From Phycisphaerae bacterium (GTDB taxonomy: Bacteria; Planctomycetota; Phycisphaerae; UBA1845; PWPN01): a DNA stretch of 64,000 bases. The position numbers and the translations under genes are program-made. The number at the start of each line of letters is the position of its first letter. Position 1 is the first letter of the stretch. The notes beneath the pieces were generated by a model. That model searched no databases and was not told the origin of the DNA. It was given only the letters and a program-made list of their open reading frames with translations. This document shows, piece after piece, positions 1 through 64,000 of the stretch. The stretch covers positions 1 through 64,000 of the forward strand of contig JAAXZI010000008.1 in assembly GCA_012719955.1 (NCBI GenBank), given 5' to 3'.

Positions 1-92
1 CCCCCACTACGAACCACCGACTGGCCCCCGTGCTGAGCCGCCGACGGGGGTGGCAATTCTTTGTGGCGGCGTTGCGCGGGATTCCGGAGGGC

Positions 93-136
93 GTGCATCT
101 TGCACGCCTTTGAGGCGGGCAGGATGCCCGCCCCCC
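93..136. repeat. Palindromic GGCGGGCAGGATGCCCGCC-type repeat (family C)
   Basis: Two short inverted repeats in a row: a GCGTGCA/TGCACGC hairpin followed by a GGCGGGCA/TGCCCGCC hairpin. Related copies are at 15566-15622, at 58935-59050 and inside a coding sequence at 24688-24721. The rest of positions 1-209 shows no gene. Confidence 0.6.
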
Positions 137-209
137 TGATCTGATGCGCCCGGCCGCTTCACCGTAATCCTTTGCCGGCTCCCCCGCCGACCGGCCTTGG
201 CCAGCGCGG

Positions 210-239
210 TTGTACTGAGCGGAAAAGTCGCTATATAAT
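210..239 (+). promoter_or_regulatory. Predicted sigma-70 promoter of tRNA-Arg
   Basis: A perfect TATAAT -10 box lies at 234-239. A weaker -35 box TTGTAC lies at 210-215, with an 18-bp spacer. Transcription would start near 246, giving a leader of about 70 nt before the tRNA at 316. Confidence 0.6.
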
Positions 240-315
240 GTGGTCAGTGCTCCGGCGGGACAGGGCTTCGGACCTCAGCGTCCGACACCGCCCCGACTCA
301 GCAGGAATGTTGTAA

Positions 316-389
<74 letters not shown>

Positions 390-692
390 CTTTTCCACCC
401 GAAACGAATTTCACGCCGCAATGCGCCACAAGGTCGCACCCGAGCTGGACTGCGCTGATCCTTGAAAACCTGCCGGACGACTGCGTGCGGCATCAACAAC
501 ATCCTGTTTTCGTCCATTTCCGCCGTGAAAACGATGGTTTGTGACAGCCCCCTGCGCGGGTCGGCAGCCTGAAAATGTCTTGCGGTCAGGGACGATTAGG
601 GGTCTAATCTTGGGGTGTGTTTGTCGTACCCGCCGCAAGAAGGCCCCCTGCCGCGGCCGGCAAGGCAGGGGCAAACGAGCAGGAGGCGTACC
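390..692. other. Intergenic, no gene seen
   Basis: About 300 bp between the tRNA and the peptidase gene. No conserved ORF, tRNA or recognisable RNA was seen. The AGGAGG at 681-686 is the ribosome binding site of the next gene. Confidence 0.5.
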
Positions 693-2417
693 CTGGATAC
701 CACGTTCATAGCCCGAACAGCCCGGTCCGATGCGTTTCGTAAGTATCTGTCGGACCTACTCTTGGAGATCTGCGCGCTGGATACGACGCCGCGCCCCGAC
801 CTGGCTGGCCTGAAGGCGGCGGAGTCGCGCGTCTATGACATCCTGGAGCGCGAATTGCGTTCCTATGACCTGCCCGGCCTGCGGCTGGAGCGCGTGCCCA
901 TCAATCCGGCCATTCGCGAGCATCCGTTCTTCTCGCCGCTGTATTACACCCGCACGCCGGAGCGGCCTGATGGGGTGAGCGTGAAGGAATGCTATGCCGG
1001 ACGCGGCAATCTGCTGGTCCTGATCGATGGCCAGGAAAATGACCCCGGACGGAAAGCCGGCTCGCCCCCTGCCGGCGCAGGCCAGGCCCTCAACGCCCAC
1101 ATCGACGTGGTGGCCCCGTATTTCCCGCCCCGCATGGAAGGGGACGTGATCTATGGCCGGGGCGCGTGCGACGACAAGGGCAACGTGGTGGCCATGCTGG
1201 GGGCGCTCAAACTGCTGGGAGAGCATCTCAAGGCGACCGGCGGGCGGTTCAACCGGCCAGTGACCGGCATGATCGTCACCGACGAGGAAATGGGCGGGAA
1301 CGGCTCCCTCTCGCTGGCCCTGGACCGCAAGCTCAAGGAGCGCTACGACAGCCTGCTGGTGCTCGAATGCGCCGACAGCGGGTTGTTTCCCGGCAACCGG
1401 GGCTGTGTCTGGTACAGGATCGAGGGCGAGCTTCCGGGCGTAAACCTTTTTGAAGCTGCGGCTTACATCATCGAAGAGCTGGAAAAGGAAGGCCGGGCCA
1501 TCCGGGCCGAATCAGACCACCCGCTGTTTCCCCACCGGCCGGTGCAGACCTGCCACGGGATCATCGGCAATTGCGGCCAACACCCCTCGCGGATCAATGG
1601 CGACGTCAGTTTCGAGATCGGGTTTGCGTCCGGCGGCCGGCCGGAGCAGGCCGCCCGGCTCGTGCGCGACGTGCTGGAGGACGGGCTGGCCCAATACGTG
1701 GGGCTCTATGGCGACAAGACCAAGGTGACCGATCCGCTGACCGGCAAGCCCAAGGTCCAGCGCCACTACGATCTCGCCCCGCGCACCAACGGCTTCCGTG
1801 TGCGGGTTTACGGTTCGACCGGGCACATGGGCTCCATCCTGGAGAACGACGGGGCCATCACCAAGATGGCGACCATGTGCCGGGCACTGCTGCGCAGCCG
1901 CGATGCCCTCACGGCGGCGGCCGGGGCGCGCATGAGTCTGTCGCTGGTGGGCTGGCGGCACACTTCCAAGCTGCTGATGGAGGGCGGGCAGGGCTTCCTG
2001 CCCACGCATCGGATGGAGGACGTGCAGGCGCGCCTGCGTCAGGCGGCGGAGCGCGGCCTCCAGACGTATCTGCTGCAGATCGGTTCGTCGGCCTGCCCGC
2101 GTCAGGCCCTGCGGGTCAGCTATGACAAGCTGCACAACGCGGCCTTCGCCGGCGCGGCCGACTCGCCGGACATGCAAAACGCCATCGAAGCGGCAAAGCT
2201 GGCGGGTATTTACAAGGAAGGGCCGGTTCGCGGCTGGGACGTGTCCTGCGATGCTCGCATCTTCGCCTGCGAGTACCCCGGCCTGCCGGTCATCACCACC
2301 GGACCGGGGATGCTTCGCTACGCGCATTCGGACAGTGAGCAGATCGACATGCGCGACGTGGTGAAGGCGTGCGAGTTTATCGCCTACTTCATCCTGAAAC
2401 AGACGGGCACAGCGTAA
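693..2417 (+). CDS. M20-family metallopeptidase
   Basis: Predicted zinc-dependent peptidase/deacylase of the M20 family (ArgE/DapE/CPG2/ACY1 group). Seen: the metal and catalytic pattern HID at residues 136-138, CDDKG around 160, the EE pair at 198-199 that supplies the general base, and a late AHSD motif with His545 as a likely zinc ligand. At 574 residues it is longer than typical 400-residue relatives, mainly through N-terminal and central insertions. The start is unusual. CTG at 693 sits 6 nt after a perfect AGGAGG, whereas the upstream GTG at 615 has no such site and adds a low-complexity basic stretch. The substrate cannot be inferred. The next gene starts 126 bp downstream on the same strand. 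Confidence 0.85.
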   Translation: MDTTFIARTARSDAFRKYLSDLLLEICALDTTPRPDLAGLKAAESRVYDILERELRSYDLPGLRLERVPINPAIREHPFFSPLYYTRTPERPDGVSVKECYAGRGNLLVLIDGQENDPGRKAGSPPAGAGQALNAHIDVVAPYFPPRMEGDVIYGRGACDDKGNVVAMLGALKLLGEHLKATGGRFNRPVTGMIVTDEEMGGNGSLSLALDRKLKERYDSLLVLECADSGLFPGNRGCVWYRIEGELPGVNLFEAAAYIIEELEKEGRAIRAESDHPLFPHRPVQTCHGIIGNCGQHPSRINGDVSFEIGFASGGRPEQAARLVRDVLEDGLAQYVGLYGDKTKVTDPLTGKPKVQRHYDLAPRTNGFRVRVYGSTGHMGSILENDGAITKMATMCRALLRSRDALTAAAGARMSLSLVGWRHTSKLLMEGGQGFLPTHRMEDVQARLRQAAERGLQTYLLQIGSSACPRQALRVSYDKLHNAAFAGAADSPDMQNAIEAAKLAGIYKEGPVRGWDVSCDARIFACEYPGLPVITTGPGMLRYAHSDSEQIDMRDVVKACEFIAYFILKQTGTA

Positions 2418-2428
2418 GAGAGTTGCAG

Positions 2429-2450
2429 CGGCCGGTGTTGCTGCCGGCCG
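2429..2450 (+). terminator. GC hairpin after the M20 gene
   Basis: CGGCCGG (2429-2435) and CCGGCCG (2444-2450) form a 7-bp stem with an 8-nt loop, 12 nt past the stop. No T-run follows, so it may be a weak terminator or an mRNA-end hairpin. Confidence 0.3.
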
Positions 2451-2543
2451 TTGATGAATGAGAGTCAAACGGCCGGCCACGGATTGTGGATCGGGGCGCC
2501 GGCCGGTCATTACCAGGACACTACTGGGGAGGATTGATTGGTC

Positions 2544-3719
2544 ATGGATAAGATTCGCTTGGGCGTCATCGGGACCGGCTCGGTCGTGCGCGAGATCTAT
2601 CAGCACCTGTACTATCGCAGCGAGTATTCGCGTTTGCTCTCGGTTGAGGCTGCGGCCGATCCGAACACCAAAGCGCTCAACGAGTTCTGCGACCAGTACA
2701 ACATTCCGGCCGATCGGCGCTTCTCCAACTACGAGGAGATGATCAAGCGGGTCCAACTGGACGCCGTGCAGGTCAACACGCCCGACAGCCTGCACCGGGC
2801 GCCCACCGTCATGGCCCTGGATCACGGGCTGGATGTGATGATTCCCAAGCCGTTGGCCGAGTCCATCACCGATGCGCACGCCATGATCGAGGCCGCGAAC
2901 CGGAGCGGCCGGCTCATCGGCGTGGACTTCCACAAGCGCGAGGACCCGCGGATCAAGGAGGTGGCCACGCGCTACCGCAGCGGCGCCTATGGGCAGTTCC
3001 AGTGCGCCGTATGGTACATGCTGGACAAGATCTGCATCGCCGACCCGAATTATCAGCCGGCCTATTTTGCCTCACCCCGGTTCTGCGAGGAGAATTCCCC
3101 GATCACCTTCCTGACCGTGCACATGGCCGACGCTCTGCTGCGGATCGTCAGCCTCCGGCCGGTCAGTGTGCGGGCCACGGGCTGGGCGCAGAAGCTGGCC
3201 TCGCTGAAACCGCTTTCGTCCACGGGCTATGACCTGTGCGATACCGAGGTGGTCTTCGAGACCGGGGCGGTCGCCCACATCATCACCGGCTGGCATCTGC
3301 CCAACACGGCCTATTCCATGACCGTTCAGTCCTCACGGCTGATCTGCACGGATGGCATGATCGATCTGGGCATCGACACGCCCGGCTGCCGGGAGATCGT
3401 CGCCGACGGCATTTTCGAGCGCAACCCGCTGTTCCGAAACTTCGAGCCGGACGGCACGGTCAGCGGCTACGGCATGGACCGCCCGGGGCGGATTTACCAG
3501 AAGTTCCTGCGGGCCCGCAACGGCGAGATGTCCGCGGAAGAACGCGGCGAACTGATGAGCCCCTTCGAACTGGGCTTCTACACGACAGTCATCTGCGAGG
3601 CGGCCGAAAGCAGCCTCAAGGCCGGCGCCAAACACAATGGCGTGACCCGCGGCGTGGAAATCGATGTGAAGACCTTGCTGCGCGAACGCCTCGGCGCCGA
3701 CGCCTCCAAGTATCTGTGA
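2544..3719 (+). CDS. Gfo/Idh/MocA-family oxidoreductase
   Basis: Predicted NAD(P)-dependent sugar or inositol dehydrogenase-like enzyme, cytoplasmic. Seen: an N-terminal Rossmann nucleotide site LGVIGTGSVV directly after the start, and the PKPLAES motif at the end of the Rossmann fold, a variant of the family EKP. This is followed by the substrate-binding half, with the conserved GVDFHKRED stretch. About 391 residues, normal for the family. GGAGG at 2528-2532 could serve either TTG 2538 or ATG 2544; ATG is given here because the protein then starts two residues before the Rossmann strand. It lies downstream of the M20 gene on the same strand but 126 bp away, so co-transcription is uncertain. 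The substrate is unknown. Confidence 0.85.
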   Translation: MDKIRLGVIGTGSVVREIYQHLYYRSEYSRLLSVEAAADPNTKALNEFCDQYNIPADRRFSNYEEMIKRVQLDAVQVNTPDSLHRAPTVMALDHGLDVMIPKPLAESITDAHAMIEAANRSGRLIGVDFHKREDPRIKEVATRYRSGAYGQFQCAVWYMLDKICIADPNYQPAYFASPRFCEENSPITFLTVHMADALLRIVSLRPVSVRATGWAQKLASLKPLSSTGYDLCDTEVVFETGAVAHIITGWHLPNTAYSMTVQSSRLICTDGMIDLGIDTPGCREIVADGIFERNPLFRNFEPDGTVSGYGMDRPGRIYQKFLRARNGEMSAEERGELMSPFELGFYTTVICEAAESSLKAGAKHNGVTRGVEIDVKTLLRERLGADASKYL

Positions 3720-3894
3720 GCCGCGCGTCGCTCCGGCGACCTCCCAGGGCAGGCTTGCTCCGCCGTGGGTGCCAAGCTCCGGCGGCGAAAGGGCGGGCGA
3801 CTGCTAAAGACATCGTGCGCCGCGCTTTCAGAGGAGCGGTGCGCCGTGGCACACGCGCGCTTCATCGGCTGGGGCGGGGCAGGCCGGGGACCTC

Positions 3895-3968
3895 ATGCGG
3901 TTTGCGTTGCGAACTTGGGCCGGTTCCTGCCTGGTTGTTGGCCACCCCGCTGTCGATTGCTTGAACCC
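3895..3968 (+). repeat. Family-A element, left half (interrupted copy)
   Basis: Matches the left half of the copies at 26001, 28132 and 30559: a terminal ATGCGGTTTGCG-like end, then GGTTCCTGCCTGGTTGTT, then CGCTGTCGATTGCTTGAA. The matching right half resumes at 4483, about 515 bp further on. Confidence 0.65.
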
Positions 3969-3970
3969 TA

Positions 3971-4078
3971 CAGCGCAAAGTGGGCCATTTTCTGTAGCGG
4001 CCGGGCTCCGTACCGGCCGTTTTGTCCGTAAACGGCCGGCACCCAGCTTTCGCCGGATACCCGGCCCGGCCGCTACGA
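3971..4078 (+). repeat. Family-B palindromic repeat, complete copy
   Basis: About 107 bp bounded by inverted ends GTAGCGGCCGGGC and GCCCGGCCGCTAC, with internal ACGGCCGG/CCGGCCGT pairs. Almost the same sequence occurs in reverse orientation at 46241-46346, including the flank CAAAGTGGGCCATTTTCTG. Partial copies are at 15655-15683 and 18129-18158. Confidence 0.75.
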
Positions 4079-4174
4079 CCTTGCGATGTAGTGTTGAATC
4101 TTCGTGCCCCCGCCTCTGATGACGCTTGATTCTCTGACCGGGCAATGGCGGGCCGGGTGGCCCACCTCTTCCGG

Positions 4175-4233
4175 GTGGCCCCGAGAGGGGCCAGGTGAGA
4201 GTAGCCACCAGTGCAGCGCAGCGGAACTGGTGG
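4175..4233. repeat. Repeat related to 59339-59398
   Basis: Both segments share GGGGC-AGGT/TGGT-GAGAG-AGCCACCAGTG followed by AGCG-AGCGGAACT and GTGG. The similarity is visible over roughly 50 bp and neither copy is coding. Confidence 0.55.
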
Positions 4234-4482
4234 TTGCGAGTGCCCGGCGCATAAGTCCCCGCCCCGGACGGGGCGGCCATGGAAGAGAGAGGCGGGCCTT
4301 ACCAGGGGTTCCGCTTCGCTCCACCCCTGGCTACTTTCTCGCCGCTCCTGCGGGGCGTGTGTTCACCTGAAGGTGGCGGTCTGTGGTGCGCTCAATGCCC
4401 TTTTCTTATTCTGTCCTGCCCAGTCTGCTTCAACCAGGCTTGCGGTTGATGCCGTCGGCACCCTCATCGGTTGTCCAAATCG

Positions 4483-4549
4483 TGAACCCACCTCTGAAGA
4501 GGTGGGCCACCCAATGCACAGGATTCATTGGGAATCCGTATCACACCTC
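4483..4549 (+). repeat. Family-A element, right half; overlaps a stop codon
   Basis: Contains the internal palindrome CCACCTCT-GA-AGAGGTGG and the terminal GGAATCCGTATCACACC. The last bases overlap the 3' end of the ATPase gene on the minus strand. Its TGA stop (4541-4543) lies in the repeat end, read as TGATACGGATTCC. Confidence 0.7.
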
Positions 4550-7500
4550 CGGCAGCATGCCGACCAGTGAATCTCGCCGGAGCCGGTCGACTGGGCCGCG
4601 CATCCGTGGCCATTCGTCATCGGGCACGTTGCGCTCGTCAGACCGGTTGAGTCTTTCACGCTGCGGGACCGGCTGGGCGCGACCCATGACCGCCTCGTCA
4701 GCGCGGCGGGCCGCTTCGATGGCCTCCACAAGACCGGCCGTGTTCCGGGCGATCGCGTTCAGCACGCGTTTGCGGTGGCTCAATTCGGATTCGAGCTTTT
4801 GTCCGGCCTGCTTGCCGGCCGCCAGCAACCTGGCCAGGGTCTCGGCAACCTGGCGGGCCTCCGCACAGCGAGCGGTCCAGACGTCCGCGTCGTCGCGGCA
4901 ATCGTCGAAGTTGCGGAGCGCCGCCTGCAGACGGTCGCAGGCCGAACCGGCTTCGCCGGCCGCCCGCTCCAGCCGGGCGGCGAGGCCTTCGCCGCGGGCC
5001 AGCTCGGACTTCCACTGATAGGAGTTGATGCGTTCCTCCAGGATCTGCTGAGCACGCTGCATGGCCTTGAGCAGTTTGCCCGCCGCGCCCACCGAGGCGC
5101 GCAGCTCGCCCGATTTCTGGTCGATGGCCGTCACCTCCTCGCCCCATTGCTTCAGCGCTCTTTCGACGGGCTCGACGGCCTGGGCCAGTTCCCGCCGTGC
5201 GGTTTCAGCCGTCTGGGCCATCCGGGCCAGCTCCTCACGTTCGACACGGGCCCGCTCGATCAATTCGCCCAGCTCCCGCCCGATCCCGGGGCTCAGCTCG
5301 ATCTTCACCGGCGCGTTCCCCTCGACCGCCGCAAGCCGGCTGGAAAGCTGCTCCATGTTCCTGACCAGGGAGCGCATGTCCTCCTGCTGCCGCCGGCGGT
5401 CCGTATCCACGCGGTCGCGCAGCTCGCTCAGATTCTCCTCCAGGGCGCGAACGCTGTCCGGCGAAGAGGCCAGGCCGGCCAGGGCCTGCAAGCGCCCGGC
5501 CAGTTCATCCCAGCGCCGGTTGAAGTCGTTCAGGTTGCTTTGCCGCTGCTTTTCGCTGTGGTCGAGGCGCTGCAACACCGCCTCCAGATCGCGGGCATGG
5601 GTCTCCTGGACGGCGGCAACGTCATCGTGGGTCGCCGCCCGCTCGGCCAGGACTTCGATCTGCTCGAGGGCCTGACGGCAACTGGCGGCCACCTCCTGCA
5701 CGGCGGCGTCGATCTCGGACCGGCCGATGTCCATCCGCTCGAAGACCCCGCGGATCTGTTCGGCGTGCTCCGCCTGCACGGTCTCCAGTTGATCGACACC
5801 CACCAACTTCCGCGGCAATGCCTCCAGCCGGGCCGCGAGACTTTCGCAGCGCTGACTCACCGCCTCCACGAGGGCCTCCAGCTCGCCGCGTTGCGTGGCC
5901 AGGGCCGCCAGCATGGTCTGCGTATCCGACTCCTGCCGCTTGGCCAGGGCGGCGAGTTCCTCGGCCGGGGCGCCCGTCTTGGCCAGGCGGAACAGTTCCT
6001 CGCGGGTTTGCCGCCAGTGCGTAAGCACTTCATCGAACCGAGCCCGCACGGCCTCTTTTTGCTGGTCAAGCTGCTGCTGGAGCGCCCCGGTACGCTGCTG
6101 TTGGCGTTCCAGGTGCTCCCGCATTTCCTGCGATTGTGCCTGGGTGTGCTTCTGGAAGCTCACCAAGTTCTCGCGCAACTGCTCGAGCTCCTCGCGGCCG
6201 GCGGCCTGCTCCCCCTGGGCCTGGAGCGCGCCCGCCAGGCTCTCAATGCGGGCCTTCGTCTGCGTATTGAGCGCCTGAATCTCGCTCCCGCGCTGGTTCA
6301 GCCGGGCGTCCAACTCGGCCAGCATGCGCGCGCCCTCGCGCACATCGCCGGCCAGCACATTCAACCGCCCCTCGATGGCCGCCTGCATGGTGGCCAGCCG
6401 GTGGCGCAGGTCACGCACCCACCGGGCCTGGACCAGAACCCGCCGGGACAGCTCTTCGCGCGCGGCCCGCTGCTCATCTGAAAGCGCGCCGGTTCGCCGC
6501 TCAAGATCCTGCTGAAGCCGGGCCAGGGCCTCGGACTCGCAGGCCAGCCTGTGCCGCATGTTCTCCAGGAGGGCGGTCTGTTGGGCGTGAGTGCGCTGAA
6601 GATCCTCCCGGGTTGCGGCAGCCTCCCACAGCGACTGCATGGCCTGTTCCATCACGGTGGCCTGCTGGTGAAGTCGGTCATTGAGCGCTTGCAGACCGCT
6701 CTCGTGCAGATGCAGCGCCGACCGGAGGTCCTCGAGCGCATGGTCATGCGCATCCCTGATGGCCACAAGCGTCTCGGTCTGCTGGGCAGAAGTCCGCTCC
6801 AGATCGCCGTGCGTGGCCGTGTTTTCATGCAACTCCGCCAGTTGCCGTCTCACTTCTTCGAGAGAGCCCGTCACCTGGCCGGCCAGCGTTTCGATTTCGT
6901 TCTTCTGGGCGGTGATGTGGGCCTGAAGCTCTTCGATGCGCCCGCCGCTGCCCGCGACCTGATCGGCCAGCGCCTCAACCCACTCCGCCACCCGGCCACC
7001 GGGCTCTTCTGGTTGTTGGGGAGACGGATTCTCCGACCCCACGGCGTCGGTCGCGTTTGACCTCGGATGCGGCAGAGAGCACGGCGCCGATTTCGGAACT
7101 TCCACCGGCGGACCGGCAATCTCTTCGATAATGTCGGCGTCCACCATGCGCTGCCCGCGCCCGTAGGCGGTGAGCAGGGCGTTGTCGCACAGCCGGTTGA
7201 TCAACCGGGGCATGCCTTGCGAAGCGGCGAAAATGCGATCAAGGGCCGCCTGGGTAAACAGCTCTCCGCCGTTCCAGCCGGCCATGCGCAGGCGATGGGC
7301 CACATAGTCGCCGGTCTGCTCGCTGGTCAACGCATTCAAGTGAAAGCGGTGGAACAATCGCTGATCGAGCTGGCGCAGGTTTGGTCGCTCGAAGCGTGCG
7401 CGCAGCTCGGGCTGGCCCAGAATGCAGACCTGGATCAGCTTGGCGTCATCGGCTTCGAGATTGCCCAGCATGCGCACGGCCTCGAAGCTCTCGTCCGGCA

Positions 7501-7903
7501 GATTCTGGGCTTCGTCGAGCAGGACGACGACCAGGCGGTCATGAGCATATTGTTCCAGCAGAAAGGCATGCAGCCGCTCGGTCAGTTGAAGAGAGCCGGC
7601 CTCGGCCGGCACGGGGATATCCAGCTCCGAGCAGAGCGCGGCCAGAAGCTGCTTGCCGGAAAGCTGCGTATGGGTAATGACGGCGGTTCGGGCCCGAGGT
7701 TCGATGCGACGCAGAAACATGCGCCCGATCATCGTCTTGCCGGCCCCCACCTCGCCGGTCAGGAGCACGAAGCCTTTGCGTTGGAGCGTGGCGTATTCCA
7801 AGGTGGCCAGGGCCTCCTCGTGCTCCGGCGTGCCATAGTAAAAAGAGGGATCCGGCGTGTTGTTGAAGGGCGGCCGGTGGAAGCCAAAATGTGCACAGTA
7901 CAT
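4541..7903 (-). CDS. ExeA/XrtA-associated-type AAA ATPase with giant coiled-coil tail
   Basis: 1120 residues. Residues 1-270 form an ExeA/GspA-like AAA ATPase of the kind found in exosortase-linked exopolysaccharide loci (TIGR03015-like): opening MYCAHFGFHRPPF, TPDPSFYY, Walker A GEVGAGKT at 50-57, Walker B VVVLLDEAQ around 126-133, and the later GMPRLINRLCDNAL helix. Residues ~310-1110 are almost entirely predicted coiled coil, rich in E, Q, L, A and R, with degenerate repeated blocks such as THGDLERTSAQQT, TREDLQRTHAQQT and THDDVAAVQETHA. Usual relatives stop at about 270-550 residues. No clear membrane span was seen. AGGAG sits 8 nt before the ATG. It is transcribed divergently from the export lipoprotein gene, so it probably acts with the polysaccharide machinery, perhaps as an assembly scaffold (inference). 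Confidence 0.8.
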   Translation of the reverse strand: MYCAHFGFHRPPFNNTPDPSFYYGTPEHEEALATLEYATLQRKGFVLLTGEVGAGKTMIGRMFLRRIEPRARTAVITHTQLSGKQLLAALCSELDIPVPAEAGSLQLTERLHAFLLEQYAHDRLVVVLLDEAQNLPDESFEAVRMLGNLEADDAKLIQVCILGQPELRARFERPNLRQLDQRLFHRFHLNALTSEQTGDYVAHRLRMAGWNGGELFTQAALDRIFAASQGMPRLINRLCDNALLTAYGRGQRMVDADIIEEIAGPPVEVPKSAPCSLPHPRSNATDAVGSENPSPQQPEEPGGRVAEWVEALADQVAGSGGRIEELQAHITAQKNEIETLAGQVTGSLEEVRRQLAELHENTATHGDLERTSAQQTETLVAIRDAHDHALEDLRSALHLHESGLQALNDRLHQQATVMEQAMQSLWEAAATREDLQRTHAQQTALLENMRHRLACESEALARLQQDLERRTGALSDEQRAAREELSRRVLVQARWVRDLRHRLATMQAAIEGRLNVLAGDVREGARMLAELDARLNQRGSEIQALNTQTKARIESLAGALQAQGEQAAGREELEQLRENLVSFQKHTQAQSQEMREHLERQQQRTGALQQQLDQQKEAVRARFDEVLTHWRQTREELFRLAKTGAPAEELAALAKRQESDTQTMLAALATQRGELEALVEAVSQRCESLAARLEALPRKLVGVDQLETVQAEHAEQIRGVFERMDIGRSEIDAAVQEVAASCRQALEQIEVLAERAATHDDVAAVQETHARDLEAVLQRLDHSEKQRQSNLNDFNRRWDELAGRLQALAGLASSPDSVRALEENLSELRDRVDTDRRRQQEDMRSLVRNMEQLSSRLAAVEGNAPVKIELSPGIGRELGELIERARVEREELARMAQTAETARRELAQAVEPVERALKQWGEEVTAIDQKSGELRASVGAAGKLLKAMQRAQQILEERINSYQWKSELARGEGLAARLERAAGEAGSACDRLQAALRNFDDCRDDADVWTARCAEARQVAETLARLLAAGKQAGQKLESELSHRKRVLNAIARNTAGLVEAIEAARRADEAVMGRAQPVPQRERLNRSDERNVPDDEWPRMRGPVDRLRRDSLVGMLPEV

Positions 7904-8050
7904 GAGGTGAACTCCTCTTCGTCAGGGCCGCACGGGGCCGGTTATCGGGCCTCGGGCTCCTGGCAGACCCAATCAAGCCGTTCTATCGGACCTCCGCAAA
8001 GCACTCTTGAGGCTCCAGGAATAAACGTCTGAAAAAAAAGATGGAGATTA

Positions 8051-8066
8051 CTGGAACAGGTTTGGC
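8051..8066 (+). promoter_or_regulatory. Possible sigma-54 promoter of the polysaccharide operon
   Basis: CTGGAACAGGTTTGGC has GG (8053-8054) and GC (8065-8066) separated by exactly 10 nt, the -24/-12 spacing. It lies about 100 nt before the export lipoprotein start, in the divergent 262-bp region. The match outside GG and GC is only partial. Sigma-54 control of PEP-CTERM-linked loci is known, and rpoN is in this window at 48570-50042. Confidence 0.35.
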
Positions 8067-8165
8067 CCTTGTCCGATGAGGTTAAGCGTCAAAGCAGGCC
8101 GGGCCCTCCAGGACGGACGGGCTGCGAGCGGGGGCGGAAGGAAGCCGAACCCCAGGAAGTCAGGG

Positions 8166-8993
8166 ATGACCAATATGCGACACCGTATACTCTTCCACCC
8201 ACTGACTACCTCCATGAGCATGGCCGGCTCATGGCAGCCGTTCGTTGTGCTGATCGCTGCAACTCTGCTGCTGGCCGGTTGTGCCTCGCGCTATCAGGAT
8301 CTCAAGGTTTTCACCCAGGAGCATGAGCAGGACGTCGCGGCCAGCGAATACTGCATTGAGCCGCCGGACATCCTGGCCATCAGCTCGCCCACCTGCCCCG
8401 AACTGGATGGCGAAGCGCAGCCGGTGGGCCCGGACGGCAAAATCACCCTCAAGCTGATTGGTGAAGTAAAGGTCTCCGGCCTCACGCCGCGCGAGGTGGC
8501 CGCACGGCTCACGGAGCTGATGGGCGTCTACTATGTGGACCCCGAAGTCAGCGTGCGCGTGGTGGCCTTCGAGAGCAAAAAGATTTTCGTCTTCGGCGAG
8601 GTGGCCAACCCGGGTGCCCGTCCATTTACGGGGCGCGACTCGGTGCTGAGCGTGCTGGCCACCTGTGTGCTGAATCGCGGCGCATGGGGGGCGCAGGTGA
8701 AAGTGATCCGTCCCGGCCCCTCGAAAGACGAGCGACATGAGATCGTCGTCAACGTGGACCGCATCGTACAAACCGGGGACACGCGCAGCAATGTGCTGCT
8801 CCAGGAAGGCGACATCATCTATGTGCCCCCCACCCCGCTGGCCTGGCTGGGGCACCGTATCGACGACGTACTGTATCCGTTCGCCGGCGCGGCCAATCTT
8901 TACAGCCAGCCAGCCACGTTCATCGGTGCGACCGATTATTACAGAGACTCCGACAGACGCACCTATCTGCGTCTGGGAGGCGTAGGCCCTTAA
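8166..8993 (+). CDS. Outer-membrane polysaccharide export lipoprotein (Wza/OPX type)
   Basis: 275 residues. Seen: a signal peptide with hydrophobic run VVLIAATLLLAGC and a lipobox at Cys39; the polysaccharide-export domain starting at YCIEPPDIL (about residue 58) with VGPDGKITLKLIGEV; and one SLBB-like segment FVFGEVANPGARPF. The family forms the outer-membrane channel for capsule or exopolysaccharide. ATG 8166 is preferred: AGGAAG (8154-8159) is 6 nt upstream, and it leaves a normal signal peptide, unlike the upstream ATG at 8076. It is the first gene of a tight operon, with only 2 nt to the chain-length gene. There is a single SLBB unit, so the protein is shorter than E. coli Wza. Confidence 0.88.
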   Translation: MTNMRHRILFHPLTTSMSMAGSWQPFVVLIAATLLLAGCASRYQDLKVFTQEHEQDVAASEYCIEPPDILAISSPTCPELDGEAQPVGPDGKITLKLIGEVKVSGLTPREVAARLTELMGVYYVDPEVSVRVVAFESKKIFVFGEVANPGARPFTGRDSVLSVLATCVLNRGAWGAQVKVIRPGPSKDERHEIVVNVDRIVQTGDTRSNVLLQEGDIIYVPPTPLAWLGHRIDDVLYPFAGAANLYSQPATFIGATDYYRDSDRRTYLRLGGVGP

Positions 8994-8995
8994 TC

Positions 8996-10726
8996 ATGAG
9001 CAACCAGTCTGCATCCATTGTTCTGGAGGGGATCGCCCGTCGGCCCGAGGAGACCGGGGCTACCGATCTCCAACAGACGGTGGCGCGGGTTCTGTCCATC
9101 TTGCGCCGCAACCGCTGGCTGTTTGTATTCCCGTTGCTCAGCGGATTGTTGGCCACTCTGCTGGTCAGCCTGGCCCTGCCCCGCCGTTACCAGTTAAGCG
9201 CCATTTTCGAGCGCCGCGACGACGTGGTCATCACCAAGCTGGTCAGCGAGAATTCACCCTATTCCTTCTCCACGCTGCGCCAGGCCCTGACCATCAACCT
9301 GATCGGCTACAACGCGGTCAGCGAAGCGGCGGAAGAGCTGGGGCTCACCCGCGACCTGCCCCGCGACGAGCGGGGCGAGCTGACCTCCGAAGGCCGCGCG
9401 CGCAAGCAGATTATGGTCACGAATCTCACCCGTCAGCTCGAAGTGGGGCTGTTGGAGAAGAGCAACTTCCTGGATCTCATCGAAGTTCGCTACAAGGGCG
9501 ATGATCCCGATCTGGGCGTCCGCCTGGTGACCCAGCTCAAGGACAACTACATCAGAAACACGCGCGGGTGGATTGCGGATATTTTGCAGAAGGCCCGGAG
9601 CTTCTTCCACCAGGAGGTCACCCGGCGCAGCGAAAAGGCCGCCCTCATGGAGGCGGAACTTCTCGAAATGAGTCTCAAACATCCCGGCGTGGATCCCAGC
9701 GATCCCGACCTGCTGAATCAGCGGCTGATCCGGGAAACCACTGCCCTGGAGGACCTGGACCGCCGTCGGGCGGAGTTGGAGTCCAACCTCGCCACCCGCG
9801 AAGAGTATCTGCGCGAGCTGGAGCAAAACCCGGGGCAACCGTCGGCCACCCGGCCGGCGGCGCTGTGGCCCGCGGCGCTGCCCAACCCGCAATACCAGCG
9901 GATCCAGGAGGACATCCAGGCCGTCCGCGCCCAGATCGCCGACGCCCGGACGCTCAAGAAAATGACCGACATGCACCCGCACATGGTGGCGCTGCATGCG
10001 AAGCTGCGTTCCCTGGAAGCCCAGCTTCAGGCTCAGCCCGAGACGATAGGCCCCGCCGGTCCGGTGTCGGACGCGGCCCCCTCCGATTCGCGCGACGCCG
10101 AGCGTCGCCGGCTGAAGATGGAGTTGAAAACGCTGCGCGAGACGCTGGCCCAGGTCGATCGTGAAATTCCCCGGCGCCAGGCCGAAAAGGCCCGCCTGGA
10201 GGAGGAAAAAGGCCGGCTCTTCGAACGCCGCCAGACCTTCGTCATGAAGCAGCAGGAGCTGCAGGCAATCAAGGGCGACCTGGGGGCCTGGAACCGTCAC
10301 CTCGATACGATTTCCCGCGTGCTGGCGGCTGAAGCCGAAGACCGGGGCATTCGTTTTTCCACCGTGGAGGAAGCCCGCCGTCCGCGCAAGCCCGCTTCGC
10401 CAACCCTGGGCGGCGTGCTGTTGTTGAGCGGCGGGATGGGACTGGCACTGGCCGTCGCGGCGGTGTTCCTGCGCGAGGTGTTCGATCAATCCTTCCGCAG
10501 CGCCGCCCGGGTACGCCAGGCGCTGGATATCCCGGTGCTGGAATCCATCGGCGAAATCCGCACGCCCGCCACCTCGGGCCGACTGTGCGCCCGGGGATGG
10601 TTGCCGACGCTGGCCTGCCTGGAGGCCCTGGCCAGTGTGGGCGCCGGCGTGCTGGTCTATCTGAGCCTGGAGCAGCCGGCCGCTTACGAGGGCCTGATCA
10701 AGTGTCTGAAAGACGTGGTCGGCTAA
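8996..10726 (+). CDS. Wzz/GumC-family chain-length determinant
   Basis: 576 residues, inner membrane. Seen: first membrane span at about 41-61 after the basic ILRRNRW; a periplasmic region with long coiled coil (about 200-450); a second span about 468-492 beginning in PTLGGVLLLSGG; and a third C-terminal hydrophobic stretch about 535-557. The extra C-terminal span is unusual for GumC proteins. The family controls polymer length and works with an OPX channel and a cytoplasmic tyrosine kinase, here the genes immediately before and after it. The start is 2 nt after the lipoprotein stop. The kinase domain is separate, not fused. Confidence 0.85.
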   Translation: MSNQSASIVLEGIARRPEETGATDLQQTVARVLSILRRNRWLFVFPLLSGLLATLLVSLALPRRYQLSAIFERRDDVVITKLVSENSPYSFSTLRQALTINLIGYNAVSEAAEELGLTRDLPRDERGELTSEGRARKQIMVTNLTRQLEVGLLEKSNFLDLIEVRYKGDDPDLGVRLVTQLKDNYIRNTRGWIADILQKARSFFHQEVTRRSEKAALMEAELLEMSLKHPGVDPSDPDLLNQRLIRETTALEDLDRRRAELESNLATREEYLRELEQNPGQPSATRPAALWPAALPNPQYQRIQEDIQAVRAQIADARTLKKMTDMHPHMVALHAKLRSLEAQLQAQPETIGPAGPVSDAAPSDSRDAERRRLKMELKTLRETLAQVDREIPRRQAEKARLEEEKGRLFERRQTFVMKQQELQAIKGDLGAWNRHLDTISRVLAAEAEDRGIRFSTVEEARRPRKPASPTLGGVLLLSGGMGLALAVAAVFLREVFDQSFRSAARVRQALDIPVLESIGEIRTPATSGRLCARGWLPTLACLEALASVGAGVLVYLSLEQPAAYEGLIKCLKDVVG

Positions 10727-10765
10727 GTCGGCCGTTGAAACGATCAAAACAGAACGGAACAGAAC

Positions 10766-11671
10766 ATGGGACGGATTGCGGAAGCACTCAAGCGAGCCGA
10801 ACAGGAGCGGAGTCGGCATCTGGCCGAACAGCCGGCCGATCCGGCTGCCGCTGTGATCGCAGCCGGCCCGGCAGAGGATCTGCCCGACAACGCCGGCAAG
10901 GCGGCGATCCATTCGATCGTCGATCCCCCCGGCGGAGCGCGCCCGTTCGTCGTCACGGCCGTGCCGGTTCAGCCGACTTCCATCCACCCCGGCGTGGTCG
11001 TCTTCCATGATCCGGCCTCGCTGATCGCGGAGCGGTTCCGCGCGGTGCGCACGCGCCTGCTGACCTCCAACCCCTCCGGGGCTCCGCGCCTGCACGTGGT
11101 CACGTCCAGCCTTCCAGGCGAGGGCAAGACCACCACGGCGGCCAACCTGGCCTTCAGCCTGGCCGAACTGCGTCACCTGAGAGTGGCCCTGATAGACTGC
11201 GATCTGCGCCAGCGCGGCCTGGAAAAAATGCTGGGGCTGGAACAGCACCCCGGCTTTGCGGAAGTGATCCGCGGCAAGCACAGCCTCGCGGAGGTGTGCA
11301 TTCCGCTGGTGCGCCCGAATCTGTACTTCATTCCGGCCGGCGAGCTGGGCGCCACCACGCCCAGCGATCTGCTGTCCTGCGAGCGGGTCGGAACCTTATT
11401 CCGTGAATTCGGCGAACGCTTCAACTACGCGATCATCGATACGCCGCCTGTTCACACGGTGGCCGACATCGGCCTCATCGCCCCGATGTGTCATTCGGTA
11501 CTGATGGTCATCCGCATGAACGCCACCCCCGAGCCGGTGGTGCGCCGTTGCGTGCGGATGCTCCAGGCCAACGGCACGCCCATTGCCGGCGCGATCCTGG
11601 CCGGGGAAAGCGACGAGACGGCCGGCGGGGCGAGCATGCCGGTTGTCTGCCAGGCCCCCGAGGAGACATAG
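10766..11671 (+). CDS. CpsD/CapB-type tyrosine-kinase-like ATPase of polysaccharide export
   Basis: 301 residues, cytoplasmic. Seen: the MGRIAEALKRAEQER opening typical of XrtA-linked members; Walker A SSLPGEGKTTTAANLA at about 113-128; Walker A' ALIDCDLRQ at about 142; and Walker B YAIIDTPPV at about 221. The family phosphorylates its own tyrosine cluster and partners a Wzz/GumC protein, here the preceding gene. The expected C-terminal tyrosine cluster is missing: the tail ends GGASMPVVCQAPEET. It may therefore act as an ATPase without classical autophosphorylation (inference). The next gene begins 2 nt after its stop. Confidence 0.85.
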   Translation: MGRIAEALKRAEQERSRHLAEQPADPAAAVIAAGPAEDLPDNAGKAAIHSIVDPPGGARPFVVTAVPVQPTSIHPGVVVFHDPASLIAERFRAVRTRLLTSNPSGAPRLHVVTSSLPGEGKTTTAANLAFSLAELRHLRVALIDCDLRQRGLEKMLGLEQHPGFAEVIRGKHSLAEVCIPLVRPNLYFIPAGELGATTPSDLLSCERVGTLFREFGERFNYAIIDTPPVHTVADIGLIAPMCHSVLMVIRMNATPEPVVRRCVRMLQANGTPIAGAILAGESDETAGGASMPVVCQAPEET

Positions 11672-11673
11672 CC

Positions 11674-12720
11674 GTGGCCGTTGATGTCATGGAATTGAAA
11701 ACAGCGCAAGAGGGCTTCTGGGAAGCCTACGTGGCCCGGCATCCTCGCGCGACCTTCTTCCATACGCTGGCCTGGCGGGACGCGGTTGAGGCGGCCTTCG
11801 GTCACCGCAGCCACTATCTGCTCGCATCTCGCAACGGATTGCTGACGGGAGTCTTCCCGCTGATGTGCGTCCACAGCCATCTGGCCGGAACTATCCTGGT
11901 CAGCGTTCCCTATGCCGTGTATGGCGGGTGTCTGTTCGATGATGAGGAGAGCCGCGACGCGTTGCTGCGTCGGGCCGAGATCCTCGCCGACTACCTGGGC
12001 GCCCGCTGGCTGGACATCCGTTCGGCCGAAGCCCTGCACCCCGGCCTGCCGGTGGTCGATCGCTACGTTACATTCCGCAAGCCGCTGCCGGCCACACCTT
12101 CGGAAGTGCTCAATCTGCTGCCGCGCAAGGCGCGGGCCGCGGCCCGCCAGGCTCGCGAACGCTATGGATTGCGGGTCGAATTCGGCGACCGGCACCTCGA
12201 GACCGTCTGGCGGCTGTACAGCCAGAGCATGCGCCGACTCGCGTCGCCCAATTATCCGCTCGCCTTTTTCAACAAGCTGATCGAGCGCACCGCGGAGGCG
12301 CAGGCCCATCTGGTCCAGCTTATCTGGTACCAGGATCAGCCCGTCGCCGGGCTGGTCAGCTTCATTTATCGCGGGACGCTCATGCCCTACTTCGTTGGTT
12401 GCGATGAGCGGTTCGAGAAGTATCACCCCAACAACTTCCTCTATCTGACGGCCATGGAGCGCGGCGTCGAACTGGGTTGCCACACCTTCGACTTCGGGCG
12501 CTCGCGGGTGGACAACACCGGCTCGTACGACTTCAAACGCAACCAGGGATTCGAGCCCACACCGCTGGGTTACCAGTATTATGTACCCGAGGGAGGCACC
12601 GCCCCCGATCTGTACCCGACCAGCCCGAAGGTGCGGCTGGCCCGGCGGATCTGGCCACGGCTGCCCCTGGCCGTAACCCGCCCGCTGGGGGCGTGGCTGG
12701 CTAAGTCGATCCCGGGATGA
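11674..12720 (+). CDS. FemAB-related GNAT-fold protein of the XrtA/PEP-CTERM locus type
   Basis: 348 residues. The layout and motifs match the FemAB-like family seen in exosortase-linked polysaccharide loci (TIGR03019-like): PRATFFHTLAWRDAVEAAFG near the N terminus, NLLPRKARAAARQA, and the C-terminal FDFGRSRVDNTGSYDFKRN stretch. FemAB proteins transfer aminoacyl groups, but the acceptor for this subgroup is unknown. Start chosen at GTG 11674, with GAGGAG 8 nt before it, directly after the kinase stop; ATG 11689 is the alternative. It is followed by an octamer array that fills the gap to the next gene. Confidence 0.8.
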   Translation: MAVDVMELKTAQEGFWEAYVARHPRATFFHTLAWRDAVEAAFGHRSHYLLASRNGLLTGVFPLMCVHSHLAGTILVSVPYAVYGGCLFDDEESRDALLRRAEILADYLGARWLDIRSAEALHPGLPVVDRYVTFRKPLPATPSEVLNLLPRKARAAARQARERYGLRVEFGDRHLETVWRLYSQSMRRLASPNYPLAFFNKLIERTAEAQAHLVQLIWYQDQPVAGLVSFIYRGTLMPYFVGCDERFEKYHPNNFLYLTAMERGVELGCHTFDFGRSRVDNTGSYDFKRNQGFEPTPLGYQYYVPEGGTAPDLYPTSPKVRLARRIWPRLPLAVTRPLGAWLAKSIPG

Positions 12721-12810
12721 GGGAAGGCGGAGCGAGGGAGGGACAAGGGAACTAGAAGACAAGGGGACAAGGAGACAAGGGAAGGGGGGACGAGAGGGAG
12801 AGATGGAAGT
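12721..12810. repeat. Degenerate 8-bp array (unit near GACAAGGG)
   Basis: Starts right after the TGA of the FemAB-like gene and fills almost the whole 102-bp gap to the next gene. The units read GACAAGGG, AACTAGAA, GACAAGGG, GACAAGGA, GACAAGGG and so on. It is purine-rich on the sense strand. Confidence 0.75.
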
Positions 12811-12822
12811 CTTGAGTGAAAT

Positions 12823-14121
12823 ATGAAGTTGTTGGTTCTCATCCATCGCCTGCCCTGCCCGCCGGATCGGGGCTCGAAGATCCGCGCCGCCGCCGAGTTG
12901 CGCTTCCTGGCGCGCCGCCACGAGGTCTGGTGCGCCGGTTTTCTGGACGCCGAGGGGCGCGCGGCCCGCCGGCAAGCTCGCGAGTCGCTGGCCGAATGGC
13001 GCAAGTTGTGCCGCGCGGTGGTCGCCGTGCCCCTGCGCCGACCCGTTGCCGCAGTCCGGGCGATGCACCGCCTGCTGACCGGCTCGACGGCCACGGAAGG
13101 CTATTTCGCCTCCCGGGCCCTCGAACACCAGGTCCTCCAGTGGGGCCGCAACATTGATTTCGATGCCGTCCTGGCGTTTTCGTCGAGCATGGCCCCGCTG
13201 GCCCTGCGCGTGCCTGCCGGACGCCACGTGCTTGACCTGGTGGACCTGGACAGTCGCAAGTGGATCGATTCGGCCTGCCGGGCCTCCTGGCCCATGAGCT
13301 GGGTATACCGCACGGAGGGCGAGCGCCTGGCCCGTCGGGAGCGCAAATGGATGCAGGCTTTTGACGCCAACATCTTCGTCAACGAGCGCGAAGCCGCGCT
13401 CCTCTCGGAGGATGATACGGCCGATCCGGATGGCCTCGGGCCGCGCGTGCACGTGATCGAAACCGGCGTTTGCCCGGAGGCCGATATACCGGCCCGCGAC
13501 GGCGAGCACCTCGGGCTCTGCGATGAGGGGCTGCCAGAGGAGGCGAACATCGGTTTCATCGGGGCCATGGACTATCCGCCGAACGTCGAAGGCGCCGTCT
13601 GGTTTGCGCGGTCCATTCTGCCGCTGATTCGCATTCACCGGCCGGATGCGGCGTTCTGGATCATCGGCCGGTCATCCACGCGGGCGGTGCGTGAACTCCA
13701 TGATGGCATGGGCATTCACGTGACCGGCGCGGTGCCTTCGGTGGGACCATACCTGGGCCGTCTGCGCGTCAGCGTGGCGCCGTTACGGCTGGCCCGGGGA
13801 GTGCAAACGAAAGTATTGGTGGCCATGGCCGCGGGGATTCCCTGCGTGGTCACGCCGTGTGTGGCCGAGGGCATCGGGGCCAGGGTCGGGCGCGAGATTC
13901 TGGTAGCCAGCTCGCCTGAGCGGTTTGCCCGTGCCGTGCGGATGTTGCTCTCAGACCGCGACCGGGCCGAGGCCATGGGCGAGGCCGGGCGACAGTTCGT
14001 ACACCGCCGCTACAACCCCGACGCCGGACTGGCCCGGCTGGAGCTGCTGCTCAAAGGATACGAGCCGGCCCCGACGGAACGGCCTGTCGAGCCCGTGGCG
14101 GATTTGTGCCGGGCTTGCTGA
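12823..14121 (+). CDS. Glycosyltransferase, XrtA/PEP-CTERM-associated type (GT4-like)
   Basis: 432 residues. The opening LLVLIHRLPCPPDRGSKIR and the central LVDLDSRKW are typical of the sugar transferases found next to exosortase A (TIGR03087-like). The C-terminal half has the GT-B donor site, IGFIGAMDYPPNVEGAVWFA followed by the VAPLRLARGVQTKVLVAMA stretch with the acidic switch replaced by the GVQTK type usual in this group. Cytoplasmic; it probably adds one sugar to the lipid-linked repeat unit. The start ATG 12823 follows a purine-rich array, and the stop runs straight into a second array. Donor and acceptor are not predictable. Confidence 0.82.
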   Translation: MKLLVLIHRLPCPPDRGSKIRAAAELRFLARRHEVWCAGFLDAEGRAARRQARESLAEWRKLCRAVVAVPLRRPVAAVRAMHRLLTGSTATEGYFASRALEHQVLQWGRNIDFDAVLAFSSSMAPLALRVPAGRHVLDLVDLDSRKWIDSACRASWPMSWVYRTEGERLARRERKWMQAFDANIFVNEREAALLSEDDTADPDGLGPRVHVIETGVCPEADIPARDGEHLGLCDEGLPEEANIGFIGAMDYPPNVEGAVWFARSILPLIRIHRPDAAFWIIGRSSTRAVRELHDGMGIHVTGAVPSVGPYLGRLRVSVAPLRLARGVQTKVLVAMAAGIPCVVTPCVAEGIGARVGREILVASSPERFARAVRMLLSDRDRAEAMGEAGRQFVHRRYNPDAGLARLELLLKGYEPAPTERPVEPVADLCRAC

Positions 14122-14262
14122 GTGGGAAGGTGGGAACGTGAGAAGGTGCGAAGGTGGGAAAGTGCGAGCGTGGGAAAGTATGAGCGGGGGAAAGTATGAG
14201 CAGGGGAAAGTATGAGCGTGGGAAGGTGAGAAGCCGAGAAGACGGCAGCGCACAGCGTGGGA
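14122..14262. repeat. Degenerate 8-bp array (units GTGGGAAR / GTATGAGC)
   Basis: Starts at the base after the stop codon of the upstream glycosyltransferase. Consecutive octamers include GTGGGAAG, GTGGGAAC, GTGAGAAG, GTGCGAAG, GTGGGAAA and GTATGAGC (three times, alternating). It decays towards 14262, and a diffuse version continues to about 14345. Confidence 0.85.
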
Positions 14263-14354
14263 CAGCCGGCACGTGGAGAGGGCAAGCACAAGACAGCGGG
14301 ACAGGGAAAAGTTGAAAGCGGAGTGTGGGAAAGTGGGAATGCGAAAGGTGTGTT

Positions 14355-15563
14355 GTGATCAAGGATAAGACGATTATTTGCTTCGCCAGCGGCTGGGACT
14401 ATCACCCGACCAGTAAGCACCACATCATGCGCCTGCTGGCCGAGCACAACCAGGTGATCTGGGTGAACTGGCACGCTTCGCGCCGACCACGGGTCCACAT
14501 GGCCGACCTGCGCGCCGTGTTCTCCAGGCTAGCCCAGATGCGCCAGGGGCCCAAGCGCGTGTCCGATTCCATTACCGTGCTGACGCCCTGCCAACTGCCG
14601 CTGCCCGGCTCGAAGCTGGCCCGCCGACTGAACACCATGATGGTCCGCCGGGCCATCCACGAGGTGCTCGACCGGCTGCCCCGCCGGCCCGTGCAGATCT
14701 GGAGCTTCGCGCCGGACGTGAGCGAGATGGTCGGCGCTTTCGACGAAGAGCTGGTGCTGTATTATTGCGTGGACGCTTTCGGCGAGTTCCCCGGCTACGA
14801 CCGCGAGCTGATCGAGCGCCGCGAGCGCGAACTCATGGCCCGCAGCCACCTGGTGATCACGACGTCCAAGCCGCTGTACGAGGCCAAGCGCCGGTTGCAT
14901 CCGGACGTGTTTCTGGTCCAGCACGGCGTGGATTACGAGCACCTGTCGCGCGGCCTGCGCGAGCCGCTGGACTGTCCCGCGGAGCTGGCGGGCCTGCCCC
15001 GGCCGATCTTCGGATTTGTGGGCATGATCGGCGAATGGGTGGATCTCGGCCTGGTCGCCGGCCTGGCCAACGCCCGCCCGGACGCATCCGTCGTGATGAT
15101 CGGCCCCGAGCTGGTCGCCCGTGGGCCCTGTGCCGGGCTGCCCAACGTCCATTTCCTGGGCGCGCGCGAACACCGCGAGCTGCCCGCCTGGCTTCGGCAC
15201 TTCGATGTAGGCCTGATCCCCTTCCGGCACGTGCCGCTGACGCACAACGCCAATCCGATCAAGCTGTACGAATATCTGGCCGCCGGCCTGCCGGTGGTGA
15301 GCACCTCCCTGCCGGCCGTTCAGCCGGTGGAAGATGCCGTCTGGCTGGCCGACGACGTGACCGACTGGGCCGTCTGCTGCGCCCGGGCGGCCCGGCGCAA
15401 CGAGCCAATGGCCCGCAGCAGGCGCTCGGAGCGGATGCGGGCGGAGTCGTGGCCGGCACGGCTGGAGCAGATCGGTGGGTTGATCGAGCAGGTGCTGAAC
15501 GTGCAGCCGATGGCGACGCCGGCTGCGGCACCGGCTCGGGCGCTCGAGCTGGTGGGTGCCTGA
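14355..15563 (+). CDS. Glycosyltransferase (GT4/GT1-like, GT-B fold)
   Basis: 402 residues. Seen: N-terminal IICFASGWDYHPTSKHHIM, a middle segment VLYYCVDAF, LVITTSKPLYEAKR, and a C-terminal donor-binding region with IFGFVGMIGEW and the HNANPIKLYEYLAAGLPVV motif that carries the nucleotide-sugar-binding glutamate. The family is cytoplasmic and retaining. GTG 14355 is preferred because GAAAGGTG lies about 5 nt upstream; an in-frame ATG at 14325 lies inside the repeat remnant. It is the last gene of the first rightward polysaccharide block and is followed by repeats and an inverted oxidoreductase gene. Confidence 0.8.
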   Translation: MIKDKTIICFASGWDYHPTSKHHIMRLLAEHNQVIWVNWHASRRPRVHMADLRAVFSRLAQMRQGPKRVSDSITVLTPCQLPLPGSKLARRLNTMMVRRAIHEVLDRLPRRPVQIWSFAPDVSEMVGAFDEELVLYYCVDAFGEFPGYDRELIERRERELMARSHLVITTSKPLYEAKRRLHPDVFLVQHGVDYEHLSRGLREPLDCPAELAGLPRPIFGFVGMIGEWVDLGLVAGLANARPDASVVMIGPELVARGPCAGLPNVHFLGAREHRELPAWLRHFDVGLIPFRHVPLTHNANPIKLYEYLAAGLPVVSTSLPAVQPVEDAVWLADDVTDWAVCCARAARRNEPMARSRRSERMRAESWPARLEQIGGLIEQVLNVQPMATPAAAPARALELVGA

Positions 15564-15565
15564 CC

Positions 15566-15622
15566 GACGGAGGGCGGGCATCTTGCCCGCCTTCGTGAAT
15601 CCAAACGGAGGGCGGGCGTTTT
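15566..15622. repeat. Family-C palindromic repeats
   Basis: A GGAGGGCGGGCATCTTGCCC palindrome completed by GCC, then a spacer TTCGTGAATCCAAAC and a second partial unit GGAGGGCGGGCG. This lies just after the glycosyltransferase stop. Confidence 0.6.
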
Positions 15623-15654
15623 TGTCCGACAAACCGCCGGTACACAAGTATGGA

Positions 15655-15683
15655 GAACGGCCGGTACAGAGCCCGGCCGCTAC
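15655..15683. repeat. Family-B repeat, partial copy
   Basis: Contains ACGGCCGGTACAGAGCCCGG followed by CCGCTAC, the same end as the complete copies at 3971 and 46241. Confidence 0.6.
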
Positions 15684-15701
15684 GTGTTTTTACAAGCAAC
15701 A

Positions 15702-15732
15702 GCGCCGGCACCCCACTAAGGGGCGCCGGCGC
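15702..15732. terminator. Strong hairpin between convergent genes
   Basis: GCGCCGGC (15702-15709) pairs with GCCGGCGC (15725-15732), with an inner CCCC-ACTAA-GGGG stem-loop. It lies between the convergent glycosyltransferase and oxidoreductase genes. No T-run is seen on either side, so factor-independent termination is uncertain. Confidence 0.4.
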
Positions 15733-15780
15733 CGCACAATACTGCCGACCGCACTTTGAGTTTCCGACGGTCTCGAATTC

Positions 15781-16971
15781 TCAGCAGGTTCTGAGCATTT
15801 CCTTCCAGGTCACCTCGCGGCGCTCGTAGACCGCCTTGCGGACCATGAGGGCCAGCAGGGTGGCATTCCGTCCGTAAGAGACGGGCGCCACTGCCGGTTT
15901 GCCATCACGGATGCTGTCTACGAAGGCCTTAAGAGCGAAGGCGGTGTCATCACCCTTGGGCGACTTGAGCGGCTCAATCTGCTGACCGTCGCTGCGGCTG
16001 ATGCGATCGCCGCCCAGTTCGACGGCGCCCTTGGTCCCGATGGCCTTCTGGGCGAACTCGCGGAAGCCGTCCGGGCTGATCCAGCCATGGGCATAGTGCA
16101 CGATGAAGTTGTCGGGATATTCGATGATCGCCGCGTAATAGTCGGTAACGTTCCGGCCGGGATCGACATCCTGGTACAGGTTGCTCCAGCCCATGCCGTA
16201 GGCCTTGATCGGGGTCGTGCCGGCCACCCAGTTCATGATGTTGTACTCGTGGCAGGCCTGTTCGAGCATCCAGTCGCCGGACTTGGCGCGGTCGCTGAAC
16301 CAGCCGATAAGCGGGCTGGAGCCGTTGTGCCGGAAGAAGCGGCCTTCGACGAGCCGGCCGATGTCACCGCGACGTATCCGCTCGATGCACTCCTGGAAGC
16401 GCGGGCTGGCCATCCACTGGAAGCCCACCTGGACCACCAGATCCTTATTGGCCTCGGCGGCCGCCAGGCAGGCGTCCGCATCGGCCACGGTCAGGGCCAG
16501 CGGCTTCTCGCCGTAGATGTGCTTGCCGGCGGCGATGGTGGCCAGCATTATCCGCGGATGCTCGAAGCAGGGCGTGGCCGTCACGATGGCGTGGATGTCC
16601 TTGCGATCCAGCAGGTTCTTGAAGTCGTCGGCGTCCTTGCCGAAAGTCTGGGGCGCCTTGCCCTGGGCCTTCTCGACCATCGCGGCGGCCTTGTCCAGAT
16701 TCTCCTTGTTGATGTCGCACAGGGCCACCACCTGCTGGTTGGGAAGCTTGAGGAACGCATCCAGCAGCCCCCTGCCCCGGCCACCGATGCCAATGAAGCC
16801 GACCTTGAGCGGCTCGTCGGGGCCCAGGGGCACGGGCGTCGCCTTCACCGGGCTCGCTGCCTGGGTGAACATGGCAACGGGCTTGCCATTCTGTGAGCAC
16901 CCGGAAGCCGCCAGGCCCGCGGCCACGCTCGCGCTGGCCGCCAACATCTCTCGACGTGTCAGTTGATCCAC
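15781..16971 (-). CDS. Secreted Gfo/Idh/MocA-family oxidoreductase (Tat-type leader)
   Basis: 396 residues. The N terminus MDQLTRREMLAASASVAAG looks like a twin-arginine leader, followed by AASGC, which could be a lipobox. After it comes the Rossmann site VGFIGIGGRGRGLLDAF, then IVTATPCFEHP and the family motif GEKPLA. The catalytic region has QVGFQWMASPRFQE and EQACHEYNIMNWV. Such exported Gfo/Idh/MocA proteins are numerous in Planctomycetes and usually of unknown substrate. It is inserted in reverse orientation between the two halves of the polysaccharide locus and may not belong to it. Folding with bound NAD(P) before export fits Tat use (inference). Confidence 0.83.
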   Translation of the reverse strand: MDQLTRREMLAASASVAAGLAASGCSQNGKPVAMFTQAASPVKATPVPLGPDEPLKVGFIGIGGRGRGLLDAFLKLPNQQVVALCDINKENLDKAAAMVEKAQGKAPQTFGKDADDFKNLLDRKDIHAIVTATPCFEHPRIMLATIAAGKHIYGEKPLALTVADADACLAAAEANKDLVVQVGFQWMASPRFQECIERIRRGDIGRLVEGRFFRHNGSSPLIGWFSDRAKSGDWMLEQACHEYNIMNWVAGTTPIKAYGMGWSNLYQDVDPGRNVTDYYAAIIEYPDNFIVHYAHGWISPDGFREFAQKAIGTKGAVELGGDRISRSDGQQIEPLKSPKGDDTAFALKAFVDSIRDGKPAVAPVSYGRNATLLALMVRKAVYERREVTWKEMLRTC

Positions 16972-17278
16972 GGAAGATCCTCCACAGCAGATAACCGGCC
17001 GGCCCGCCCGCCGCCCCCGCGGCAGTCACCGGATGCGGACTCAGCTCATCCATGGCCGTAGCCTACAGCGCAAGGCCGTCCCTCGTCCAATGACCTGTTG
17101 GTTATCGGACAGAACTCTCGAAGAGCCGCTGCCCAAAAGCAGCCTTCTTAGGGGCGAGAAGCGCTCACTCCCACCGGCCCGGGGCTGCCGCCGCACTCGA
17201 CGCGCCGGAAGGCCTTAGGGTGTCTTCCTCTGCGCTTATAGGTCTAACTTATTCCTCGCCTCCGAACGTCCGAAATGT
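16972..17278. other. Divergent intergenic region, nothing recognised
   Basis: 307 bp between the divergent oxidoreductase and ABC permease genes, so it should hold promoters for both. No convincing -35/-10 pair, operator or RNA was seen by eye. Confidence 0.4.
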
Positions 17279-18085
17279 ATGGAGATGAACGAGTTCTGGA
17301 CTTACCGCGATTTACTGTTCGAATTGATCCGCCGGGAGATTCTGGTGCGCTACCGCCACTCCTTTCTGGGGGTGGCCTGGGCTTTGCTCCAGCCCCTGGG
17401 CCTGATGCTGCTGTTCACCTTCGTGTTCACCCGGGCGGTATCCGTGGCCGGGCTGAAGGCCCTGGAGGTGCCCTATCCGCTGTTTGTCTACATCGGCGTG
17501 CTGCCCTGGACGCTGTTTGCGGCCGGTCTGAACGGATGCATCGGCAGCCTGTCTTCGCAGCGCGACCTGGTGACCAAGGTCTACTTTCCGCACCAGATCC
17601 TGCCGTTGTCGGCCATCGCCAGCGCGTTGTTTGATTTCCTGGTCGCGTCGGTAGTCCTGGTGGGGTTGGTGGTGTATTACTCCCTGGCCGGCGGGGTACG
17701 GCTTCCGCTCTCCTGCGCCCTGCTGATGCTACCGCTGGTGCTGGCGGTACAGCTTCTTCTCATGGTGGGGCTGGGCCTGTGGCTGGCCATGGCCAACCTG
17801 TGGTATCGCGACGTGAAATACCTGTTCGCGGTGGGCATCCAGATGTGGATGTTCCTGACCAATGTGCTCTACCCGCTGCCGACGGACGGTTCGATCCTGG
17901 TCCGGGTGCTGGTGGCGGTCAACCCGATGGTGCCGATCATCTCGGCGTATCGCGACATCGTGCTGAAGGGGCAGCTTCCGGCAAGCGGGCCGTTCTTAAG
18001 CGCGTGTCTGATGGCCATCGTACTGGCGGTCAGCGGCTGGACGGCCTTCCGATCGCTGGAGAGCCGGTTTGCGGAGCGGGTGTAG
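17279..18085 (+). CDS. wzm: ABC-2 polysaccharide exporter permease (Wzm type)
   Basis: 268 residues, inner membrane. Six hydrophobic spans can be placed by eye after the amphipathic N terminus LLFELIRREILVRYRHSFLG, which is typical of O-antigen/teichoic-acid ABC permeases. Also seen are the cytoplasmic QRDLVTKVYFPHQILP loop and the NLWYRDVKYL motif. It works with the Wzt ATPase encoded 108 bp downstream to move lipid-linked polysaccharide across the inner membrane. ATG 17279 begins MEMNEFW; no strong Shine-Dalgarno is visible. Confidence 0.9.
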   Translation: MEMNEFWTYRDLLFELIRREILVRYRHSFLGVAWALLQPLGLMLLFTFVFTRAVSVAGLKALEVPYPLFVYIGVLPWTLFAAGLNGCIGSLSSQRDLVTKVYFPHQILPLSAIASALFDFLVASVVLVGLVVYYSLAGGVRLPLSCALLMLPLVLAVQLLLMVGLGLWLAMANLWYRDVKYLFAVGIQMWMFLTNVLYPLPTDGSILVRVLVAVNPMVPIISAYRDIVLKGQLPASGPFLSACLMAIVLAVSGWTAFRSLESRFAERV

Positions 18086-18128
18086 AAAACCGACGCGGTT
18101 TCTCATCACGAAGAGACGGAGAGAAGAG

Positions 18129-18158
18129 CGAACGGCCGGTACGGAGCCCGGCCGCTAC
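18129..18158. repeat. Family-B repeat, partial copy
   Basis: Contains CGAACGGCCGGTACGGAGCC followed by CGGCCGCTAC, between the Wzm and Wzt genes. Confidence 0.6.
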
Positions 18159-18193
18159 GAAAGGCGAGAGGTCGTCAGAGAGAAGATATTCGG

Positions 18194-19504
18194 ATGGCAA
18201 ACGTTCCGTACGCGATTGAGGTTGATGGGCTCTGGAAGCGCTTCCGCAAGGGCGGCGGCGAAAGCTTTCTGTGGGAGGCGTTGGCCCACCGCATTCGAGG
18301 AATGCTCGGTCGCGGCGGCAAAGTCAACGATACTTTCTGGGCCCTCCAGGACGTGAGTCTCCAGGTGCATTCGGGGGAGGCGGTCGGCATCATCGGGCCC
18401 AACGGAGCGGGCAAGAGCACCCTGCTGAAGGTCCTCTCGCGCATTCTCCGCCCGGATCGCGGCCAGGTGCGGGTTCATGGCCGGCTCAGCGGTCTGATCG
18501 AGGTCGGCGCCGGTTTTCACGGCGATCTGACCGGCCGGGAGAACATCTTCATCAACGGCGCGATCCTGGGCATGACCCGCCAGGAGGTGCGTCGCAAATT
18601 TAACGCCATCGTGGAGTTCGCCGGCATCGGCGACTTCCTGGACATGCCGGTCAAGCGCTACTCCTCGGGGATGTACGTGCGTCTGGGGTTCTCGGTGGCG
18701 GCGCACATGGACCCCGACGTGTTGCTGGTGGACGAGGTACTGTCCGTCGGCGACGTGTCGTTCAAGGCCAAGTGCATGGATGCCATGCGCGGCTTTCTGC
18801 GCCGGGGGACCTCCATCCTGTATGTGTCGCACAATCTCTCCTCGGTCAAGCGGTTCTGCGACCGGGCCTTGCTGCTCGATCATGGACACGTGCGCTGCGT
18901 GGGATCGCCCGACGAGACCATCGCGGAATACAGCCGGCTGGTCGATGAACTCGAGCAGGCTCATCCGACCGGGATCGAGAACTCGCACATCGGCGGGCGT
19001 TCACGGCAGCGGGGTCCGGCGAACATCACGGCGGTGCGCATCCTCGATGAGCACAACCGCCCGACGCACACGTTCACGTCGGGCCAGAAGCTGCGGCTGG
19101 AGATCGACTACGCGATAGATCCGGGTCTGGCCGGCAGGTGGGAGCCCAACTTCGCGATCTCGATGCACCTGTTCGGCGCTGCCCTGTTTTACCAGTTTGA
19201 ATCGCGGCGCGACGGCCTGCGGGTGGACCCCCGGGCCACGGCCGGCACGGTGGCCGTTGAATTGCCGAGCCTCTCGCTGGGTGAAGGCGTCTACCAGATC
19301 GGCGTGGCCCTGGCCGACGAGAAAGGCCTGCCGGAGTATGACTGGCATGACCGGGCCTACCGCATCCGGGTGGCCGGCGACGGCACCACCGACGGACCGG
19401 TCCACGAACAGCGGGTCTGGGAAGTGGTCAGCGCGGAAGAACCGGCGAGGCTGCCAAGTCAGCACGCGGTTCTGGCGGGCGTTTCGGCCGGGCACGGACT
19501 GTAG
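18194..19504 (+). CDS. wzt: ABC polysaccharide exporter ATPase with Wzt-type C-terminal domain
   Basis: 436 residues. The N-terminal ABC domain shows Walker A GPNGAGKST at about residues 75-83, the signature YSSGMYVRLGFSVAAH, Walker B DVLLVDEVLSVGD and the H-loop YVSHN. Residues ~270-420 form the immunoglobulin-like Wzt C-terminal domain (RQRGPANITAVRILDE ... LSLGEGVYQIGVALAD), which in characterised systems recognises the non-reducing-end modification of the polymer. The exported polymer is therefore probably capped (inference). It partners the Wzm gene upstream. Confidence 0.9.
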   Translation: MANVPYAIEVDGLWKRFRKGGGESFLWEALAHRIRGMLGRGGKVNDTFWALQDVSLQVHSGEAVGIIGPNGAGKSTLLKVLSRILRPDRGQVRVHGRLSGLIEVGAGFHGDLTGRENIFINGAILGMTRQEVRRKFNAIVEFAGIGDFLDMPVKRYSSGMYVRLGFSVAAHMDPDVLLVDEVLSVGDVSFKAKCMDAMRGFLRRGTSILYVSHNLSSVKRFCDRALLLDHGHVRCVGSPDETIAEYSRLVDELEQAHPTGIENSHIGGRSRQRGPANITAVRILDEHNRPTHTFTSGQKLRLEIDYAIDPGLAGRWEPNFAISMHLFGAALFYQFESRRDGLRVDPRATAGTVAVELPSLSLGEGVYQIGVALADEKGLPEYDWHDRAYRIRVAGDGTTDGPVHEQRVWEVVSAEEPARLPSQHAVLAGVSAGHGL

Positions 19505-19636
19505 CCAAGCCCGCGAGCCTCGCCGAGTGAGGCCTCAGCAACAGAAGAAAGCGGGACAGTCAACGCAAGACTGCAACCCGAGAGCGCGCGGGCCAAGCCC
19601 GCATCCTGCTTTCGCGATGAAGAGACGGAGTGACGA

Positions 19637-20593
19637 ATGAGTCTGTCCTCGGCGGATATCAGCGTGATCATCCCCTGCCTGAACGCGGAGCGAACCCTCG
19701 GCGCCGCCCTGGAGTCGGTGTTCAACCAGACCGTGCCGCCGCGCGAGGTGCTGGTCATCGACGATGCCAGCACGGACGGATCTGTGCGCGTGGCCCGCTC
19801 ATTCGGGCCCCGGGTCCGCGTGCTGCCCAATCCCGCTCACGGGACCGGGCCGGCACGGCGACTGGGCGTGCAGGAGGCCAAAGGCAAATACATCGCCTAC
19901 GTGGATGCTGACGATCTGCTGGAGCCGCTCAAGCACGAACGGCAACTGAAGGTGTTGGAGCGTTCCGACATCCATACCTACGTTCACACGGGGGCGTGGG
20001 TCTTTTTTGACGATCCCGCTCGACCGGCCGTCCTGAGAGACAGCGCCGCGCACGCCTCCGGGCGATGCACGGCCGTCGTCTTCGAGCACAACCCGATCTG
20101 CGGGCCATCCATCATGGTGGCCCGCCAGGTCATCCTGGAGGTGGGCAACTACGACCCCGACCTGTGGGGCACGGATGACTACTACATGTCCCTGGCCTGC
20201 TCGACCTGCTGCGATTTCGTGTATCTGCCCGAGCCGCTGTATCGTCTTCGCCGTCACACCGGCAACATGAGCAACCGGCGGGCCCGCATGATGTACCATC
20301 ACTGGCTTGCCCAGGAGCGCTGGCGGCAGCGTTTCCCGGAGGCGTATGCGGCGCTGCCCGCGGAAGTATTGGCCCGCTGCACGGCCGGCATTCTCTACGC
20401 GACCCGCAGAGCTTACTGGGAGCGCGAGTCGAACGGCTATCGGCAGCTCTTGAAGCTGGCCCGGCAACTGGCGCCGGACGATCCGCAGATCCGCGCGCAG
20501 TGGCGGCGGCGGTGGGTGCCCATGAGCGCCCTGCGGCTGTGGGACCGCACGACCCAGTTCCTCAACCGCCCGCCGGAGGTTGCGGCGCAATGA
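19637..20593 (+). CDS. GT2-family glycosyltransferase
   Basis: 318 residues, GT-A fold. Seen: ISVIIPCLNAERTLGAALES at the N terminus, VLVIDDASTDGS, and AYVDADDLLEP, whose DAD/DDD-type acidic cluster (residues ~92-96) would bind the metal and nucleotide sugar. A late region, WGTDDYYMSLAC, fits the catalytic-base position. Cytoplasmic, inverting. Its stop overlaps the next start as ATGA at 20590-20593, so the two are translationally coupled. Confidence 0.88.
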   Translation: MSLSSADISVIIPCLNAERTLGAALESVFNQTVPPREVLVIDDASTDGSVRVARSFGPRVRVLPNPAHGTGPARRLGVQEAKGKYIAYVDADDLLEPLKHERQLKVLERSDIHTYVHTGAWVFFDDPARPAVLRDSAAHASGRCTAVVFEHNPICGPSIMVARQVILEVGNYDPDLWGTDDYYMSLACSTCCDFVYLPEPLYRLRRHTGNMSNRRARMMYHHWLAQERWRQRFPEAYAALPAEVLARCTAGILYATRRAYWERESNGYRQLLKLARQLAPDDPQIRAQWRRRWVPMSALRLWDRTTQFLNRPPEVAAQ

Positions 20594-21864
20594 GCCTTCC
20601 ACCGGCCTGTGAACGCGCTCCGCACCTGGCCCTGGTCACGGCCCATCCCGGGCCCCTCGGCGGCATGGAGACGTTCGCGCGTTTTCTGCTGGAGACGATG
20701 CTCACGGCGGGCTGGCGGGTGACGGTGGCGCTTTGCGGCCGGAACATCTTCACGGCAGCCGCCGACCGGTTTGGCGAGCGACTGACGATTGAACCGGTGG
20801 ACTGGCTGGACGGCACCTGTAAGGGCGATCGCGAATACTTTCCCCGGCGCATCCTCGATCGGCAACGGTGGTTTCACCGGTGCCGGCCCGACGCGGCGGT
20901 GTTCGTGCAATCCTTCAATACGCCCTTTCGGGCCTCGATCACGGGCGCGGCCCTGGCGGGTGTTCCGGTGGTGATCACGCATCGCACCATGCCCTACCCT
21001 CTGCCGCAGGTTGCATCCCGTCGCCACCTGTGGGGGCTGTTGCCCGGACTGGGTCTGCATCGGCGCCGGACGGTGTTCAAGACCTGGCTGACTTCGGCCC
21101 TGGCCGCGCGGGTGGTCTACAACAGCGCCCAAGTGCGCGCAGGCTACGAGCGCCAATACCATTACCCGCAGAGCAAGGGCGTGGTGATTCCCAATGCGGT
21201 CATAGTCCCAGACAAGCCGGAGCCCGCCGGCCGACGCGCCGGTTTGGAGCCAATCATCATCGGCTACGTGGGGCGATTGCACGTGTCCAAGGGCGTTGAC
21301 GTGCTGCTCCAGGCCACGGCCCTGCTGCGGCGACAACACGCGGTGCGTCTGCTGATCTGCGGCGAAGGCCCCCACCGCGACGATCTGGTGGCGCTGGCCG
21401 GTCAACTGGGTCTTGGCGCGCTGATCGAATGGGTAGACCCCGTCGAGGACGTATGGCCGGTTTACGACCGCTGCGACATCATCGCCCTGCCCTCGCGCCG
21501 GGAATCGTCCAGCAACATGATTCTGGAGGCCATGAGCCTGGGCAAGCCGGTGGTGGTCAGCCGGGTGGGCGGCCTGCCGGAACTGGTGGCCCAGGGCCGG
21601 GCGGGCGTGATCGTTGAACCGGACAACGCCGCGGCCCTGGCCGAAGCGCTGGTCGCGCTGATTGGCAACCGGCAGGAGCGGGCCGCGCTGGGCGCGCGGG
21701 CCCAAGAGACCGCCCGGCGACTGCACGACCCGGCGACCATTGGCCGGGCCTGGCGCGAGCTGCTCGAACAGGTCGTCTTGAAAGGCATCCGGCCGCGTCG
21801 GCTCGCCGAAGTCGCCGCCATGCTGAGAAGCTCAGATTCCGCCCCTGTGGAGGTCGTGCATTGA
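20590..21864 (+). CDS. GT4-family glycosyltransferase
   Basis: 424 residues, GT-B fold. The N-terminal domain opens with LALVTAHPGPLGGMETFARF, the glycine-rich acceptor-side loop. The C-terminal domain has IIGYVGRLHVSKGVDVLLQA and the ExFGxxxxE-like switch ALPSRRESSSNMILEAMSLGKPVV, which carries the donor-binding glutamates. The start ATG 20590 overlaps the previous stop, and its own stop overlaps the following TTG start (TTGA at 21861-21864). The long upstream in-frame extension to 20500 lies inside the GT2 gene and is not used. Confidence 0.88.
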   Translation: MSLPPACERAPHLALVTAHPGPLGGMETFARFLLETMLTAGWRVTVALCGRNIFTAAADRFGERLTIEPVDWLDGTCKGDREYFPRRILDRQRWFHRCRPDAAVFVQSFNTPFRASITGAALAGVPVVITHRTMPYPLPQVASRRHLWGLLPGLGLHRRRTVFKTWLTSALAARVVYNSAQVRAGYERQYHYPQSKGVVIPNAVIVPDKPEPAGRRAGLEPIIIGYVGRLHVSKGVDVLLQATALLRRQHAVRLLICGEGPHRDDLVALAGQLGLGALIEWVDPVEDVWPVYDRCDIIALPSRRESSSNMILEAMSLGKPVVVSRVGGLPELVAQGRAGVIVEPDNAAALAEALVALIGNRQERAALGARAQETARRLHDPATIGRAWRELLEQVVLKGIRPRRLAEVAAMLRSSDSAPVEVVH

Positions 21865-23213
21865 ACCGCCGGACACGACTGGGCCTGATCGCGTACGAAT
21901 ACCCGCCGCTGGTCGGGGGCATGGCCACGTACGCGCGGGCCCTGGCCCGGCACATGCGCGATCGAGGCTACGACGTGCATGTATTCGCCAATCGTGAGGC
22001 GGTGGGGGAAGCGGGCCTCACGGTTCATCCCATCCTGACCACCGATCTGGCCCGTGACCTGCCCGCACTGGCCCGGCAGGACATGGATTTGTGGCATTCC
22101 ATCAACTTCGGATATGCCCCGCTGGCGGTGCTCAAGCGGCCATTCGTGCTCACCGTTCACGGCACGGATTTTCTGAAGCCCTGGGTCCGCTTCACCATGG
22201 ATCGTGTTCCACTGTTGTGGCGCCTGGCCGGGCTGATGGCCTCACGAACGGCGCTGCGGGCGGTACATCTGCCCAGCCTGCGCTGTGTGGATCACGTATT
22301 CACGTGCAGCCGCTTTTCCGCGCGGCTGTTCCGCTCGCGTTATCCTTCGGTGCGGCGCTTAACAGTGGTGCCCAATGGCGTCGATAAGAGCCTGCTGACA
22401 CCCCTGCCGATGGCGGGGACCAGCAGGCGGCATGCGCGCTGCCTGCTGACGGTTTGTCGGTTGGGCCATAACGCGCGCAAGAACGTGGACGGCGTACTTA
22501 AGGCGCTGGCCCTCCTCGGCGATTCGCTGGACCTGGAGTACCACGTCATCGGCGATGGACCCGGGCGGCCAGCACTGGAAGCCATGGCGGCGCGGTTGGG
22601 CCTGGCCCAGCGCGTGCGCTTCCTGGGGCGGATCAGCGATCAGGCCCTGCGCGAAGCGTATGCCTCAGCCGCCCTGTGCGTGCTGGTGCCCCGGCCGGAA
22701 CGCGACGACGTAGAGGGGTTCGGAATCATCTACCTGGAGGCGGCAGCGGCAGGCACGCCCTCGCTGGGCGGTCGATTCGGCGGAGCAGTGGATGCGATCG
22801 CCGAGGGGCAGTCGGGTTTCTTCGCCGCCGACGCCACCCCGGAGGCCATCGCCGCCGCGCTGAAAGCCTTCTTCACCGGCCAGGTGCGCTTCGATGAGGC
22901 CGCCATCCGCGCTCACGCGGCCCGACACACATGGCCGGTGGTGCTGCAAGCCGTGGAAAACGTTTACGAGCGGATTCTGGCCGGCCGGGGCGCGGCAAGC
23001 CGGCTTCGACGCCAGAGCAGCGCCAAGCCAGCCACTGTTTCCCTTAGCGGGGATTACCTCCAAAAAGACGAACAATTTTCCTGTCCACCGGAAGATCCCC
23101 CGGCCACGCGGGAGCGGACACCCCGTCTGCCTCATCGCCTCGAAACGGCGCACGTATCGCCGCCCGCGCACGAGAGTGATGCGTGGACTCCATGCCTGGA
23201 TGGAGGATCATGA
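21861..23213 (+). CDS. GT4-family glycosyltransferase
   Basis: 450 residues, TTG start coupled to the previous stop. Seen: LGLIAYEYPPLVGGMATYAR at the N terminus, FVLTVHGTDFL, VPNGVDKSLL, and the donor site LVPRPERDDVEGFGIIYLEA with both glutamates. The last ~65 residues (from about 385) are Pro/Ser/Arg-rich and look like read-through of non-conserved DNA rather than a domain. The stop overlaps the ATG of the next gene. Confidence 0.87.
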   Translation: MNRRTRLGLIAYEYPPLVGGMATYARALARHMRDRGYDVHVFANREAVGEAGLTVHPILTTDLARDLPALARQDMDLWHSINFGYAPLAVLKRPFVLTVHGTDFLKPWVRFTMDRVPLLWRLAGLMASRTALRAVHLPSLRCVDHVFTCSRFSARLFRSRYPSVRRLTVVPNGVDKSLLTPLPMAGTSRRHARCLLTVCRLGHNARKNVDGVLKALALLGDSLDLEYHVIGDGPGRPALEAMAARLGLAQRVRFLGRISDQALREAYASAALCVLVPRPERDDVEGFGIIYLEAAAAGTPSLGGRFGGAVDAIAEGQSGFFAADATPEAIAAALKAFFTGQVRFDEAAIRAHAARHTWPVVLQAVENVYERILAGRGAASRLRRQSSAKPATVSLSGDYLQKDEQFSCPPEDPPATRERTPRLPHRLETAHVSPPAHESDAWTPCLDGGS

Positions 23214-25942
23214 TGGCGGCCGGCTTCTCCGTCATGACTGCTCCGCCTACCGGCTCTTCGCGTGCCGCCTCGGACCGCGCCACCATCCGCTCATGGCGAC
23301 GCTGGCTGGAGCAGGCCCCGGCGTTACCGGCGCGTCGGGGAGGACGGGCGCTGCTTATCAGCTACGAGTTTCCACCCACGGGCGGTAGCGGTGTGCAGCG
23401 TCCGGCCAAGCTGGTCAAGTATCTGCGCGGCTGCGGCTGGTCGTGCGAGGTCATCACCGCCGGCCACGAACGATTTCTCTGGCGTGACGAGGAGTTGCTG
23501 GGAGATCTGCCCACGGATTGCCGGATTCATCGGGTCTCGGGGTGGGAGCCGGCCTGCCTCGCCAGGAGGGCGGTTGCGCCGCTGCGGGCGCTGGAGACGC
23601 GTCAGCTCCTGCGCGCGGGCGCGTCCGCATGGGTCGAAGAGCGCTTCTATTGGCGTCTGCTTACGGCCACCACTGTGCTGGGCCGGGGCAACGGCGAGGA
23701 GTTCTGGGTCGGGCCGGCTGTCGCCGCCGCGTTGCGTCTGCATCGCCGGCAACCGTTCGACGTGATGATCTCCACCGGCCCTCCGCACTGGGTTCACCGC
23801 GTCGCCCTGCGCGTCGCCCGGGCGGCTAACATTCCCTGGGTCGCGGACCTGCGCGATCCGCTGCTCAACGACATCAACGCCCAACCCGATCCGCAACGTA
23901 GAAATGCGCTGCTCCGCCTGGAACGGGCTATCCTGCGTCACGCCACACGAGTGGTGACCACCTGCCCGAGCTTCACGCGTGAGCTGCGCGAGCGGTTTCC
24001 GCAACGCGCTGCCGACACCATCCTGACCATCACCAACGGCTTTGATCGCGAGGACATCCTGCGGGCCATACCCGCCGACTTCTCCGGGCCATCCTCCCGC
24101 GAGTGCGTGTTCGTTCATGCGGGCGCCTGTTACGGCCGCATCCAGATCGCGGGTCTGGCCGGTCCGCTGCAGCGCGTGCTCGAACGGCATCCGGAGTGGC
24201 GGGGCCGGGTGCGCCTGCTGGTGGCCGGCACGCTCGACCGCCGCCAGCGCCAGCGCTGGACACGCGACTGCCCCCCCTGGATAGAGTTGACCGGCTACCT
24301 GGATCATCCTTCGGCTATCCGCGCGGCGGCGGGGGCGGCCTGCTCGGTGATCCTGCTGCCGGACTGTCAACACGCCCGACGTTGCATTCCCGGCAAGACG
24401 TTTGAGCTGCTGGCCCTGCCCGCGCACATCCTGGCCCTGGTTCCCCGGGAAAGCGATACGGCCGGCATTCTCAACGCCGCCGGCGCCGCTACGGTGGTGC
24501 CGTTCGAGGATGAGCCCGGCATCGTGGCGGCACTGGAACGCATCATCACGGACCACTTCGCCGGACGCCTGACCCACGAGCGCGACTGGGCCCGCCTGGA
24601 CCGCTTTGATCGCGGCGTGCTGGCGGCCGATTACGCCCACTGCCTGGCGGAGGCGTCCGTGCCCTCTCCAGTACACCCGTTTCGCGTAGAATCCGGCGGG
24701 CAGGATGCCCGCCCCCCGAAAGTACTGCCCGCTGCCAGGGGCCCGATTCGCCGAATCATGTTCGTCACTGATGCCGCCTCCTTCGGCGGAGCGGAACGAT
24801 ACGTTCTGGACATGGCCGCCGCGGCGCGTCGCCGGGGGATTGATCCGTGCCTCTGCTGGCTGCCCTGCCGCGAGCCGGACCCTGGGCTGCGCGAGCGCCT
24901 GGGCGAAAGCGGAATACCACTGGTTACCTCCTGTCAGAACTCCGCCTGCGGCCCGCTCCGCTTCATCGGTGAGTTTCGCGACCTCCTGCGGCGCGTGCGC
25001 CCCGAGGGGCTGGTGATCAACGCCTCCGGCCGGCCACGATGGTGGCTGAGTTGCTGGCTGGCCCGGCTGGCGGGCGTGCCGGCCGTCTGGGTACAGCACA
25101 TGGTTGAAGGGCGCGATCATCGCCGGGTCCGCCCCGCATGGCTGGGCGGGCGCATGGAAGGCCCGCAGTGGTGGCGCATTCCGCAGGCCCTTCGGCACCG
25201 GCTGGCGAGCCTGTCGGCAACCGCCGTGGTGGCCCTCAGCCCCGCGGACCGCGACCGCATCATCCGCTGGCAGCGCATCAACCGCGAACGCATCACCATC
25301 ATCCCGCCGGGCATCGATTGCGCTCGATTCACCTTTGACGCGCAGGCCCGCCGCCGCTTGCGGGAAAGCTGGGGCTTGGATGGTGCCGAAGGATACACCT
25401 CGCACGCACCTTTCGTCATCGGCACCGCCGCCCGGCTGGTACCGCGCAAAGGGGTGGAGACCTTGATCGAAGCCACGGCCCTGCTGCGATCGCGGAACAT
25501 TCCCGCCGTGGCCATCATCGCCGGCCAGGGCCCCGAACGCGACGCCTTCGTCCGCCTGGCCCAGGCCCGCGGCGTTTCCGACGCGGTGCGGTTTGTCGGC
25601 TTCATCGACGACATGCCCGCGTTCTACAGCGCGCTGGACGTCTTCGCCCTGTGCAGCGAGACGGATTCGTTTCCCCTTTCGATCGCGGAGGCGATGTGCT
25701 GCGGGCGGCCCGTGGTGGCCACTCCCACTACCGGCGCGCGGGCCCAGATCCGCCATCTCGAAAACGGCTGGCAGTTGGACGGCTTCGAAGCCGGGGAGCT
25801 GGCCGCCGCCCTGGCCACCCTGTACGCCGATCCTGCGTTGCGCGAGCGCCTGGGGCACACCGGCCGGCTGGGGGTTTGCCATCAACTCAGCATTGATCTG
25901 ACCTTGGCGCGCACACTGCAAACCTTGAGGTCTTTTCGTTAA
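23213..25942 (+). CDS. Two-domain glycosyltransferase fusion (GT4-like + GT4)
   Basis: 909 residues: two complete GT-B enzymes in one frame. Domain 1 (about 40-485) has LLISYEFPPTGGSGVQRPAK, VMISTGPPHWVH and PWVADLRDPLLND, like WcaI/GT4-type enzymes acting on large polymers. Domain 2 (about 505-905) has RIMFVTDAASFGGAERYVLD, TIIPPGID and FALCSETDSFPLSIAEAM. The linker at about residues 493-503, ESGGQDARPPK, is encoded by a family-C repeat, which suggests that two once-separate genes were joined there. GGAGG lies 6 nt before ATG 23213; ATG 23210 is the alternative. It is the last gene of the second polysaccharide block. Confidence 0.85.
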   Translation: MAAGFSVMTAPPTGSSRAASDRATIRSWRRWLEQAPALPARRGGRALLISYEFPPTGGSGVQRPAKLVKYLRGCGWSCEVITAGHERFLWRDEELLGDLPTDCRIHRVSGWEPACLARRAVAPLRALETRQLLRAGASAWVEERFYWRLLTATTVLGRGNGEEFWVGPAVAAALRLHRRQPFDVMISTGPPHWVHRVALRVARAANIPWVADLRDPLLNDINAQPDPQRRNALLRLERAILRHATRVVTTCPSFTRELRERFPQRAADTILTITNGFDREDILRAIPADFSGPSSRECVFVHAGACYGRIQIAGLAGPLQRVLERHPEWRGRVRLLVAGTLDRRQRQRWTRDCPPWIELTGYLDHPSAIRAAAGAACSVILLPDCQHARRCIPGKTFELLALPAHILALVPRESDTAGILNAAGAATVVPFEDEPGIVAALERIITDHFAGRLTHERDWARLDRFDRGVLAADYAHCLAEASVPSPVHPFRVESGGQDARPPKVLPAARGPIRRIMFVTDAASFGGAERYVLDMAAAARRRGIDPCLCWLPCREPDPGLRERLGESGIPLVTSCQNSACGPLRFIGEFRDLLRRVRPEGLVINASGRPRWWLSCWLARLAGVPAVWVQHMVEGRDHRRVRPAWLGGRMEGPQWWRIPQALRHRLASLSATAVVALSPADRDRIIRWQRINRERITIIPPGIDCARFTFDAQARRRLRESWGLDGAEGYTSHAPFVIGTAARLVPRKGVETLIEATALLRSRNIPAVAIIAGQGPERDAFVRLAQARGVSDAVRFVGFIDDMPAFYSALDVFALCSETDSFPLSIAEAMCCGRPVVATPTTGARAQIRHLENGWQLDGFEAGELAAALATLYADPALRERLGHTGRLGVCHQLSIDLTLARTLQTLRSFR
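24688..24721. repeat. Family-C repeat inside a coding sequence
   Basis: GGCGGGCAGGATGCCCGCC with flanks AGAATCC and CCCCGAAA matches the intergenic family at 93-136 and 15566-15622. It encodes the inter-domain linker of the fused glycosyltransferase. Confidence 0.75.
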
Positions 25943-26000
25943 CCCCTGTCCGCGGATCCGCAAAGCGCCTGACATCTTCCCTGACACGAGGCATAGTCTG

Positions 26001-26135
26001 GTACGGTTTCCGTTGCAAGCCTGGGCAGGTTCCTGCCTGGTAGCCCCCGTTGCTGAGCGCTTGAATCTTCGCGCCCCGGCTTCTGAAGAGACGGGGCACC
26101 CATGCACGAGACTCATTTGGAATCCGTCTGACACC
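26001..26135 (+). repeat. Family-A element, complete copy (MITE-like)
   Basis: About 135 bp. Its left end GTACGGTTTCC is a near inverted repeat of its right end GGAATCCGTCTG. Inside are GCAGGTTCCTGC, the GCGCTTGAATCTTCGCGCCC core and a CTTCTGAAGAG palindrome. It lies between the polysaccharide locus and tmk. Confidence 0.75.
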
Positions 26136-26183
26136 GCGAGGTGGCGTTCCGGGCCGGTCCGGCGTACACTTCACCGACAACCG

Positions 26184-26912
26184 ATGATCAACGAACAGCA
26201 GGAAAGGGAGTTCGCGTTGGATCTCAAGAGTAAGCTGGCCGGCAAGTTCATTGTCTTTGACGGCCCCGACGGTTCGGGCAAGGGAACCCAGTTGCGGATG
26301 CTGGCCGAGCGGCTGAGCGGGGAGGGATTGGAAGTAGTTTGCGCCCGCGATCCCGGCGGGACGACGATCGGGGACCGCATTCGCTCAGTGTTGCTGGATT
26401 ACGATCTGTCCGAGATGGATGTGCGCTGCGAGACGTTCCTGTTCATGGCCTCGCGGGCCCAGCTTGTTGGCGAGGTAGTGGAGCCCGCCCTGGCCGTCGG
26501 CAAGGTGGTGCTGTGCGACCGGTTTGTCAGCTCGACTTATGCGTACCAGGGGGCGGCGGGCTATGACGTCTCGCGGCTCATCGAGCTGGGCCGGCTGGCG
26601 GTCGGCGAGACCTGGCCGAACCTCACCTTGATTATCGATGTGCCCACCGAAGAAGGTTTTCGGCGCACCGGGCGCAAGCCTCACCATGCCGGGCGGAACC
26701 GCAAGAGCAGTGAGGGTCAGGGAGTGCTTCTGAGCGACGTGCGAACGGACGCCATGGAGGCCCGCCCCATCGCCTTTCACCGCAAGGTGCGGGAGCGGTT
26801 CCGCCAATTGCCTCCCGATTATCCGGGCAAGGTGGTAGTGCTCGACGGGCTCCGGCCGCCCCAGCAGGTACACGAGCACATCGTGGAGATCATCACCAGT
26901 GAGGATTTCTGA
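26184..26912 (+). CDS. tmk: dTMP kinase
   Basis: About 242 residues. Thymidylate kinase phosphorylates dTMP to dTDP for DNA synthesis. Seen: P-loop FDGPDGSGKGTQ; the DPGGT motif, where the family usually has EPGGT; the CDRFVSSTYAYQG substrate motif; and a LID region with the RRTGRK basic cluster. Another in-frame start, TTG at 26217, has a much better ribosome binding site (AGGAAAGGGAG, 6 nt upstream) and would begin MDLKSKLAGKFIVFDG, so the true protein may be 11 residues shorter. It overlaps holB by 14 bp, as expected for a replication operon. Confidence 0.93.
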   Translation: MINEQQEREFALDLKSKLAGKFIVFDGPDGSGKGTQLRMLAERLSGEGLEVVCARDPGGTTIGDRIRSVLLDYDLSEMDVRCETFLFMASRAQLVGEVVEPALAVGKVVLCDRFVSSTYAYQGAAGYDVSRLIELGRLAVGETWPNLTLIIDVPTEEGFRRTGRKPHHAGRNRKSSEGQGVLLSDVRTDAMEARPIAFHRKVRERFRQLPPDYPGKVVVLDGLRPPQQVHEHIVEIITSEDF

Positions 26913-28032
26913 CGTCCAGCACCAACCCCGCGCCCACCGCATCATCTGGCGGGCCCTGGCCAGCCGGCGCATGCCGCATGCGTATCTGTTTACCGGGCCG
27001 GAGGGCGTCGGCAGGGAGATGCTCGCGGTGAGCCTGGCCCAGGTCCTGCTGTGCGCGTCGCCGGTGAAGCGAACCGGGCTTGAGGGGCAGGGTCCCGAAG
27101 AGGAAATTTCAGACGCCTGCGGCGAGTGCCAGGACTGCCGCCTGGTCGAAGCCGGGACACACCCGGATCTCTTCCTGATCTACCGGCAACTCGGCAAGCA
27201 GCACCCGGACCCGCTCGTGCGCAAGCGGCTGGCCACCCAGCTTGGCGTGGACGTCGTCCGCCACTTTCTCATCGCCCAGGCCGGCCATCATCCCAGCCGC
27301 GGACGGGCCAAAGTGTTCATCGTGCGCGAGGCCGAGCGCATGAACGACGAAGCCCAGAACGCGCTGCTCAAGACGCTCGAGGAGCCGCCGCCGGACACCT
27401 TCATCATCCTGCTGGCCCCCAGCCTGGACCGCATGCTGCCCACCACGCGCTCGCGCTGCCAGCACGTTCCGTTCCAGGCCCTGCCGGTGGAGTTCGTGCA
27501 CGAACGGTTGCGGGCACTCCGGCCGGACGCCGATCCGGCGGCGATGTCCTACGCGGCCCGGCACTCCGGCGGGAGTCTGGGCCAGGCCCTGCAGGTCATT
27601 GACGACGGGATTTACGCGATGAAACGGACCTGGGGCGGACGCCTGGCCGAGCTGGCCGCGGCGGGGCCGGCTTTCGCCGCGCACGCGCTGGCCGGCCCGT
27701 TCGAGGCGGACGCCCGGGCGCTGGCCAAGCTGATCGCCGAGCGCGACCCGGATATTTCCGACACGGACGCGACCCGCGGCGGGATCCGCATCCTCCTGGG
27801 GGTGCTGGCGGACTTCTACGTGGATGCCCTGCGCAAGGCCGGCGGGGCGGATCTGCCGCCGATCAACGCAGATCAGCCGGAAGTGATCGCCGCCCTGCTC
27901 CGCAGGAACAACGCCGATTCGATCAGCGCCGCGCTGCGCGCGATCCAGAACACCGAAAGCAACCTCGCCCGCAACGCCAACATCCAGCTCACGCTGGAGG
28001 GCCTGTTCATCCACCTGGGCCACAGCGCCTGA
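26899..28032 (+). CDS. holB: DNA polymerase III delta'-type clamp-loader subunit
   Basis: 377 residues, GTG start inside the end of tmk. Seen: HAYLFTGPEGVGREMLA, a P-loop that lacks the GKT lysine-threonine, as in delta' proteins, which do not hydrolyse ATP; a Cys zinc module CGECQDC (about residues 74-80); and AKVFIVREAERMNDEAQNALLKTLEEPP with TTRSRCQHVPF, the SRC arginine-finger motif. It completes the clamp loader with DnaX, encoded about 23 kb away in this window. The tmk-holB order matches Firmicutes, where ricT follows. Confidence 0.92.
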   Translation: MRISDVQHQPRAHRIIWRALASRRMPHAYLFTGPEGVGREMLAVSLAQVLLCASPVKRTGLEGQGPEEEISDACGECQDCRLVEAGTHPDLFLIYRQLGKQHPDPLVRKRLATQLGVDVVRHFLIAQAGHHPSRGRAKVFIVREAERMNDEAQNALLKTLEEPPPDTFIILLAPSLDRMLPTTRSRCQHVPFQALPVEFVHERLRALRPDADPAAMSYAARHSGGSLGQALQVIDDGIYAMKRTWGGRLAELAAAGPAFAAHALAGPFEADARALAKLIAERDPDISDTDATRGGIRILLGVLADFYVDALRKAGGADLPPINADQPEVIAALLRRNNADSISAALRAIQNTESNLARNANIQLTLEGLFIHLGHSA

Positions 28033-28131
28033 TCGTTCGCAACCACAATTCGTCCGGTTCCTCACCGTGGATGCGTGGAGAGTCGGCCCGGGGGCGAAAG
28101 GCTGGAACGGGAAATACCAGCAAAAGCTTCT

Positions 28132-28273
28132 GATATGGTTTCCGTCGCACACTCGGGCAGGTTCCTGCCTGGTTGTTAGTCGCCCCGCTGCTGATCGCTT
28201 GAGTCTTCGCGCCCCCCACCTCTGGAAGAGGTGGGGCACCCAACGCACAAGATTCATTGGGGAGCCGTGTGAG
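28132..28273 (+). repeat. Family-A element, complete copy (MITE-like)
   Basis: About 140 bp, from GATATGGTTTCC to GGAGCCGTGTGAG. Contains GCAGGTTCCTGC, the CGCTTGAGTCTTCGCGCC core and the palindrome CCACCTCTGGAAGAGGTGG. It ends 1 bp before the dienelactone hydrolase stop codon on the opposite strand. Confidence 0.8.
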
Positions 28274-28274
28274 G

Positions 28275-29099
28275 TTATCCCTTGGCTGGCCTGGTTTGCT
28301 TCGGTTCAGGATTCCTGTGCGGGTCCCGGTCGAAGAGTTCCTTCAAGAAGAGTTTCATGTGTTCCCACGACCGCTGGTCAGCTTTCTTGTTGTAAGCCAC
28401 CCCTTTGAGGCCGGCCTTGTCCGCCTCGGGGTTGGTGAAGCTGTGAACCGCCCCGGAATACAGGATCATCTGCCAATCGGCGCCGGCGCTGTCCAGGGCC
28501 TCCTGAAAAGCCTCGATCTGTTTGGCCGAGACGAAGTCGTCCGCCGCGCCGTGAAGGATGAGCAGCTTCGCCTTGAGGTTCGGGTAGTCTATTCGGTCAG
28601 GCGGCGGCAGCGAACCGTGAAAGCTGACCGCTCCGGCCAGGCGCGGTTCGCAGTAGGCCAATTGCAGCGCGCTGGCCCCGCCGAAGCAGTAGCCGATGGC
28701 CGCGATCCGCCGCGGATCCACCCGCTCGTCCCCGGCGAGCACATCGAAGGCCGCCTTGATCCGCTCGCGCCAGGCCGGCCCGCGGCGCACCTGCCCCGAC
28801 CACTCGCCTGCCTGCTTCGGGTCGCGCGTGGTCCGGCCGCCCCCATACATGTCCACCGCCAGCGCGACGTAGCCCAGCTCCGCGACCTGCTCGGCCCGGC
28901 GCCTGGCGTACTCGTCCAAGCCCCACCACTCGTGCACCACCAGCACGCCGGGGCGCTTGCCTTCGACCGCGTCGTCGTACGCCAGATAGCCCACCAGCGC
29001 CGTATCCCCCGCCTTGTATTCCAGCGGACGGGTCACCAGCTTCGCGTCCGCCCCTGCAACCGACAACAGAACCGCTCCCGCCGCCAGGCCAAATTTCAT
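28275..29099 (-). CDS. Secreted dienelactone-hydrolase-family protein
   Basis: 274 residues. A signal peptide (about 1-19, ending AGADA) precedes an alpha/beta hydrolase of the DLH family. The triad can be placed: nucleophile Cys138 in GYCFGG, Asp187 in HGAADDF, His219 in GAVHSF, plus the family glutamate in VVHEWWG (Glu57). DLH enzymes open lactones such as dienelactone, but many secreted members act on unknown esters. It is probably transcribed after the BNR gene, separated from it by a heptamer array. It is one of two genes lying between direct family-A repeats at 28132 and 30559. Confidence 0.87.
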   Translation of the reverse strand: MKFGLAAGAVLLSVAGADAKLVTRPLEYKAGDTALVGYLAYDDAVEGKRPGVLVVHEWWGLDEYARRRAEQVAELGYVALAVDMYGGGRTTRDPKQAGEWSGQVRRGPAWRERIKAAFDVLAGDERVDPRRIAAIGYCFGGASALQLAYCEPRLAGAVSFHGSLPPPDRIDYPNLKAKLLILHGAADDFVSAKQIEAFQEALDSAGADWQMILYSGAVHSFTNPEADKAGLKGVAYNKKADQRSWEHMKLFLKELFDRDPHRNPEPKQTRPAKG

Positions 29100-29219
29100 G
29101 GCTACACTCCCGCGGATGAAATGAAAGCCGTCGGCGCAGACACGAGCCCGCGCGGAGGATTATACCCGCGGCGCGAAGCCAGTCTCAGACGAATGCAGCC
29201 AATGCAAAGCCGCAAGCGT

Positions 29220-29281
29220 CTCGTCATTCGGACTTCGTCATTGGTCATCCGGTGGTCATTGAGATTGGGGCATTGGTCATT
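29220..29281. repeat. Degenerate 7-bp array (unit GTCATTG)
   Basis: Units GTCATTC, GTCATTG, GTCATCC, GTCATTG, GGCATTG and GTCATTC, with spacing near 7. It directly abuts the stop codon of the BNR gene (minus strand) and lies between two co-directional genes. On the sense strand the unit is AATGACC, which carries ATG and TGA. Confidence 0.7.
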
Positions 29282-30464
29282 CTAACCCTTGAGCTCCCAC
29301 CGGGCCTGTCGCAGGACGGCCTTGGACGAACCCTTCATGACCTCATACCACACGGTGAGCAGCTCGCCGTTCTCCAACTCCACGGTGCTGGGATATCCGA
29401 GATCAACGCCTATGCCGTCCCCGGAGATGATTATCGGCTCCGACCAGCTCTTGCCGTTGTCGGTGCTGAGTCGGGCCTGATTACCGATTACCGAAGGGCG
29501 GCCGGCGATAGCCGTAGGTCATGAGCAGATGGCCGTTTTTCAAGCGCAACAGGTGTGAAGGCAGGCCCCACACACCGATGGTCCGGGGCACGGACCAGGT
29601 CTTCCCGCCATCGGTGCTTTCGGTCTGGAGCGTCTCGCCGTCGTTGGCCCGGTTGTGATTGCGGATGTGCACAATGATTCGGCCGTCGGTGGCCTCCACG
29701 GCATGCAGCTCGTGGTAAAGTGAGCCGTCGTCCCCCTCTCGGGCGGGAATTTCACTGAGCCACCTCCAGGTCTGGCCGTCGTCCGTCGATTCGCACACGC
29801 CGACGCGCTTCTTCTCCGTCCACAACTCCTTGCCGGCATAGAGCAGGCGCCCGTCGGAGAGTTGAATGGGGCCGTGCGGACTGTTCAAGATAGTCGGGAT
29901 GCGCGCCGACCAGGTGCGGCCCCCGTCGGTGGAGCGCAAGAGCCACTCGCCCAGGTCAGCCTGCCGCTCGCGTTCGGTGAGCCGGTTGTGCACGGCCTGC
30001 CATGCGGCCAACCGTTCAGCCGGCCAGTTCTTGCTTTCTTCCGCCTTTTCCAGCGTCGGCGCGTAAGCCAGCGACGTGAACGTAGTCACCAGGATGGTGC
30101 CCTTGGCCGTCTCCATCACGCCGGCGTCGCGGTCGTCGATGGCGCCATCAAGCAGCGTCCTCGGCCAGGTCCAGGTCCGCCCCCCGTCCCGGGAGGTCAT
30201 GTAATCGACCCGTCCGAACGGGCAAACGTGACCCTCGCGCCCGCCGGACCAGGCCAGCAGAAGCTCGCCATTCCTGCGCCGCGCCACGGTCGGCCAGCCG
30301 TGGTAGTACTGCGGCTGAGTACTGATCACCCTGGTCTCAAGAACATTCGCCGACGGGCCCGCGTGAGCCTGCCGGCCGCCCCCCAGCACCACCCCGGCCG
30401 CCATGGCCGTGCCCGCTTGCATGAGCCTTCGTCTCGTCATCCGGCCAGAAAGGTCGTTACCCAT
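29282..30464 (-). pseudogene. BNR/sialidase-like secreted protein, frameshifted by a 7-bp duplication
   Basis: The uninterrupted frame (29481-30464) gives 327 residues with a Tat-type leader (MTRRRLMQAGTAMAAG) and BNR Asp-box motifs SRDGGRTW, STDGGRTWS, STDDGQTW and STDGGKTWS. It stops abruptly after YGYRRPPFGNR. Removing one copy of a tandem GGTAATC (29479-29492) restores the frame, which continues QARLSTDNGKSWSEP (a further Asp-box) to a natural end at 29282-29284, so the ancestral protein was about 390 residues. It may be a recent null, a switchable form or a sequencing error. The family includes sialidases and related glycosidases; the substrate is unknown. Confidence 0.85.
29479..29492 (-). 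repeat. Tandem 7-bp duplication causing the frameshift
   Basis: GATTACC occurs twice in a row on the + strand (29479-29485 and 29486-29492). A single copy would keep the BNR reading frame open. Confidence 0.9.
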
Positions 30465-30558
30465 TTTTGTTCCTCTCGTTCAGGTACGAACCACCGATTC
30501 CGAAAGCCCGGCGCGGGCCTTCCCGGCAAATCATCCGTTCTCAGCCATGGGCAGCATA

Positions 30559-30712
30559 ATACGGTTTCCGCTGCAGATTTGCGCAGGCTCCCGCCTGGTT
30601 GTTAGTCGCCGCACTGCGGATCGCTTGCATCTTCGCGCGTTCTGAGTACCTCACCCTCTGAAGAGGCGGAGCACCCAACGCCCAAGATTCATGGGAATAC
30701 GCATTACACTCC
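30559..30712 (+). repeat. Family-A element, complete but diverged copy
   Basis: AATACGGTTTCCGCTGCAG at the left, GCAGGCTCCCGCCTGGTTGT, the TCGCTTGCATCTTCGCGC core, CCCTCTGAAGAGG, then GGGAATACGCATTACACTCC. Same orientation as the copies at 26001 and 28132. Confidence 0.72.
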
Positions 30713-31284
30713 TGCATACAGAGCGAACCCGTTACGCTGTGGCTTTATTGGACAAATCATTTTACAGCACCACAACCATTAACGCGACCGTCTCAGCAAA
30801 GAGACCATAGCTGAGCTGCTTGTTGGGCTTGGAGATGAGCGATTGCACTCGCCCGGCCTCTTCGATTCCGGCGAATCGGGGCTTGAGACCGGACCTCGCT
30901 CCAGATGAGGTATGGTACCATCGCCGGCGAGCGCGCCGCCCAAGGTAAAGCGGCGGGTTTCAAGGCTTTACCAGCGTTGCTCCGTCCCTTCGTCGGTCTT
31001 TCGTGCTCCCGCTATTGCCCTTCCCGCCGTCGTGCTCCCCCTGCTTTCCTGACATTCCCCATTCCGTTCCCGGCCGCGGTCTGCGCCTGTTAAAAACCCC
31101 TCAGCACCGCTATATTGGATTGGATTTCATGGTATTCTGGTCACCTCCGCGCCCATGCGGGGGCGGCTTACCAGCTCTTCCTTCAACGCTGCCGAGCCAG
31201 GGTCCCGGTTGTCCGCGAGGGATGAGCAGCATCGATCATACGTTTCGGGGGCGGCAACCGCCCGCCGAGAGAAGGATATTCGGT
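30713..31284. other. Intergenic, no gene recognised
   Basis: About 570 bp before the PSP1 gene, partly lower in GC (30720-30830). No conserved ORF, tRNA or known RNA was seen. An in-frame upstream extension of the PSP1 frame to 31003 is open, but its translation is low-complexity and non-conserved. Confidence 0.5.
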
Positions 31285-32634
31285 ATGTCCCATTGCGGAG
31301 GATGCGTCAGCGCCAATGAACGCTGCGGGAACGGGCTGGAGAAGATCTACCCGACCACAGCCGTCCGGTTCGGCGCCATGCGGCACATCGGGGAGTTTTC
31401 CTATCCCCCGGACATGAAATTCACCTGCGGCGCCAAGGTGGTCATCGCCACCGACCGCGGCATCGAACTCGGGGAACAGGTCAGCCTGACCTGTTTCGGC
31501 TGTGAAAAGGCGGTCACGCGCGAGCAGATGCGCGCCTATGCAGAGGCCAGCGGCGGCGACGCTTACCAGCTCAAGAAGGGCCGGATCCTGCGCGAGGCCA
31601 ACGAGGCCGACCTGACCGAATGGCGGCACATGCAGGCCGGCATCCCTGAAAAGCTCCAGTTGGCCCGTCGATATGCCGCTCAGCTCAACCTCGAGATGAA
31701 GCTGGTGGGCTGCGAGCACATTTTCGGCGGCGAGCGGATCGTGTTTTACTTTCTGGCCGAGGAGCGGGTGGACTTCCGCGAACTGGTCCGCATGCTGGCC
31801 GCGGAATTCCAGACCCGTATCGAGATGCGCCAGATCGGCGCCCGTGATGAGGCCCGGCTGGTGGCGGACTACGAGACCTGCGGGCGGGAATGCTGCTGCA
31901 AGAACTTTCTGAAGACGCTCAAACCTGTCTCCATGCAGATGGCCAAGCTGCAGAAGGCCACCCTTGATCCCTCCAAGGTCAGCGGGCGCTGCGGGCGGCT
32001 CAAGTGCTGCCTGCGGTTTGAGCATGAATCCTACGAGGAATTGGATCGCAAACTGCCGCGGTTGGGCGTCCGCATCCGCTGGGCCGAGGGGACCGGGCAG
32101 GTCATCGACCGGCAGATCCTTACGCAGCTTGTAAAGATTCGCACCGACGATGAGCGGTTGGTGACCATCGCCGCGGAGGACATTCAGGAGGTCAACGTAC
32201 CTCCGCCCCCGCCCGGTGGCACGGCTGAGCCGGTCAACGCGCAACGCCGGGAAGCCGACCGGGAGCCGACCGGCAACGGTTCGCGGCGCCCGGCTCGCGA
32301 GGGACGGGGCCGGTCCGAACGTCGCCAGCGGGGTAACGGGCCACACCGCGTCGGCGCGAAAGGCGCGACGCCGGCCACGCGCGAGGAAGCGGTCCAGCCG
32401 GCAGAGGAACCGCCCACCACGGATGCCACGCAGGATTCGCCGACCGGCGCGCCCGCGGCCCCGGAGGGGGAGGCCCCATCACCCGGCCAGGACAAACAGG
32501 ATCGAAGCGGAACCGGCGCATCCGGCCGACCGGCCGGCCGTTCCCGCCGGAATCGGCGTCGCGGTCGGCGGCGCCGTGGGGATGGCGGACGCGGTCCACG
32601 TCCGGCATCGGGGGGTTCTGATCCTAACGCCTGA
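31285..32634 (+). CDS. ricT: PSP1-domain protein (RicT/YaaT type) with basic C-terminal tail
   Basis: 449 residues. Residues ~30-300 form the PSP1 domain, with the conserved cysteine cluster CGRECCCKNFLKTLKPVSMQMAK and GRCGRLKCCLRFE. In Bacillus RicT these cysteines help hold Fe-S clusters in the RicA-RicF-RicT complex, which affects RNA processing and biofilm or sporulation. The last ~140 residues are disordered, with RRNRRRGRRRRGD-like Arg-rich runs suited to RNA binding (inference). GAAGGAT lies about 8 nt before ATG 31285. It is one block away from tmk-holB, whose Firmicutes neighbours include ricT. Its stop overlaps the next start (TGATG at 32632). Confidence 0.85.
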   Translation: MSHCGGCVSANERCGNGLEKIYPTTAVRFGAMRHIGEFSYPPDMKFTCGAKVVIATDRGIELGEQVSLTCFGCEKAVTREQMRAYAEASGGDAYQLKKGRILREANEADLTEWRHMQAGIPEKLQLARRYAAQLNLEMKLVGCEHIFGGERIVFYFLAEERVDFRELVRMLAAEFQTRIEMRQIGARDEARLVADYETCGRECCCKNFLKTLKPVSMQMAKLQKATLDPSKVSGRCGRLKCCLRFEHESYEELDRKLPRLGVRIRWAEGTGQVIDRQILTQLVKIRTDDERLVTIAAEDIQEVNVPPPPPGGTAEPVNAQRREADREPTGNGSRRPAREGRGRSERRQRGNGPHRVGAKGATPATREEAVQPAEEPPTTDATQDSPTGAPAAPEGEAPSPGQDKQDRSGTGASGRPAGRSRRNRRRGRRRRGDGGRGPRPASGGSDPNA

Positions 32635-33185
32635 TGGTCGCAACTATGACGCAGCCTGAGAAAACACTGGAGCAGATCGTCTGCGAGACCGGCCGATACC
32701 CGGTGGAAGGTTTTGTTTTTGTCCAGGAATGCATTGGCGCGGCGGCCGATGCCGTGCATGGCCCGCCCAGCCCGGAAATGGAGCGGGTCGCGCAGTACAT
32801 GACCCGCAAGAACATCAGCCTTGAGGAGCTTCGTCAGCGTTATGAGGACGGCGACCTGCCCGCCTGGCTGACCTTGCTGCTGGACCGGATCGGCGGCCCG
32901 GAGAAGCTGAACCGGCACGTGACCGGCCAGCAACTCTGCTGGGCCATTCGCGACACGGCCTTGAAGCGCTGGGGGCTGCTGGCCCGCCAGGTTCTGGCCC
33001 ACTGGGGCATCACCCGCACCGAGGACATCGGCGCGATTGTGTTCGCGCTGGTCGATAACGGCTGGCTGTCCAAGCAACCCACCGACAGCATCGACGACTT
33101 CAACCACGTTTTCTCCTTTTCCGAGGCCTTTGACCGGGCTTACCGGATCAAACTCGAAGGACACAACTGCGATGAAAGCATCTGA
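32634..33185 (+). CDS. Minf_1886/TIGR04138-type conserved protein
   Basis: 183 residues. Recognised by the pattern FVQECI followed by LLARQVLAHWGITRTEDIG and FALVDNGWLSKQPTDSIDDF, typical of the Verrucomicrobia/Planctomycetes-restricted family TIGR04138. The function is unknown; it is soluble, with no signal peptide or membrane span. The start overlaps the ricT stop by one base and its stop lies inside the next gene, so it sits in a tight ricT-Minf_1886-acetyltransferase operon. This gene is the best single taxonomic marker in the window. Confidence 0.85.
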   Translation: MVATMTQPEKTLEQIVCETGRYPVEGFVFVQECIGAAADAVHGPPSPEMERVAQYMTRKNISLEELRQRYEDGDLPAWLTLLLDRIGGPEKLNRHVTGQQLCWAIRDTALKRWGLLARQVLAHWGITRTEDIGAIVFALVDNGWLSKQPTDSIDDFNHVFSFSEAFDRAYRIKLEGHNCDESI

Positions 33186-33648
33186 AGATCGCGCCGACGT
33201 GCGGATTCGCGAGGCCACTGTTGAAGACGCCGCCATCGTGGCGGAATTCAACAGCCGGCTGGCCCTGGAAACCGAGAACAAGCGCCTGGATCCCGCGACG
33301 GCACTGCGGGGCGCGCAACTGGGTCTGCAACAGCCGGAGATCTGCCGTTACTTCCTCGCCGAGCGCGACGGGCAGGTTATCGGCCAGGTCATGGTCACTT
33401 TCGAGTGGAGCGACTGGCGGGCGGGCATGTTCTGGTGGTTGCAGAGCGTGTACGTGCACCCGGACTTTCGGCGCGGGGGCGTGTTTGGGCGACTCTTTAA
33501 ACACGTTATGGAATTGTGCCAGAACTCGCCGGACGCCTGTGGTCTGCGGCTCTACGTCGAGGAGCACAACCAGCCGGCCATCGAGACTTATCGCCGGCTC
33601 GGGCTGCGGCCCAGCGGCCACGTCGTGTACGAACAGGACTGGTCCTGA
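33172..33648 (+). CDS. GNAT-family N-acetyltransferase
   Basis: 158 residues, one GNAT domain. Seen: VRIREATVEDAAIVAEF at the N terminus; acetyl-CoA-binding motif A LQSVYVHPDFRRGGVFGRLF, an R/Q-x-x-G-x-G/A-type pyrophosphate loop; and the late YRRLGLRPSGHVVYEQ segment. The substrate is unknown. It starts 14 bp before the end of the preceding gene and ends only 3 bp from the convergent response regulator gene. Confidence 0.9.
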   Translation: MKASEDRADVRIREATVEDAAIVAEFNSRLALETENKRLDPATALRGAQLGLQQPEICRYFLAERDGQVIGQVMVTFEWSDWRAGMFWWLQSVYVHPDFRRGGVFGRLFKHVMELCQNSPDACGLRLYVEEHNQPAIETYRRLGLRPSGHVVYEQDWS

Positions 33649-33651
33649 GAT

Positions 33652-34035
33652 TTACCCGGCCGGCTCCCCCACTACGTCGCCCAACAGCTCATGAATGGCC
33701 AGCAGCAGGTCGAAGAACTCGCAGGGTTTGTTCACGATTTTGCAGGGCCGAAGATCGATGGTCTGCTCGGTAAGGATGCCGGCCGGCAAAGCGGTAATGA
33801 AGACGACGGGCAGGTTGGGATATTGAGCCCGAATGGCTATGGCTGCGTCCCGCCCGGTCATGTCTGACTTGAGTAACCAGTCGCACACCAGCACATCCGG
33901 CTTGAACTGCTCAGCCAGATCAATGGCCGCCCGAGGGTCTGCCGTGGACTTCGCTTCGTGACCAGAGCGAACCAGCAAGTCAGACATGATGAAGCGCTGA
34001 CTTCGTTCATCCTCCAGGATGAGAATTCGAGCCAT
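33652..34035 (-). CDS. Single-domain response regulator
   Basis: 127 residues, receiver domain only. Seen: the acidic pair LILEDE (Glu8, Asp9), phosphoacceptor Asp52 in VLVCDWLL, VVFITA and the conserved lysine in IVNKPCE. With no output domain it probably acts through protein contact or a phosphorelay. AGGAGG lies 8 nt before ATG 34035; the longer upstream frame is not conserved. No kinase is adjacent. It converges with the acetyltransferase gene. Confidence 0.9.
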   Translation of the reverse strand: MARILILEDERSQRFIMSDLLVRSGHEAKSTADPRAAIDLAEQFKPDVLVCDWLLKSDMTGRDAAIAIRAQYPNLPVVFITALPAGILTEQTIDLRPCKIVNKPCEFFDLLLAIHELLGDVVGEPAG

Positions 34036-34432
34036 GGCGAGTACCTCCTGCTCTACCATTCCGCCGTGCCTCCCGCGCTGTGACCTGTCCCGGCATGTCG
34101 AGGATCGGGCGGTCCGACGCTGACGCCGCAGGCACCTCCATGGCCACACGGCCGGCCCCGGGCTTCCGGCCGGTCTGGCTCCACGATGAAAAAACGAAGA
34201 GGCAGGTGGCTGACGGAAAGCGATGATTGGCAGCAGCGGCAGCACCCATCCAGCGTCATGCGGAGAATGTCGCCCCACAGACATGGCCATCATACCCGAG
34301 CCCACGAAGCCCCCGCAAAGATTTCACAGGCATTGGAAGGCAAAATTCAACAGGCGAAATCTTCACCGCCGCCCGTGAGGCGCCATAAGAATCGCTTCAC
34401 ATTTCTTGTAGAAGCAATTGGTACTCAGGGCG
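34036..34432. other. Intergenic, no gene seen
   Basis: About 400 bp between the response regulator start and the glycosidase stop, both on the minus strand. Nothing recognisable was seen except the ribosome binding site at 34044-34049. Confidence 0.4.
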
Positions 34433-37400
34433 TCATGCCGGGCTCAGCAGGAGCGTTGCGATCTCGTGCGGGCCAAGCTTGAGCCGCACCCGGCCTTCGG
34501 AGCTCATGGGTACGCGGCGGGCGGTCCGTTCGAGCAGATCGCAGCGCCAAAGCTGATCGCCACGGCGCGCGGCGGGCAGCGTGATGCGGGCCTCGGTCGG
34601 GTCCAGCAGCGAGTTCCACAGACGCAACACGTAACCGGGTTGGAAGTCCGCCGGCTTGAGGGTGACAAGCTGAACAGCGGGCGACTCAATCTGCAACAGC
34701 GATCCGGCGGGCACGGCCGGTCGGCACGGCAGAACCGTCGCCAGCAGCGGGCGGAAGTACTCCATCCCCCCCTTGGCCAGGCCGCCGTCCCAACCATCGT
34801 TGCCGGTCGGATGGAGCACGAAATTGAAGGAGAAATCGCCCCCCTGCCACTGGGCGAAGTTCGTTCCCCAGCAGTTGTTAAAGAGCGTGGCGTAGAGCGT
34901 GGCGCTGACGTCATCGCCGCGTTCTTTGTAGAGGTAAGCGCCCGGCGCGGCGAAGGAGACCAGCGGAGTATCGAGCGGGTAGAAGTTCATGCCGACGTGG
35001 TCGTCCTCGACGCGCACGCCGTGATGGACGGCCATGTGGGCGGCGTTCACGCCGCGAACCAGGTCAACGGCCGGCGTGGTCAGGTGGGCAATACGATCCA
35101 CCAGGATGTGAGGCTGGTTGATGGCGAATGGGAAGAAGGCATAGCCGGCCTCCGCGGCGTAGGTGGGCGTTTTGGCAAAGAGCCGCAGGTTGACGTGAAG
35201 CTCCGGCCGGTTGTGGTAGAGGGTATAGGTAAGCTGATATCGGCGTGCATCTCCGGCACGACGGCCCCGCGGGCGGCGTGGCGGAATGGGCGCCTGCAGC
35301 ACGACGCGCGCGTATAAGGGGGTGATCTCGGGATGAACGCGGGCCGGCCCGCCGGGCAATGGACCGAACTGCCGCACCCGGTCATAGTCACGACGGTGGA
35401 AAAGACCCTCGGTGTAGTGCGCCGCGTTCGTGTGGACCTGGCGGGCGAAGGATTTGAGACGCTCGCCGCCGGGCATTTCATAGAGGTAAGCGCCGGTCGG
35501 ATACTCCGCGGTGCCCGAACACCACTGGATGGAGTGCCGCCGGTCGTGCCAGCGGGCCAGCCCGCCGCTGGCGTGGAACTGGAGCGTGTATTCCGCGGTG
35601 TGCAGCGCGAGGTTGCGATCTTCCCAGTCCGCGGGCCGGCCGGGACGGCTGCGCTGGACCACGGGGCGCGGCTCGAGAATCAGGTAGCCGCAGGCCGGCA
35701 CGGTAGGGACGATGGCAACAATGCCGTCGGCAGTGCGTTCGTAGGGAACCAGTCCGCCGGTAGTGGAATCCACCAGTTCGAATTCACCGCGCGGTAAGGC
35801 GACATCGGCCAGATGCACGATACCGCCGCGCGGCCAGGAGAGGGTGTTGAACACGGCGATGCACGTGGCCGCAGACTTGGTGCGGGCGGCGTTGCTACCG
35901 GCCAGGGCCGGCCACGGAGCCAATGGCCGGTCATCTCCGTTTCGGCCGGTATCCGTCCGGCGGTTACCGGCTGCTGATTGCCCGGCCGCCAGATGCTCGC
36001 CATAGGCGGCGAGCGCTGCGGATTCGGCGCGACCGGCGCACTCGTGCGCCGTCTGGGCGAAGTGGGCCTTGTCCTGCCAGGACGCCACCCAGCGGTCCGC
36101 CGGCGGCCGGGGGTTCTGGCCGGCAAAAGCTCTGGCCGTATACAGGTTGCCGCGCGGCAGCGCCCGGCGGGCATCGCTGGCGTGATCACCCCAGGTGTGC
36201 TCCGTGTAGAGGGCGAGGTTTTCGAGGCCGGCGCGTACCTCCCGGCGGTTTGCCTCCGAGACGCTCTTTTCAGAGGCCCAGGCGGCGAGTGCGGCCAGGG
36301 TCTCGGCGGAAATGAGGCGATCCTTGGCCCGCCGGGCCAGAGCGGTAGTGCGGGCCTGGCTGGCGATGCCGTAGATCCACCAGTCCGTCAGCTCCTTGTC
36401 AACGGTCGGCAGCTCTTTGCCATGCTGATGTACGAAGGCGTCGGCAAAGTCCTCCAGCCGGCCGGTGTGGCAGACGGGGGCGTCAAAGTGCTTTTCGATC
36501 CAGTCGATCTGCTCGATGGTTTCGAGGCCGGGAGGACCTTCGTTGTCGCCGGTGATGCGGACGGCCGGCCATTCCGCGTAGGGCCAGCTCTCCGGCGGCA
36601 GCAGCGGCGTGCCGTAGCTCTCGTGGTAGTGCACCAGCAGGCGGGCCCCGTTGGGGAACTTCCACCAGAACAGGGGCGGCACGGCCGGCGGGCGCGACTC
36701 AGGGTTGGTGTTGATCTGGAAGAACGTGCCCCCGGCGGCCGCGAAGGCCATGCCCAGTGATGCGGTGTGAGCAGGCACGTCGGTCATGCGCGCAGCGCGG
36801 GGGACGGGCACGCCGTAGCGTTCGGCCAGCCGGCGGGCGGCGTAGAGGCTCCGGCACATCTCTTCGAAGCCGAAGAACTCGCTGTGGGTGGTGAACGGCA
36901 TCAGGCCCCAGACCACGTTCCCTTCGCGGATGTGGCGTTCAAAGCGTTCCAGAAGCGACGGCTTAACCGCTTTGGGATCGAGGCATTTTTCCGCCAGCCA
37001 GGTGGACAGCGTCCAGACGAATCGCCGGCCGGGCGGACGGGCCGCGGTGGCGTCGAGGTTATCGAGCAGGCGTTCCATGTAGGTGGTCTGGTACAGGCGG
37101 ACGACCTCGTTGAGCCGGTGGGTGTAGCCCAAATCGAGGTGCGTCTTAAAGATAACGTGGGCGCGCACGGGATTGGCGGGCTTGAGGGTCAGCTCCGATC
37201 GGAAGGTGGCGCCCAGCGGGGTTTTCCAGACGGCACGGCAGCGCAAGGGGCGCTCCGGACGCGGGATGAGCCACAGGTAGGTGGCCGAGCCTTCCTGCCC
37301 GCAATCGGGATAAGGATAGCGGAGCAGATCCACCGGCCGGGCGGAGAGCTTGCGCGAACCGGCCATCAGGGTCAACTCGCCGCCGGAACCCAGAACGGTC

Positions 37401-37492
37401 GGGCAGCTCAACCCGACAGCCTGCATCCAGCGACCGGCCTGCTTGCGCAGAAAGGGAGTCCAGACGAGTCGAAAAGTATCGGCTATTGGCAT
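34433..37492 (-). CDS. GH38-like glycoside hydrolase (DUF5054-type)
   Basis: 1019 residues, no clear signal peptide. Residues ~110-400 show the GH38 catalytic-domain pattern: VIFKTHLDLGYTH supplies the HxD zinc motif; FVWTLSTWLAE follows; RAARMTDVPAHTASLGMA fits the region of the nucleophile Asp; and a late EHTWGDHASD carries a further His. The C-terminal ~450 residues are beta-rich, as in alpha-mannosidases. Related to alpha-mannosidases, but closer in style to the DUF5054 subgroup of unknown specificity. It lies downstream of the aldolase gene on the same strand, separated by repeat arrays. Confidence 0.8.
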   Translation of the reverse strand: MPIADTFRLVWTPFLRKQAGRWMQAVGLSCPTVLGSGGELTLMAGSRKLSARPVDLLRYPYPDCGQEGSATYLWLIPRPERPLRCRAVWKTPLGATFRSELTLKPANPVRAHVIFKTHLDLGYTHRLNEVVRLYQTTYMERLLDNLDATAARPPGRRFVWTLSTWLAEKCLDPKAVKPSLLERFERHIREGNVVWGLMPFTTHSEFFGFEEMCRSLYAARRLAERYGVPVPRAARMTDVPAHTASLGMAFAAAGGTFFQINTNPESRPPAVPPLFWWKFPNGARLLVHYHESYGTPLLPPESWPYAEWPAVRITGDNEGPPGLETIEQIDWIEKHFDAPVCHTGRLEDFADAFVHQHGKELPTVDKELTDWWIYGIASQARTTALARRAKDRLISAETLAALAAWASEKSVSEANRREVRAGLENLALYTEHTWGDHASDARRALPRGNLYTARAFAGQNPRPPADRWVASWQDKAHFAQTAHECAGRAESAALAAYGEHLAAGQSAAGNRRTDTGRNGDDRPLAPWPALAGSNAARTKSAATCIAVFNTLSWPRGGIVHLADVALPRGEFELVDSTTGGLVPYERTADGIVAIVPTVPACGYLILEPRPVVQRSRPGRPADWEDRNLALHTAEYTLQFHASGGLARWHDRRHSIQWCSGTAEYPTGAYLYEMPGGERLKSFARQVHTNAAHYTEGLFHRRDYDRVRQFGPLPGGPARVHPEITPLYARVVLQAPIPPRRPRGRRAGDARRYQLTYTLYHNRPELHVNLRLFAKTPTYAAEAGYAFFPFAINQPHILVDRIAHLTTPAVDLVRGVNAAHMAVHHGVRVEDDHVGMNFYPLDTPLVSFAAPGAYLYKERGDDVSATLYATLFNNCWGTNFAQWQGGDFSFNFVLHPTGNDGWDGGLAKGGMEYFRPLLATVLPCRPAVPAGSLLQIESPAVQLVTLKPADFQPGYVLRLWNSLLDPTEARITLPAARRGDQLWRCDLLERTARRVPMSSEGRVRLKLGPHEIATLLLSPA

Positions 37493-37535
37493 GGGGCAGG
37501 ATTCTCTTCAATCCGGGGGCGGGCTGCAAGGGCTG

Positions 37536-37596
37536 GGGAAGGTGAGAAACGTGGGAATGTGGGAACGTGAGAAGGTGAGAAAGTGAGAACGGGGCA
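37536..37596. repeat. Degenerate 8-bp array (unit GTGRGAAN)
   Basis: Units GTGAGAAAC (9 bp), GTGGGAAT, GTGGGAAC, GTGAGAAG, GTGAGAAA and GTGAGAAC. Lies just upstream of the glycosidase start, in the gap between two minus-strand genes. Confidence 0.8.
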
Positions 37597-37698
37597 TGGT
37601 AGCGAGCACGCCGGCGGCCGAAGTGGCGAGCGCGCTCCCGCGGCCAGCCGGGTACAACATGACCGTGCGCGACGGTGAGACCGCAAAGAGCCCCATGG

Positions 37699-37918
37699 GG
37701 GTACCACGGCCCCCGATCCGTACTGAACGCCCCGAACCTCCTGTGTGCCACGGCTCTCGAGCCGTGCTTGAACCACCCTACCGCTTGTGTACCACAGCCC
37801 TTGAACCGTGCTTGAACTACCCGAACGCCTGTATGCCACGGCTCTCGAGCCGTGTTTGAACCACCCGGACGCTTGTGTGCCACGGCTCTCGATCCGTGCC
37901 GGAACAGCTCCGGTATTC
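37699..37918. repeat. Five tandem 44-bp hairpin units (family D)
   Basis: Units start at about 37699, 37743, 37787, 37831 and 37875, exactly 44 bp apart. Most carry the palindrome CACGGCTCTCGAGCCGTG or a decayed form, followed by CTTGAACCACCC. Single or paired relatives are at 39011-39062 and 43391-43476. There is no gene in this gap (37493-37957). Confidence 0.85.
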
Positions 37919-37957
37919 CGCCCTGCTCACGAACCGTGGCACACACGCCGGGGCGGT

Positions 37958-38854
37958 CTATTCGACGGACGCCAGGCGGACGATGATGTCCGTCTCCTCG
38001 TCGGTGATCCCGGCCATATCGCACAGCGGCGGACGCGGCAGGCCGCAGTCCAGGCCCTGGCGCTTGAGCACCAGTTTCAGGCGGGTGAAATAGCGACTGT
38101 CGCGCATGCGGGCGATCAGCTCCGCGCAGCGCAGCATCAGCCGCTCGGCCCCGGCCCGGTCGCCGGCTTCATAGGTGGTCATAACCTTCCGCCACAGCGG
38201 CAAGGCGAAGTTGTAGGAACTGCCGATGGCCGCATCCGCCCCTGAGACCTTGCTGGCCAGATAGCATTCGTCGCAGCCGGAGAAGATGTTAAAGCCCGGT
38301 CCGGCCACCACCCGCAGGACAGACAATTGGTAGGAATCGGGGTTGGTGAATTTCACCCCCGCCAGCGTGGGGATCCGCCGGATCTGCTCGAACCAGGCGG
38401 CGATCTGGCCGTAGGTCCCGCCGATGTCGGTCATCACGTAGGCGTAGAAGGGCAGGTCGGCCTCCCGGCTGAGGCCGGCCCAATAATCGGCCACCTGGGC
38501 GTCGCCGTACGGGAAAAACAGCGGGCGGATGGAGCTGATGGCGTCGGCGCCGCACTTCCGGGCATGGCGGGCGAGCTCCAGCGCGGCCGTCGGCGAGCCG
38601 TGCCCCACCTGCACGATGACCGGGATCTGCCCGGCCACCTCGCTGATGACAAATTCGGCCAGCCGCTTGCGCTCATCAATGCTCAGCAGTGGGGCCTCGC
38701 CGGTCGATCCGCACAGGTAGATGCCACCCGCGCCCTGTTCGAGGTAACGGGCAATCAGTCGCCGGGCGGCGTCGAGGTTAAGCTGATCGTCAGCATCAAA
38801 GGGGGTCACCATGGCCGGCCAGATGCCGGTGAACGGGGGTTGGTGTCGAGGCAT
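37958..38854 (-). CDS. DapA/NanA-superfamily aldolase-lyase
   Basis: 298 residues, TIM barrel, cytoplasmic. Seen: GGIYLCGSTGEAPLLS with GSTGE at 49-53; Tyr139 in PFYAYVMT at the usual proton-relay tyrosine position; and Schiff-base Lys168 in LAGVKFTNPD. The GSTGE spelling and length are closer to N-acetylneuraminate-lyase-like members than to true DapA. The substrate is unproven; a sugar-acid aldolase would fit the neighbouring glycosidase. It is probably the first gene of a minus-strand pair with the GH38-like gene. Confidence 0.83.
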   Translation of the reverse strand: MPRHQPPFTGIWPAMVTPFDADDQLNLDAARRLIARYLEQGAGGIYLCGSTGEAPLLSIDERKRLAEFVISEVAGQIPVIVQVGHGSPTAALELARHARKCGADAISSIRPLFFPYGDAQVADYWAGLSREADLPFYAYVMTDIGGTYGQIAAWFEQIRRIPTLAGVKFTNPDSYQLSVLRVVAGPGFNIFSGCDECYLASKVSGADAAIGSSYNFALPLWRKVMTTYEAGDRAGAERLMLRCAELIARMRDSRYFTRLKLVLKRQGLDCGLPRPPLCDMAGITDEETDIIVRLASVE

Positions 38855-39010
38855 GTGCTTCTCCTGGCAATTCGGTTCAATCCCAGTATCATATCCGGCC
38901 TGAGCAAAATATGGAGAGGTAGAGGGTGTTAGAGGCTGTCCCCTGAGCTGGCAACGCGTCAGTCACCGGCAGGCCGTTGGCGGCGTTTGGGACAGCGGCA
39001 GATGCGGTCC

Positions 39011-39062
39011 AGCACTGCTTAAGCGCAGTGGCACACAACACTGCTCACGGGCGGTGGCACAT
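39011..39062. repeat. Family-D hairpin pair
   Basis: Two units: CACTGCTTAAGCGCAGTGGC followed by ACACAA, then CACTGCTCACGGGCGGTGGC followed by ACATT. It lies upstream of the creatininase-family gene. Confidence 0.65.
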
Positions 39063-39114
39063 TCTGCTCGTGAGGTCACAGTTTTCATCTTGATACCAAG
39101 CAGGAGACGCGCCC

Positions 39115-39915
39115 GTGCAGAACGAGGTCCAATACGAGCGAATGCTGCCCCGCCAGATCGTCGCCGCCCGGGAGGCCTGCCCGGTGGTCTACATCCCCAT
39201 CGGCACCATCGAATGGCATGGACCGCACAACCCACTGGGCACCGATGCGCTGCTGGCCCATGCGCTGGCGGTCCGGTGCGCCAAGGCAGCCGGCGGGCTG
39301 GCCTTTCCGCCGCTCTGGTACGGCGAGAGCCGGGAGGAAGGCCTCATGGATGCCAACGGCGCCGAGCGCGAGGGGATCTGGCAGGCCATGAACCTGCCGG
39401 CGTCCAACTTCGCCCCCGGGTACATGCGGTTCAGCCCGCAAGAGCAGGTGGCAAGCTACAATCACCTGCTGCTGCACTGTCTCCTGCAGGCGCAGAGTCT
39501 GGGCTTCAAGGTGGCGACTTTCGTGGCCGGCCATTACCCGCTCATCGACCACGCCCGGGCGGCCTGTTCCCTCTTTCATCAGGCCCGCTTCAACAACCGC
39601 CGGGCGCGAATGATCACCTGGGCGTTCACCGGGCATGAGCTGGTGCGCGACGTGTATCCCGAAGGCGGCGACCACGCGGGCTTCTGGGAGACCAGCCTGA
39701 TGCTGGCCCTGTGTCCGGGCCTGACGGATATGAACGAGCTGCCGGCCGACCCGCAACAGCGGCCGGTCTCGGTGATCACCGCCGAGCCGGTGCGCAACGC
39801 CTCCGCCGAATACGGCGAGAAGGCCGTCGCCCTCATCGTGGAGCGGGCCACCAAGCGCGTCCTCGACCGTTTGCACAACCCCCAGGCCTACTACGAGCAT
39901 GGGGTCAGGTTCTGA
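39115..39915 (+). CDS. Creatininase-family metal-dependent amidohydrolase
   Basis: 266 residues. Metal-binding pattern IPIGTIEWHGPHNPLGTDALL, with Glu33, His35 and Asp44 as expected ligands, and a second part VAGHYPLIDHARAA. The family includes creatininase and FAPy-deaminase-like enzymes that hydrolyse cyclic amides; specificity here is unknown. The GTG start follows an AGGAGA-type ribosome binding site. The TGA stop (39913-39915) lies in the terminal sequence of a family-A element, so the repeat defines the gene end. Confidence 0.87.
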   Translation: MQNEVQYERMLPRQIVAAREACPVVYIPIGTIEWHGPHNPLGTDALLAHALAVRCAKAAGGLAFPPLWYGESREEGLMDANGAEREGIWQAMNLPASNFAPGYMRFSPQEQVASYNHLLLHCLLQAQSLGFKVATFVAGHYPLIDHARAACSLFHQARFNNRRARMITWAFTGHELVRDVYPEGGDHAGFWETSLMLALCPGLTDMNELPADPQQRPVSVITAEPVRNASAEYGEKAVALIVERATKRVLDRLHNPQAYYEHGVRF

Positions 39916-40053
39916 TACGGATTCCAAATGAATCTTGTGCATTGGGTGCCCCACCTCTTCCAGAGGTGGGGGGCGCGAAGATTCAAGCGCTCAGCAGCGG
40001 GGTGCCTAACAACCAGGCAGGAACCTCCCGAGGTTTGCAACGGGAACCGTATG
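39914..40053 (-). repeat. Family-A element, inverted complete copy
   Basis: Reverse orientation relative to the copies at 26001, 28132 and 30559. Reads GATACGGATTCC at one end and GGGAACCGTATG at the other, with the CCACCTCTTCCAGAGGTGG palindrome and the GGCGCGAAGATTCAAGCGCT core. It overlaps the last two bases of the creatininase-family stop codon. Confidence 0.82.
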
Positions 40054-40103
40054 AGCGGTCAGCCCGGCGTCTGGCCCCGTGACAGGAACGACGGCGCCCG
40101 ATT

Positions 40104-40191
40104 GAGCCCGAAGCGCGAGCGAGGGACCGCTGACTGGGCTTCGCCGATCCCTCGCTTGCGCTTCGGGCTCAGGCTTGCGCTTCGGGCTCAG
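40104..40191. repeat. Family-E inverted repeat (GAGCCCGAAGCGCAAGCG type)
   Basis: GAGCCCGAAGCGCGAGCGAG (from 40104) is the inverted repeat of CTCGCTTGCGCTTCGGGCTC (to 40170), with a further GCTTGCGCTTCGGGCTCAG. A larger array is at 60837-61011. Confidence 0.8.
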
Positions 40192-40418
40192 ATTTGGTGC
40201 TGCTCCGCCCGGCCAAGCTGCAAGCCTGCCTTCTTGAAGGAATTATCGCAGAATTATTGGCCCTCCAGTTCTGGTCAGGCGCGTCTCCGGCGGCTATCCT
40301 CCCCTCGTAAGTTACGATATCTTGCAGAGTTCCGACAGTTCTGGTATGCTATTCTCGCACGGCGGTTTCCATGGACGGAAAACGGTCCGAGTCACGGACG
40401 ATGCCCCGGAGTCGTTCA
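40192..40418. other. Remainder of the 39916-40418 gap
   Basis: The ~500-bp gap holds the family-A and family-E repeats. The last 230 bp before the next gene show no gene; GGAG at 40408-40411 is the likely ribosome binding site. Confidence 0.4.
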
Positions 40419-41312
40419 ATGCGCTATCTGACAATCTACTCCTCCCTGTTGTTCATGGCCGGTCTGGGCTGTCAGATGAGCCCGGTTCCTCAAAAGATCA
40501 GCCACTGGCATGAGCGGGCTCAGCGGGAGGTTCCCGCCATCGAGAGTCTGGTGCAGCCCGGCGACATCGTCTTCCGGCTGAGCAATACCCAGTTGGCCGG
40601 CGGACTGGTGGACTTCAGCAAGACCATCGCCAAGACCACCGAAAGCTATCTCTCCCATGCCGCCCTCGTGTACCACGTGGGGCCGGACGGGGCCATGATC
40701 GTGGACGTCACCCCCAACGGCGTTGAGCGGCGCTATCTGGTCGACTGGTACGTGCAAGGCACCAAGAATTTCTGCGTCAAGCGGCTCAAGCCGGAGTACC
40801 GGTTCCTCATCCCTCAGGTACTGGCCGAGTTGGATAAGCTGATAGCCAGGGACGTGCTCTACGATGACAAGTTCGTCCCCGATGACGACCGTTTCTACTG
40901 CACGGAGCTGGTCGATCACTGCTTCCGGGTGCTGGGCTACCCGTTGGCCCCGCGCATCCGGATCAAGGATTTCCCCAAGTACAACCTCGTGATGCACACC
41001 GGCATCCTGATCGGCGGCATCGACAACCGCAATCTCGCGGTCATCGCCGGCAACGAGCGCATCGGCCTGTTCTCCTCGCCTATGCTGGAGACGGTCATCG
41101 ACTTCCGCGGGCGCAGCCCCGAGGAGATCGAGCGCCTGCTGCCGCCCACCCATCTGGTAAGAAGGTCCTTCCGGGGCGGCGCTGCCGGCTCGTCAGTATG
41201 GCCAGCCACGAACCAGCACGGCTACCCGCGACCCGCCTATGCCCCTTCGTTTGAAGAGGAAGTGCCCGAGCAGTCGGCGGATGCGAGCTCCAACGGGAAA
41301 ACGGCCGGCTGA
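40419..41312 (+). CDS. YiiX/YebB-like NlpC/P60-superfamily hydrolase
   Basis: 297 residues. Likely permuted papain-like fold: VQPGDIVFRLSN, His80 in SYLSHAALVYH, and Cys161 in RFYCTELVDHCF. The His-before-Cys order fits the YiiX/YebB group. Such enzymes act on amide or ester bonds of peptidoglycan or lipids; the substrate here is unknown. A hydrophobic N terminus with AGLGC suggests export, perhaps as a lipoprotein, though the lipobox is weak. ATG 40419 has GGAG 7 nt upstream; in-frame ATGs at 40371 and 40401 would lengthen the leader. The last ~50 residues are low-complexity. Confidence 0.82.
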   Translation: MRYLTIYSSLLFMAGLGCQMSPVPQKISHWHERAQREVPAIESLVQPGDIVFRLSNTQLAGGLVDFSKTIAKTTESYLSHAALVYHVGPDGAMIVDVTPNGVERRYLVDWYVQGTKNFCVKRLKPEYRFLIPQVLAELDKLIARDVLYDDKFVPDDDRFYCTELVDHCFRVLGYPLAPRIRIKDFPKYNLVMHTGILIGGIDNRNLAVIAGNERIGLFSSPMLETVIDFRGRSPEEIERLLPPTHLVRRSFRGGAAGSSVWPATNQHGYPRPAYAPSFEEEVPEQSADASSNGKTAG

Positions 41313-41552
41313 TGGCTCTTATCTGTTGATGGCTTCCCAGGTTGCGTGCGGCTCAGCGGCGCTGCCTCTGCGCCTACGCGCGAGACTTCCGCTGAATCTA
41401 CCCACCTGCGCAATCCGCCCGCGTCCGGATTTTGCTACACAGGACCCGGAATCCACCGACCGGTAACAAACTGGTAACATGATGGCTGTACCTTTCCAGT
41501 GGATCGTGCGCGAGATGCGATCCGGCAGCATTCTTTTCAAAAGGAGCCACTC

Positions 41553-43295
41553 ATGCCAAGGCACTGGATGGGTTCGGTTTTATCTCTCGCCCTGTTGATC
41601 GTCCCCGCGACGGCCGGGGCCCAGTCGGTCTCCGATCTGCTGGCCAAGGCCCTCTACCAGGAAAAGACCGCCGGCGATCTGGATGCCGCCATCAAGATCT
41701 ACCAGAGCATCATCGAGCAGGACAAGGTCAGCCGGCCGGCCGTCGCCCAGGCCCACTACCGCCTGGGCCTGTGCCTGGCCAGGAAGGGCGACGACGCCAA
41801 AGCGCGCGAAGCCTTTGAGACGGTCGTGAAGAATTATGCCGATCAGAAAACGCTCGCCGCCGAGGCACGCAAGGAGCTGGCCAAGCTGAAGGACACCGGC
41901 TCACCGCCGGTCGGCGTGACTGGCGCGGAGGCTCGACAGTTGCTCGACCCGCAGACCCGCCGGGACATCGCCGAGTTGGAGAAGGAGAGCGGCGCGTTCG
42001 GCGAGTTATTCCGATCGGGAAAGGAGGCCGAAAAGGTCTACATGGCTGCTCCGGAGGCAGAGAAGCATACCCTGTTTCAGCAGTGGATCAGAGAGCTCGA
42101 CTCAAGCGACGCCCCAACGCGGAGCCGGGCTATCATCGCCCTGGGTCTCATCCGCCATCGGCAAGCCGTGCGTCCTCTGATCGCCATCATCAAGGAGCCA
42201 ACCCAGAACAACCAGTTCAGGTGGCTGGCCGTGCGGGCCCTCGGCCAGATCGGCGATTCGGCGGCCGTGCCTGTGCTGATCGATCTGATCGACCACCACA
42301 ACTGGAACACCCAGGTCTGTGCGAAAGTGGCGCTGGCCGAGATCACCGGGGTGTACTTCGGTCAGGACAAGGACAAATGGCGAGCATGGTGGAAGGAGCG
42401 AAGCACTGCCGGCCGGTCCGGCGGCAACGGCCGGAACCCGTTGGCACCGGCCATTGTGCGCACCAGCCCAAAGGCCTTTGACGATGCCGTGCCGGCCACA
42501 CTCAGCGAGCTGACCGTCACCTTCGACCGCAGGATGATGGACAAGAGCTGGTCCTGGACCGGCGGGGGCGAGACCTTCCCCAAGAGGACGGGCGACATTC
42601 ACTATGACGCCTCTCTCACCACTTGCACCATGCCCGTGAAGCTCGAACCGGGAAAGGTCTACTGGGTGGGAATTAACTCTCCAAGTCACAAGAAATTCCA
42701 GACAGCGGCGCATGTACCCGCCCCGTGGTATGTGATCCTGTTCGCCACCGCCGACCAGGACGGCAAGCCCACACCCATCCCCGCCGAGATGCTGGAGAAA
42801 GCCAGGACCATCAACGCGGCCGCGGAGAAGGCCGCCAGCGACGCCCGGGCCGCGACGTCCAAGGCGCCGGTCGTCCTCCGCACCAGCCCCAGGGCCTTGG
42901 ATGGCGCCGTGCCGGCCACACTCAAGGAACTGACCGTCACCTTCGACCGCAAGATGATGGACAAGAGCTGGTCCTGGACCGGCGGCGGGGAGACGTATCC
43001 CAAGACCACCGGTCGACCGTCCTACGATGCGGCCAGGACCACGTGCAAGCTGCCGGTGGAGCTGGAGCCCGGGAAGGTCTACTGGGTAGGTGTCAACGCG
43101 GCCAGTCACCACAACTTCAAATCAGCGGAGGGCGTACCGGCGCCGTGGTACGTGATCCTGTTCGCGACAGCGGACAAGGACGGCAAGCCCACGCCCATCC
43201 CCGCGGATATGCTGGCGCGAGCCAGCGCCATCAACGCGGCGCACCAGTCCCCCGCGGGTGTGGCCAGCGCGCCGGCCAGTGAGACGTCGCGGTAG
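41553..43295 (+). CDS. Secreted TPR/HEAT protein with two SbsA-type Ig-like domains
   Basis: 580 residues. Signal peptide 1-22 (LSLALLIVPATAGAQ); TPR-like helices about 25-110 (AHYRLGLCLARKGDDAKAREAFETV); HEAT-like repeats about 165-265 (RAIIALGLIRHRQAVRPLIAIIK, AVRALGQIGDSAAVPVLIDLI); then two copies of a ~130-residue Ig-like domain with LTVTFDRKMMDKSWSWTGGG and the Ca-site-like end FATADKDGKPTPIP. AAGGAG lies 6 nt before ATG. Probably periplasmic or surface-located, as a scaffold or adhesion factor. No enzyme motif is seen. Confidence 0.75.
   Translation: MPRHWMGSVLSLALLIVPATAGAQSVSDLLAKALYQEKTAGDLDAAIKIYQSIIEQDKVSRPAVAQAHYRLGLCLARKGDDAKAREAFETVVKNYADQKTLAAEARKELAKLKDTGSPPVGVTGAEARQLLDPQTRRDIAELEKESGAFGELFRSGKEAEKVYMAAPEAEKHTLFQQWIRELDSSDAPTRSRAIIALGLIRHRQAVRPLIAIIKEPTQNNQFRWLAVRALGQIGDSAAVPVLIDLIDHHNWNTQVCAKVALAEITGVYFGQDKDKWRAWWKERSTAGRSGGNGRNPLAPAIVRTSPKAFDDAVPATLSELTVTFDRRMMDKSWSWTGGGETFPKRTGDIHYDASLTTCTMPVKLEPGKVYWVGINSPSHKKFQTAAHVPAPWYVILFATADQDGKPTPIPAEMLEKARTINAAAEKAASDARAATSKAPVVLRTSPRALDGAVPATLKELTVTFDRKMMDKSWSWTGGGETYPKTTGRPSYDAARTTCKLPVELEPGKVYWVGVNAASHHNFKSAEGVPAPWYVILFATADKDGKPTPIPADMLARASAINAAHQSPAGVASAPASETSR
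42452..43258 (+). repeat. Internal 420-bp tandem duplication
   Basis: The two Ig-like domain copies are offset by exactly 420 bp (140 codons). Long identical stretches, for example around 42526-42585 and 42946-43005, point to a fairly recent duplication or gene conversion. Confidence 0.85.
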
Positions 43296-43390
43296 AATGT
43301 TGTTGACGCCCCGGCTGCCGAGCAATTGCCCTGGCAGTCGGGCGGCGGCCGGTGTGGTGGGCCACCGTTTGTGGGCCATGACTATCCAGT

Positions 43391-43476
43391 TGTGTGCCAC
43401 TGCTCTTGAGCAGTGGCGGAGATAAATAGAGCTCCCCAGACCACGGCTCAAGAGCCGTGACACACAGCCGTGGCAT
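43391..43476. repeat. Family-D hairpins
   Basis: CCACTGCTC-TTGA-GCAGTGG, then CCACGGCTC-AA-GAGCCGTG followed by ACACACAGCCGTGG. It lies between the Ig-like protein gene and the histidine kinase gene. Confidence 0.7.
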
Positions 43477-43505
43477 ACAGCGTGTCGGCGGCACGGGGAC
43501 ATACG

Positions 43506-45431
43506 ATGCGAGGCTTCAAGCGACACGACTCGCGACTCTGGCCGGTGCTGGCCATGCTGCTGGCGGCCGCCCTGCTCCCCACGGCCTGCGTGCTGTGGTT
43601 TATGGGCGAGGCCATGCGCAACGAGCGGCTGGCCAGCCGTCAGAAGCTTTTGGAGGCCTACCGGGCGCCGCTCGAACGGGTGCGCGCCCGGCTGGATGCC
43701 CACTGGGACCAGCGGGCCGGCGAGTTGCCTGCTTACGATCCCACCCGGGACCCGACGGCGGTCTTCGCCGGGCTGATTGCCTCCGGCCATGTCGATAGCG
43801 CGGTGCTCCTGGATCCCGCCGGCGCTGTCCGCTACCCGGAATGCATCGTCGCCATCGGGGAGGAGGCCGCCGCCGGCTTCGAGTGGCGGGCGGCTGAGGT
43901 CCTCGAATTTCAGGCCCGAGACTTCGTCGGAGCCGCCGAACTGTACCGGGAAGCCGCGAGGACCGCCCGTGACCCCGCACTGGCCGTCCGGGCGCGGATC
44001 GCTTGCGCCCGCTGCCTGGCCCGCTTGGGCAGCCTGTCCGAAGCACTTGATCTACTCCAGCAAGTGGTAACTGAACGGGCGTACCAGAATATACGGGACA
44101 CCAACGGCCGCCTGGTTGTCGCCGACGCCGCCCTGCTCCTGTTACAGTTTCTGGATCCCGCCGCGGACCGGTACCAGCAGGTTGCTCATATGCTCGCCTT
44201 GCTGGCCACTGATTATCGGCACGGCCTGCTGCCGGCCGCGCAGCGTCGCGCGATCATGGAACAACTGGCGCCGATCGTGGGAGCCGGCGCCTTCCCCACG
44301 CTTGCGGCCGAGCGCCTCGCGGCCCAATACGCGGAGACTGAGCCGGCTTCGCCACCGGTTCCCGGGCGGCTGACGCGCGCCCCGGTGGCCGGATGCTGGC
44401 AACTCGCCTCTTCAGACGGGACGCTCGTGGCCCTTTACCGCGAAAGCCGCATCACTTCCGAGCTGTCGGCCATCGTGCAATCCGAAGCCATCAGCGGGGC
44501 CACCGTTCGGCTGCTGCAGCCCGATCAGCGCGGCCCCGAGCCGTTCCTGGCTCTGGCCGCGTCGGAAGCCATGCCCGGCTGGCAACTGGCCCTGGATTTG
44601 ACCGGCCCGGATCCGTTCGCCGACCAGGCGCGCCGCCGCACGGCCCTGTACCTCTGGACGGGGCTGGCCGTGGCCCTGCTCACGGCGATGCTCACCATGC
44701 TGGTCGGGCGGCACGTCGGCCGTCAGGTGCGACTGACCCGGCTCAGGAACGACCTGATCGCCACCGTCAGCCACGAGCTGAAGACGCCGCTGGCTTCCAT
44801 CCGCGCGCTGGTGGACACGCTGCTGGACACGGATGCCCGCGACCCGCGTCAGACCCGCGAGTATCTCCAGCTCGTGGCCCGGGAGAACCTGCGCCTAAGC
44901 CGCCTGATCGACAATTTCCTGGCCTTCTCGCGCATGGAGCGCAACAAGCATACCTTCGCGTTCGCGGGCACGCCGCCGGCCGAAGTGGTGTCGGCCGCAG
45001 TCGATGCCGCCGGGAAACGTTTTCACTCTCCTGGGTGTCATCTGGAGGTAAAAGTGGCCCCCGGCCTCCCCCCGGTGGTGGCCGACCGCGACGCGTTGGT
45101 CACCGTTTTGCTCAACCTGCTGGACAACGCGTGGAAGTACACGGGCGACGACAAGCGCATCACCCTGAGCGCCTGTGCGGCAGACGGTCACGTGCGCTTC
45201 GAAGTGCGCGACAACGGCATCGGCCTGTCCCGGCGGGCCATGCGGCGCGTTTTTGATCGCTTCTATCAGGTGGATCAGAGCCTCTCGCGCAAGGCCGGCG
45301 GCTGCGGCCTGGGGCTGAGCATCGTTCAGTTTATCGTCGAGGCCCACGGCGGCGCCGTGAGCGTCGAAAGCCAGCCCGGAAAAGGCAGCGCGTTTACCGT
45401 GTCCCTGCTGGCGGAACCCGGGGAAAACTGA
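43506..45431 (+). CDS. Membrane sensor histidine kinase
   Basis: 641 residues. First span about 11-33; a ~345-residue external sensor region with TPR-like helices and Cache-like length; second span about 379-401. Then comes HisKA with His423 in ATVSHELKTPLASIRAL, and HATPase_c with the N box LLNLLDNAWKYTG, G1 DNGIGLS and G2 GGCGLGLSIVQFIVEAHGG. It autophosphorylates and should phosphorylate the OmpR-type regulator encoded 52 bp downstream. The signal is unknown; no sensory family was recognised for the periplasmic part. Its TGA stop lies in the first unit of a heptamer array. Confidence 0.93.
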   Translation: MRGFKRHDSRLWPVLAMLLAAALLPTACVLWFMGEAMRNERLASRQKLLEAYRAPLERVRARLDAHWDQRAGELPAYDPTRDPTAVFAGLIASGHVDSAVLLDPAGAVRYPECIVAIGEEAAAGFEWRAAEVLEFQARDFVGAAELYREAARTARDPALAVRARIACARCLARLGSLSEALDLLQQVVTERAYQNIRDTNGRLVVADAALLLLQFLDPAADRYQQVAHMLALLATDYRHGLLPAAQRRAIMEQLAPIVGAGAFPTLAAERLAAQYAETEPASPPVPGRLTRAPVAGCWQLASSDGTLVALYRESRITSELSAIVQSEAISGATVRLLQPDQRGPEPFLALAASEAMPGWQLALDLTGPDPFADQARRRTALYLWTGLAVALLTAMLTMLVGRHVGRQVRLTRLRNDLIATVSHELKTPLASIRALVDTLLDTDARDPRQTREYLQLVARENLRLSRLIDNFLAFSRMERNKHTFAFAGTPPAEVVSAAVDAAGKRFHSPGCHLEVKVAPGLPPVVADRDALVTVLLNLLDNAWKYTGDDKRITLSACAADGHVRFEVRDNGIGLSRRAMRRVFDRFYQVDQSLSRKAGGCGLGLSIVQFIVEAHGGAVSVESQPGKGSAFTVSLLAEPGEN

Positions 45432-45483
45432 GAACTGAAAACTGAGAACTGAAAACTGGAAACTGGGAACTGAGAACTCGGAA
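45429..45483 (+). repeat. Degenerate 7-bp array (unit AACTGAG)
   Basis: Eight units: AACTGAG, AACTGAA, AACTGAG, AACTGAA, AACTGGA, AACTGGG, AACTGAG, AACTCGG. It makes up the entire spacer between the kinase stop and the regulator GTG. Confidence 0.9.
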
Positions 45484-46173
45484 GTGGATACGGACACCAT
45501 CCTGATCATCGAGGACGACCCGACACTGCTTCGCGTGTTGAAAGACAACTTCGCGGCGGCCGACTATGCCGTGCATACGGCCACCGACGGCGAAGAGGGT
45601 CTGGCCGCCGCCCGAAGGCTCAAGCCCGCCCTGATCATCCTCGATATCATGCTGCCCAGGATCAACGGCTACGAAGTCTGCCGGCTGCTGCGCCGCGACA
45701 AGCTGGATGCGGTCATCATCATGCTCACCGCCAAGGGCCTGGAGACGGACGTCATCCTGGGCCTGAATCTCGGGGCCGATGATTACGTCACCAAGCCCTT
45801 CAGCATCCGCGAGTTGCTGGCCCGCGCCAACGCCTTTCTGCGCCGCCGCCGGGCCGGCGAGCAGGACGTTCGGCGGTTCGGCGAGTTCGAGCTGGATCTG
45901 CGCTCCCACCGGTTGCTGCGCGCCGGGCAGGAGGTGCCGCTCACGCCCAAGGAGTACGACCTGCTCGCCCTGTTTGTGCGCCGGGCCGGCCGGGCCCTGA
46001 CCCGCGATCAGATTCTCGAGGCCGTCTGGGGCGACGCCTTTCTGGTCACCGGCCGGAGCGTGGACCGCTGCATCAACTCCCTGCGCCGTAAGCTTGAGCC
46101 TGACCCGCACCACCCCGTTTACATCCAGACCGTCCGTGAAGTGGGCTACCGCTTCGACCTGCCCGACGCATGA
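45484..46173 (+). CDS. OmpR/PhoB-family response regulator
   Basis: 229 residues. Receiver domain with IIEDD (10-12), phosphoacceptor Asp54 in LIILDIMLPR and Lys104 in YVTKPFS. C-terminal winged helix with VPLTPKEYDLLALFVRRAGRALTRDQILEAVWG and GRSVDRCINSLRRKLE, ending in VREVGYRF. It is a DNA-binding regulator paired with the kinase upstream. GTG start; the ribosome binding site must lie within the heptamer array (GGGAACTGAG), which is unusual. Confidence 0.93.
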   Translation: MDTDTILIIEDDPTLLRVLKDNFAAADYAVHTATDGEEGLAAARRLKPALIILDIMLPRINGYEVCRLLRRDKLDAVIIMLTAKGLETDVILGLNLGADDYVTKPFSIRELLARANAFLRRRRAGEQDVRRFGEFELDLRSHRLLRAGQEVPLTPKEYDLLALFVRRAGRALTRDQILEAVWGDAFLVTGRSVDRCINSLRRKLEPDPHHPVYIQTVREVGYRFDLPDA

Positions 46174-46240
46174 GGCAGTCCGCGGAACCTGCCCGTCCCT
46201 GATTTGAGAGGCCAGCGCCTCCTCCACTGCAGCGCAACGT

Positions 46241-46346
46241 CGTAGCGGCCGGGCCGGGTACCCGGCGAAAGCTGGGTGCCGACCGTTTTGCTCGTAAGAC
46301 GGCCGGTACGGAGCCCGGCCGCTACAGAAAATGGCCCACTTTGCGC
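46241..46346 (-). repeat. Family-B palindromic repeat, complete inverted copy
   Basis: Reverse complement of 3971-4078 with few changes: the CGGCGAAAGCTGGGTGCCG core, GTAGCGGCCGGGC ends and the flank ACAGAAAATGGCCCACTTTG. Confidence 0.78.
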
Positions 46347-46417
46347 TTTTCCGCGGTGCGACGAGGCTATGCTTTTCGTGGTTATCCCGGTTTGAGGCGA
46401 TCATGAGGAGTGAAAGA

Positions 46418-48139
46418 ATGTTCATGTTGTGCCGTCATGCTCGAGGCATGAATCTTCTGATCATCCTTGTTCTGGCCGGTCCGGCTCTCGGGCTTACCCG
46501 TCCGGCGGAGCCTGGTGAAGCGCGGGCCGAGCCCCCCGCCCAGTTGTTCGACGGGATGGGCACGCACCATCGCCCGATCACCACTGCCTCGCCGCAGGCC
46601 CAGCGCTATTTCGACCAGGGTCTGATCTGGGCCTTCGCCTTCAACCACGACGAGGCCATTCGCTCCTTCCGGCAGGCTGCCCGGCTCGACCCCGACTGCG
46701 CCATGGCCTGGTGGGGCGTGGCCCTGTGCAGCGGGCCGCACATCAACAATCCGGCCATGTCTTCCGACTATTCCCAGCTCGCGTGGGACGCGCTGCAGCG
46801 CGCGCTGGAACGCCGGGCCAAAGCCAGCCCGGTCGAGCAGGCCCTGATTGATGCCTTGAGCAAGCGGTACGCCAACCCCCCGCCGGAGGATCGCCGTCCG
46901 CTCGATGAGGCCTACGCGGCGGCCATGCGCAAGGTGTGGCACGCGCATCGCGGTGACGCGGACGTCGGGGTGTTGTTCGCCGAATCGCTCATGAACCTGC
47001 AGCCGTGGGATTTGTGGACGCTGGACGGCAAGCCGAAAGGGAACACCACCGAGATCCTCAGTGTGCTGGAGGCGGTGCTGGCCACCGCCCCCGAGCATCC
47101 GGGGGCCTGCCATCTCTACATTCATGCCGTCGAGGCCGGTCCGCACCCGGAGAAGGGCATCGCCGCCGCTGACCGCCTGCGGGATGCGGTGCCGATAGCC
47201 GGTCATCTCGTGCACATGCCGTCGCATATCGACGTCCAGGTCGGCCGCTGGGCCCAAGCCTCCGACCAGAACCGCAAGGCCATCGAGGCCGACCGCCGCT
47301 ACCGGGCGCTTTCGCCCCGGCACGGGTTCTATCACGTCTACATGGCCCATAACCACCATTTCCTGGCGTTTGCCTCCATGATGGAAGGGCGCAGCGAGGA
47401 AGCTTTGAAGGCGGCCCGCGACATGATCGCCGGCGTGCCCGCGGAGTTCATCAGGGAGCAACCCGCCCTGATCGACCCCTACCTGATGATCGAGCTGGAT
47501 GTGCTGAAGCGCTTCGGCCGTTGGGAGGACGTGCTCAACTATCCCCGGCCGTCCGCCAACTTGTCGATTAGCACGGCCTTCTGGCATTACGCCCGCGGCA
47601 TTGCTTACGCGGCCCAGCGCAACGTGTCCGCCGCCGAGGAGGAACAGAAGGCCTTTCGCGCCGCCGTTAAGAAGGTGCCCTCCGACGCGATCATGGCCAT
47701 CAACCCGGCCCACAAGGTGCTCTCCATCGCCGACTATGTGCTGGCCGGCGAAATCGCCCTGGCCCGCGGGGAGACGGACAAGTCCGTGGCCGCCCTGCGC
47801 GAGGCGGTGCGCATCGAGGATGACCTGCTGTATATGGAACCGCCGGACTGGATCCAGCCGGCCCGGCACACGCTGGGGGCCGTGCTGGTGGCTGCGGACC
47901 GTTTTGCGGAGGCCGAGAAGGTCTATCGCGAGGACCTCCAGCGCTGGCCGGAGAACGGCTGGTCGCTGCACGGCCTGGCCACCTGCCTGCGGGCGCAAAA
48001 GGCCAACGCCGAGGCCGAGAAGGTGGAGGCCCGCTTCAGGAAAACCTGGGCCCGGGCAGATGTGAAGATCGGCTCAAGCTGCCTGTGTGTCCCGGGAATT
48101 GAGGACGCGGGAGGGAGCGGAGGGCGCGGAGAGAATTGA
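46418..48139 (+). CDS. Secreted TPR protein
   Basis: 573 residues. Hydrophobic leader MNLLIILVLAGPALGLT; TPR units such as RYFDQGLIWAFAFNHDEAIRSFRQA and LHGLATCLRAQKANAEAEKVEARF at both ends; and a conserved central HLYIHAVEAGPHPEKGIAAADRL with HLVHMPSHIDVQVGRW. This block is shared by a widespread family of uncharacterised TPR proteins. GAGGAG is 7 nt before ATG 46418. It probably acts outside the cytoplasm as a protein-interaction module. The last residues (GGSGGRGEN) come from an adjoining repeat array, so the stop is set by the repeat. Confidence 0.8.
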   Translation: MFMLCRHARGMNLLIILVLAGPALGLTRPAEPGEARAEPPAQLFDGMGTHHRPITTASPQAQRYFDQGLIWAFAFNHDEAIRSFRQAARLDPDCAMAWWGVALCSGPHINNPAMSSDYSQLAWDALQRALERRAKASPVEQALIDALSKRYANPPPEDRRPLDEAYAAAMRKVWHAHRGDADVGVLFAESLMNLQPWDLWTLDGKPKGNTTEILSVLEAVLATAPEHPGACHLYIHAVEAGPHPEKGIAAADRLRDAVPIAGHLVHMPSHIDVQVGRWAQASDQNRKAIEADRRYRALSPRHGFYHVYMAHNHHFLAFASMMEGRSEEALKAARDMIAGVPAEFIREQPALIDPYLMIELDVLKRFGRWEDVLNYPRPSANLSISTAFWHYARGIAYAAQRNVSAAEEEQKAFRAAVKKVPSDAIMAINPAHKVLSIADYVLAGEIALARGETDKSVAALREAVRIEDDLLYMEPPDWIQPARHTLGAVLVAADRFAEAEKVYREDLQRWPENGWSLHGLATCLRAQKANAEAEKVEARFRKTWARADVKIGSSCLCVPGIEDAGGSGGRGEN

Positions 48140-48545
48140 ACCGCGGAGACGCGGAGACGCAGAGAATTATAGAAAAGCTTGGAACAACTCTCTCTGCGTC
48201 TCGGCGTCTCGATCCCGATCTCTGTAGAACAAGCTCGTCAGCGCTTGTTCTTGCAGTCAGTTTCTGTCGCCGAACGGAGGCCTTCGAGTCCGATGCCTCA
48301 TGCCCCCCCAACAACTGACCAAAGGACCACTGACCCAACAACTGACAACGAACAACTGACAACTGACATCCTGCCCAAACACCTGGAGTTGCAGGCGCAA
48401 CCCGCGCCAGCCCCCTGTTGCCTGAAGAATCCAAGAACACGAAATAATAAAACCGCCGAGGCGCCGAGACGCGGAGAAACAAAAACTCAAAAAGATCCCT
48501 CTGCGTCTCTGCGTCTCCGCGGTTCAATCCAAATCTCCGCGCCCT
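48128..48545. repeat. Repeat-filled convergent gap
   Basis: No gene in 48140-48569. The gap holds 8-bp arrays of GCGGAGAC type (48128-48160), their inverted forms (TCTGCGTC, 48190-48212 and 48500-48525), a CAACTGAC-type array (48308-48372) and GCGCCGAG-type units (48457-48478). The inverted arrays could pair over about 350 nt. Confidence 0.65.
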
Positions 48546-48569
48546 CCGCCACCTCCAAGACTCGCAGCA

Positions 48570-50042
48570 CTAGAACTCTTTGCGCTGCCGCGCGGCGGGA
48601 ATATTGAGCTGCTGGCGGTACTTGGCGATGGTGCGGCGCGAGACTTCCAGGCCCTCTTTCTGGAGGCGGTCGGCGATGGCCTCGTCGGAGAGCGGCTCGC
48701 GCTTGTCTTCCTCGTTGATGATCTGCTGCACGCGGGCCTTGACCGAATCCCAGCTCGTGGCCTCGCCGGTGTCGGTGGTCTCGGTGCCGCCGGTGAAGAA
48801 CATGCGCAGCGGGAAGATGCCGCGGGGCGTCTGCATGTACTTGTCCGCCACCGTGCGGCTGATGGTCGAGGGGTCGCAGCCGAATTTGTCGGCCAGTTCG
48901 CTCATGCGCAGGACCTTCATCCCCGCCGGGCCGAGCTCCAGGAAGTCCCGCTGGCGATGGATGACCTCGCGGGCCACCTCCAGCAGGCGGTTGCGGCGAT
49001 ATTCGATCGCGTCGATAAGGGCTCCGGCCGCTTCGAGGTTTCGGCGAACGAACTCGCGGGCCTCTTTGTCACCTTCCTTGTCGGCCAGCATCCGCTTGTA
49101 GGTCTCGGAGATGCGTAGCCGCGGGCTGTTGCCCCGGGTCAGGCGGACGACGTAATCATCCTCCTCGTCGGACCATTCCACGATTACGTCCGGCACGATC
49201 ACCGGTACCTCGCGATCCACCACCAGCAGGCCGGGATGCGGGCTGAGCCGGCTCAGGGTGCGGACGGCGCGCTTGATGTCTTCAAGGGAGCGGCCGGTGG
49301 CCTTGACCACGGCGGGATAGCGATTCTTCTGCAGATCCTCGAGATGGCACTCAACCAGCGTGCGTTCCAGTTGATGGTCGCCCTCCAGGGCGTCGATCTG
49401 GTTGATCAGGCATTCTTTCAGATCGCGGGCGGCGATACCCGCCGGCTCCAGCGATTGGACCCAGCTCAGGGCCTCTTCCATCTCCTCCGGGGTGAAGGGG
49501 GGCTCATACTGTTGGGCGATCTCCTCCAGGGGGGTGCGAAGATAGCCGTCCTCTTCCACATGATTGATGATCAGCTCGCCGGCCTTGCGGATATTGCCGT
49601 TGACGCTGAGGAACGCCCACTGGCGAAGCAGGTGCTCGTTAAGCGACTCCGGGCGGCTGGCCGTGTTGGCCATGGCGTCCATTTTGGCGTCGCGCTCGCC
49701 GGAATCGATCCGCGGACGTCCGAAAGCCTGGTCGGAATCATCGAAATCATACTCGCGGGAGAGGCGGTCCAGGCGGGTGAAGCTCTCCGCCTCGTGGATG
49801 GTTTCGGCCCCCACGCCCTCCTCGCCGACGATCGGATCACCGTTGCCGCTCTCCGGCTGGATGGGGCGCTGTGGCTCCTCCTCTTCCAGGGCCGGGTTGC
49901 GCTCCAGCTCTTCGCGGATCTTCGACTCCAGCGCCAGCAAGGGAAGCTGGAGGATGTTCATCGACTGGATGAGCTGCGGCGTCAGCCGCTGCTCCTGTCG
50001 AAGACCCAGCGACAGGTTTTGTGACATGAACTGGGACATCAC
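48570..50042 (-). CDS. rpoN: RNA polymerase sigma-54 factor
   Basis: 490 residues. N-terminal activator-interacting region MSQNLSLGLRQEQRLTPQLIQSMNILQLPLLALE; an acidic linker (about 50-110); the core-binding and DNA-binding domains with RMSELADKFGCDPSTISRTVADKYMQTPRGIFPLRMFF; and the RpoN box SRRTIAKYRQ near the C terminus (consensus ARRTVAKYR). It directs transcription from -24/-12 promoters with enhancer-binding ATPases. It is downstream of recR on the same strand, 98 bp away. No enhancer-binding protein is encoded in the window. Confidence 0.97.
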   Translation of the reverse strand: MMSQFMSQNLSLGLRQEQRLTPQLIQSMNILQLPLLALESKIREELERNPALEEEEPQRPIQPESGNGDPIVGEEGVGAETIHEAESFTRLDRLSREYDFDDSDQAFGRPRIDSGERDAKMDAMANTASRPESLNEHLLRQWAFLSVNGNIRKAGELIINHVEEDGYLRTPLEEIAQQYEPPFTPEEMEEALSWVQSLEPAGIAARDLKECLINQIDALEGDHQLERTLVECHLEDLQKNRYPAVVKATGRSLEDIKRAVRTLSRLSPHPGLLVVDREVPVIVPDVIVEWSDEEDDYVVRLTRGNSPRLRISETYKRMLADKEGDKEAREFVRRNLEAAGALIDAIEYRRNRLLEVAREVIHRQRDFLELGPAGMKVLRMSELADKFGCDPSTISRTVADKYMQTPRGIFPLRMFFTGGTETTDTGEATSWDSVKARVQQIINEEDKREPLSDEAIADRLQKEGLEVSRRTIAKYRQQLNIPAARQRKEF

Positions 50043-50139
50043 TCAACCAAATACTCTGCGCACCGACACCTTACAACTCGGCCTAATCGGTATATCGGCC
50101 CGGTTCCGCACCGCTATTGTAGAAAGAAACGGGGGCGGC

Positions 50140-50751
50140 TTACAACGGTGTACGTCCTGTAATGGCCGCCTCCAGCATGGCCCGGGAAGCGTATTCGACC
50201 TGGGAGCCAACGGGCAGTCCCCGCGCCAGCCGGGAAATGGTGACCCCGGTATTTTTCAGGCGATCCTGAATATAAAGGGCGGTTCCATCGCCTTCTAAAG
50301 TCGGGTTGGTGGCCAGCAACACTTCACGGACAGTGCCCGCCCGAACCCGGTTGACCAGGGCATCAATGGTCAGATCGCCCGGCTCCACCCCCTCCAGGGG
50401 GGCAATATGCCCCATGAGCACATGGTACACGCCTCGAATCAGGCCGGTTTGCTCCAGCAGCATGACATCCTTGGGCTGCTCGACCACCACGATCAACGAG
50501 GCATCGCGTTGCGGATCTCCGCAGATCACGCACGGATCCGATTCGGTCAGATTAAAACACTGCGAACAGTGCCGCAGGTTCTGTTTCACATCGACAATGG
50601 CCTGGGCCAGAGGCAGGGCGTCCTCCGCGGCGGCCCGCAGCAGGTGGAACGCGATCCGCTCGGCACTTCGCGGCCCGATACCGGGCAGCTTGTTCAACTC
50701 AGCCATCAGCCGGGCCAGCGATTCAGGAATGCCCCGGGGCAGATCATTCAA
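50140..50751 (-). CDS. recR: Recombination protein RecR
   Basis: 203 residues. Helix-hairpin-helix LNKLPGIGPRSAERIAFHLL; four-cysteine zinc module CSQCFNLTESDPCVIC; Toprim domain with LIVVVEQPKDVMLLEQ, GVYHVLMGHIAPLEGV and VLLATNPTLEGDGTALYI; and the C-terminal RLARGLPVGSQVEYAS. It acts in RecFOR gap repair. It is third in the dnaX-ebfC-recR order conserved across many bacteria; 46 bp separate it from ebfC. Confidence 0.97.
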   Translation of the reverse strand: MNDLPRGIPESLARLMAELNKLPGIGPRSAERIAFHLLRAAAEDALPLAQAIVDVKQNLRHCSQCFNLTESDPCVICGDPQRDASLIVVVEQPKDVMLLEQTGLIRGVYHVLMGHIAPLEGVEPGDLTIDALVNRVRAGTVREVLLATNPTLEGDGTALYIQDRLKNTGVTISRLARGLPVGSQVEYASRAMLEAAITGRTPL

Positions 50752-50797
50752 GTCAGCGACTCCATTCTTCTCTTATTCAGCGCGGGGCCGACGGGCC

Positions 50798-51136
50798 TCA
50801 CGTGCCTTGACCCAGAAGACCACCCAGACTCCCCAGATCCAATCCGCCGGTCAGCCGGGCCATTTCCGCCTTCATGCCCTCTTGCGCCTTCCGGGTGGCC
50901 GAGGTCACCGCGGCCGTCACCATGTCCTCCAGCAATTCGACATCGGAGACGGCCTTGGGGTCGATCTTAATCCGGATGAGCTCACCTTTCCCATCCACCG
51001 TCGCCGTCACCATCCCGGCGCCAGCGTCCGCCTCATAGCGCTGCTGGGCCAGGGTTTCTTGCATTTTCTGCATATTTTCCTGGAAGGACCTGGCCTGCTT
51101 GAACAGGGCACCGAGATTGCCTAGACCACCCAACAT
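50798..51136 (-). CDS. ebfC: YbaB/EbfC-family nucleoid-associated protein
   Basis: 112 residues. NLGALFKQARSFQENMQKMQETLAQQRYEADAG, then VTATVDGKGELIRIKIDPKAV and the C-terminal helix; glycine-rich tail LTGGLDLGSLGGLLGQG. The family binds DNA as a dimer and is encoded between dnaX and recR in many genomes, as here. GAGGAG lies 8 nt before ATG 51136; the longer frame to 51223 is not conserved. Confidence 0.93.
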   Translation of the reverse strand: MLGGLGNLGALFKQARSFQENMQKMQETLAQQRYEADAGAGMVTATVDGKGELIRIKIDPKAVSDVELLEDMVTAAVTSATRKAQEGMKAEMARLTGGLDLGSLGGLLGQGT

Positions 51137-51270
51137 TCTGAAGACTCCTCTACAAGCAGCGCGGGTCGGCTGACCCGGTAACCCTTGACGGCGCCACTCT
51201 GGCCCCCAACTGCCTATGGTCATGGGACAGCCCAGGAATAACGCCTTACAATTTTACAAACTCATTATAG

Positions 51271-52923
51271 TCACCGCACGCGCTCAACGTTAACTAACGA
51301 TCCATCAAAGAGTTCGAGCGCTTGCCGAACGGCCGGATCGGAGGCCGCCGCGCGCAGATCGTAGGCACTGGCGGGGGCTGTGGGTGCGGCCGGAGACGCG
51401 TGCCGCCCCGCGGGCCCGGGAGGCGAGGCGGTTGCCGGGCGGGCGTCGTGACCATTGCTGAAGCGTGGAGCAGGCGACGCGCCGTGGGCCGCGGCTCGGG
51501 CCGGGGGGGAAATCTTCTCACCAGCGGGCATGCGCGCCATCGGGCCGGCCCCTTGCGGGGGAGGGGGCTCCCGCCCACTCGGGATGCTTCGCCCCGGCGC
51601 GTGGGCACTCCAGGCGGGAGGGCGCGAAGCTGGGCCGGTGGGCGCAGCGCCGAGGGGCCGCTCATCGCGAAGGCCTCCAGGTCGAACCCCTGGCCCGGCC
51701 GCCGCTTGCGGAGAACGAGTCGCCGGATCGGCCACCGGCGGGGCCATCACTTTTTTTTTTGAGCTGTCGTCCCCGGCCGGACCGGCTGCGCTTCCGAGTT
51801 GATCCAGCAGCGTTTGAATGGATCGATACCGGACCGCGCTGGCCAGCCGCACGATCCCCGCTTCCAGCAGCGCACGGCCCAGGGCGCTGAAGCGCACGTT
51901 TCGCCGGAGCTCCTCCAGCACGGAAATCATGTATACGTACTGCTCGGAATCAAAGCGTTTGGACAGCGCCAGCAGCCCTTCGGCGGCCCCGCTGGGCAGA
52001 TCCACCAGCGGCGTATCCGGCCCGCACACGGCCAGCAGCATGAGCGTGCGCACCTGCTCGGCCAGCGATTCAGCCAATCGCTCCAGGCTGTACCCCGCCG
52101 AAAGGCACTGATCCAGCGACACCAGCGCCCCGGCCGCATCGTGGTCCGCAAGCTGCCCGATCAGCCTAGTGAGCACCTCGTCGTGCGGCGTGGGCAGCAC
52201 GTCGTCGATCATGTCCAGGGTGAGCTTGTCCCGCCCCATCGAGAGGAGCTGATCCAGCAGCGACAGGCCGTCGCGCATGGAGCCGTTGGCCAGCCGGGCC
52301 ACCCGCCGGATCACGGCCGGGTCCGCCTCGATTTTTTCCTGCTTGAGAATCTGCTCGAAATGCCTGGCGATTTCGTCCGCACTGATGCTGCGGAAATCAA
52401 ACCGGAGACACCGGCTCTGGATGGTGGCCGGCACCTTCTGCGACTCGGTGGTGGCCAGGATGAACTTTACGTGCTCGGGCGGCTCTTCCAGCGTCTTGAG
52501 CAGGGCGTTGAACGCCCCGGTGCTGAGCATGTGGACTTCGTCGATGATGTAGATCTTGAAGCGGGCTCGGGCCGGGCGGTACACGATGTTGCCGCGCAGC
52601 TCGCGGATGTTGTCCACCCCGGTGTTGCTGGCCGCGTCGATCTCGATGACGTCCATGTCCTGGCCTTCGGCAATGGCCACGCAGGACTCGCACTTGCAGC
52701 AGGGCTTGATCGTAGGCCCCTTGGCCTTCAGGCAGTTCAGTGAGCGGGCCAGGATGCGGGCCGCCGAGGTCTTGCCCACCCCGCGGGTCCCGCAGAAGAG
52801 ATACCCGTGGTGGATCCGGCCGCTCTGGATGGCGTTCTTGAGCGTGGTGGCCACGGCCTCCTGGCCGACCAGCTCGTCGAACGTCCAGCTCCGGTATTTG
52901 CGTGCAAGGACGGTATATGCCAT
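51271..52923 (-). CDS. dnaX: DNA polymerase III gamma/tau subunit, possible slippage gene
   Basis: 550 residues as tau. Seen: RKYRSWTFDELVGQEAV; Walker A GTRGVGKT (45-52); a four-cysteine zinc module around CCKCESC; Walker B IYIIDEVHML; the sensor ATTESQKVPATIQSRC; then clamp-loader domain III to about residue 380. After it comes an A10 run (51751-51760) coding SKKK (388-391), and a Pro/Ala-rich tau-specific tail. Losing one A gives an immediate TGA (391 residues). Gaining one A, or a -1 shift, ends after 29 more residues. Both would give gamma-like forms. ebfC and recR follow in an operon, and an SRP RNA gene precedes it. Confidence 0.97.
   Translation of the reverse strand: MAYTVLARKYRSWTFDELVGQEAVATTLKNAIQSGRIHHGYLFCGTRGVGKTSAARILARSLNCLKAKGPTIKPCCKCESCVAIAEGQDMDVIEIDAASNTGVDNIRELRGNIVYRPARARFKIYIIDEVHMLSTGAFNALLKTLEEPPEHVKFILATTESQKVPATIQSRCLRFDFRSISADEIARHFEQILKQEKIEADPAVIRRVARLANGSMRDGLSLLDQLLSMGRDKLTLDMIDDVLPTPHDEVLTRLIGQLADHDAAGALVSLDQCLSAGYSLERLAESLAEQVRTLMLLAVCGPDTPLVDLPSGAAEGLLALSKRFDSEQYVYMISVLEELRRNVRFSALGRALLEAGIVRLASAVRYRSIQTLLDQLGSAAGPAGDDSSKKKVMAPPVADPATRSPQAAAGPGVRPGGLRDERPLGAAPTGPASRPPAWSAHAPGRSIPSGREPPPPQGAGPMARMPAGEKISPPARAAAHGASPAPRFSNGHDARPATASPPGPAGRHASPAAPTAPASAYDLRAAASDPAVRQALELFDGSLVNVERVR
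51721..51760 (-). promoter_or_regulatory. dnaX slippery tract with downstream hairpin
   Basis: On the coding strand, ten As (51760-51751) run into GTGATGGCCC, then CGCCGG-TGGCCGAT-CCGGCG, a 6-bp GC stem beginning 10 nt past the A-run. This layout resembles slippery run plus stimulatory hairpin in other dnaX genes. Confidence 0.65.
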
Positions 52924-53070
52924 CGTGAACCTCGGCTGGAGTATACGAGCACAACGGCCACGACGCCAGTGGATGAAAAGGCCCAGGATCTATCGCGGGC
53001 AACCGCGGAACGGAATGCCTGCCGCGCCTGAAAAAGCGGCGATAGAGGGCTCTGGAGGTTGAAACAATGC

Positions 53071-53206
53071 ACAAGGCCGCCCGCATTGGAAGCCAGGTGA
53101 GCCAGGGCGCCTGAGACGCGCTGGCTGGGCTGCTACCTCTCGGTCCTGACCCGTTGGCCCTCGGCCCCACCGCCTGGGACCTGGCCTCCAATGCAAACGG
53201 CCTTGT
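53071..53206 (-). ncRNA. ffs: Signal recognition particle RNA (4.5S/SRP RNA)
   Basis: On the minus strand the conserved domain-IV core reads GGTCAGGACCGAGAGGTAGC followed by AGCC (complement of about 53128-53151). It has the GAGA tetraloop and the asymmetric CAGG/AGCAG internal loop that bind Ffh. The flanks fold into the usual rod: ACAAGGCCG pairs with CGGCCTTGT at the ends, then GCATTGGA with TCCAATGC and GCCAGGT with ACCTGGC. Length is about 136 nt, longer than the 114-nt E. coli 4.5S RNA and without an evident Alu domain. It is located 148 bp upstream of dnaX on the same strand, as in Bacillus. Confidence 0.93.
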
Positions 53207-53220
53207 CGCCGTAGAAAGCT

Positions 53221-53249
53221 ATTAAACTCCAATCGCGGGCGAAGGACAA
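53221..53249 (-). promoter_or_regulatory. Predicted sigma-70 promoter of the SRP RNA
   Basis: On the minus strand: -35 TTGTCC (complement of 53244-53249), a 17-bp spacer, and -10 TTTAAT (complement of 53221-53226). Initiation would fall within a few bases of the start of the predicted RNA. Confidence 0.65.
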
Positions 53250-53319
53250 CGCCTTCTATCCAACCCTCGCGCCGCATCGGGCTTCAGGCTCGATGCCGCT
53301 CCTTCAATGTCCCGCTCTC

Positions 53320-54492
53320 TCAGCCGCCGGCCCCGAACGCGGGTTGCGTGCTCAGGCCGCCCAGATCCAGCCGCGATGATCCCTGCGGACCGTCCATCTG
53401 GCCGCTGATTATAGCAGGGCGAGTGGTCACCGGGGGGATTCGCCCTTCGGAACCGAACACACTGGGCTCGTGGCCGGGAACATTCTCCAGGCTGATGGTC
53501 CGGATAACCACGGGCTTCTTGAGCCGACCAAATTCATCGGTCGGCGCGGTGGCGATCCGCTCCAGCGTTTGGAAAGACTCCTCGCCGACCAGGTAACCGA
53601 AGGCCGTCTGGTTACCATCGAAAGCAGGCTGTCGGCTGGTGGTGATGAAAAACTGGCTGCTGGCCGAATCCGGGTCGCTGGGCAACCGGGCCATACCTAC
53701 CGTGCCGCGCTCAAAGGGAATCTGGCTGAACTCGGCCTTCACGCGCTTGCCGTCCGGCCGGCCGCCTTTGCCGTCGCCGCGCGGGTCTCCGCCCTGAATG
53801 AATGCCTGGGGGAAAGCCCTGTGGAACGTGAGCCGGTCGTAAAAGCCTTTATCCACCAGCTCAATGAAGTTTTCAATGTTCTTGGGCGCCTCCGCATAGT
53901 AGAAGCGGACGGTCATGGAACCCAGTTCCGTGTTAATGACGGCCTGGCGTTCGGCCATGATGTTCACGTTCACCGGGGCGGACTCAACTTCCCCGAAATA
54001 GGGTCGCCAGATGATCGTGTACTGACCCGGCCGGCGCATCGAGCGAAAATACTGGGTCAGCTCTACACGAAGGCCCACACTGCCGTACGGCGCCAGCCGC
54101 ACCACCGGCACGGCCCCCTGCGGACGCCAGCCGAAATCCGTATCCCACTCTTCGCCACGCGCATCCTTGATATGCACCCCGGCAGAGCGGATTCCGCTGA
54201 ACACGTGGGCCAGCGGCAGCCCCGTCATGGTGGAGACTTCTTCGGTGGCCGGTGCGTCAGGCACCCGCAGCGTCACTGGATCGGCGGTGAGGTTGGTAAT
54301 GCTGAAGTGAACCCAGACCGGCTGGCCGAGCTGGACAATAGCTCGTTCCGCCCGCAATTCGGCGCGAATCGCCGCCGATGACGGTGCGGGAAGCGTCGTG
54401 GGTACCATCGGTCCCGCCTGCCCAAAGGCGGCAGCGCCCAGCACCCACGGCACGATGACCACCATTCGCGTCAGAATCCAGGTTGTTGGCAT
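53320..54492 (-). CDS. Secreted cyclophilin-type peptidyl-prolyl isomerase with N-terminal beta domain
   Basis: 390 residues. Signal peptide about 1-24 (VVIVPWVLGAAAFGQ); a ~165-residue beta-rich domain with RAIVQLGQPVWVHFSITNLT, like bacterial Ig-like or CARDB-type folds; then cyclophilin about 190-345 with the catalytic FHRAFPQAFIQGGDPRGDG, GTVGMARLPSDPDSASSQFFIT and QTAFGYLVG. A disordered Thr/Gly tail follows. The cyclophilin Arg in FHR is kept; the tryptophan of cyclosporin-binding forms is not evident. It probably assists folding outside the cytoplasm. GGGAAGG is 6 nt before ATG 54492. Confidence 0.87.
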   Translation of the reverse strand: MPTTWILTRMVVIVPWVLGAAAFGQAGPMVPTTLPAPSSAAIRAELRAERAIVQLGQPVWVHFSITNLTADPVTLRVPDAPATEEVSTMTGLPLAHVFSGIRSAGVHIKDARGEEWDTDFGWRPQGAVPVVRLAPYGSVGLRVELTQYFRSMRRPGQYTIIWRPYFGEVESAPVNVNIMAERQAVINTELGSMTVRFYYAEAPKNIENFIELVDKGFYDRLTFHRAFPQAFIQGGDPRGDGKGGRPDGKRVKAEFSQIPFERGTVGMARLPSDPDSASSQFFITTSRQPAFDGNQTAFGYLVGEESFQTLERIATAPTDEFGRLKKPVVIRTISLENVPGHEPSVFGSEGRIPPVTTRPAIISGQMDGPQGSSRLDLGGLSTQPAFGAGG

Positions 54493-54653
54493 CGGCGGCC
54501 TTCCCATGCGTAATGCGTCCTTTACGATCGGACCGCAGCATAAGCCCTGCTGTCTACCAAACTTACAACATCGGCTTGCTGGCGGCGATTCCCGCAACTT
54601 TTATACACCCGCACATGCGGAAACGGCGCAGAGAGGCTGAGCCAAGGTGCGAT

Positions 54654-55292
54654 TTAGTGGCCGGCCGCCGCAGCGCTCCCACCGGCGGCGGAACCCGCTG
54701 GGGTGTCCGCCGGTTGGGTCTGCGTCGGGAACCCCACCCCCGGCTGGGTGCTGGTAACCAGCACTCGCCCGGCAATATCGCTGGGAGCAGGGCCGATCCG
54801 CCACTCGTCGCCCTCTCTGAATACCCAGATGACCGCCTGGCGCTCCGAGCGATCCCGCCGGTCCGGCTTGCGAAGTTCAATCACCGCATGCACATAGTAG
54901 TCGTTCGGCTGCCGCTGGTCGTGATAGATCCCCTCGATTTTGACCAGCTTGACCCCCTGCCAGAGCTTCCGGAACTGATTGGCATCCGGCGGCTGATAGG
55001 AGATGCCGAAAAGCTGCCGAAAACGGTCGTAATCGCCCTTCGCACAGCAATCCAGAGCCTTGCGGATGAACTCGTTCAGGACGACATCACCCGTCTTGAG
55101 ATGTTCCGGGAAAGCGACTGTCGGCGCCGGACTGCCCTGAAACTCATCAACCAGGGGCGGGTTATCGATCATGCCGTCGTTCTCAGTCGACGTGTTGCGC
55201 TCACAGCCGGTCAGCCCGGCCAGCAGAAACACCGCCGCGCATTCCCCCACCGCCAAGGATATCCATTTTCTGTTGAACATAAGCGGCACCAT
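54654..55292 (-). CDS. Lipoprotein of unknown function
   Basis: 212 residues. Leader with AAVFLLAGLTGCERN (lipobox LTGC). The body has alternating charged and aromatic residues, with VVLNEFIRKALDCCAKGDYDRFRQLF and VIWVFREGDEWRIG, a pattern seen in NTF2-like folds of small exported proteins. The C-terminal ~35 residues are Gly/Ala/Thr-rich. No enzyme motif. ATG 55280 is an alternative start. It is on the same strand upstream of the cyclophilin gene, 161 bp away. The function is not known. Confidence 0.7.
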   Translation of the reverse strand: MVPLMFNRKWISLAVGECAAVFLLAGLTGCERNTSTENDGMIDNPPLVDEFQGSPAPTVAFPEHLKTGDVVLNEFIRKALDCCAKGDYDRFRQLFGISYQPPDANQFRKLWQGVKLVKIEGIYHDQRQPNDYYVHAVIELRKPDRRDRSERQAVIWVFREGDEWRIGPAPSDIAGRVLVTSTQPGVGFPTQTQPADTPAGSAAGGSAAAAGH

Positions 55293-55440
55293 CTTAGATC
55301 GGCGAGGGGCTGCGCGCCAAATCTTGAGGAGATTTCCCCATGTTGTTCGGCGCGGTCTTTGGCCGTTCGTTATCGCAGAAGGAATTCCCCATCGGAGCCA
55401 ATCTTTGGGCGGTTGCGGAAGGCGCTGGTCAGCCATCCAA

Positions 55441-55479
55441 GTTGAGTCCGGTAATCCCAGGTTGAGTCCGGTAATCCAG
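55441..55479. repeat. Tandem 20-bp direct repeat
   Basis: GTTGAGTCCGGTAATCCCAG at 55441-55460 is followed by an almost identical unit at 55461-55479. It lies 150 bp upstream of the large secreted-protein gene and could be an operator or a chance duplication. Confidence 0.7.
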
Positions 55480-55625
55480 GTAACGCAGGTAAGGAACGAG
55501 CCGCGCTTTCAGCATTGCGCAATTTCTCGTGTTCGTGAAGATTTTTTCATTGTAGGCAAGCTCAGCAGTTGCTAAATTGTTGGCTGATGTTTTTCACGTC
55601 CTTTTTTCTGAGGAGGAACAGAACG

Positions 55626-58600
55626 ATGGATCTCTGGAAGCCTTTACGGGTAGCGACTTTGAACGCCCTGGCCGCCATCGTCGTGGTCTGGGCCGCCTCA
55701 AGCATGGGGCTGGGGCCTGATGCACAGGCCGCGGAATACATCCTCGTTGACCTGGGTGACCTGGGTAATCCCTATGGCGAAGCGCGTGATGTGAACAACG
55801 CCGGCCAGGTCACCGGTTACTCCATGATGGTCTCCGGGGGATACCGATATCCCTTCATCTGGAGCCCTGACCAGGGCATGCGTGCCCTGACGGTCGCGCC
55901 CGACTTCCGGAGCGGCGAGGGCTACGGAATCAATGACAGCGGCCTGATTACCGGGTCCGGAACGCGCATCCTCAGCGGTACGTCCTTCGGCTTCTACTCG
56001 GCGGACGGCCTGAACTGTACGAGTCTGTGGATCTATGGCTCCAGCACGAATTACGCCCGGCGGGTCAACAACGAAGGCTGGGTCGTCGGCGAGGCTCGGA
56101 CGCTCAACAGCGGTTTCGTCAAACACGTCGATTCGCCTAACGGCCAGGCATATCAGGTCCTCATTCCCACGCTGGATCTCCAGAACCCCACCGGATACGG
56201 GGTGTCGTCCAACGGCTACGGCATTTCGAACGTGAAAAAATGGATCGACGGCACCGACGTCGTGCAAGTCACCGGCGAAGCCACGAGCACCACTGACTCG
56301 TCCGCCCGCGCGTTCCTCTGCACCATCCGCGTGAGCGATATGCAAATCCTGGAGATGCGCAACCTCGGCACGCTTGGCGGTACCGAAAGCCATGGCCGCG
56401 ACGTCAATGACAAGGGCGAGGTGGTTGGCGCGGCCCGCACCGCCGAGCCCGGCCCGCACAGCCATGCCTTCCTTTGGTCGGAGGCCGACGGTTCTCCCCA
56501 GATGATTGATCTGGGCTACATCACCGACCCCGTCTACAGCTCCAGGCCGGGCGCCTACCACCAAAGCGCCGCCTGGGACATCAACAACAACTCGGTGGTC
56601 GTCGGCCAGTCCCTCATCGCCTCCTCGCAAGGCGGCACGACGTATTACTACGCGTTCGTCTGGGACCAGCAGAACGGCATGCGCAATCTCAGTGACCTGA
56701 TCGATAAATCACCCACCAGCGCATGGGTCACCGGAAACTGGAGGACGTTTGAGTTCGCCTGGGCCATCAACGACAAGGGCTGGATTGTCGGTCGGGGCAC
56801 CAAGACGAATACCGTGTCCGCGCCGTTCCTGCTCCTGCCCGATAAGGACGGCGACGGCACCGCCGATGATTTCGACAACTGCCCCAACGTGGCCAACCCC
56901 GATCAGGCCGACAGCGATGGTGACGGCGTCGGCGACGCCTGCGACAACTGCGTGGACCGGGCCAACCCCGATCAGCTCGAAACCGACGGCGATGGACTGG
57001 GCGACGCCTGCGATAACTGCCCGGCCGTCAACAATCCCGAGCAGGAGGATAGCGATCTGGACGGTTGGGGCGACGTGTGCGACAACTGCCCGACCATCGC
57101 CAACAGCGATCAGAACGACGTTGATGGCGACTTCGTCGGCGATCTCTGCGACGGCTGCCCGAACGACCCGGACAAGATTGAGCCCGGCGCCTGCGGTTGC
57201 GGCGTGGCCGATACGGACTCCGACTCCGACGGTACGCCGGATTGCATCGATGGCTGCCCCAATGATCCCGCCAAGACCGAGCCCGGCGCCTGCGGCTGCG
57301 GCGTGGCGGATGAGGATGCCGACGGCGACGGCATGCCGGATTGCATCGACGGCTGCCCCGCTGACCCGGCCAAGATCGAGCCGGGCATCTGCGGCTGCGG
57401 TGTGGCCGATACCGATTCCGACGCCGACGGCACGCCGGATTGCATCGACGGCTGCCCCAATGATCCCGCCAAGACCCAACCCGGTGTTTGCGGCTGCGGC
57501 GTAGCCGACACCGATTCCGACGCCGACGGCACGCCTGACTGCAACGACGCCTGCCCGGCCGACCCGGCCAAGACCGATCCGGGCATCTGCGGTTGCGGTG
57601 TGGCCGATACCGACAGTGACGAGGATGGCACGCCCAACTGCTTCGACCTCTGCCCGAACGACCCGGCCAAGACCGAGCCGGGCGTCTGCGGCTGCGGCGT
57701 GGCGGATGAGGATGCCGATGGCGACGGCACGTTTGACTGCAACGACGCCTGCCCCGAGGACCCCGCCAAGACTGAGCCGGGTCTGTGCGGCTGCGGTGTG
57801 GCCGATACCGACAGTGACGAGGATGGCGTGCCCAACTGCGCCGATAACTGTCCGAACGATGCGGGCAAGATCGAGCCGGGCGTGTGTGGTTGCGGCGTGG
57901 CCGACATCGACAGCGATGGCGACGGCACGTTTGACTGCAACGACGCCTGCCCCGAGGACCCGGCCAAGACCGCTCCGGGCCTGTGTGGCTGCGGCGTAGC
58001 CGACATCGACAGCGATGCCGATGGCGTCGCCGACTGCCTCGACGCCTGCCCGAATGACCCGGCCAAGACCGCTCCGGGCCTCTGCGGCTGCGGCGTAGCC
58101 GACGTGGACAGCGATGCCGACGGCGTCGCCGACTGCAACGACGGCTGCCCGAATGACGCCGGCAAGGTCGATCCCGGCATGTGCGGCTGCGGCGTTCCGG
58201 AGACGGACAGCGATGGCGACGGCGTACCCAACTGCGTGGATAACTGTCCCAACGTTCCCAACCCGGATCAGGCCGACTCCGACGGCGATGGCATCGGGAA
58301 CGCCTGCGACACCAACCTGTTAATCGCCGTGGAGGACGCCTTCATTCGCCGTGTTCCGCAGGGTGACCTCAACGAAGGGGCCAACCCCCGGCTGCGCGTG
58401 GCCAAGTCCGGCCAGAACCGCGCGCTGGTCCGCTTCGATCTGAGCGGCGTCAACACCCAGGCGCTCAAGAAGGCCACGCTGGTGCTCACCATCGCCGAGA
58501 AGCCGGTCGGCTGGGGCAACAAGGACGAGAAGGTCGTGCCCTACCGCCTCCTCGTGCCCTGGACCGAGGGCAACGGCTGGAACCTGAATGGTAAGATCAC

Positions 58601-58913
58601 CGGCACCGGCCCCGGCGTGACCTGGGAGTGCCCGACCGACGCGGACATCAGCAACAAGAAGGCTGATTGCTCGACCTCCTGGTCGGGCGGCACGTTTGCT
58701 CCCGCCACCGCCGCGGGCGTTGTCCATCACAAGGACATGCCGGTGGAGGTCAAGTGGGACGTCACGGCCGACGTGAAGGCGGGCGCTCCGTTCGGCTGGC
58801 TCATTAAGCGCGAGGAGGAGGACCGCGGCGGCACCGTGGACTACTACTCCCGCGAAGGAGCCGCCGCCGCCGGCAACCCGACGCTGGCCCCGCGCCTGAT
58901 CCTGGAGTACTGA
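55626..58913 (+). CDS. Giant secreted HAF / thrombospondin type-3 / DNRLRE protein
   Basis: 1095 residues. Signal peptide about 1-36 (LAAIVVVWAASSMGLGPDAQA). Residues ~37-400 carry HAF-type repeats: YILVDLGDLGNPYGEARDVNNAGQVTGYS, LGTLGGTESHGRDVNDKGEVVG, AWAINDKGWIVGRG. Residues ~410-895 are calcium-binding TSP3 repeats: first the classic DxDGDGxGDxCDNCP form, then eleven units of exactly 33 residues built on CGCGVADTDSDxDGxxDC. Residues ~900-1095 are a DNRLRE/CBM96-like beta domain (AVEDAFIRR ... APRLILEY). No PEP-CTERM or other sorting tail. AGGAGG lies 9 nt before ATG. It is probably surface-exposed and involved in adhesion or matrix binding (inference). Confidence 0.87.
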   Translation: MDLWKPLRVATLNALAAIVVVWAASSMGLGPDAQAAEYILVDLGDLGNPYGEARDVNNAGQVTGYSMMVSGGYRYPFIWSPDQGMRALTVAPDFRSGEGYGINDSGLITGSGTRILSGTSFGFYSADGLNCTSLWIYGSSTNYARRVNNEGWVVGEARTLNSGFVKHVDSPNGQAYQVLIPTLDLQNPTGYGVSSNGYGISNVKKWIDGTDVVQVTGEATSTTDSSARAFLCTIRVSDMQILEMRNLGTLGGTESHGRDVNDKGEVVGAARTAEPGPHSHAFLWSEADGSPQMIDLGYITDPVYSSRPGAYHQSAAWDINNNSVVVGQSLIASSQGGTTYYYAFVWDQQNGMRNLSDLIDKSPTSAWVTGNWRTFEFAWAINDKGWIVGRGTKTNTVSAPFLLLPDKDGDGTADDFDNCPNVANPDQADSDGDGVGDACDNCVDRANPDQLETDGDGLGDACDNCPAVNNPEQEDSDLDGWGDVCDNCPTIANSDQNDVDGDFVGDLCDGCPNDPDKIEPGACGCGVADTDSDSDGTPDCIDGCPNDPAKTEPGACGCGVADEDADGDGMPDCIDGCPADPAKIEPGICGCGVADTDSDADGTPDCIDGCPNDPAKTQPGVCGCGVADTDSDADGTPDCNDACPADPAKTDPGICGCGVADTDSDEDGTPNCFDLCPNDPAKTEPGVCGCGVADEDADGDGTFDCNDACPEDPAKTEPGLCGCGVADTDSDEDGVPNCADNCPNDAGKIEPGVCGCGVADIDSDGDGTFDCNDACPEDPAKTAPGLCGCGVADIDSDADGVADCLDACPNDPAKTAPGLCGCGVADVDSDADGVADCNDGCPNDAGKVDPGMCGCGVPETDSDGDGVPNCVDNCPNVPNPDQADSDGDGIGNACDTNLLIAVEDAFIRRVPQGDLNEGANPRLRVAKSGQNRALVRFDLSGVNTQALKKATLVLTIAEKPVGWGNKDEKVVPYRLLVPWTEGNGWNLNGKITGTGPGVTWECPTDADISNKKADCSTSWSGGTFAPATAAGVVHHKDMPVEVKWDVTADVKAGAPFGWLIKREEEDRGGTVDYYSREGAAAAGNPTLAPRLILEY
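57192..58280 (+). repeat. Eleven 99-bp tandem units (TSP3-like)
   Basis: CGCGV-encoding points recur every 99 bp from 57192 to 58182 without a single indel (10 intervals, 990 bp). Units encode CGCGVADxDSDxDGTPDCxD-CP-DPAKTEPG. Confidence 0.9.
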
Positions 58914-58934
58914 CCGGCAACGCTAAGGCCCAAT

Positions 58935-59050
58935 CGGAGGGCGGGCATCCCTGCGCGCCTTCCTGAACCCGAAGGGGGCCGGCACAGGGGGTGGGCATTT
59001 TGCCCGCCCTCTTGAACCCGAACAGGAGGAGGGCATCTCGCCCCCCTCAA
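58935..59050. repeat. Family-C palindromic repeats, three units
   Basis: GGAGGGCGGGCATCCCTGCG, GGGGTGGGCATTTTGCCCGC and GGAGGAGGGCATCTCGCCCC, each followed by C/TTxxTGAACCCGAA or similar. The remainder of the 58914-59504 gap holds the terminator below, a pair of GTTGAG-GGAGACAAG repeats (59145-59206), a family-F array and a repeat shared with 4175-4233; there is no gene. Confidence 0.65.
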
Positions 59051-59066
59051 CCCCTAACCCACAACC

Positions 59067-59100
59067 AACGGGCCGCTTCCCGCCAAGGAAGCGGCCCGTT
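59067..59100. terminator. Terminator-like perfect hairpin
   Basis: AACGGGCCGCTTCC and GGAAGCGGCCCGTT form a perfect 14-bp stem with loop CGCCAA, followed by CTCTATGT. It lies 154 bp past the giant-protein gene. The T-run is poor, but the stem is the strongest in the region. Confidence 0.6.
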
Positions 59101-59247
59101 CTCTATGTCAGCCGGTCTACTGAACCAGCCCCCAGGCCAAGCGAGGAGTTGAGAGGAGACAAGAACCAATCCTGAGGGCAAGCAAGGTGTTGAGCGGAGA
59201 CAAGCCTACGACCCCTCACTGGCGCTCAGCGCTTCGGAGCTTCCAAC

Positions 59248-59292
59248 ATGACCTTCCCACGTTCTCACTTTTCCACCTGCTCACTTTTCCAC
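59248..59292. repeat. Degenerate array related to GTGRGAAN octamers
   Basis: Reads CTTCCCACGTTCTCACTTTT then CCACCTGCTCACTTTTCCACCC, the complement of GTGGAAAA/GTGAGAAC-type units seen at 14122 and 37536. Confidence 0.65.
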
Positions 59293-59338
59293 CCCCACCG
59301 GCGAGACACCGGTGCCACATTGCATTTGAGCCGTGCAA

Positions 59339-59398
59339 AAGCCCCAAAGGGGCTGGTTGAGAGCAGCCACCAGTGAAGCGAAGCGGAACTCGTGGATA
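59339..59398. repeat. Repeat related to 4175-4233
   Basis: AGCCCCAAAGGGGCTGGTTG then AGAGCAGCCACCAGTGAAGC and GAAGCGGAACTCGTGG; see the matching copy at 4175-4233. Confidence 0.55.
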
Positions 59399-59401
59399 AG
59401 C

Positions 59402-59478
59402 AGCGTTCCCCTACCTCAACCCCGCGCCCTGAACCTAATCTCCTGAACCCTGAACCCCGAACCTTGAACCCTCAGATT
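59402..59478. repeat. Degenerate 7-bp array (unit CTGAACC)
   Basis: Units CTGAACC, TAATCTC, CTGAACC, CTGAACC, CCGAACC, TTGAACC. It lies just beyond the 3' end of the DUF3754-like gene. Confidence 0.75.
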
Positions 59479-59504
59479 GCGGACGCAGTCCGCGCCGTGT
59501 GCTT

Positions 59505-60740
59505 TCAAGCTTCCCCGTTCTTCTCCCTCACCCTCTCCCCGTGGTACCCGATCGTCCGGCCCTCTTTCCAATGCTCGCGCAGCCGCCGGTGCGCCTCCGC
59601 CGGTTCCACCACCCGCAGTCGTTCGCGATCCGCCCATAATCCGAGCCGCTCCAGCGTCCGGATCGCATCCTCCACATCAAAGTTCACCTGGATCTCGAAC
59701 CGCTTGGCCAGGTACGCCTCGACCCGCCCGCGCAGCTCCTCCGCCGATCCCGGCGCCTCCGGACCCGCATGGCAGAACCAGTACGCCAGGACGGCCTCCT
59801 TGACCTCCTCCTGGGCGATCATCGACACCAGCTTGTGGATGACCCCCGCGTTGTTGTCCAGATTCTGGTAGTAAAGATGCTTTGTCCGTATCGAGTCGCG
59901 CAGCGTGCACGCGTAGCGATACCCCGAGAACGTGCGCCACACCAGCAGCCCCGCCCCGAAGGCCACGATCCACAGCAGCCGGCTCCAGTAGATGATCGTC
60001 CCCAGCAGCTTGGCCACCTTGAGCCCCGTCGATCCGACCAGGCTCGCGCTGCTGCCCACCAGCTTGATCCGGTCGAACCAGGTCATCTCCACGTCGGCGT
60101 GCGGCAGCAGCGCCTCCACGTCCATGATGGGGATTTCCTTGAACAACTTGAGATGGACGTAGGGCTCACCCTGGTGCTGGGTCACGATGGCCAGCCGCCG
60201 GTATACCGGCAGCTTGCGCTCCTGCCCGCGCCAGGGATGCCGCCAGGTCCGGATCCGTCGCCGCGTGTGGGACCGCCCGCGCACCCACACCGCGAGCTGG
60301 GCCAGCCGCTCCGGGCGCAGCCGTACGCGCAGCCCGAAGCTGTTGGCCGTCTTGACCGCCAACCGGATCTGAGCGTCGGTGAGCCGCACGAAGTTCGCCT
60401 TGGTCAGCAGGTATTCCAGCCGGGCGCTCAGCTCACGATACCCTGCCGGCGTCCGGGCGCCGGCGATGTCTTCCAGCGGCTGCGTGTCGAGGTCCGGGCT
60501 GAACGCGGTGTAGAACTCCGCCACCTCGCGCTCGAAGGCGGCCAGCTCCTGGTCGATCACGTCTTCCAGGGCCGCACAGATGCCCAGGAGGGTGTCCGGT
60601 GAAACCCCGAACACTTCCGCCTCCCGGGCCAGGGCGGCGCCCAGGTTGACCGCGCGCAGCGGAATAAACCGGTCATCCGGCCGGTGGTACGGCATGCCGG
60701 CGGTTGGATCATTGAATAAAGGAGAAGCCTCTCCAGCCAT
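59505..60740 (-). CDS. DUF3754/TMEM143-like membrane protein
   Basis: 411 residues. Soluble N-terminal region with ICAALEDVIDQELAAFEREVAEFYTAFSPD; a middle part with HLKLFKEIPIMDVEALLPHADVEMTWFDRIKL, characteristic of the DUF3754 family; one hydrophobic hairpin at about 235-270 (VAKLLGTIIYWSRLLWIVAFGAGLLVW); and a C-terminal helical domain with YYQNLDNNAGVIHKLVSMIAQEEVKEAVLAYWFC, FDVEDAIRTLERLGL. The function is unknown; eukaryotic relatives are TMEM143. It stands alone between repeat-rich gaps. Confidence 0.75.
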   Translation of the reverse strand: MAGEASPLFNDPTAGMPYHRPDDRFIPLRAVNLGAALAREAEVFGVSPDTLLGICAALEDVIDQELAAFEREVAEFYTAFSPDLDTQPLEDIAGARTPAGYRELSARLEYLLTKANFVRLTDAQIRLAVKTANSFGLRVRLRPERLAQLAVWVRGRSHTRRRIRTWRHPWRGQERKLPVYRRLAIVTQHQGEPYVHLKLFKEIPIMDVEALLPHADVEMTWFDRIKLVGSSASLVGSTGLKVAKLLGTIIYWSRLLWIVAFGAGLLVWRTFSGYRYACTLRDSIRTKHLYYQNLDNNAGVIHKLVSMIAQEEVKEAVLAYWFCHAGPEAPGSAEELRGRVEAYLAKRFEIQVNFDVEDAIRTLERLGLWADRERLRVVEPAEAHRRLREHWKEGRTIGYHGERVREKNGEA

Positions 60741-60836
60741 GCGCCCGAATTATACCCGACGGCACCCGCCGGGAGATCAAACCGTTCTCCCGGCTGGTGA
60801 AAAATAGTTTGTGACAGGCACGGCGGCGACCAATTG

Positions 60837-61011
60837 AGCCCGAAGCGCAAGCGAGGGAGCCCAAAGTGCAGCCGATTGAGCTCGAGGCGCAAGCGACTGA
60901 ACCCGAAGCGCAAGCGACCGAGCCCGAAGCGCGAGCAAGGGACTGGTGAGTGGCTTCGCCAGCCCTCGCTTGCGCTTCGGGCTCGGTATTCTCGCTTGGG
61001 CTTCGGGCTCA
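60837..61011. repeat. Family-E array (GAGCCCGAAGCGCAAGCGAG)
   Basis: Four forward units (from about 60837, 60879, 60899 and 60920) followed by two inverted units (CTCGCTTGCGCTTCGGGCTC at 60965-60984 and CTCGCTTGGGCTTCGGGCTC at 60991-61010), so long hairpins can form. It makes up most of the gene-free gap 60741-61145. Confidence 0.85.
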
Positions 61012-61145
61012 GCATTGGCCCTTCCCCCCTCCGCCGAGGTTGTCACGGACCCGGTGGAAGTCTTCATCCGGCACGGTGACAACTACCGGGACGGCACTCA
61101 GCATTCAGTACTTCTCACAACCGCGCCTTCGTGATAGGCCGCAGG

Positions 61146-61805
61146 CTATTTGTGCCCATGTTCCCCGGCCGAGCACCCCTTGGGCTCGTGCCCCGCGCCC
61201 GCGTGTTCATGATGCTCTGGCCCGCCGGCAAGGCTCACCGCCGCCTCGTGCACGCGCTCCACGTAATGCAGGAAGTCCACGTAAGCCTTCACGAACTCCC
61301 GGCCGGCCTTCACGCTGTGGGTCACGTGGCGCTTGGCGGCCGCGACGCGCTGAAAACGCTCGTGCAGGCCGTGCGTGAGGGCCTCGATGAGCAGCTTGCC
61401 CACGGCGTCCGAGGAGCCCTCGGCAACCGCCCGGTCGGCGGCCGGAATGGCCGGCCCAAGGTCGCGCCCAGCCGGCTTGAGTCCGGTATACGGCGCTCCC
61501 TCACCGGCCCGGTGGATGCGCACGAGCGTCTCGAAGAAGTACATATCGGCCAAGTCGCGGGCCTCCTCGCTCAGCTTGCGGACGGCCAGCGTCTTCTCGA
61601 AAGCCTTGCGGATCTCGCTTTCGTCTTTCTCCTGAACCCAGATCAGGACGAGGTTCACGTCCTGGGCCGTCAGCGCCTGGCGGGCGGCGTTCACTACCGG
61701 TCCGTCCAGCCCGTCGCAATGGGCCAGCGCCGGGGCCGTGCCGACCAGCCCCGCCGAAACCGCCAGCGCCACCTTCCAGAAACGGATGCGAGAGCGTTCC
61801 ATCAT
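61146..61805 (-). CDS. Secreted DUF6448-family protein
   Basis: 219 residues. Signal peptide about 1-27 (VALAVSAGLVGTAPALA), then the family hallmark HCDGLDGPVV at the mature N terminus, NLVLIWVQEKDESEIRKAFEKTLAVRKL, YFFETLVRIHRAGEGAPYTGLKP and KAYVDFLHYVERVHEAA. A His-rich tail (HHEHAGAGHEPKGCSAGEHGHK) may bind metal. The function is unknown. AGGAGG lies 6 nt before ATG 61805. Its position after hemerythrin and RIC genes suggests a link to nitric oxide or redox stress (inference). Confidence 0.85.
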   Translation of the reverse strand: MMERSRIRFWKVALAVSAGLVGTAPALAHCDGLDGPVVNAARQALTAQDVNLVLIWVQEKDESEIRKAFEKTLAVRKLSEEARDLADMYFFETLVRIHRAGEGAPYTGLKPAGRDLGPAIPAADRAVAEGSSDAVGKLLIEALTHGLHERFQRVAAAKRHVTHSVKAGREFVKAYVDFLHYVERVHEAAVSLAGGPEHHEHAGAGHEPKGCSAGEHGHK

Positions 61806-61896
61806 CCCGAACCTCCTTTCGAGGTTGTCAAAACAACTGCCCAAGTCGAAACCCCCACAACCGAAACCGCGAATGCACCCACACGTCGTATGAAAG

Positions 61897-62448
61897 CTAC
61901 CGCGCGATACCTCTTCGCCGGGCCATCTCCTCCCCCACCGCCGCCAACTGCCCAGCGGTCAGAGTGGCTCCAGCGAGCGGAAAGAGCTCGGTGTCTTCCA
62001 GGTGGATATGCGCTGCGTACAGCGAGCGAAGTTCAGAGAGAACCGTGCGCAGCCGGTCCGCGGCGGCCGGATCGAGAGCGCCGGCCTGAAGCCACTCGCG
62101 GCCCAGGCGGTCCACCTCTTCGTGCCCGGCCTGGGCCCGTGCGTGATCGGCTTCCAGCCCGGCGAGCTTGTCCAGGGCGGCTCGCACGCGGACATCCGGG
62201 CACGCCCGCATCCGGGGAAACAGCGACTCCTCCTCGTCCTGCGTGTGCCGGGGCGCCGCCTCGCGGAAGTAGCGCAGCGCTACTTCGAGGGCCCGCCGCT
62301 GCTCTTCGTTCAGGGCGCCCCCCTGGGCCTGCTCGACAACCGTAATCAGCACACCGAGGAAGCACTCGATGCGCCGATGGCAGTCGCCCAGCAGTCCAAG
62401 GGGCTGATCGAACCCGCTCTCCGGTCTGGCACCAATCGAAACCGGCAT
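61897..62448 (-). CDS. Hemerythrin-domain protein
   Basis: 183 residues, a single HHE four-helix domain. Metal ligand motifs: HRRIECF (first His), HTQDEEESLFP, ADHARAQAGHEEV and HIHLEDTELFP. It would bind a di-iron centre and sense or carry O2 or NO. Cytoplasmic, with no DNA-binding or signalling domain attached. It is downstream of the RIC gene on the same strand, with a heptamer array filling the gap. Confidence 0.9.
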   Translation of the reverse strand: MPVSIGARPESGFDQPLGLLGDCHRRIECFLGVLITVVEQAQGGALNEEQRRALEVALRYFREAAPRHTQDEEESLFPRMRACPDVRVRAALDKLAGLEADHARAQAGHEEVDRLGREWLQAGALDPAAADRLRTVLSELRSLYAAHIHLEDTELFPLAGATLTAGQLAAVGEEMARRRGIAR

Positions 62449-62458
62449 GATGACCCTC

Positions 62459-62567
62459 GTAGCGCTATTCAGCGGTCAGCACTCAGCGTTCAACTTTCAG
62501 CAGTCAGCTTTCAGCTCTCAGCGGTCAGCAATCGCAACTCAGTACTCAGTACTCAGCACTCAGTACT
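62459..62567. repeat. Degenerate 7-bp array (unit CAGTACT / CAGCNNT)
   Basis: Thirteen or more units: CAGCACT, CAGCGTT, CAACTTT, CAGCAGT, CAGCTTT, CAGCTCT, CAGCGGT, CAGCAAT, CGCAACT, CAGTACT, CAGTACT, CAGCACT, CAGTACT. It starts at the RIC stop codon and ends 10 bp before the hemerythrin ATG (both genes on the minus strand). Confidence 0.92.
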
Positions 62568-63290
62568 TTATGCCTGCCGTGCCAACCGCGCTTCCAACGC
62601 ACTGGCCCGCGGGAAAAGGATATTATTCTCCTTGTGAATGTGCTGGTGCATATCCTTCTCCAGCACGGCCAGGCCATCCAGCATCGCCCGGTAGCTGTTG
62701 CACGCCTCGGGCGTGGGCGTGTAGTCGCGGGTGAGCCCGCGCATCCGGGCCAGCGCCGTCCCCGCGCTGTCGTGCTCAAACTCCATCACCCGGATGGGGT
62801 TGTTCACGCTGCCGCAGTGGAACCTGGGGAGCGAACTGGCATATTCGAGCTGACGAATGATAGGGAAGAGCACCTGCTCTTCCTTGGCCATGTGCGATTC
62901 GAGCTCCATGCAGAAATCGCGGAATACGCCGGCCAGCGTCTGCAAATCCGGCTCGCGCTCGCCGTGCACGGAAGCCACCTTGGCGATCAAGGCGCTGAGC
63001 CGAGGCAGCTCCTCGCGCAGGAAGGCGTGATGCGTGGCCTCGATGTGGTCGCACAGCTCGTCCAGCGCGGCTTCGGCCCAGTTCCGCTCCTCGCCGTTGC
63101 CCGCGTTCTCGTCCGCGGCCACGGCGTCGAGCACGGCCCGGGCCTCGAGGCCCCGTTCCGCGCAAGCCTCGGCCAGGGGCCTGCGGCCGCCACAACAGTA
63201 ATCGATGCCCAGCCGTTCGAGGGTTCGCGCCGCCCGCGGCCGCTCGGCCACCAGTTGCCCCACTGTCACGTTTACATCCAGAGTGCTCAT
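62568..63290 (-). CDS. ytfE: Iron-sulfur cluster repair di-iron protein (RIC/YtfE/ScdA)
   Basis: 240 residues. N-terminal ScdA_N domain with GQLVAERPRAARTLERLGIDYCCGGRRPLAEAC (the CC pair near residue 32), then a hemerythrin-like di-iron domain with HIEATHHAFLREELP, LESHMAKEEQVLFPI, EFEHDSAGTAL and HQHIHKENNILFPR. RIC proteins repair Fe-S clusters damaged by nitric oxide or oxidants. CAGGAGA lies about 7 nt before ATG 63290. It sits directly downstream of the nitric oxide reductase gene on the same strand. Confidence 0.95.
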   Translation of the reverse strand: MSTLDVNVTVGQLVAERPRAARTLERLGIDYCCGGRRPLAEACAERGLEARAVLDAVAADENAGNGEERNWAEAALDELCDHIEATHHAFLREELPRLSALIAKVASVHGEREPDLQTLAGVFRDFCMELESHMAKEEQVLFPIIRQLEYASSLPRFHCGSVNNPIRVMEFEHDSAGTALARMRGLTRDYTPTPEACNSYRAMLDGLAVLEKDMHQHIHKENNILFPRASALEARLARQA

Positions 63291-63454
63291 GCTGATCTCC
63301 TGCCGGCAAACCGGCTTTGCATGTCCATGTGTCAGACTTTTCTGCCATGACCACGGGCGGCCGCAGTCGTTGACCGCCCGTGGCCCCTCTCCGAACATCT
63401 CAGAGCAACCCGCCGGTGTAACGGCGGGCGCATGTGCCGGCCACACCGCCCGTA

Positions 63455-64000
63455 TCAACCGGCCGATCCCACCGGCTCCAGTTCGGCGCCGGCAACCTCC
63501 GGCCCGACGTCCGCCGGGAGACTCATCTCTCCTCTGCGCGACCAGCCGGTCTTGAGCCCCAGCACAAACCAGCCCAGGGCCACGATACCGATGCCAAACA
63601 CGGTATCCCCGGGGGCCCGCAGCCAGCGCAGCTTGTCCATGATCGGCGTCTGCAAGAATTCGGCCGAACGGGCGTACCACATGCCGTGTTCCACGCTGGC
63701 CACCGTCTGCATCAGCCCGATGGGCAACAGGCTGATCAGCACCATGAGGGCCAGGCCGATGTTGATGGACCAGAAGGCGAAGGAGAGCATCCCCGTCTTC
63801 CACTGCGTCCGCGCGGCCAGCCCCTTAAGGCAGAACAGCATCAGCCCGATGCCCAGCATCCCGTAGACGCCGAACAGCGCGGTGTGGCCGTGCACCGGCG
63901 TGGTGTTGAGCCCCTGCATGTAATAGAGGGCGATGGGGGTATTGATCAGGAAGCCGAACAGGCCCGCGCCCACCAGGTTCCAGAAGGCCACCGCGATGAA
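63455..64000 (-). CDS. norB: Nitric oxide reductase large subunit, C-terminal part (runs off window)
   Basis: Partial: the last ~182 residues; the gene continues beyond 64000. Hydrophobic spans with FWNLVGAGLFGFLINTPIAL, the paired histidines in TTPVHGHTALFGVYGMLGIG, LPIGLMQTVASVEHGMWYAR and WLRAPGDTVFGIGIVALGWF. These match the heme-copper NO reductase family, probably the single-subunit quinol-type (qNor/NorZ), which reduces NO to N2O at the inner membrane. The paired His is a heme ligand region. The downstream RIC, hemerythrin and DUF6448 genes form a likely NO-detoxification group. Confidence 0.9.
   Translation of the reverse strand, partial: FIAVAFWNLVGAGLFGFLINTPIALYYMQGLNTTPVHGHTALFGVYGMLGIGLMLFCLKGLAARTQWKTGMLSFAFWSINIGLALMVLISLLPIGLMQTVASVEHGMWYARSAEFLQTPIMDKLRWLRAPGDTVFGIGIVALGWFVLGLKTGWSRRGEMSLPADVGPEVAGAELEPVGSAG

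Follow-up and report, generated by a model that had tools for sequence, protein, structure and literature searches.

Between a histidine kinase gene and a response regulator gene in a planctomycete genome, a 52-bp spacer is filled by a tandem array of degenerate AACTGAR heptamers, and the TGA stop codon of the kinase (45429-45431) lies inside the first unit. The question raised by this locus is what kind of sequence such an array is and how it came to lie there. The locus belongs to a window of 64,000 nucleotides, the whole stretch of DNA first described, from contig 66 of a 5.29-Mb assembly in 262 contigs, whose 16S gene contains the exact EUB338-II site and thereby assigns it to the Planctomycetota. 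The locus comprises the following features.

43506-45431, plus strand: histidine kinase gene (HisKA and HATPase_c), upstream neighbour
45426-45478, plus strand: AACTGAR heptamer array of 7.6 units, with the kinase stop in the first unit and the spacer filled
45484-46173, plus strand: response regulator gene (Response_reg and Trans_reg_C), downstream neighbour

A preliminary description of this DNA had stated that the stop lies in the first unit and that the array is the whole spacer, and this was borne out. The array is solo, with no partner arm, and its best match is an arm of an S23 element of the same genome, at locus L036 (27 against 19 for arms from other genomes). On this resemblance it would be a solo arm of such an element. 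More generally, we consider it likely that the arrays in the window are solo, decayed or ORF-less ends of S23 elements, spread or left behind by these elements as REP sequences are by RAYTs. S23-type elements have so far been known mainly as insertions in ribosomal RNA genes. The S23 protein is a pentameric four-helix bundle; to our knowledge, it has no known function and no known transposase or nuclease activity.

Additional arrays are present in the window.

12742-12783, plus strand: GACAAGGR octamer array between co-directional genes, 21 nt past the stop
14122-14224, plus strand: GTGRGAAR octamer array starting at the first base after the stop of gene 12823-14121 (0 nt)
37538-37589, no strand assigned: GTGRGAAR octamer array between two minus-strand genes, closer to the downstream start
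48142-48521, no strand assigned: two inverted pairs of octamers (GACGCGGA type) flanking a heptamer run, ORF-less, predicted to form hairpins
59257-59293, no strand assigned: GTGRGAAR-type array in inverse orientation (CACTTTTCCAC), period 8/16, in a convergent gap
62469-62529, minus strand: GCTGANN heptamer array (TCAGCNN on the plus strand) between two hemerythrin-domain genes
62537-62567, minus strand: GTRCTGA heptamer array adjoining the stop of minus-strand gene 62568-63290 (0 nt)
Weaker arrays: 48142-48521 (period 8), 48307-48368 (period 7) and 59442-59472 (period 7)

An array listed earlier at 29220 proved to be just a degenerate GTCATTN run that falls under the array threshold. The accompanying statement that arrays start near the upstream stop at five of six sites holds for those at 14122, 45426 and 62567, is borderline at 12742 and fails at 37538, which lies about 368 nt from the upstream stop; approximately three to four of the six sites therefore conform. 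The ORF-less structure at 48142-48521 occupies a convergent gap, and its outer arms are separated by 333 bp, nearly the length of an S23 element; no S23 frame was found inside it. Other repeat classes also occur in the window. A 44-bp palindrome-bearing repeat (CCACGGCTCTCGAGCCGTG) is present in 4.5 copies at 37701-37899, and gene 55626-58913 includes, at 57149-58223, a 99-bp coding unit repeated about 11 times, which has DTDxDADG-like motifs and resembles thrombospondin type-3 repeats. A 420-bp tandem duplication (79% identical) at 42459-43240 covers the Ig-like part at the end of gene 41553-43295.

Genome-wide statistics confirm that degenerate 7- and 8-bp arrays are real. The analysis covered 1.23 Mb, in which our own simple coding-model caller placed 877 genes, and about 0.5 Mb (504 kb) of this was chosen regardless of arrays. 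Within the unselected 504 kb, spacers contained 33 period-7 and 16 period-8 arrays, compared with 0 and 0.2, respectively, at the same threshold after order-3 Markov resampling. The same resampling test placed periods 4, 5, 10, 11 and 13 close to or at background, and intergenic enrichment was restricted to periods 7, 8 and, weakly, 9. Arrays were rare inside genes and in divergent gaps, where 5/120 gaps carried one, against 111/676 of the others (p=0.0002). The proposed preference for co-directional gaps therefore survives only in part, since co-directional (93/553) and convergent gaps (18/123) did not differ (p=0.59); "co-directional" was replaced as the key property by "downstream of a stop, rarely divergent". 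Proximity to the upstream stop was upheld when compared with random placement in the same gaps, as 33 of 118 arrays lay within 10 nt of it, whereas 22 were expected (p=0.002). No enrichment was found near the downstream start (16 of the 118 arrays against 22 expected). Period-7 autocorrelation reached its maximum in the first 20 nt past stop codons (0.32 against a baseline of 0.26) and decayed over about 150 nt. Overlap with the stop itself is to be expected in any case, since an array with TGA in its unit will provide the stop codon of any gene into which it extends.

Proximity to stops could suggest a translational role, in which a TGA within a 7- or 8-bp unit provides stops in all frames and thereby shields the downstream gene or sets re-initiation. 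In favour of such a role, AACTGA is found mostly in sense orientation (30 sense against 9 antisense), and in 64/118 arrays each of the three sense frames contains a stop. However, of the 118 arrays in co-directional gaps, 42 are stop-free in every sense frame, stop-free families (GACAAGGR, AACTGGN and GGGTTCA read in sense) occupy the same places, and arrays in the opposite orientation also adjoin stops. Furthermore, the kinase-regulator junction is array-free in relatives, where it measures about 44 bp (G004) or 12 bp (G009) or is a 4-bp overlap (G011), and a role in translation leaves the inverted arrays around S23 genes, described below, unexplained. The stop-free arrays led us to reject this role as a general function, and the earlier suggestion that arrays catch read-through ribosomes or set re-initiation now appears highly improbable. 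Alternatively, the arrays could bind a regulator or contribute to a ribosome binding site, a role that MacGregor proposed for TAACTGA. The excess of G over C on the sense strand of 82/118 arrays and the position of the Beggiatoaceae repeats just upstream of starts (PMC4679880) are compatible with this proposal. Nevertheless, the arrays here favour stops rather than starts, and unit families differ within one genome; we accordingly give it very little credence.

The view that the unit differs at each site, so that the arrays would not form repeat families, had to be abandoned, as about ten families recur genome-wide. These include the heptamers AACTGAR, AAGTGAG, GTRCTGA, GCTGANN, CCCTGAA, AACTGGN, GGACAAA and GAGGGRC, the octamers GTGRGAAR and GACAAGGR, and the nonamer GATCSGACC. 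AACTGAR alone has 382 overlapping matches genome-wide (at most 3 mismatches), compared with 0 for the reversed pattern. Among planctomycetes, AACTGAN triplets are patchy (18/392 genomes); their seventh base differs by lineage and includes AACTGAT, which is the TAACTGA of Beggiatoaceae. Many array spacers also contain inverted pairs of the same units with no ORF between them; in most of these pairs, the arms measure 20-42 bp and the loop 13-64 bp. Arrays of the nonamer, which has a GATC core, were observed at L048, L049, L055, L065, L071 and L075, and no S23 arm with this unit was seen. Spacers at L057 (892-1400) and L065 (3077-3544) bear palindromic GCCCACCTTCTCCGAAGGTGGG-type repeats, another dispersed class of the same genome. 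Reversed control patterns matched repeatedly in two single genomes (13 times in G051 and 19 times in G031), a hint of other period-7 or period-8 unit families there.

The association between the arrays and S23 genes is seen most directly in two long spacers (L036 and L066), in each of which a short ORF is enclosed by two copies of one array that face opposite ways. This ORF belongs to the S23 or four-helix-bundle family (PF05635/TIGR02436), that is, the ORF of 23S rRNA intervening sequences. Four copies tested matched TIGR02436 with E values of 1e-27 to 1e-35, and the nearest solved structure is 2gsc from Xanthomonas (E 1e-17). PF05635 was found at 12 places in the genome, none of them inside the window. 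All six copies read of the 12 are flanked by inverted arrays, and each pair shares its unit: AACTGAR/T at L036, AAGTGAG/AACTGAG at L066 and L071, GTRCTGA at L072, GTGRGAAR at L080 and GCTGANN at L203. A wider comparison covered 35 PF05635 loci from this genome and its relatives, the relatives contributing their best-scoring loci per genome, and shared ancestry makes the loci not fully independent; flanking inverted repeats scoring at least 14 were present at 28/35 of them against 2/286 size-matched genes, and those scoring at least 17 at 23/35 against 0/286. Among PLSDB plasmids, inverted 7- or 8-bp arrays flank 11/18 S23 genes, from Pseudanabaena, Nostoc, Calothrix, Geminocystis, Anabaena, Picosynechococcus, Stanieria, Azospirillum and Gemmatirosa, and most of the others have an array on one side. 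On IMG/VR viral contigs, flanking inverted repeats were found at 17/21 non-redundant S23 loci. Clear arms are thus absent at 7/35, 7/18 and 4/21 loci in the three sets, respectively. That the arms are exact inverted copies was considered and rejected, as a single clearly best register was found in just 13/27 elements.

The S23 copies read with gene context lie in protein-gene spacers or at a contig end, and none of the copies read here is located in a 23S rRNA gene. Because they lie outside 23S rRNA genes, they are not rRNA intervening sequences, though their anatomy is the same. The two arms pair in predicted RNA folds, and no transposase was seen in the element. S23 genes often lie within operons; on cyanobacterial plasmids (L228, L232 and L238), they were observed between cas6 and cas4 twice and between cas10 and cmr3 once.

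Solo arrays are tied to the S23 elements of their own genome by the identity of their units. When 133 other arrays, a sample largely picked by AACTGAR matches, were compared with 12 S23 arms of this genome and with 43 foreign arms, 93 fitted their own-genome arms best, compared with 29 expected. The window arrays were not picked in this way, and 6/7 strong arrays fit own-genome arms best. Besides the array at 45426, those at 14122 (30 against 11 for the arms of other genomes), 37538 (24 against 11) and 59257 (17 against 8) match the arms of L080, while those at 62469 (28 against 19) and 62537 (31 against 14) match the arms of L203 and L072, respectively. The exception is the GACAAGGR array at 12742, which matched none of the arms of the S23 copies read here (6/12). 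Across 41 genomes, the density of S23 genes per Mb correlates with that of arrays per Mb (rho 0.58, within-family permutation p=0.0008; rho 0.54 without this genome), whereas the reversed-pattern control correlates weakly with S23 density (rho 0.33). Octamer AGGGAY arrays occur in 4/4 genomes with that unit in their S23 arms and in 8/37 others. Against a derivation from S23 elements, arrays are far more numerous than the 12 S23 genes of this genome, one relative (G011) has arrays with no S23 gene detected, and no solo array was observed to have moved.

It could be argued that the arrays came first and that S23 genes merely insert into them, since arrays without S23 genes exist in the same kind of position. 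Empty and filled sites on Nostoc plasmids bear on this alternative. At the first site, the empty form (L249-L251) reads TTCTAGGTTATGC, that is, a TAG stop, a 3-bp spacer and the next ATG, and is array-free. The filled form (L242) reads GGTTCTA-AATCAGGAGTCAGAAGTCAG...S23...GACTTCTGGATTCTAG-TTATGC, and L253 and L254 are similar. The change is from TTCTAG-GTT-ATG to TTCTA-AATCAGGAGTCAG..S23..GACTTCTGGATTCTAG-TT-ATG, so that the element sits at the stop codon and the stop becomes TAA. A duplication of TTCTA is possible but not certain, as it may instead be a degenerate last unit. At the second site, between TraM and a hypothetical gene, the empty form (L247 and L248) is array-free and measures 52 bp; L234 and L235 carry an S23 element with inverted AGGGAAC arms. 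L246 has inverted arrays without an S23 ORF and shares the left junction of the filled copies, so ORF-less forms exist. Because the empty sites are array-free and the filled copies have both arms, the arrays arrive with the element. The three empty sites with the 3-bp array-free junction, together with units that are inverted and paired around the gene, in one clearly best register in the 13 elements noted above, make prior arrays a very doubtful explanation. No usable empty-site pair was found by synteny for planctomycete S23 loci among the sequences compared. In L253 (640-1190), the S23 gene of a Nostoc plasmid is interrupted by additional sequence that contains further heptamer runs and may represent a nested insertion.

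Polymerase slippage is a more serious alternative. Arrays could arise anywhere by slippage and survive only where no reading frame or promoter is hurt; according to a proposal attributed to Mrazek, slippage at periods 7 and 8 is reportedly favoured by a 7-nt polymerase contact. The restriction of enrichment to periods 7, 8 and 9 and the rarity of arrays in genes and divergent gaps agree with this explanation, as does the flhB-flhA spacer, where several genera have different units. This genome has a GTRCTGA/AACTGAG array there, G001, G002 and G009 have different 7-bp arrays (short in G009), G004 has a GACGCGGM octamer pair, and no array was found in G003, G005, G006, G007, G008, G010 or G011. 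Comparison of the kinase-regulator and flhB-flhA spacers, a check of orthologous gaps proposed in the preliminary description, thus indicates that arrays come and go and that units vary between genera. Array-free flhB genes already end in AACTGA, so local seeding is possible at this site, but such a seed cannot explain recurrence at many spacers. The same units recur at many unlinked spacers of one genome, S23 genes are bordered by inverted pairs, genomes denser in S23 genes are denser in arrays, and the Nostoc empty sites contain no seed array. Purely local slippage is therefore insufficient, given the recurring units and the array-free empty sites, and we regard slippage as an unlikely explanation overall.

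The proposed derivation of the arrays from S23 elements can be set out as the following model. The element consists of an array, an S23 gene (PF05635, TIGR02436) and the same array inverted, occupying spacers typically right after a stop codon and usually in operon direction. In the transcript, the two arms are predicted to form a long stem that encloses the S23 gene; by analogy with rRNA intervening sequences, RNase III could cut this stem and excise the S23 RNA from the operon mRNA. S23 elements may have spread the solo and ORF-less arrays or left them behind, a relation like that of RAYT transposases to REP sequences. Once present, arrays would probably lengthen and shorten by slippage, and their persistence just past stops would reflect the lack of damage to reading frames and promoters at that position. 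The association with S23 genes, the inverted arms, the unit matches, the empty and filled sites and the density correlation are observed; movement in trans, its enzymology and RNA excision are the parts of this model that we infer.

Several known systems resemble parts of this arrangement. Cyanobacterial STRR heptanucleotides are fingerprinting repeats of unknown origin. Like the arrays here, they are tandem 7-bp units present in many copies in spacers, and the likeness drawn earlier is supported by the heptamer arrays that flank S23 genes on cyanobacterial plasmids, including those of Nostocales. As the host is a planctomycete, the relation is one of likeness rather than membership. In Coxiella burnetii, the 5' end of the 23S rRNA intervening sequence carries GACAGAT heptamers in tandem, and RNase III cleaves where the first of them begins (PMC4990558). 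Such intervening sequences and the present elements share a PF05635/TIGR02436 ORF of about 120 aa, a size of about 430-490 bp and complementary ends that form a stem around the ORF; the present elements differ in lying in mRNA spacers after stops, in having tandem 7- or 8-mer arrays as stems and in having solo or ORF-less derivatives.

Rehm et al. (2015) described the Xanthomonas and Nostoc heptamers GGGAATC and GGGGAYT near upstream stops and rare between divergent genes (PMC4692102), and read them as G-quadruplex repeats with generally no mobile-element association. The arrays here are likewise intergenic, near or overlapping the upstream stop, rare in divergent gaps and G-rich on the sense strand near stops, but their units are different, most lack quadruplex G-runs, and they are linked to S23. 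TAACTGA repeats of Beggiatoaceae, Cyanobacteria and Bacteroidetes lie next to starts and were read as translational sites, and the main text of that paper does not mention S23 (PMC4679880). AACTGAR is nearly the same unit as TAACTGA (AACTGAT), also intergenic and mostly in sense orientation, whereas the arrays here favour stops rather than the starts that characterise TAACTGA repeats. RAYTs belong to the tyrosine transposases of the IS200/IS605 type, and REPs form imperfect palindromes (PMC2817692, PMC3116915). As in REP/RAYT and REPIN systems, a small gene lies between two inverted repeats, with many solo or inverted-pair copies between genes; the flanked gene here is PF05635/TIGR02436 instead of a Y1 transposase, and the repeats are tandem arrays. 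The S23 system is thus not a member of this class but its closest working analogy, in that it would work in a similar way. The accessory protein Avd of diversity-generating retroelements (DGR) has weak S23 similarity (NF033474, E 5e-5 to 3e-4), below the cut-off. MITE-like traits are the ORF-less inverted pairs in array spacers and the ORF-less L246 at an S23 site; target duplications were not clear.

S23 elements were found in planctomycetes, cyanobacteria, Alphaproteobacteria, Gemmatimonadota and phage-like contigs. With somewhat less assurance than for the window arrays, we lean towards the view that they constitute an unrecognised, widespread type of mobile element with tandem 7- or 8-mer inverted ends. 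Such elements would insert at operon stop codons and seed orphan heptamers (STRRs, TAACTGA and GGGAATC), and the 23S intervening sequence would be a special case. Heptamer arrays near stops and their rarity between divergent genes were already known. The link to S23 appears to be new: our literature search, with subscription journals and preprints outside its scope, turned up no publication that connects S23 genes to dispersed heptamer arrays.

Intergenic heptamer repeats, known for decades from cyanobacteria and more recently from Xanthomonas and Beggiatoaceae, have lacked an explanation of their origin, as the S23 protein has lacked a known function; the tie between them offers a testable explanation of both. 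It also cautions against taking such arrays for regulatory sites or stop traps. The empty and filled sites occur in cultivable Nostoc strains, which makes the idea testable at the bench. Furthermore, these findings suggest that rRNA intervening sequences may belong to a larger family of elements in operon spacers.
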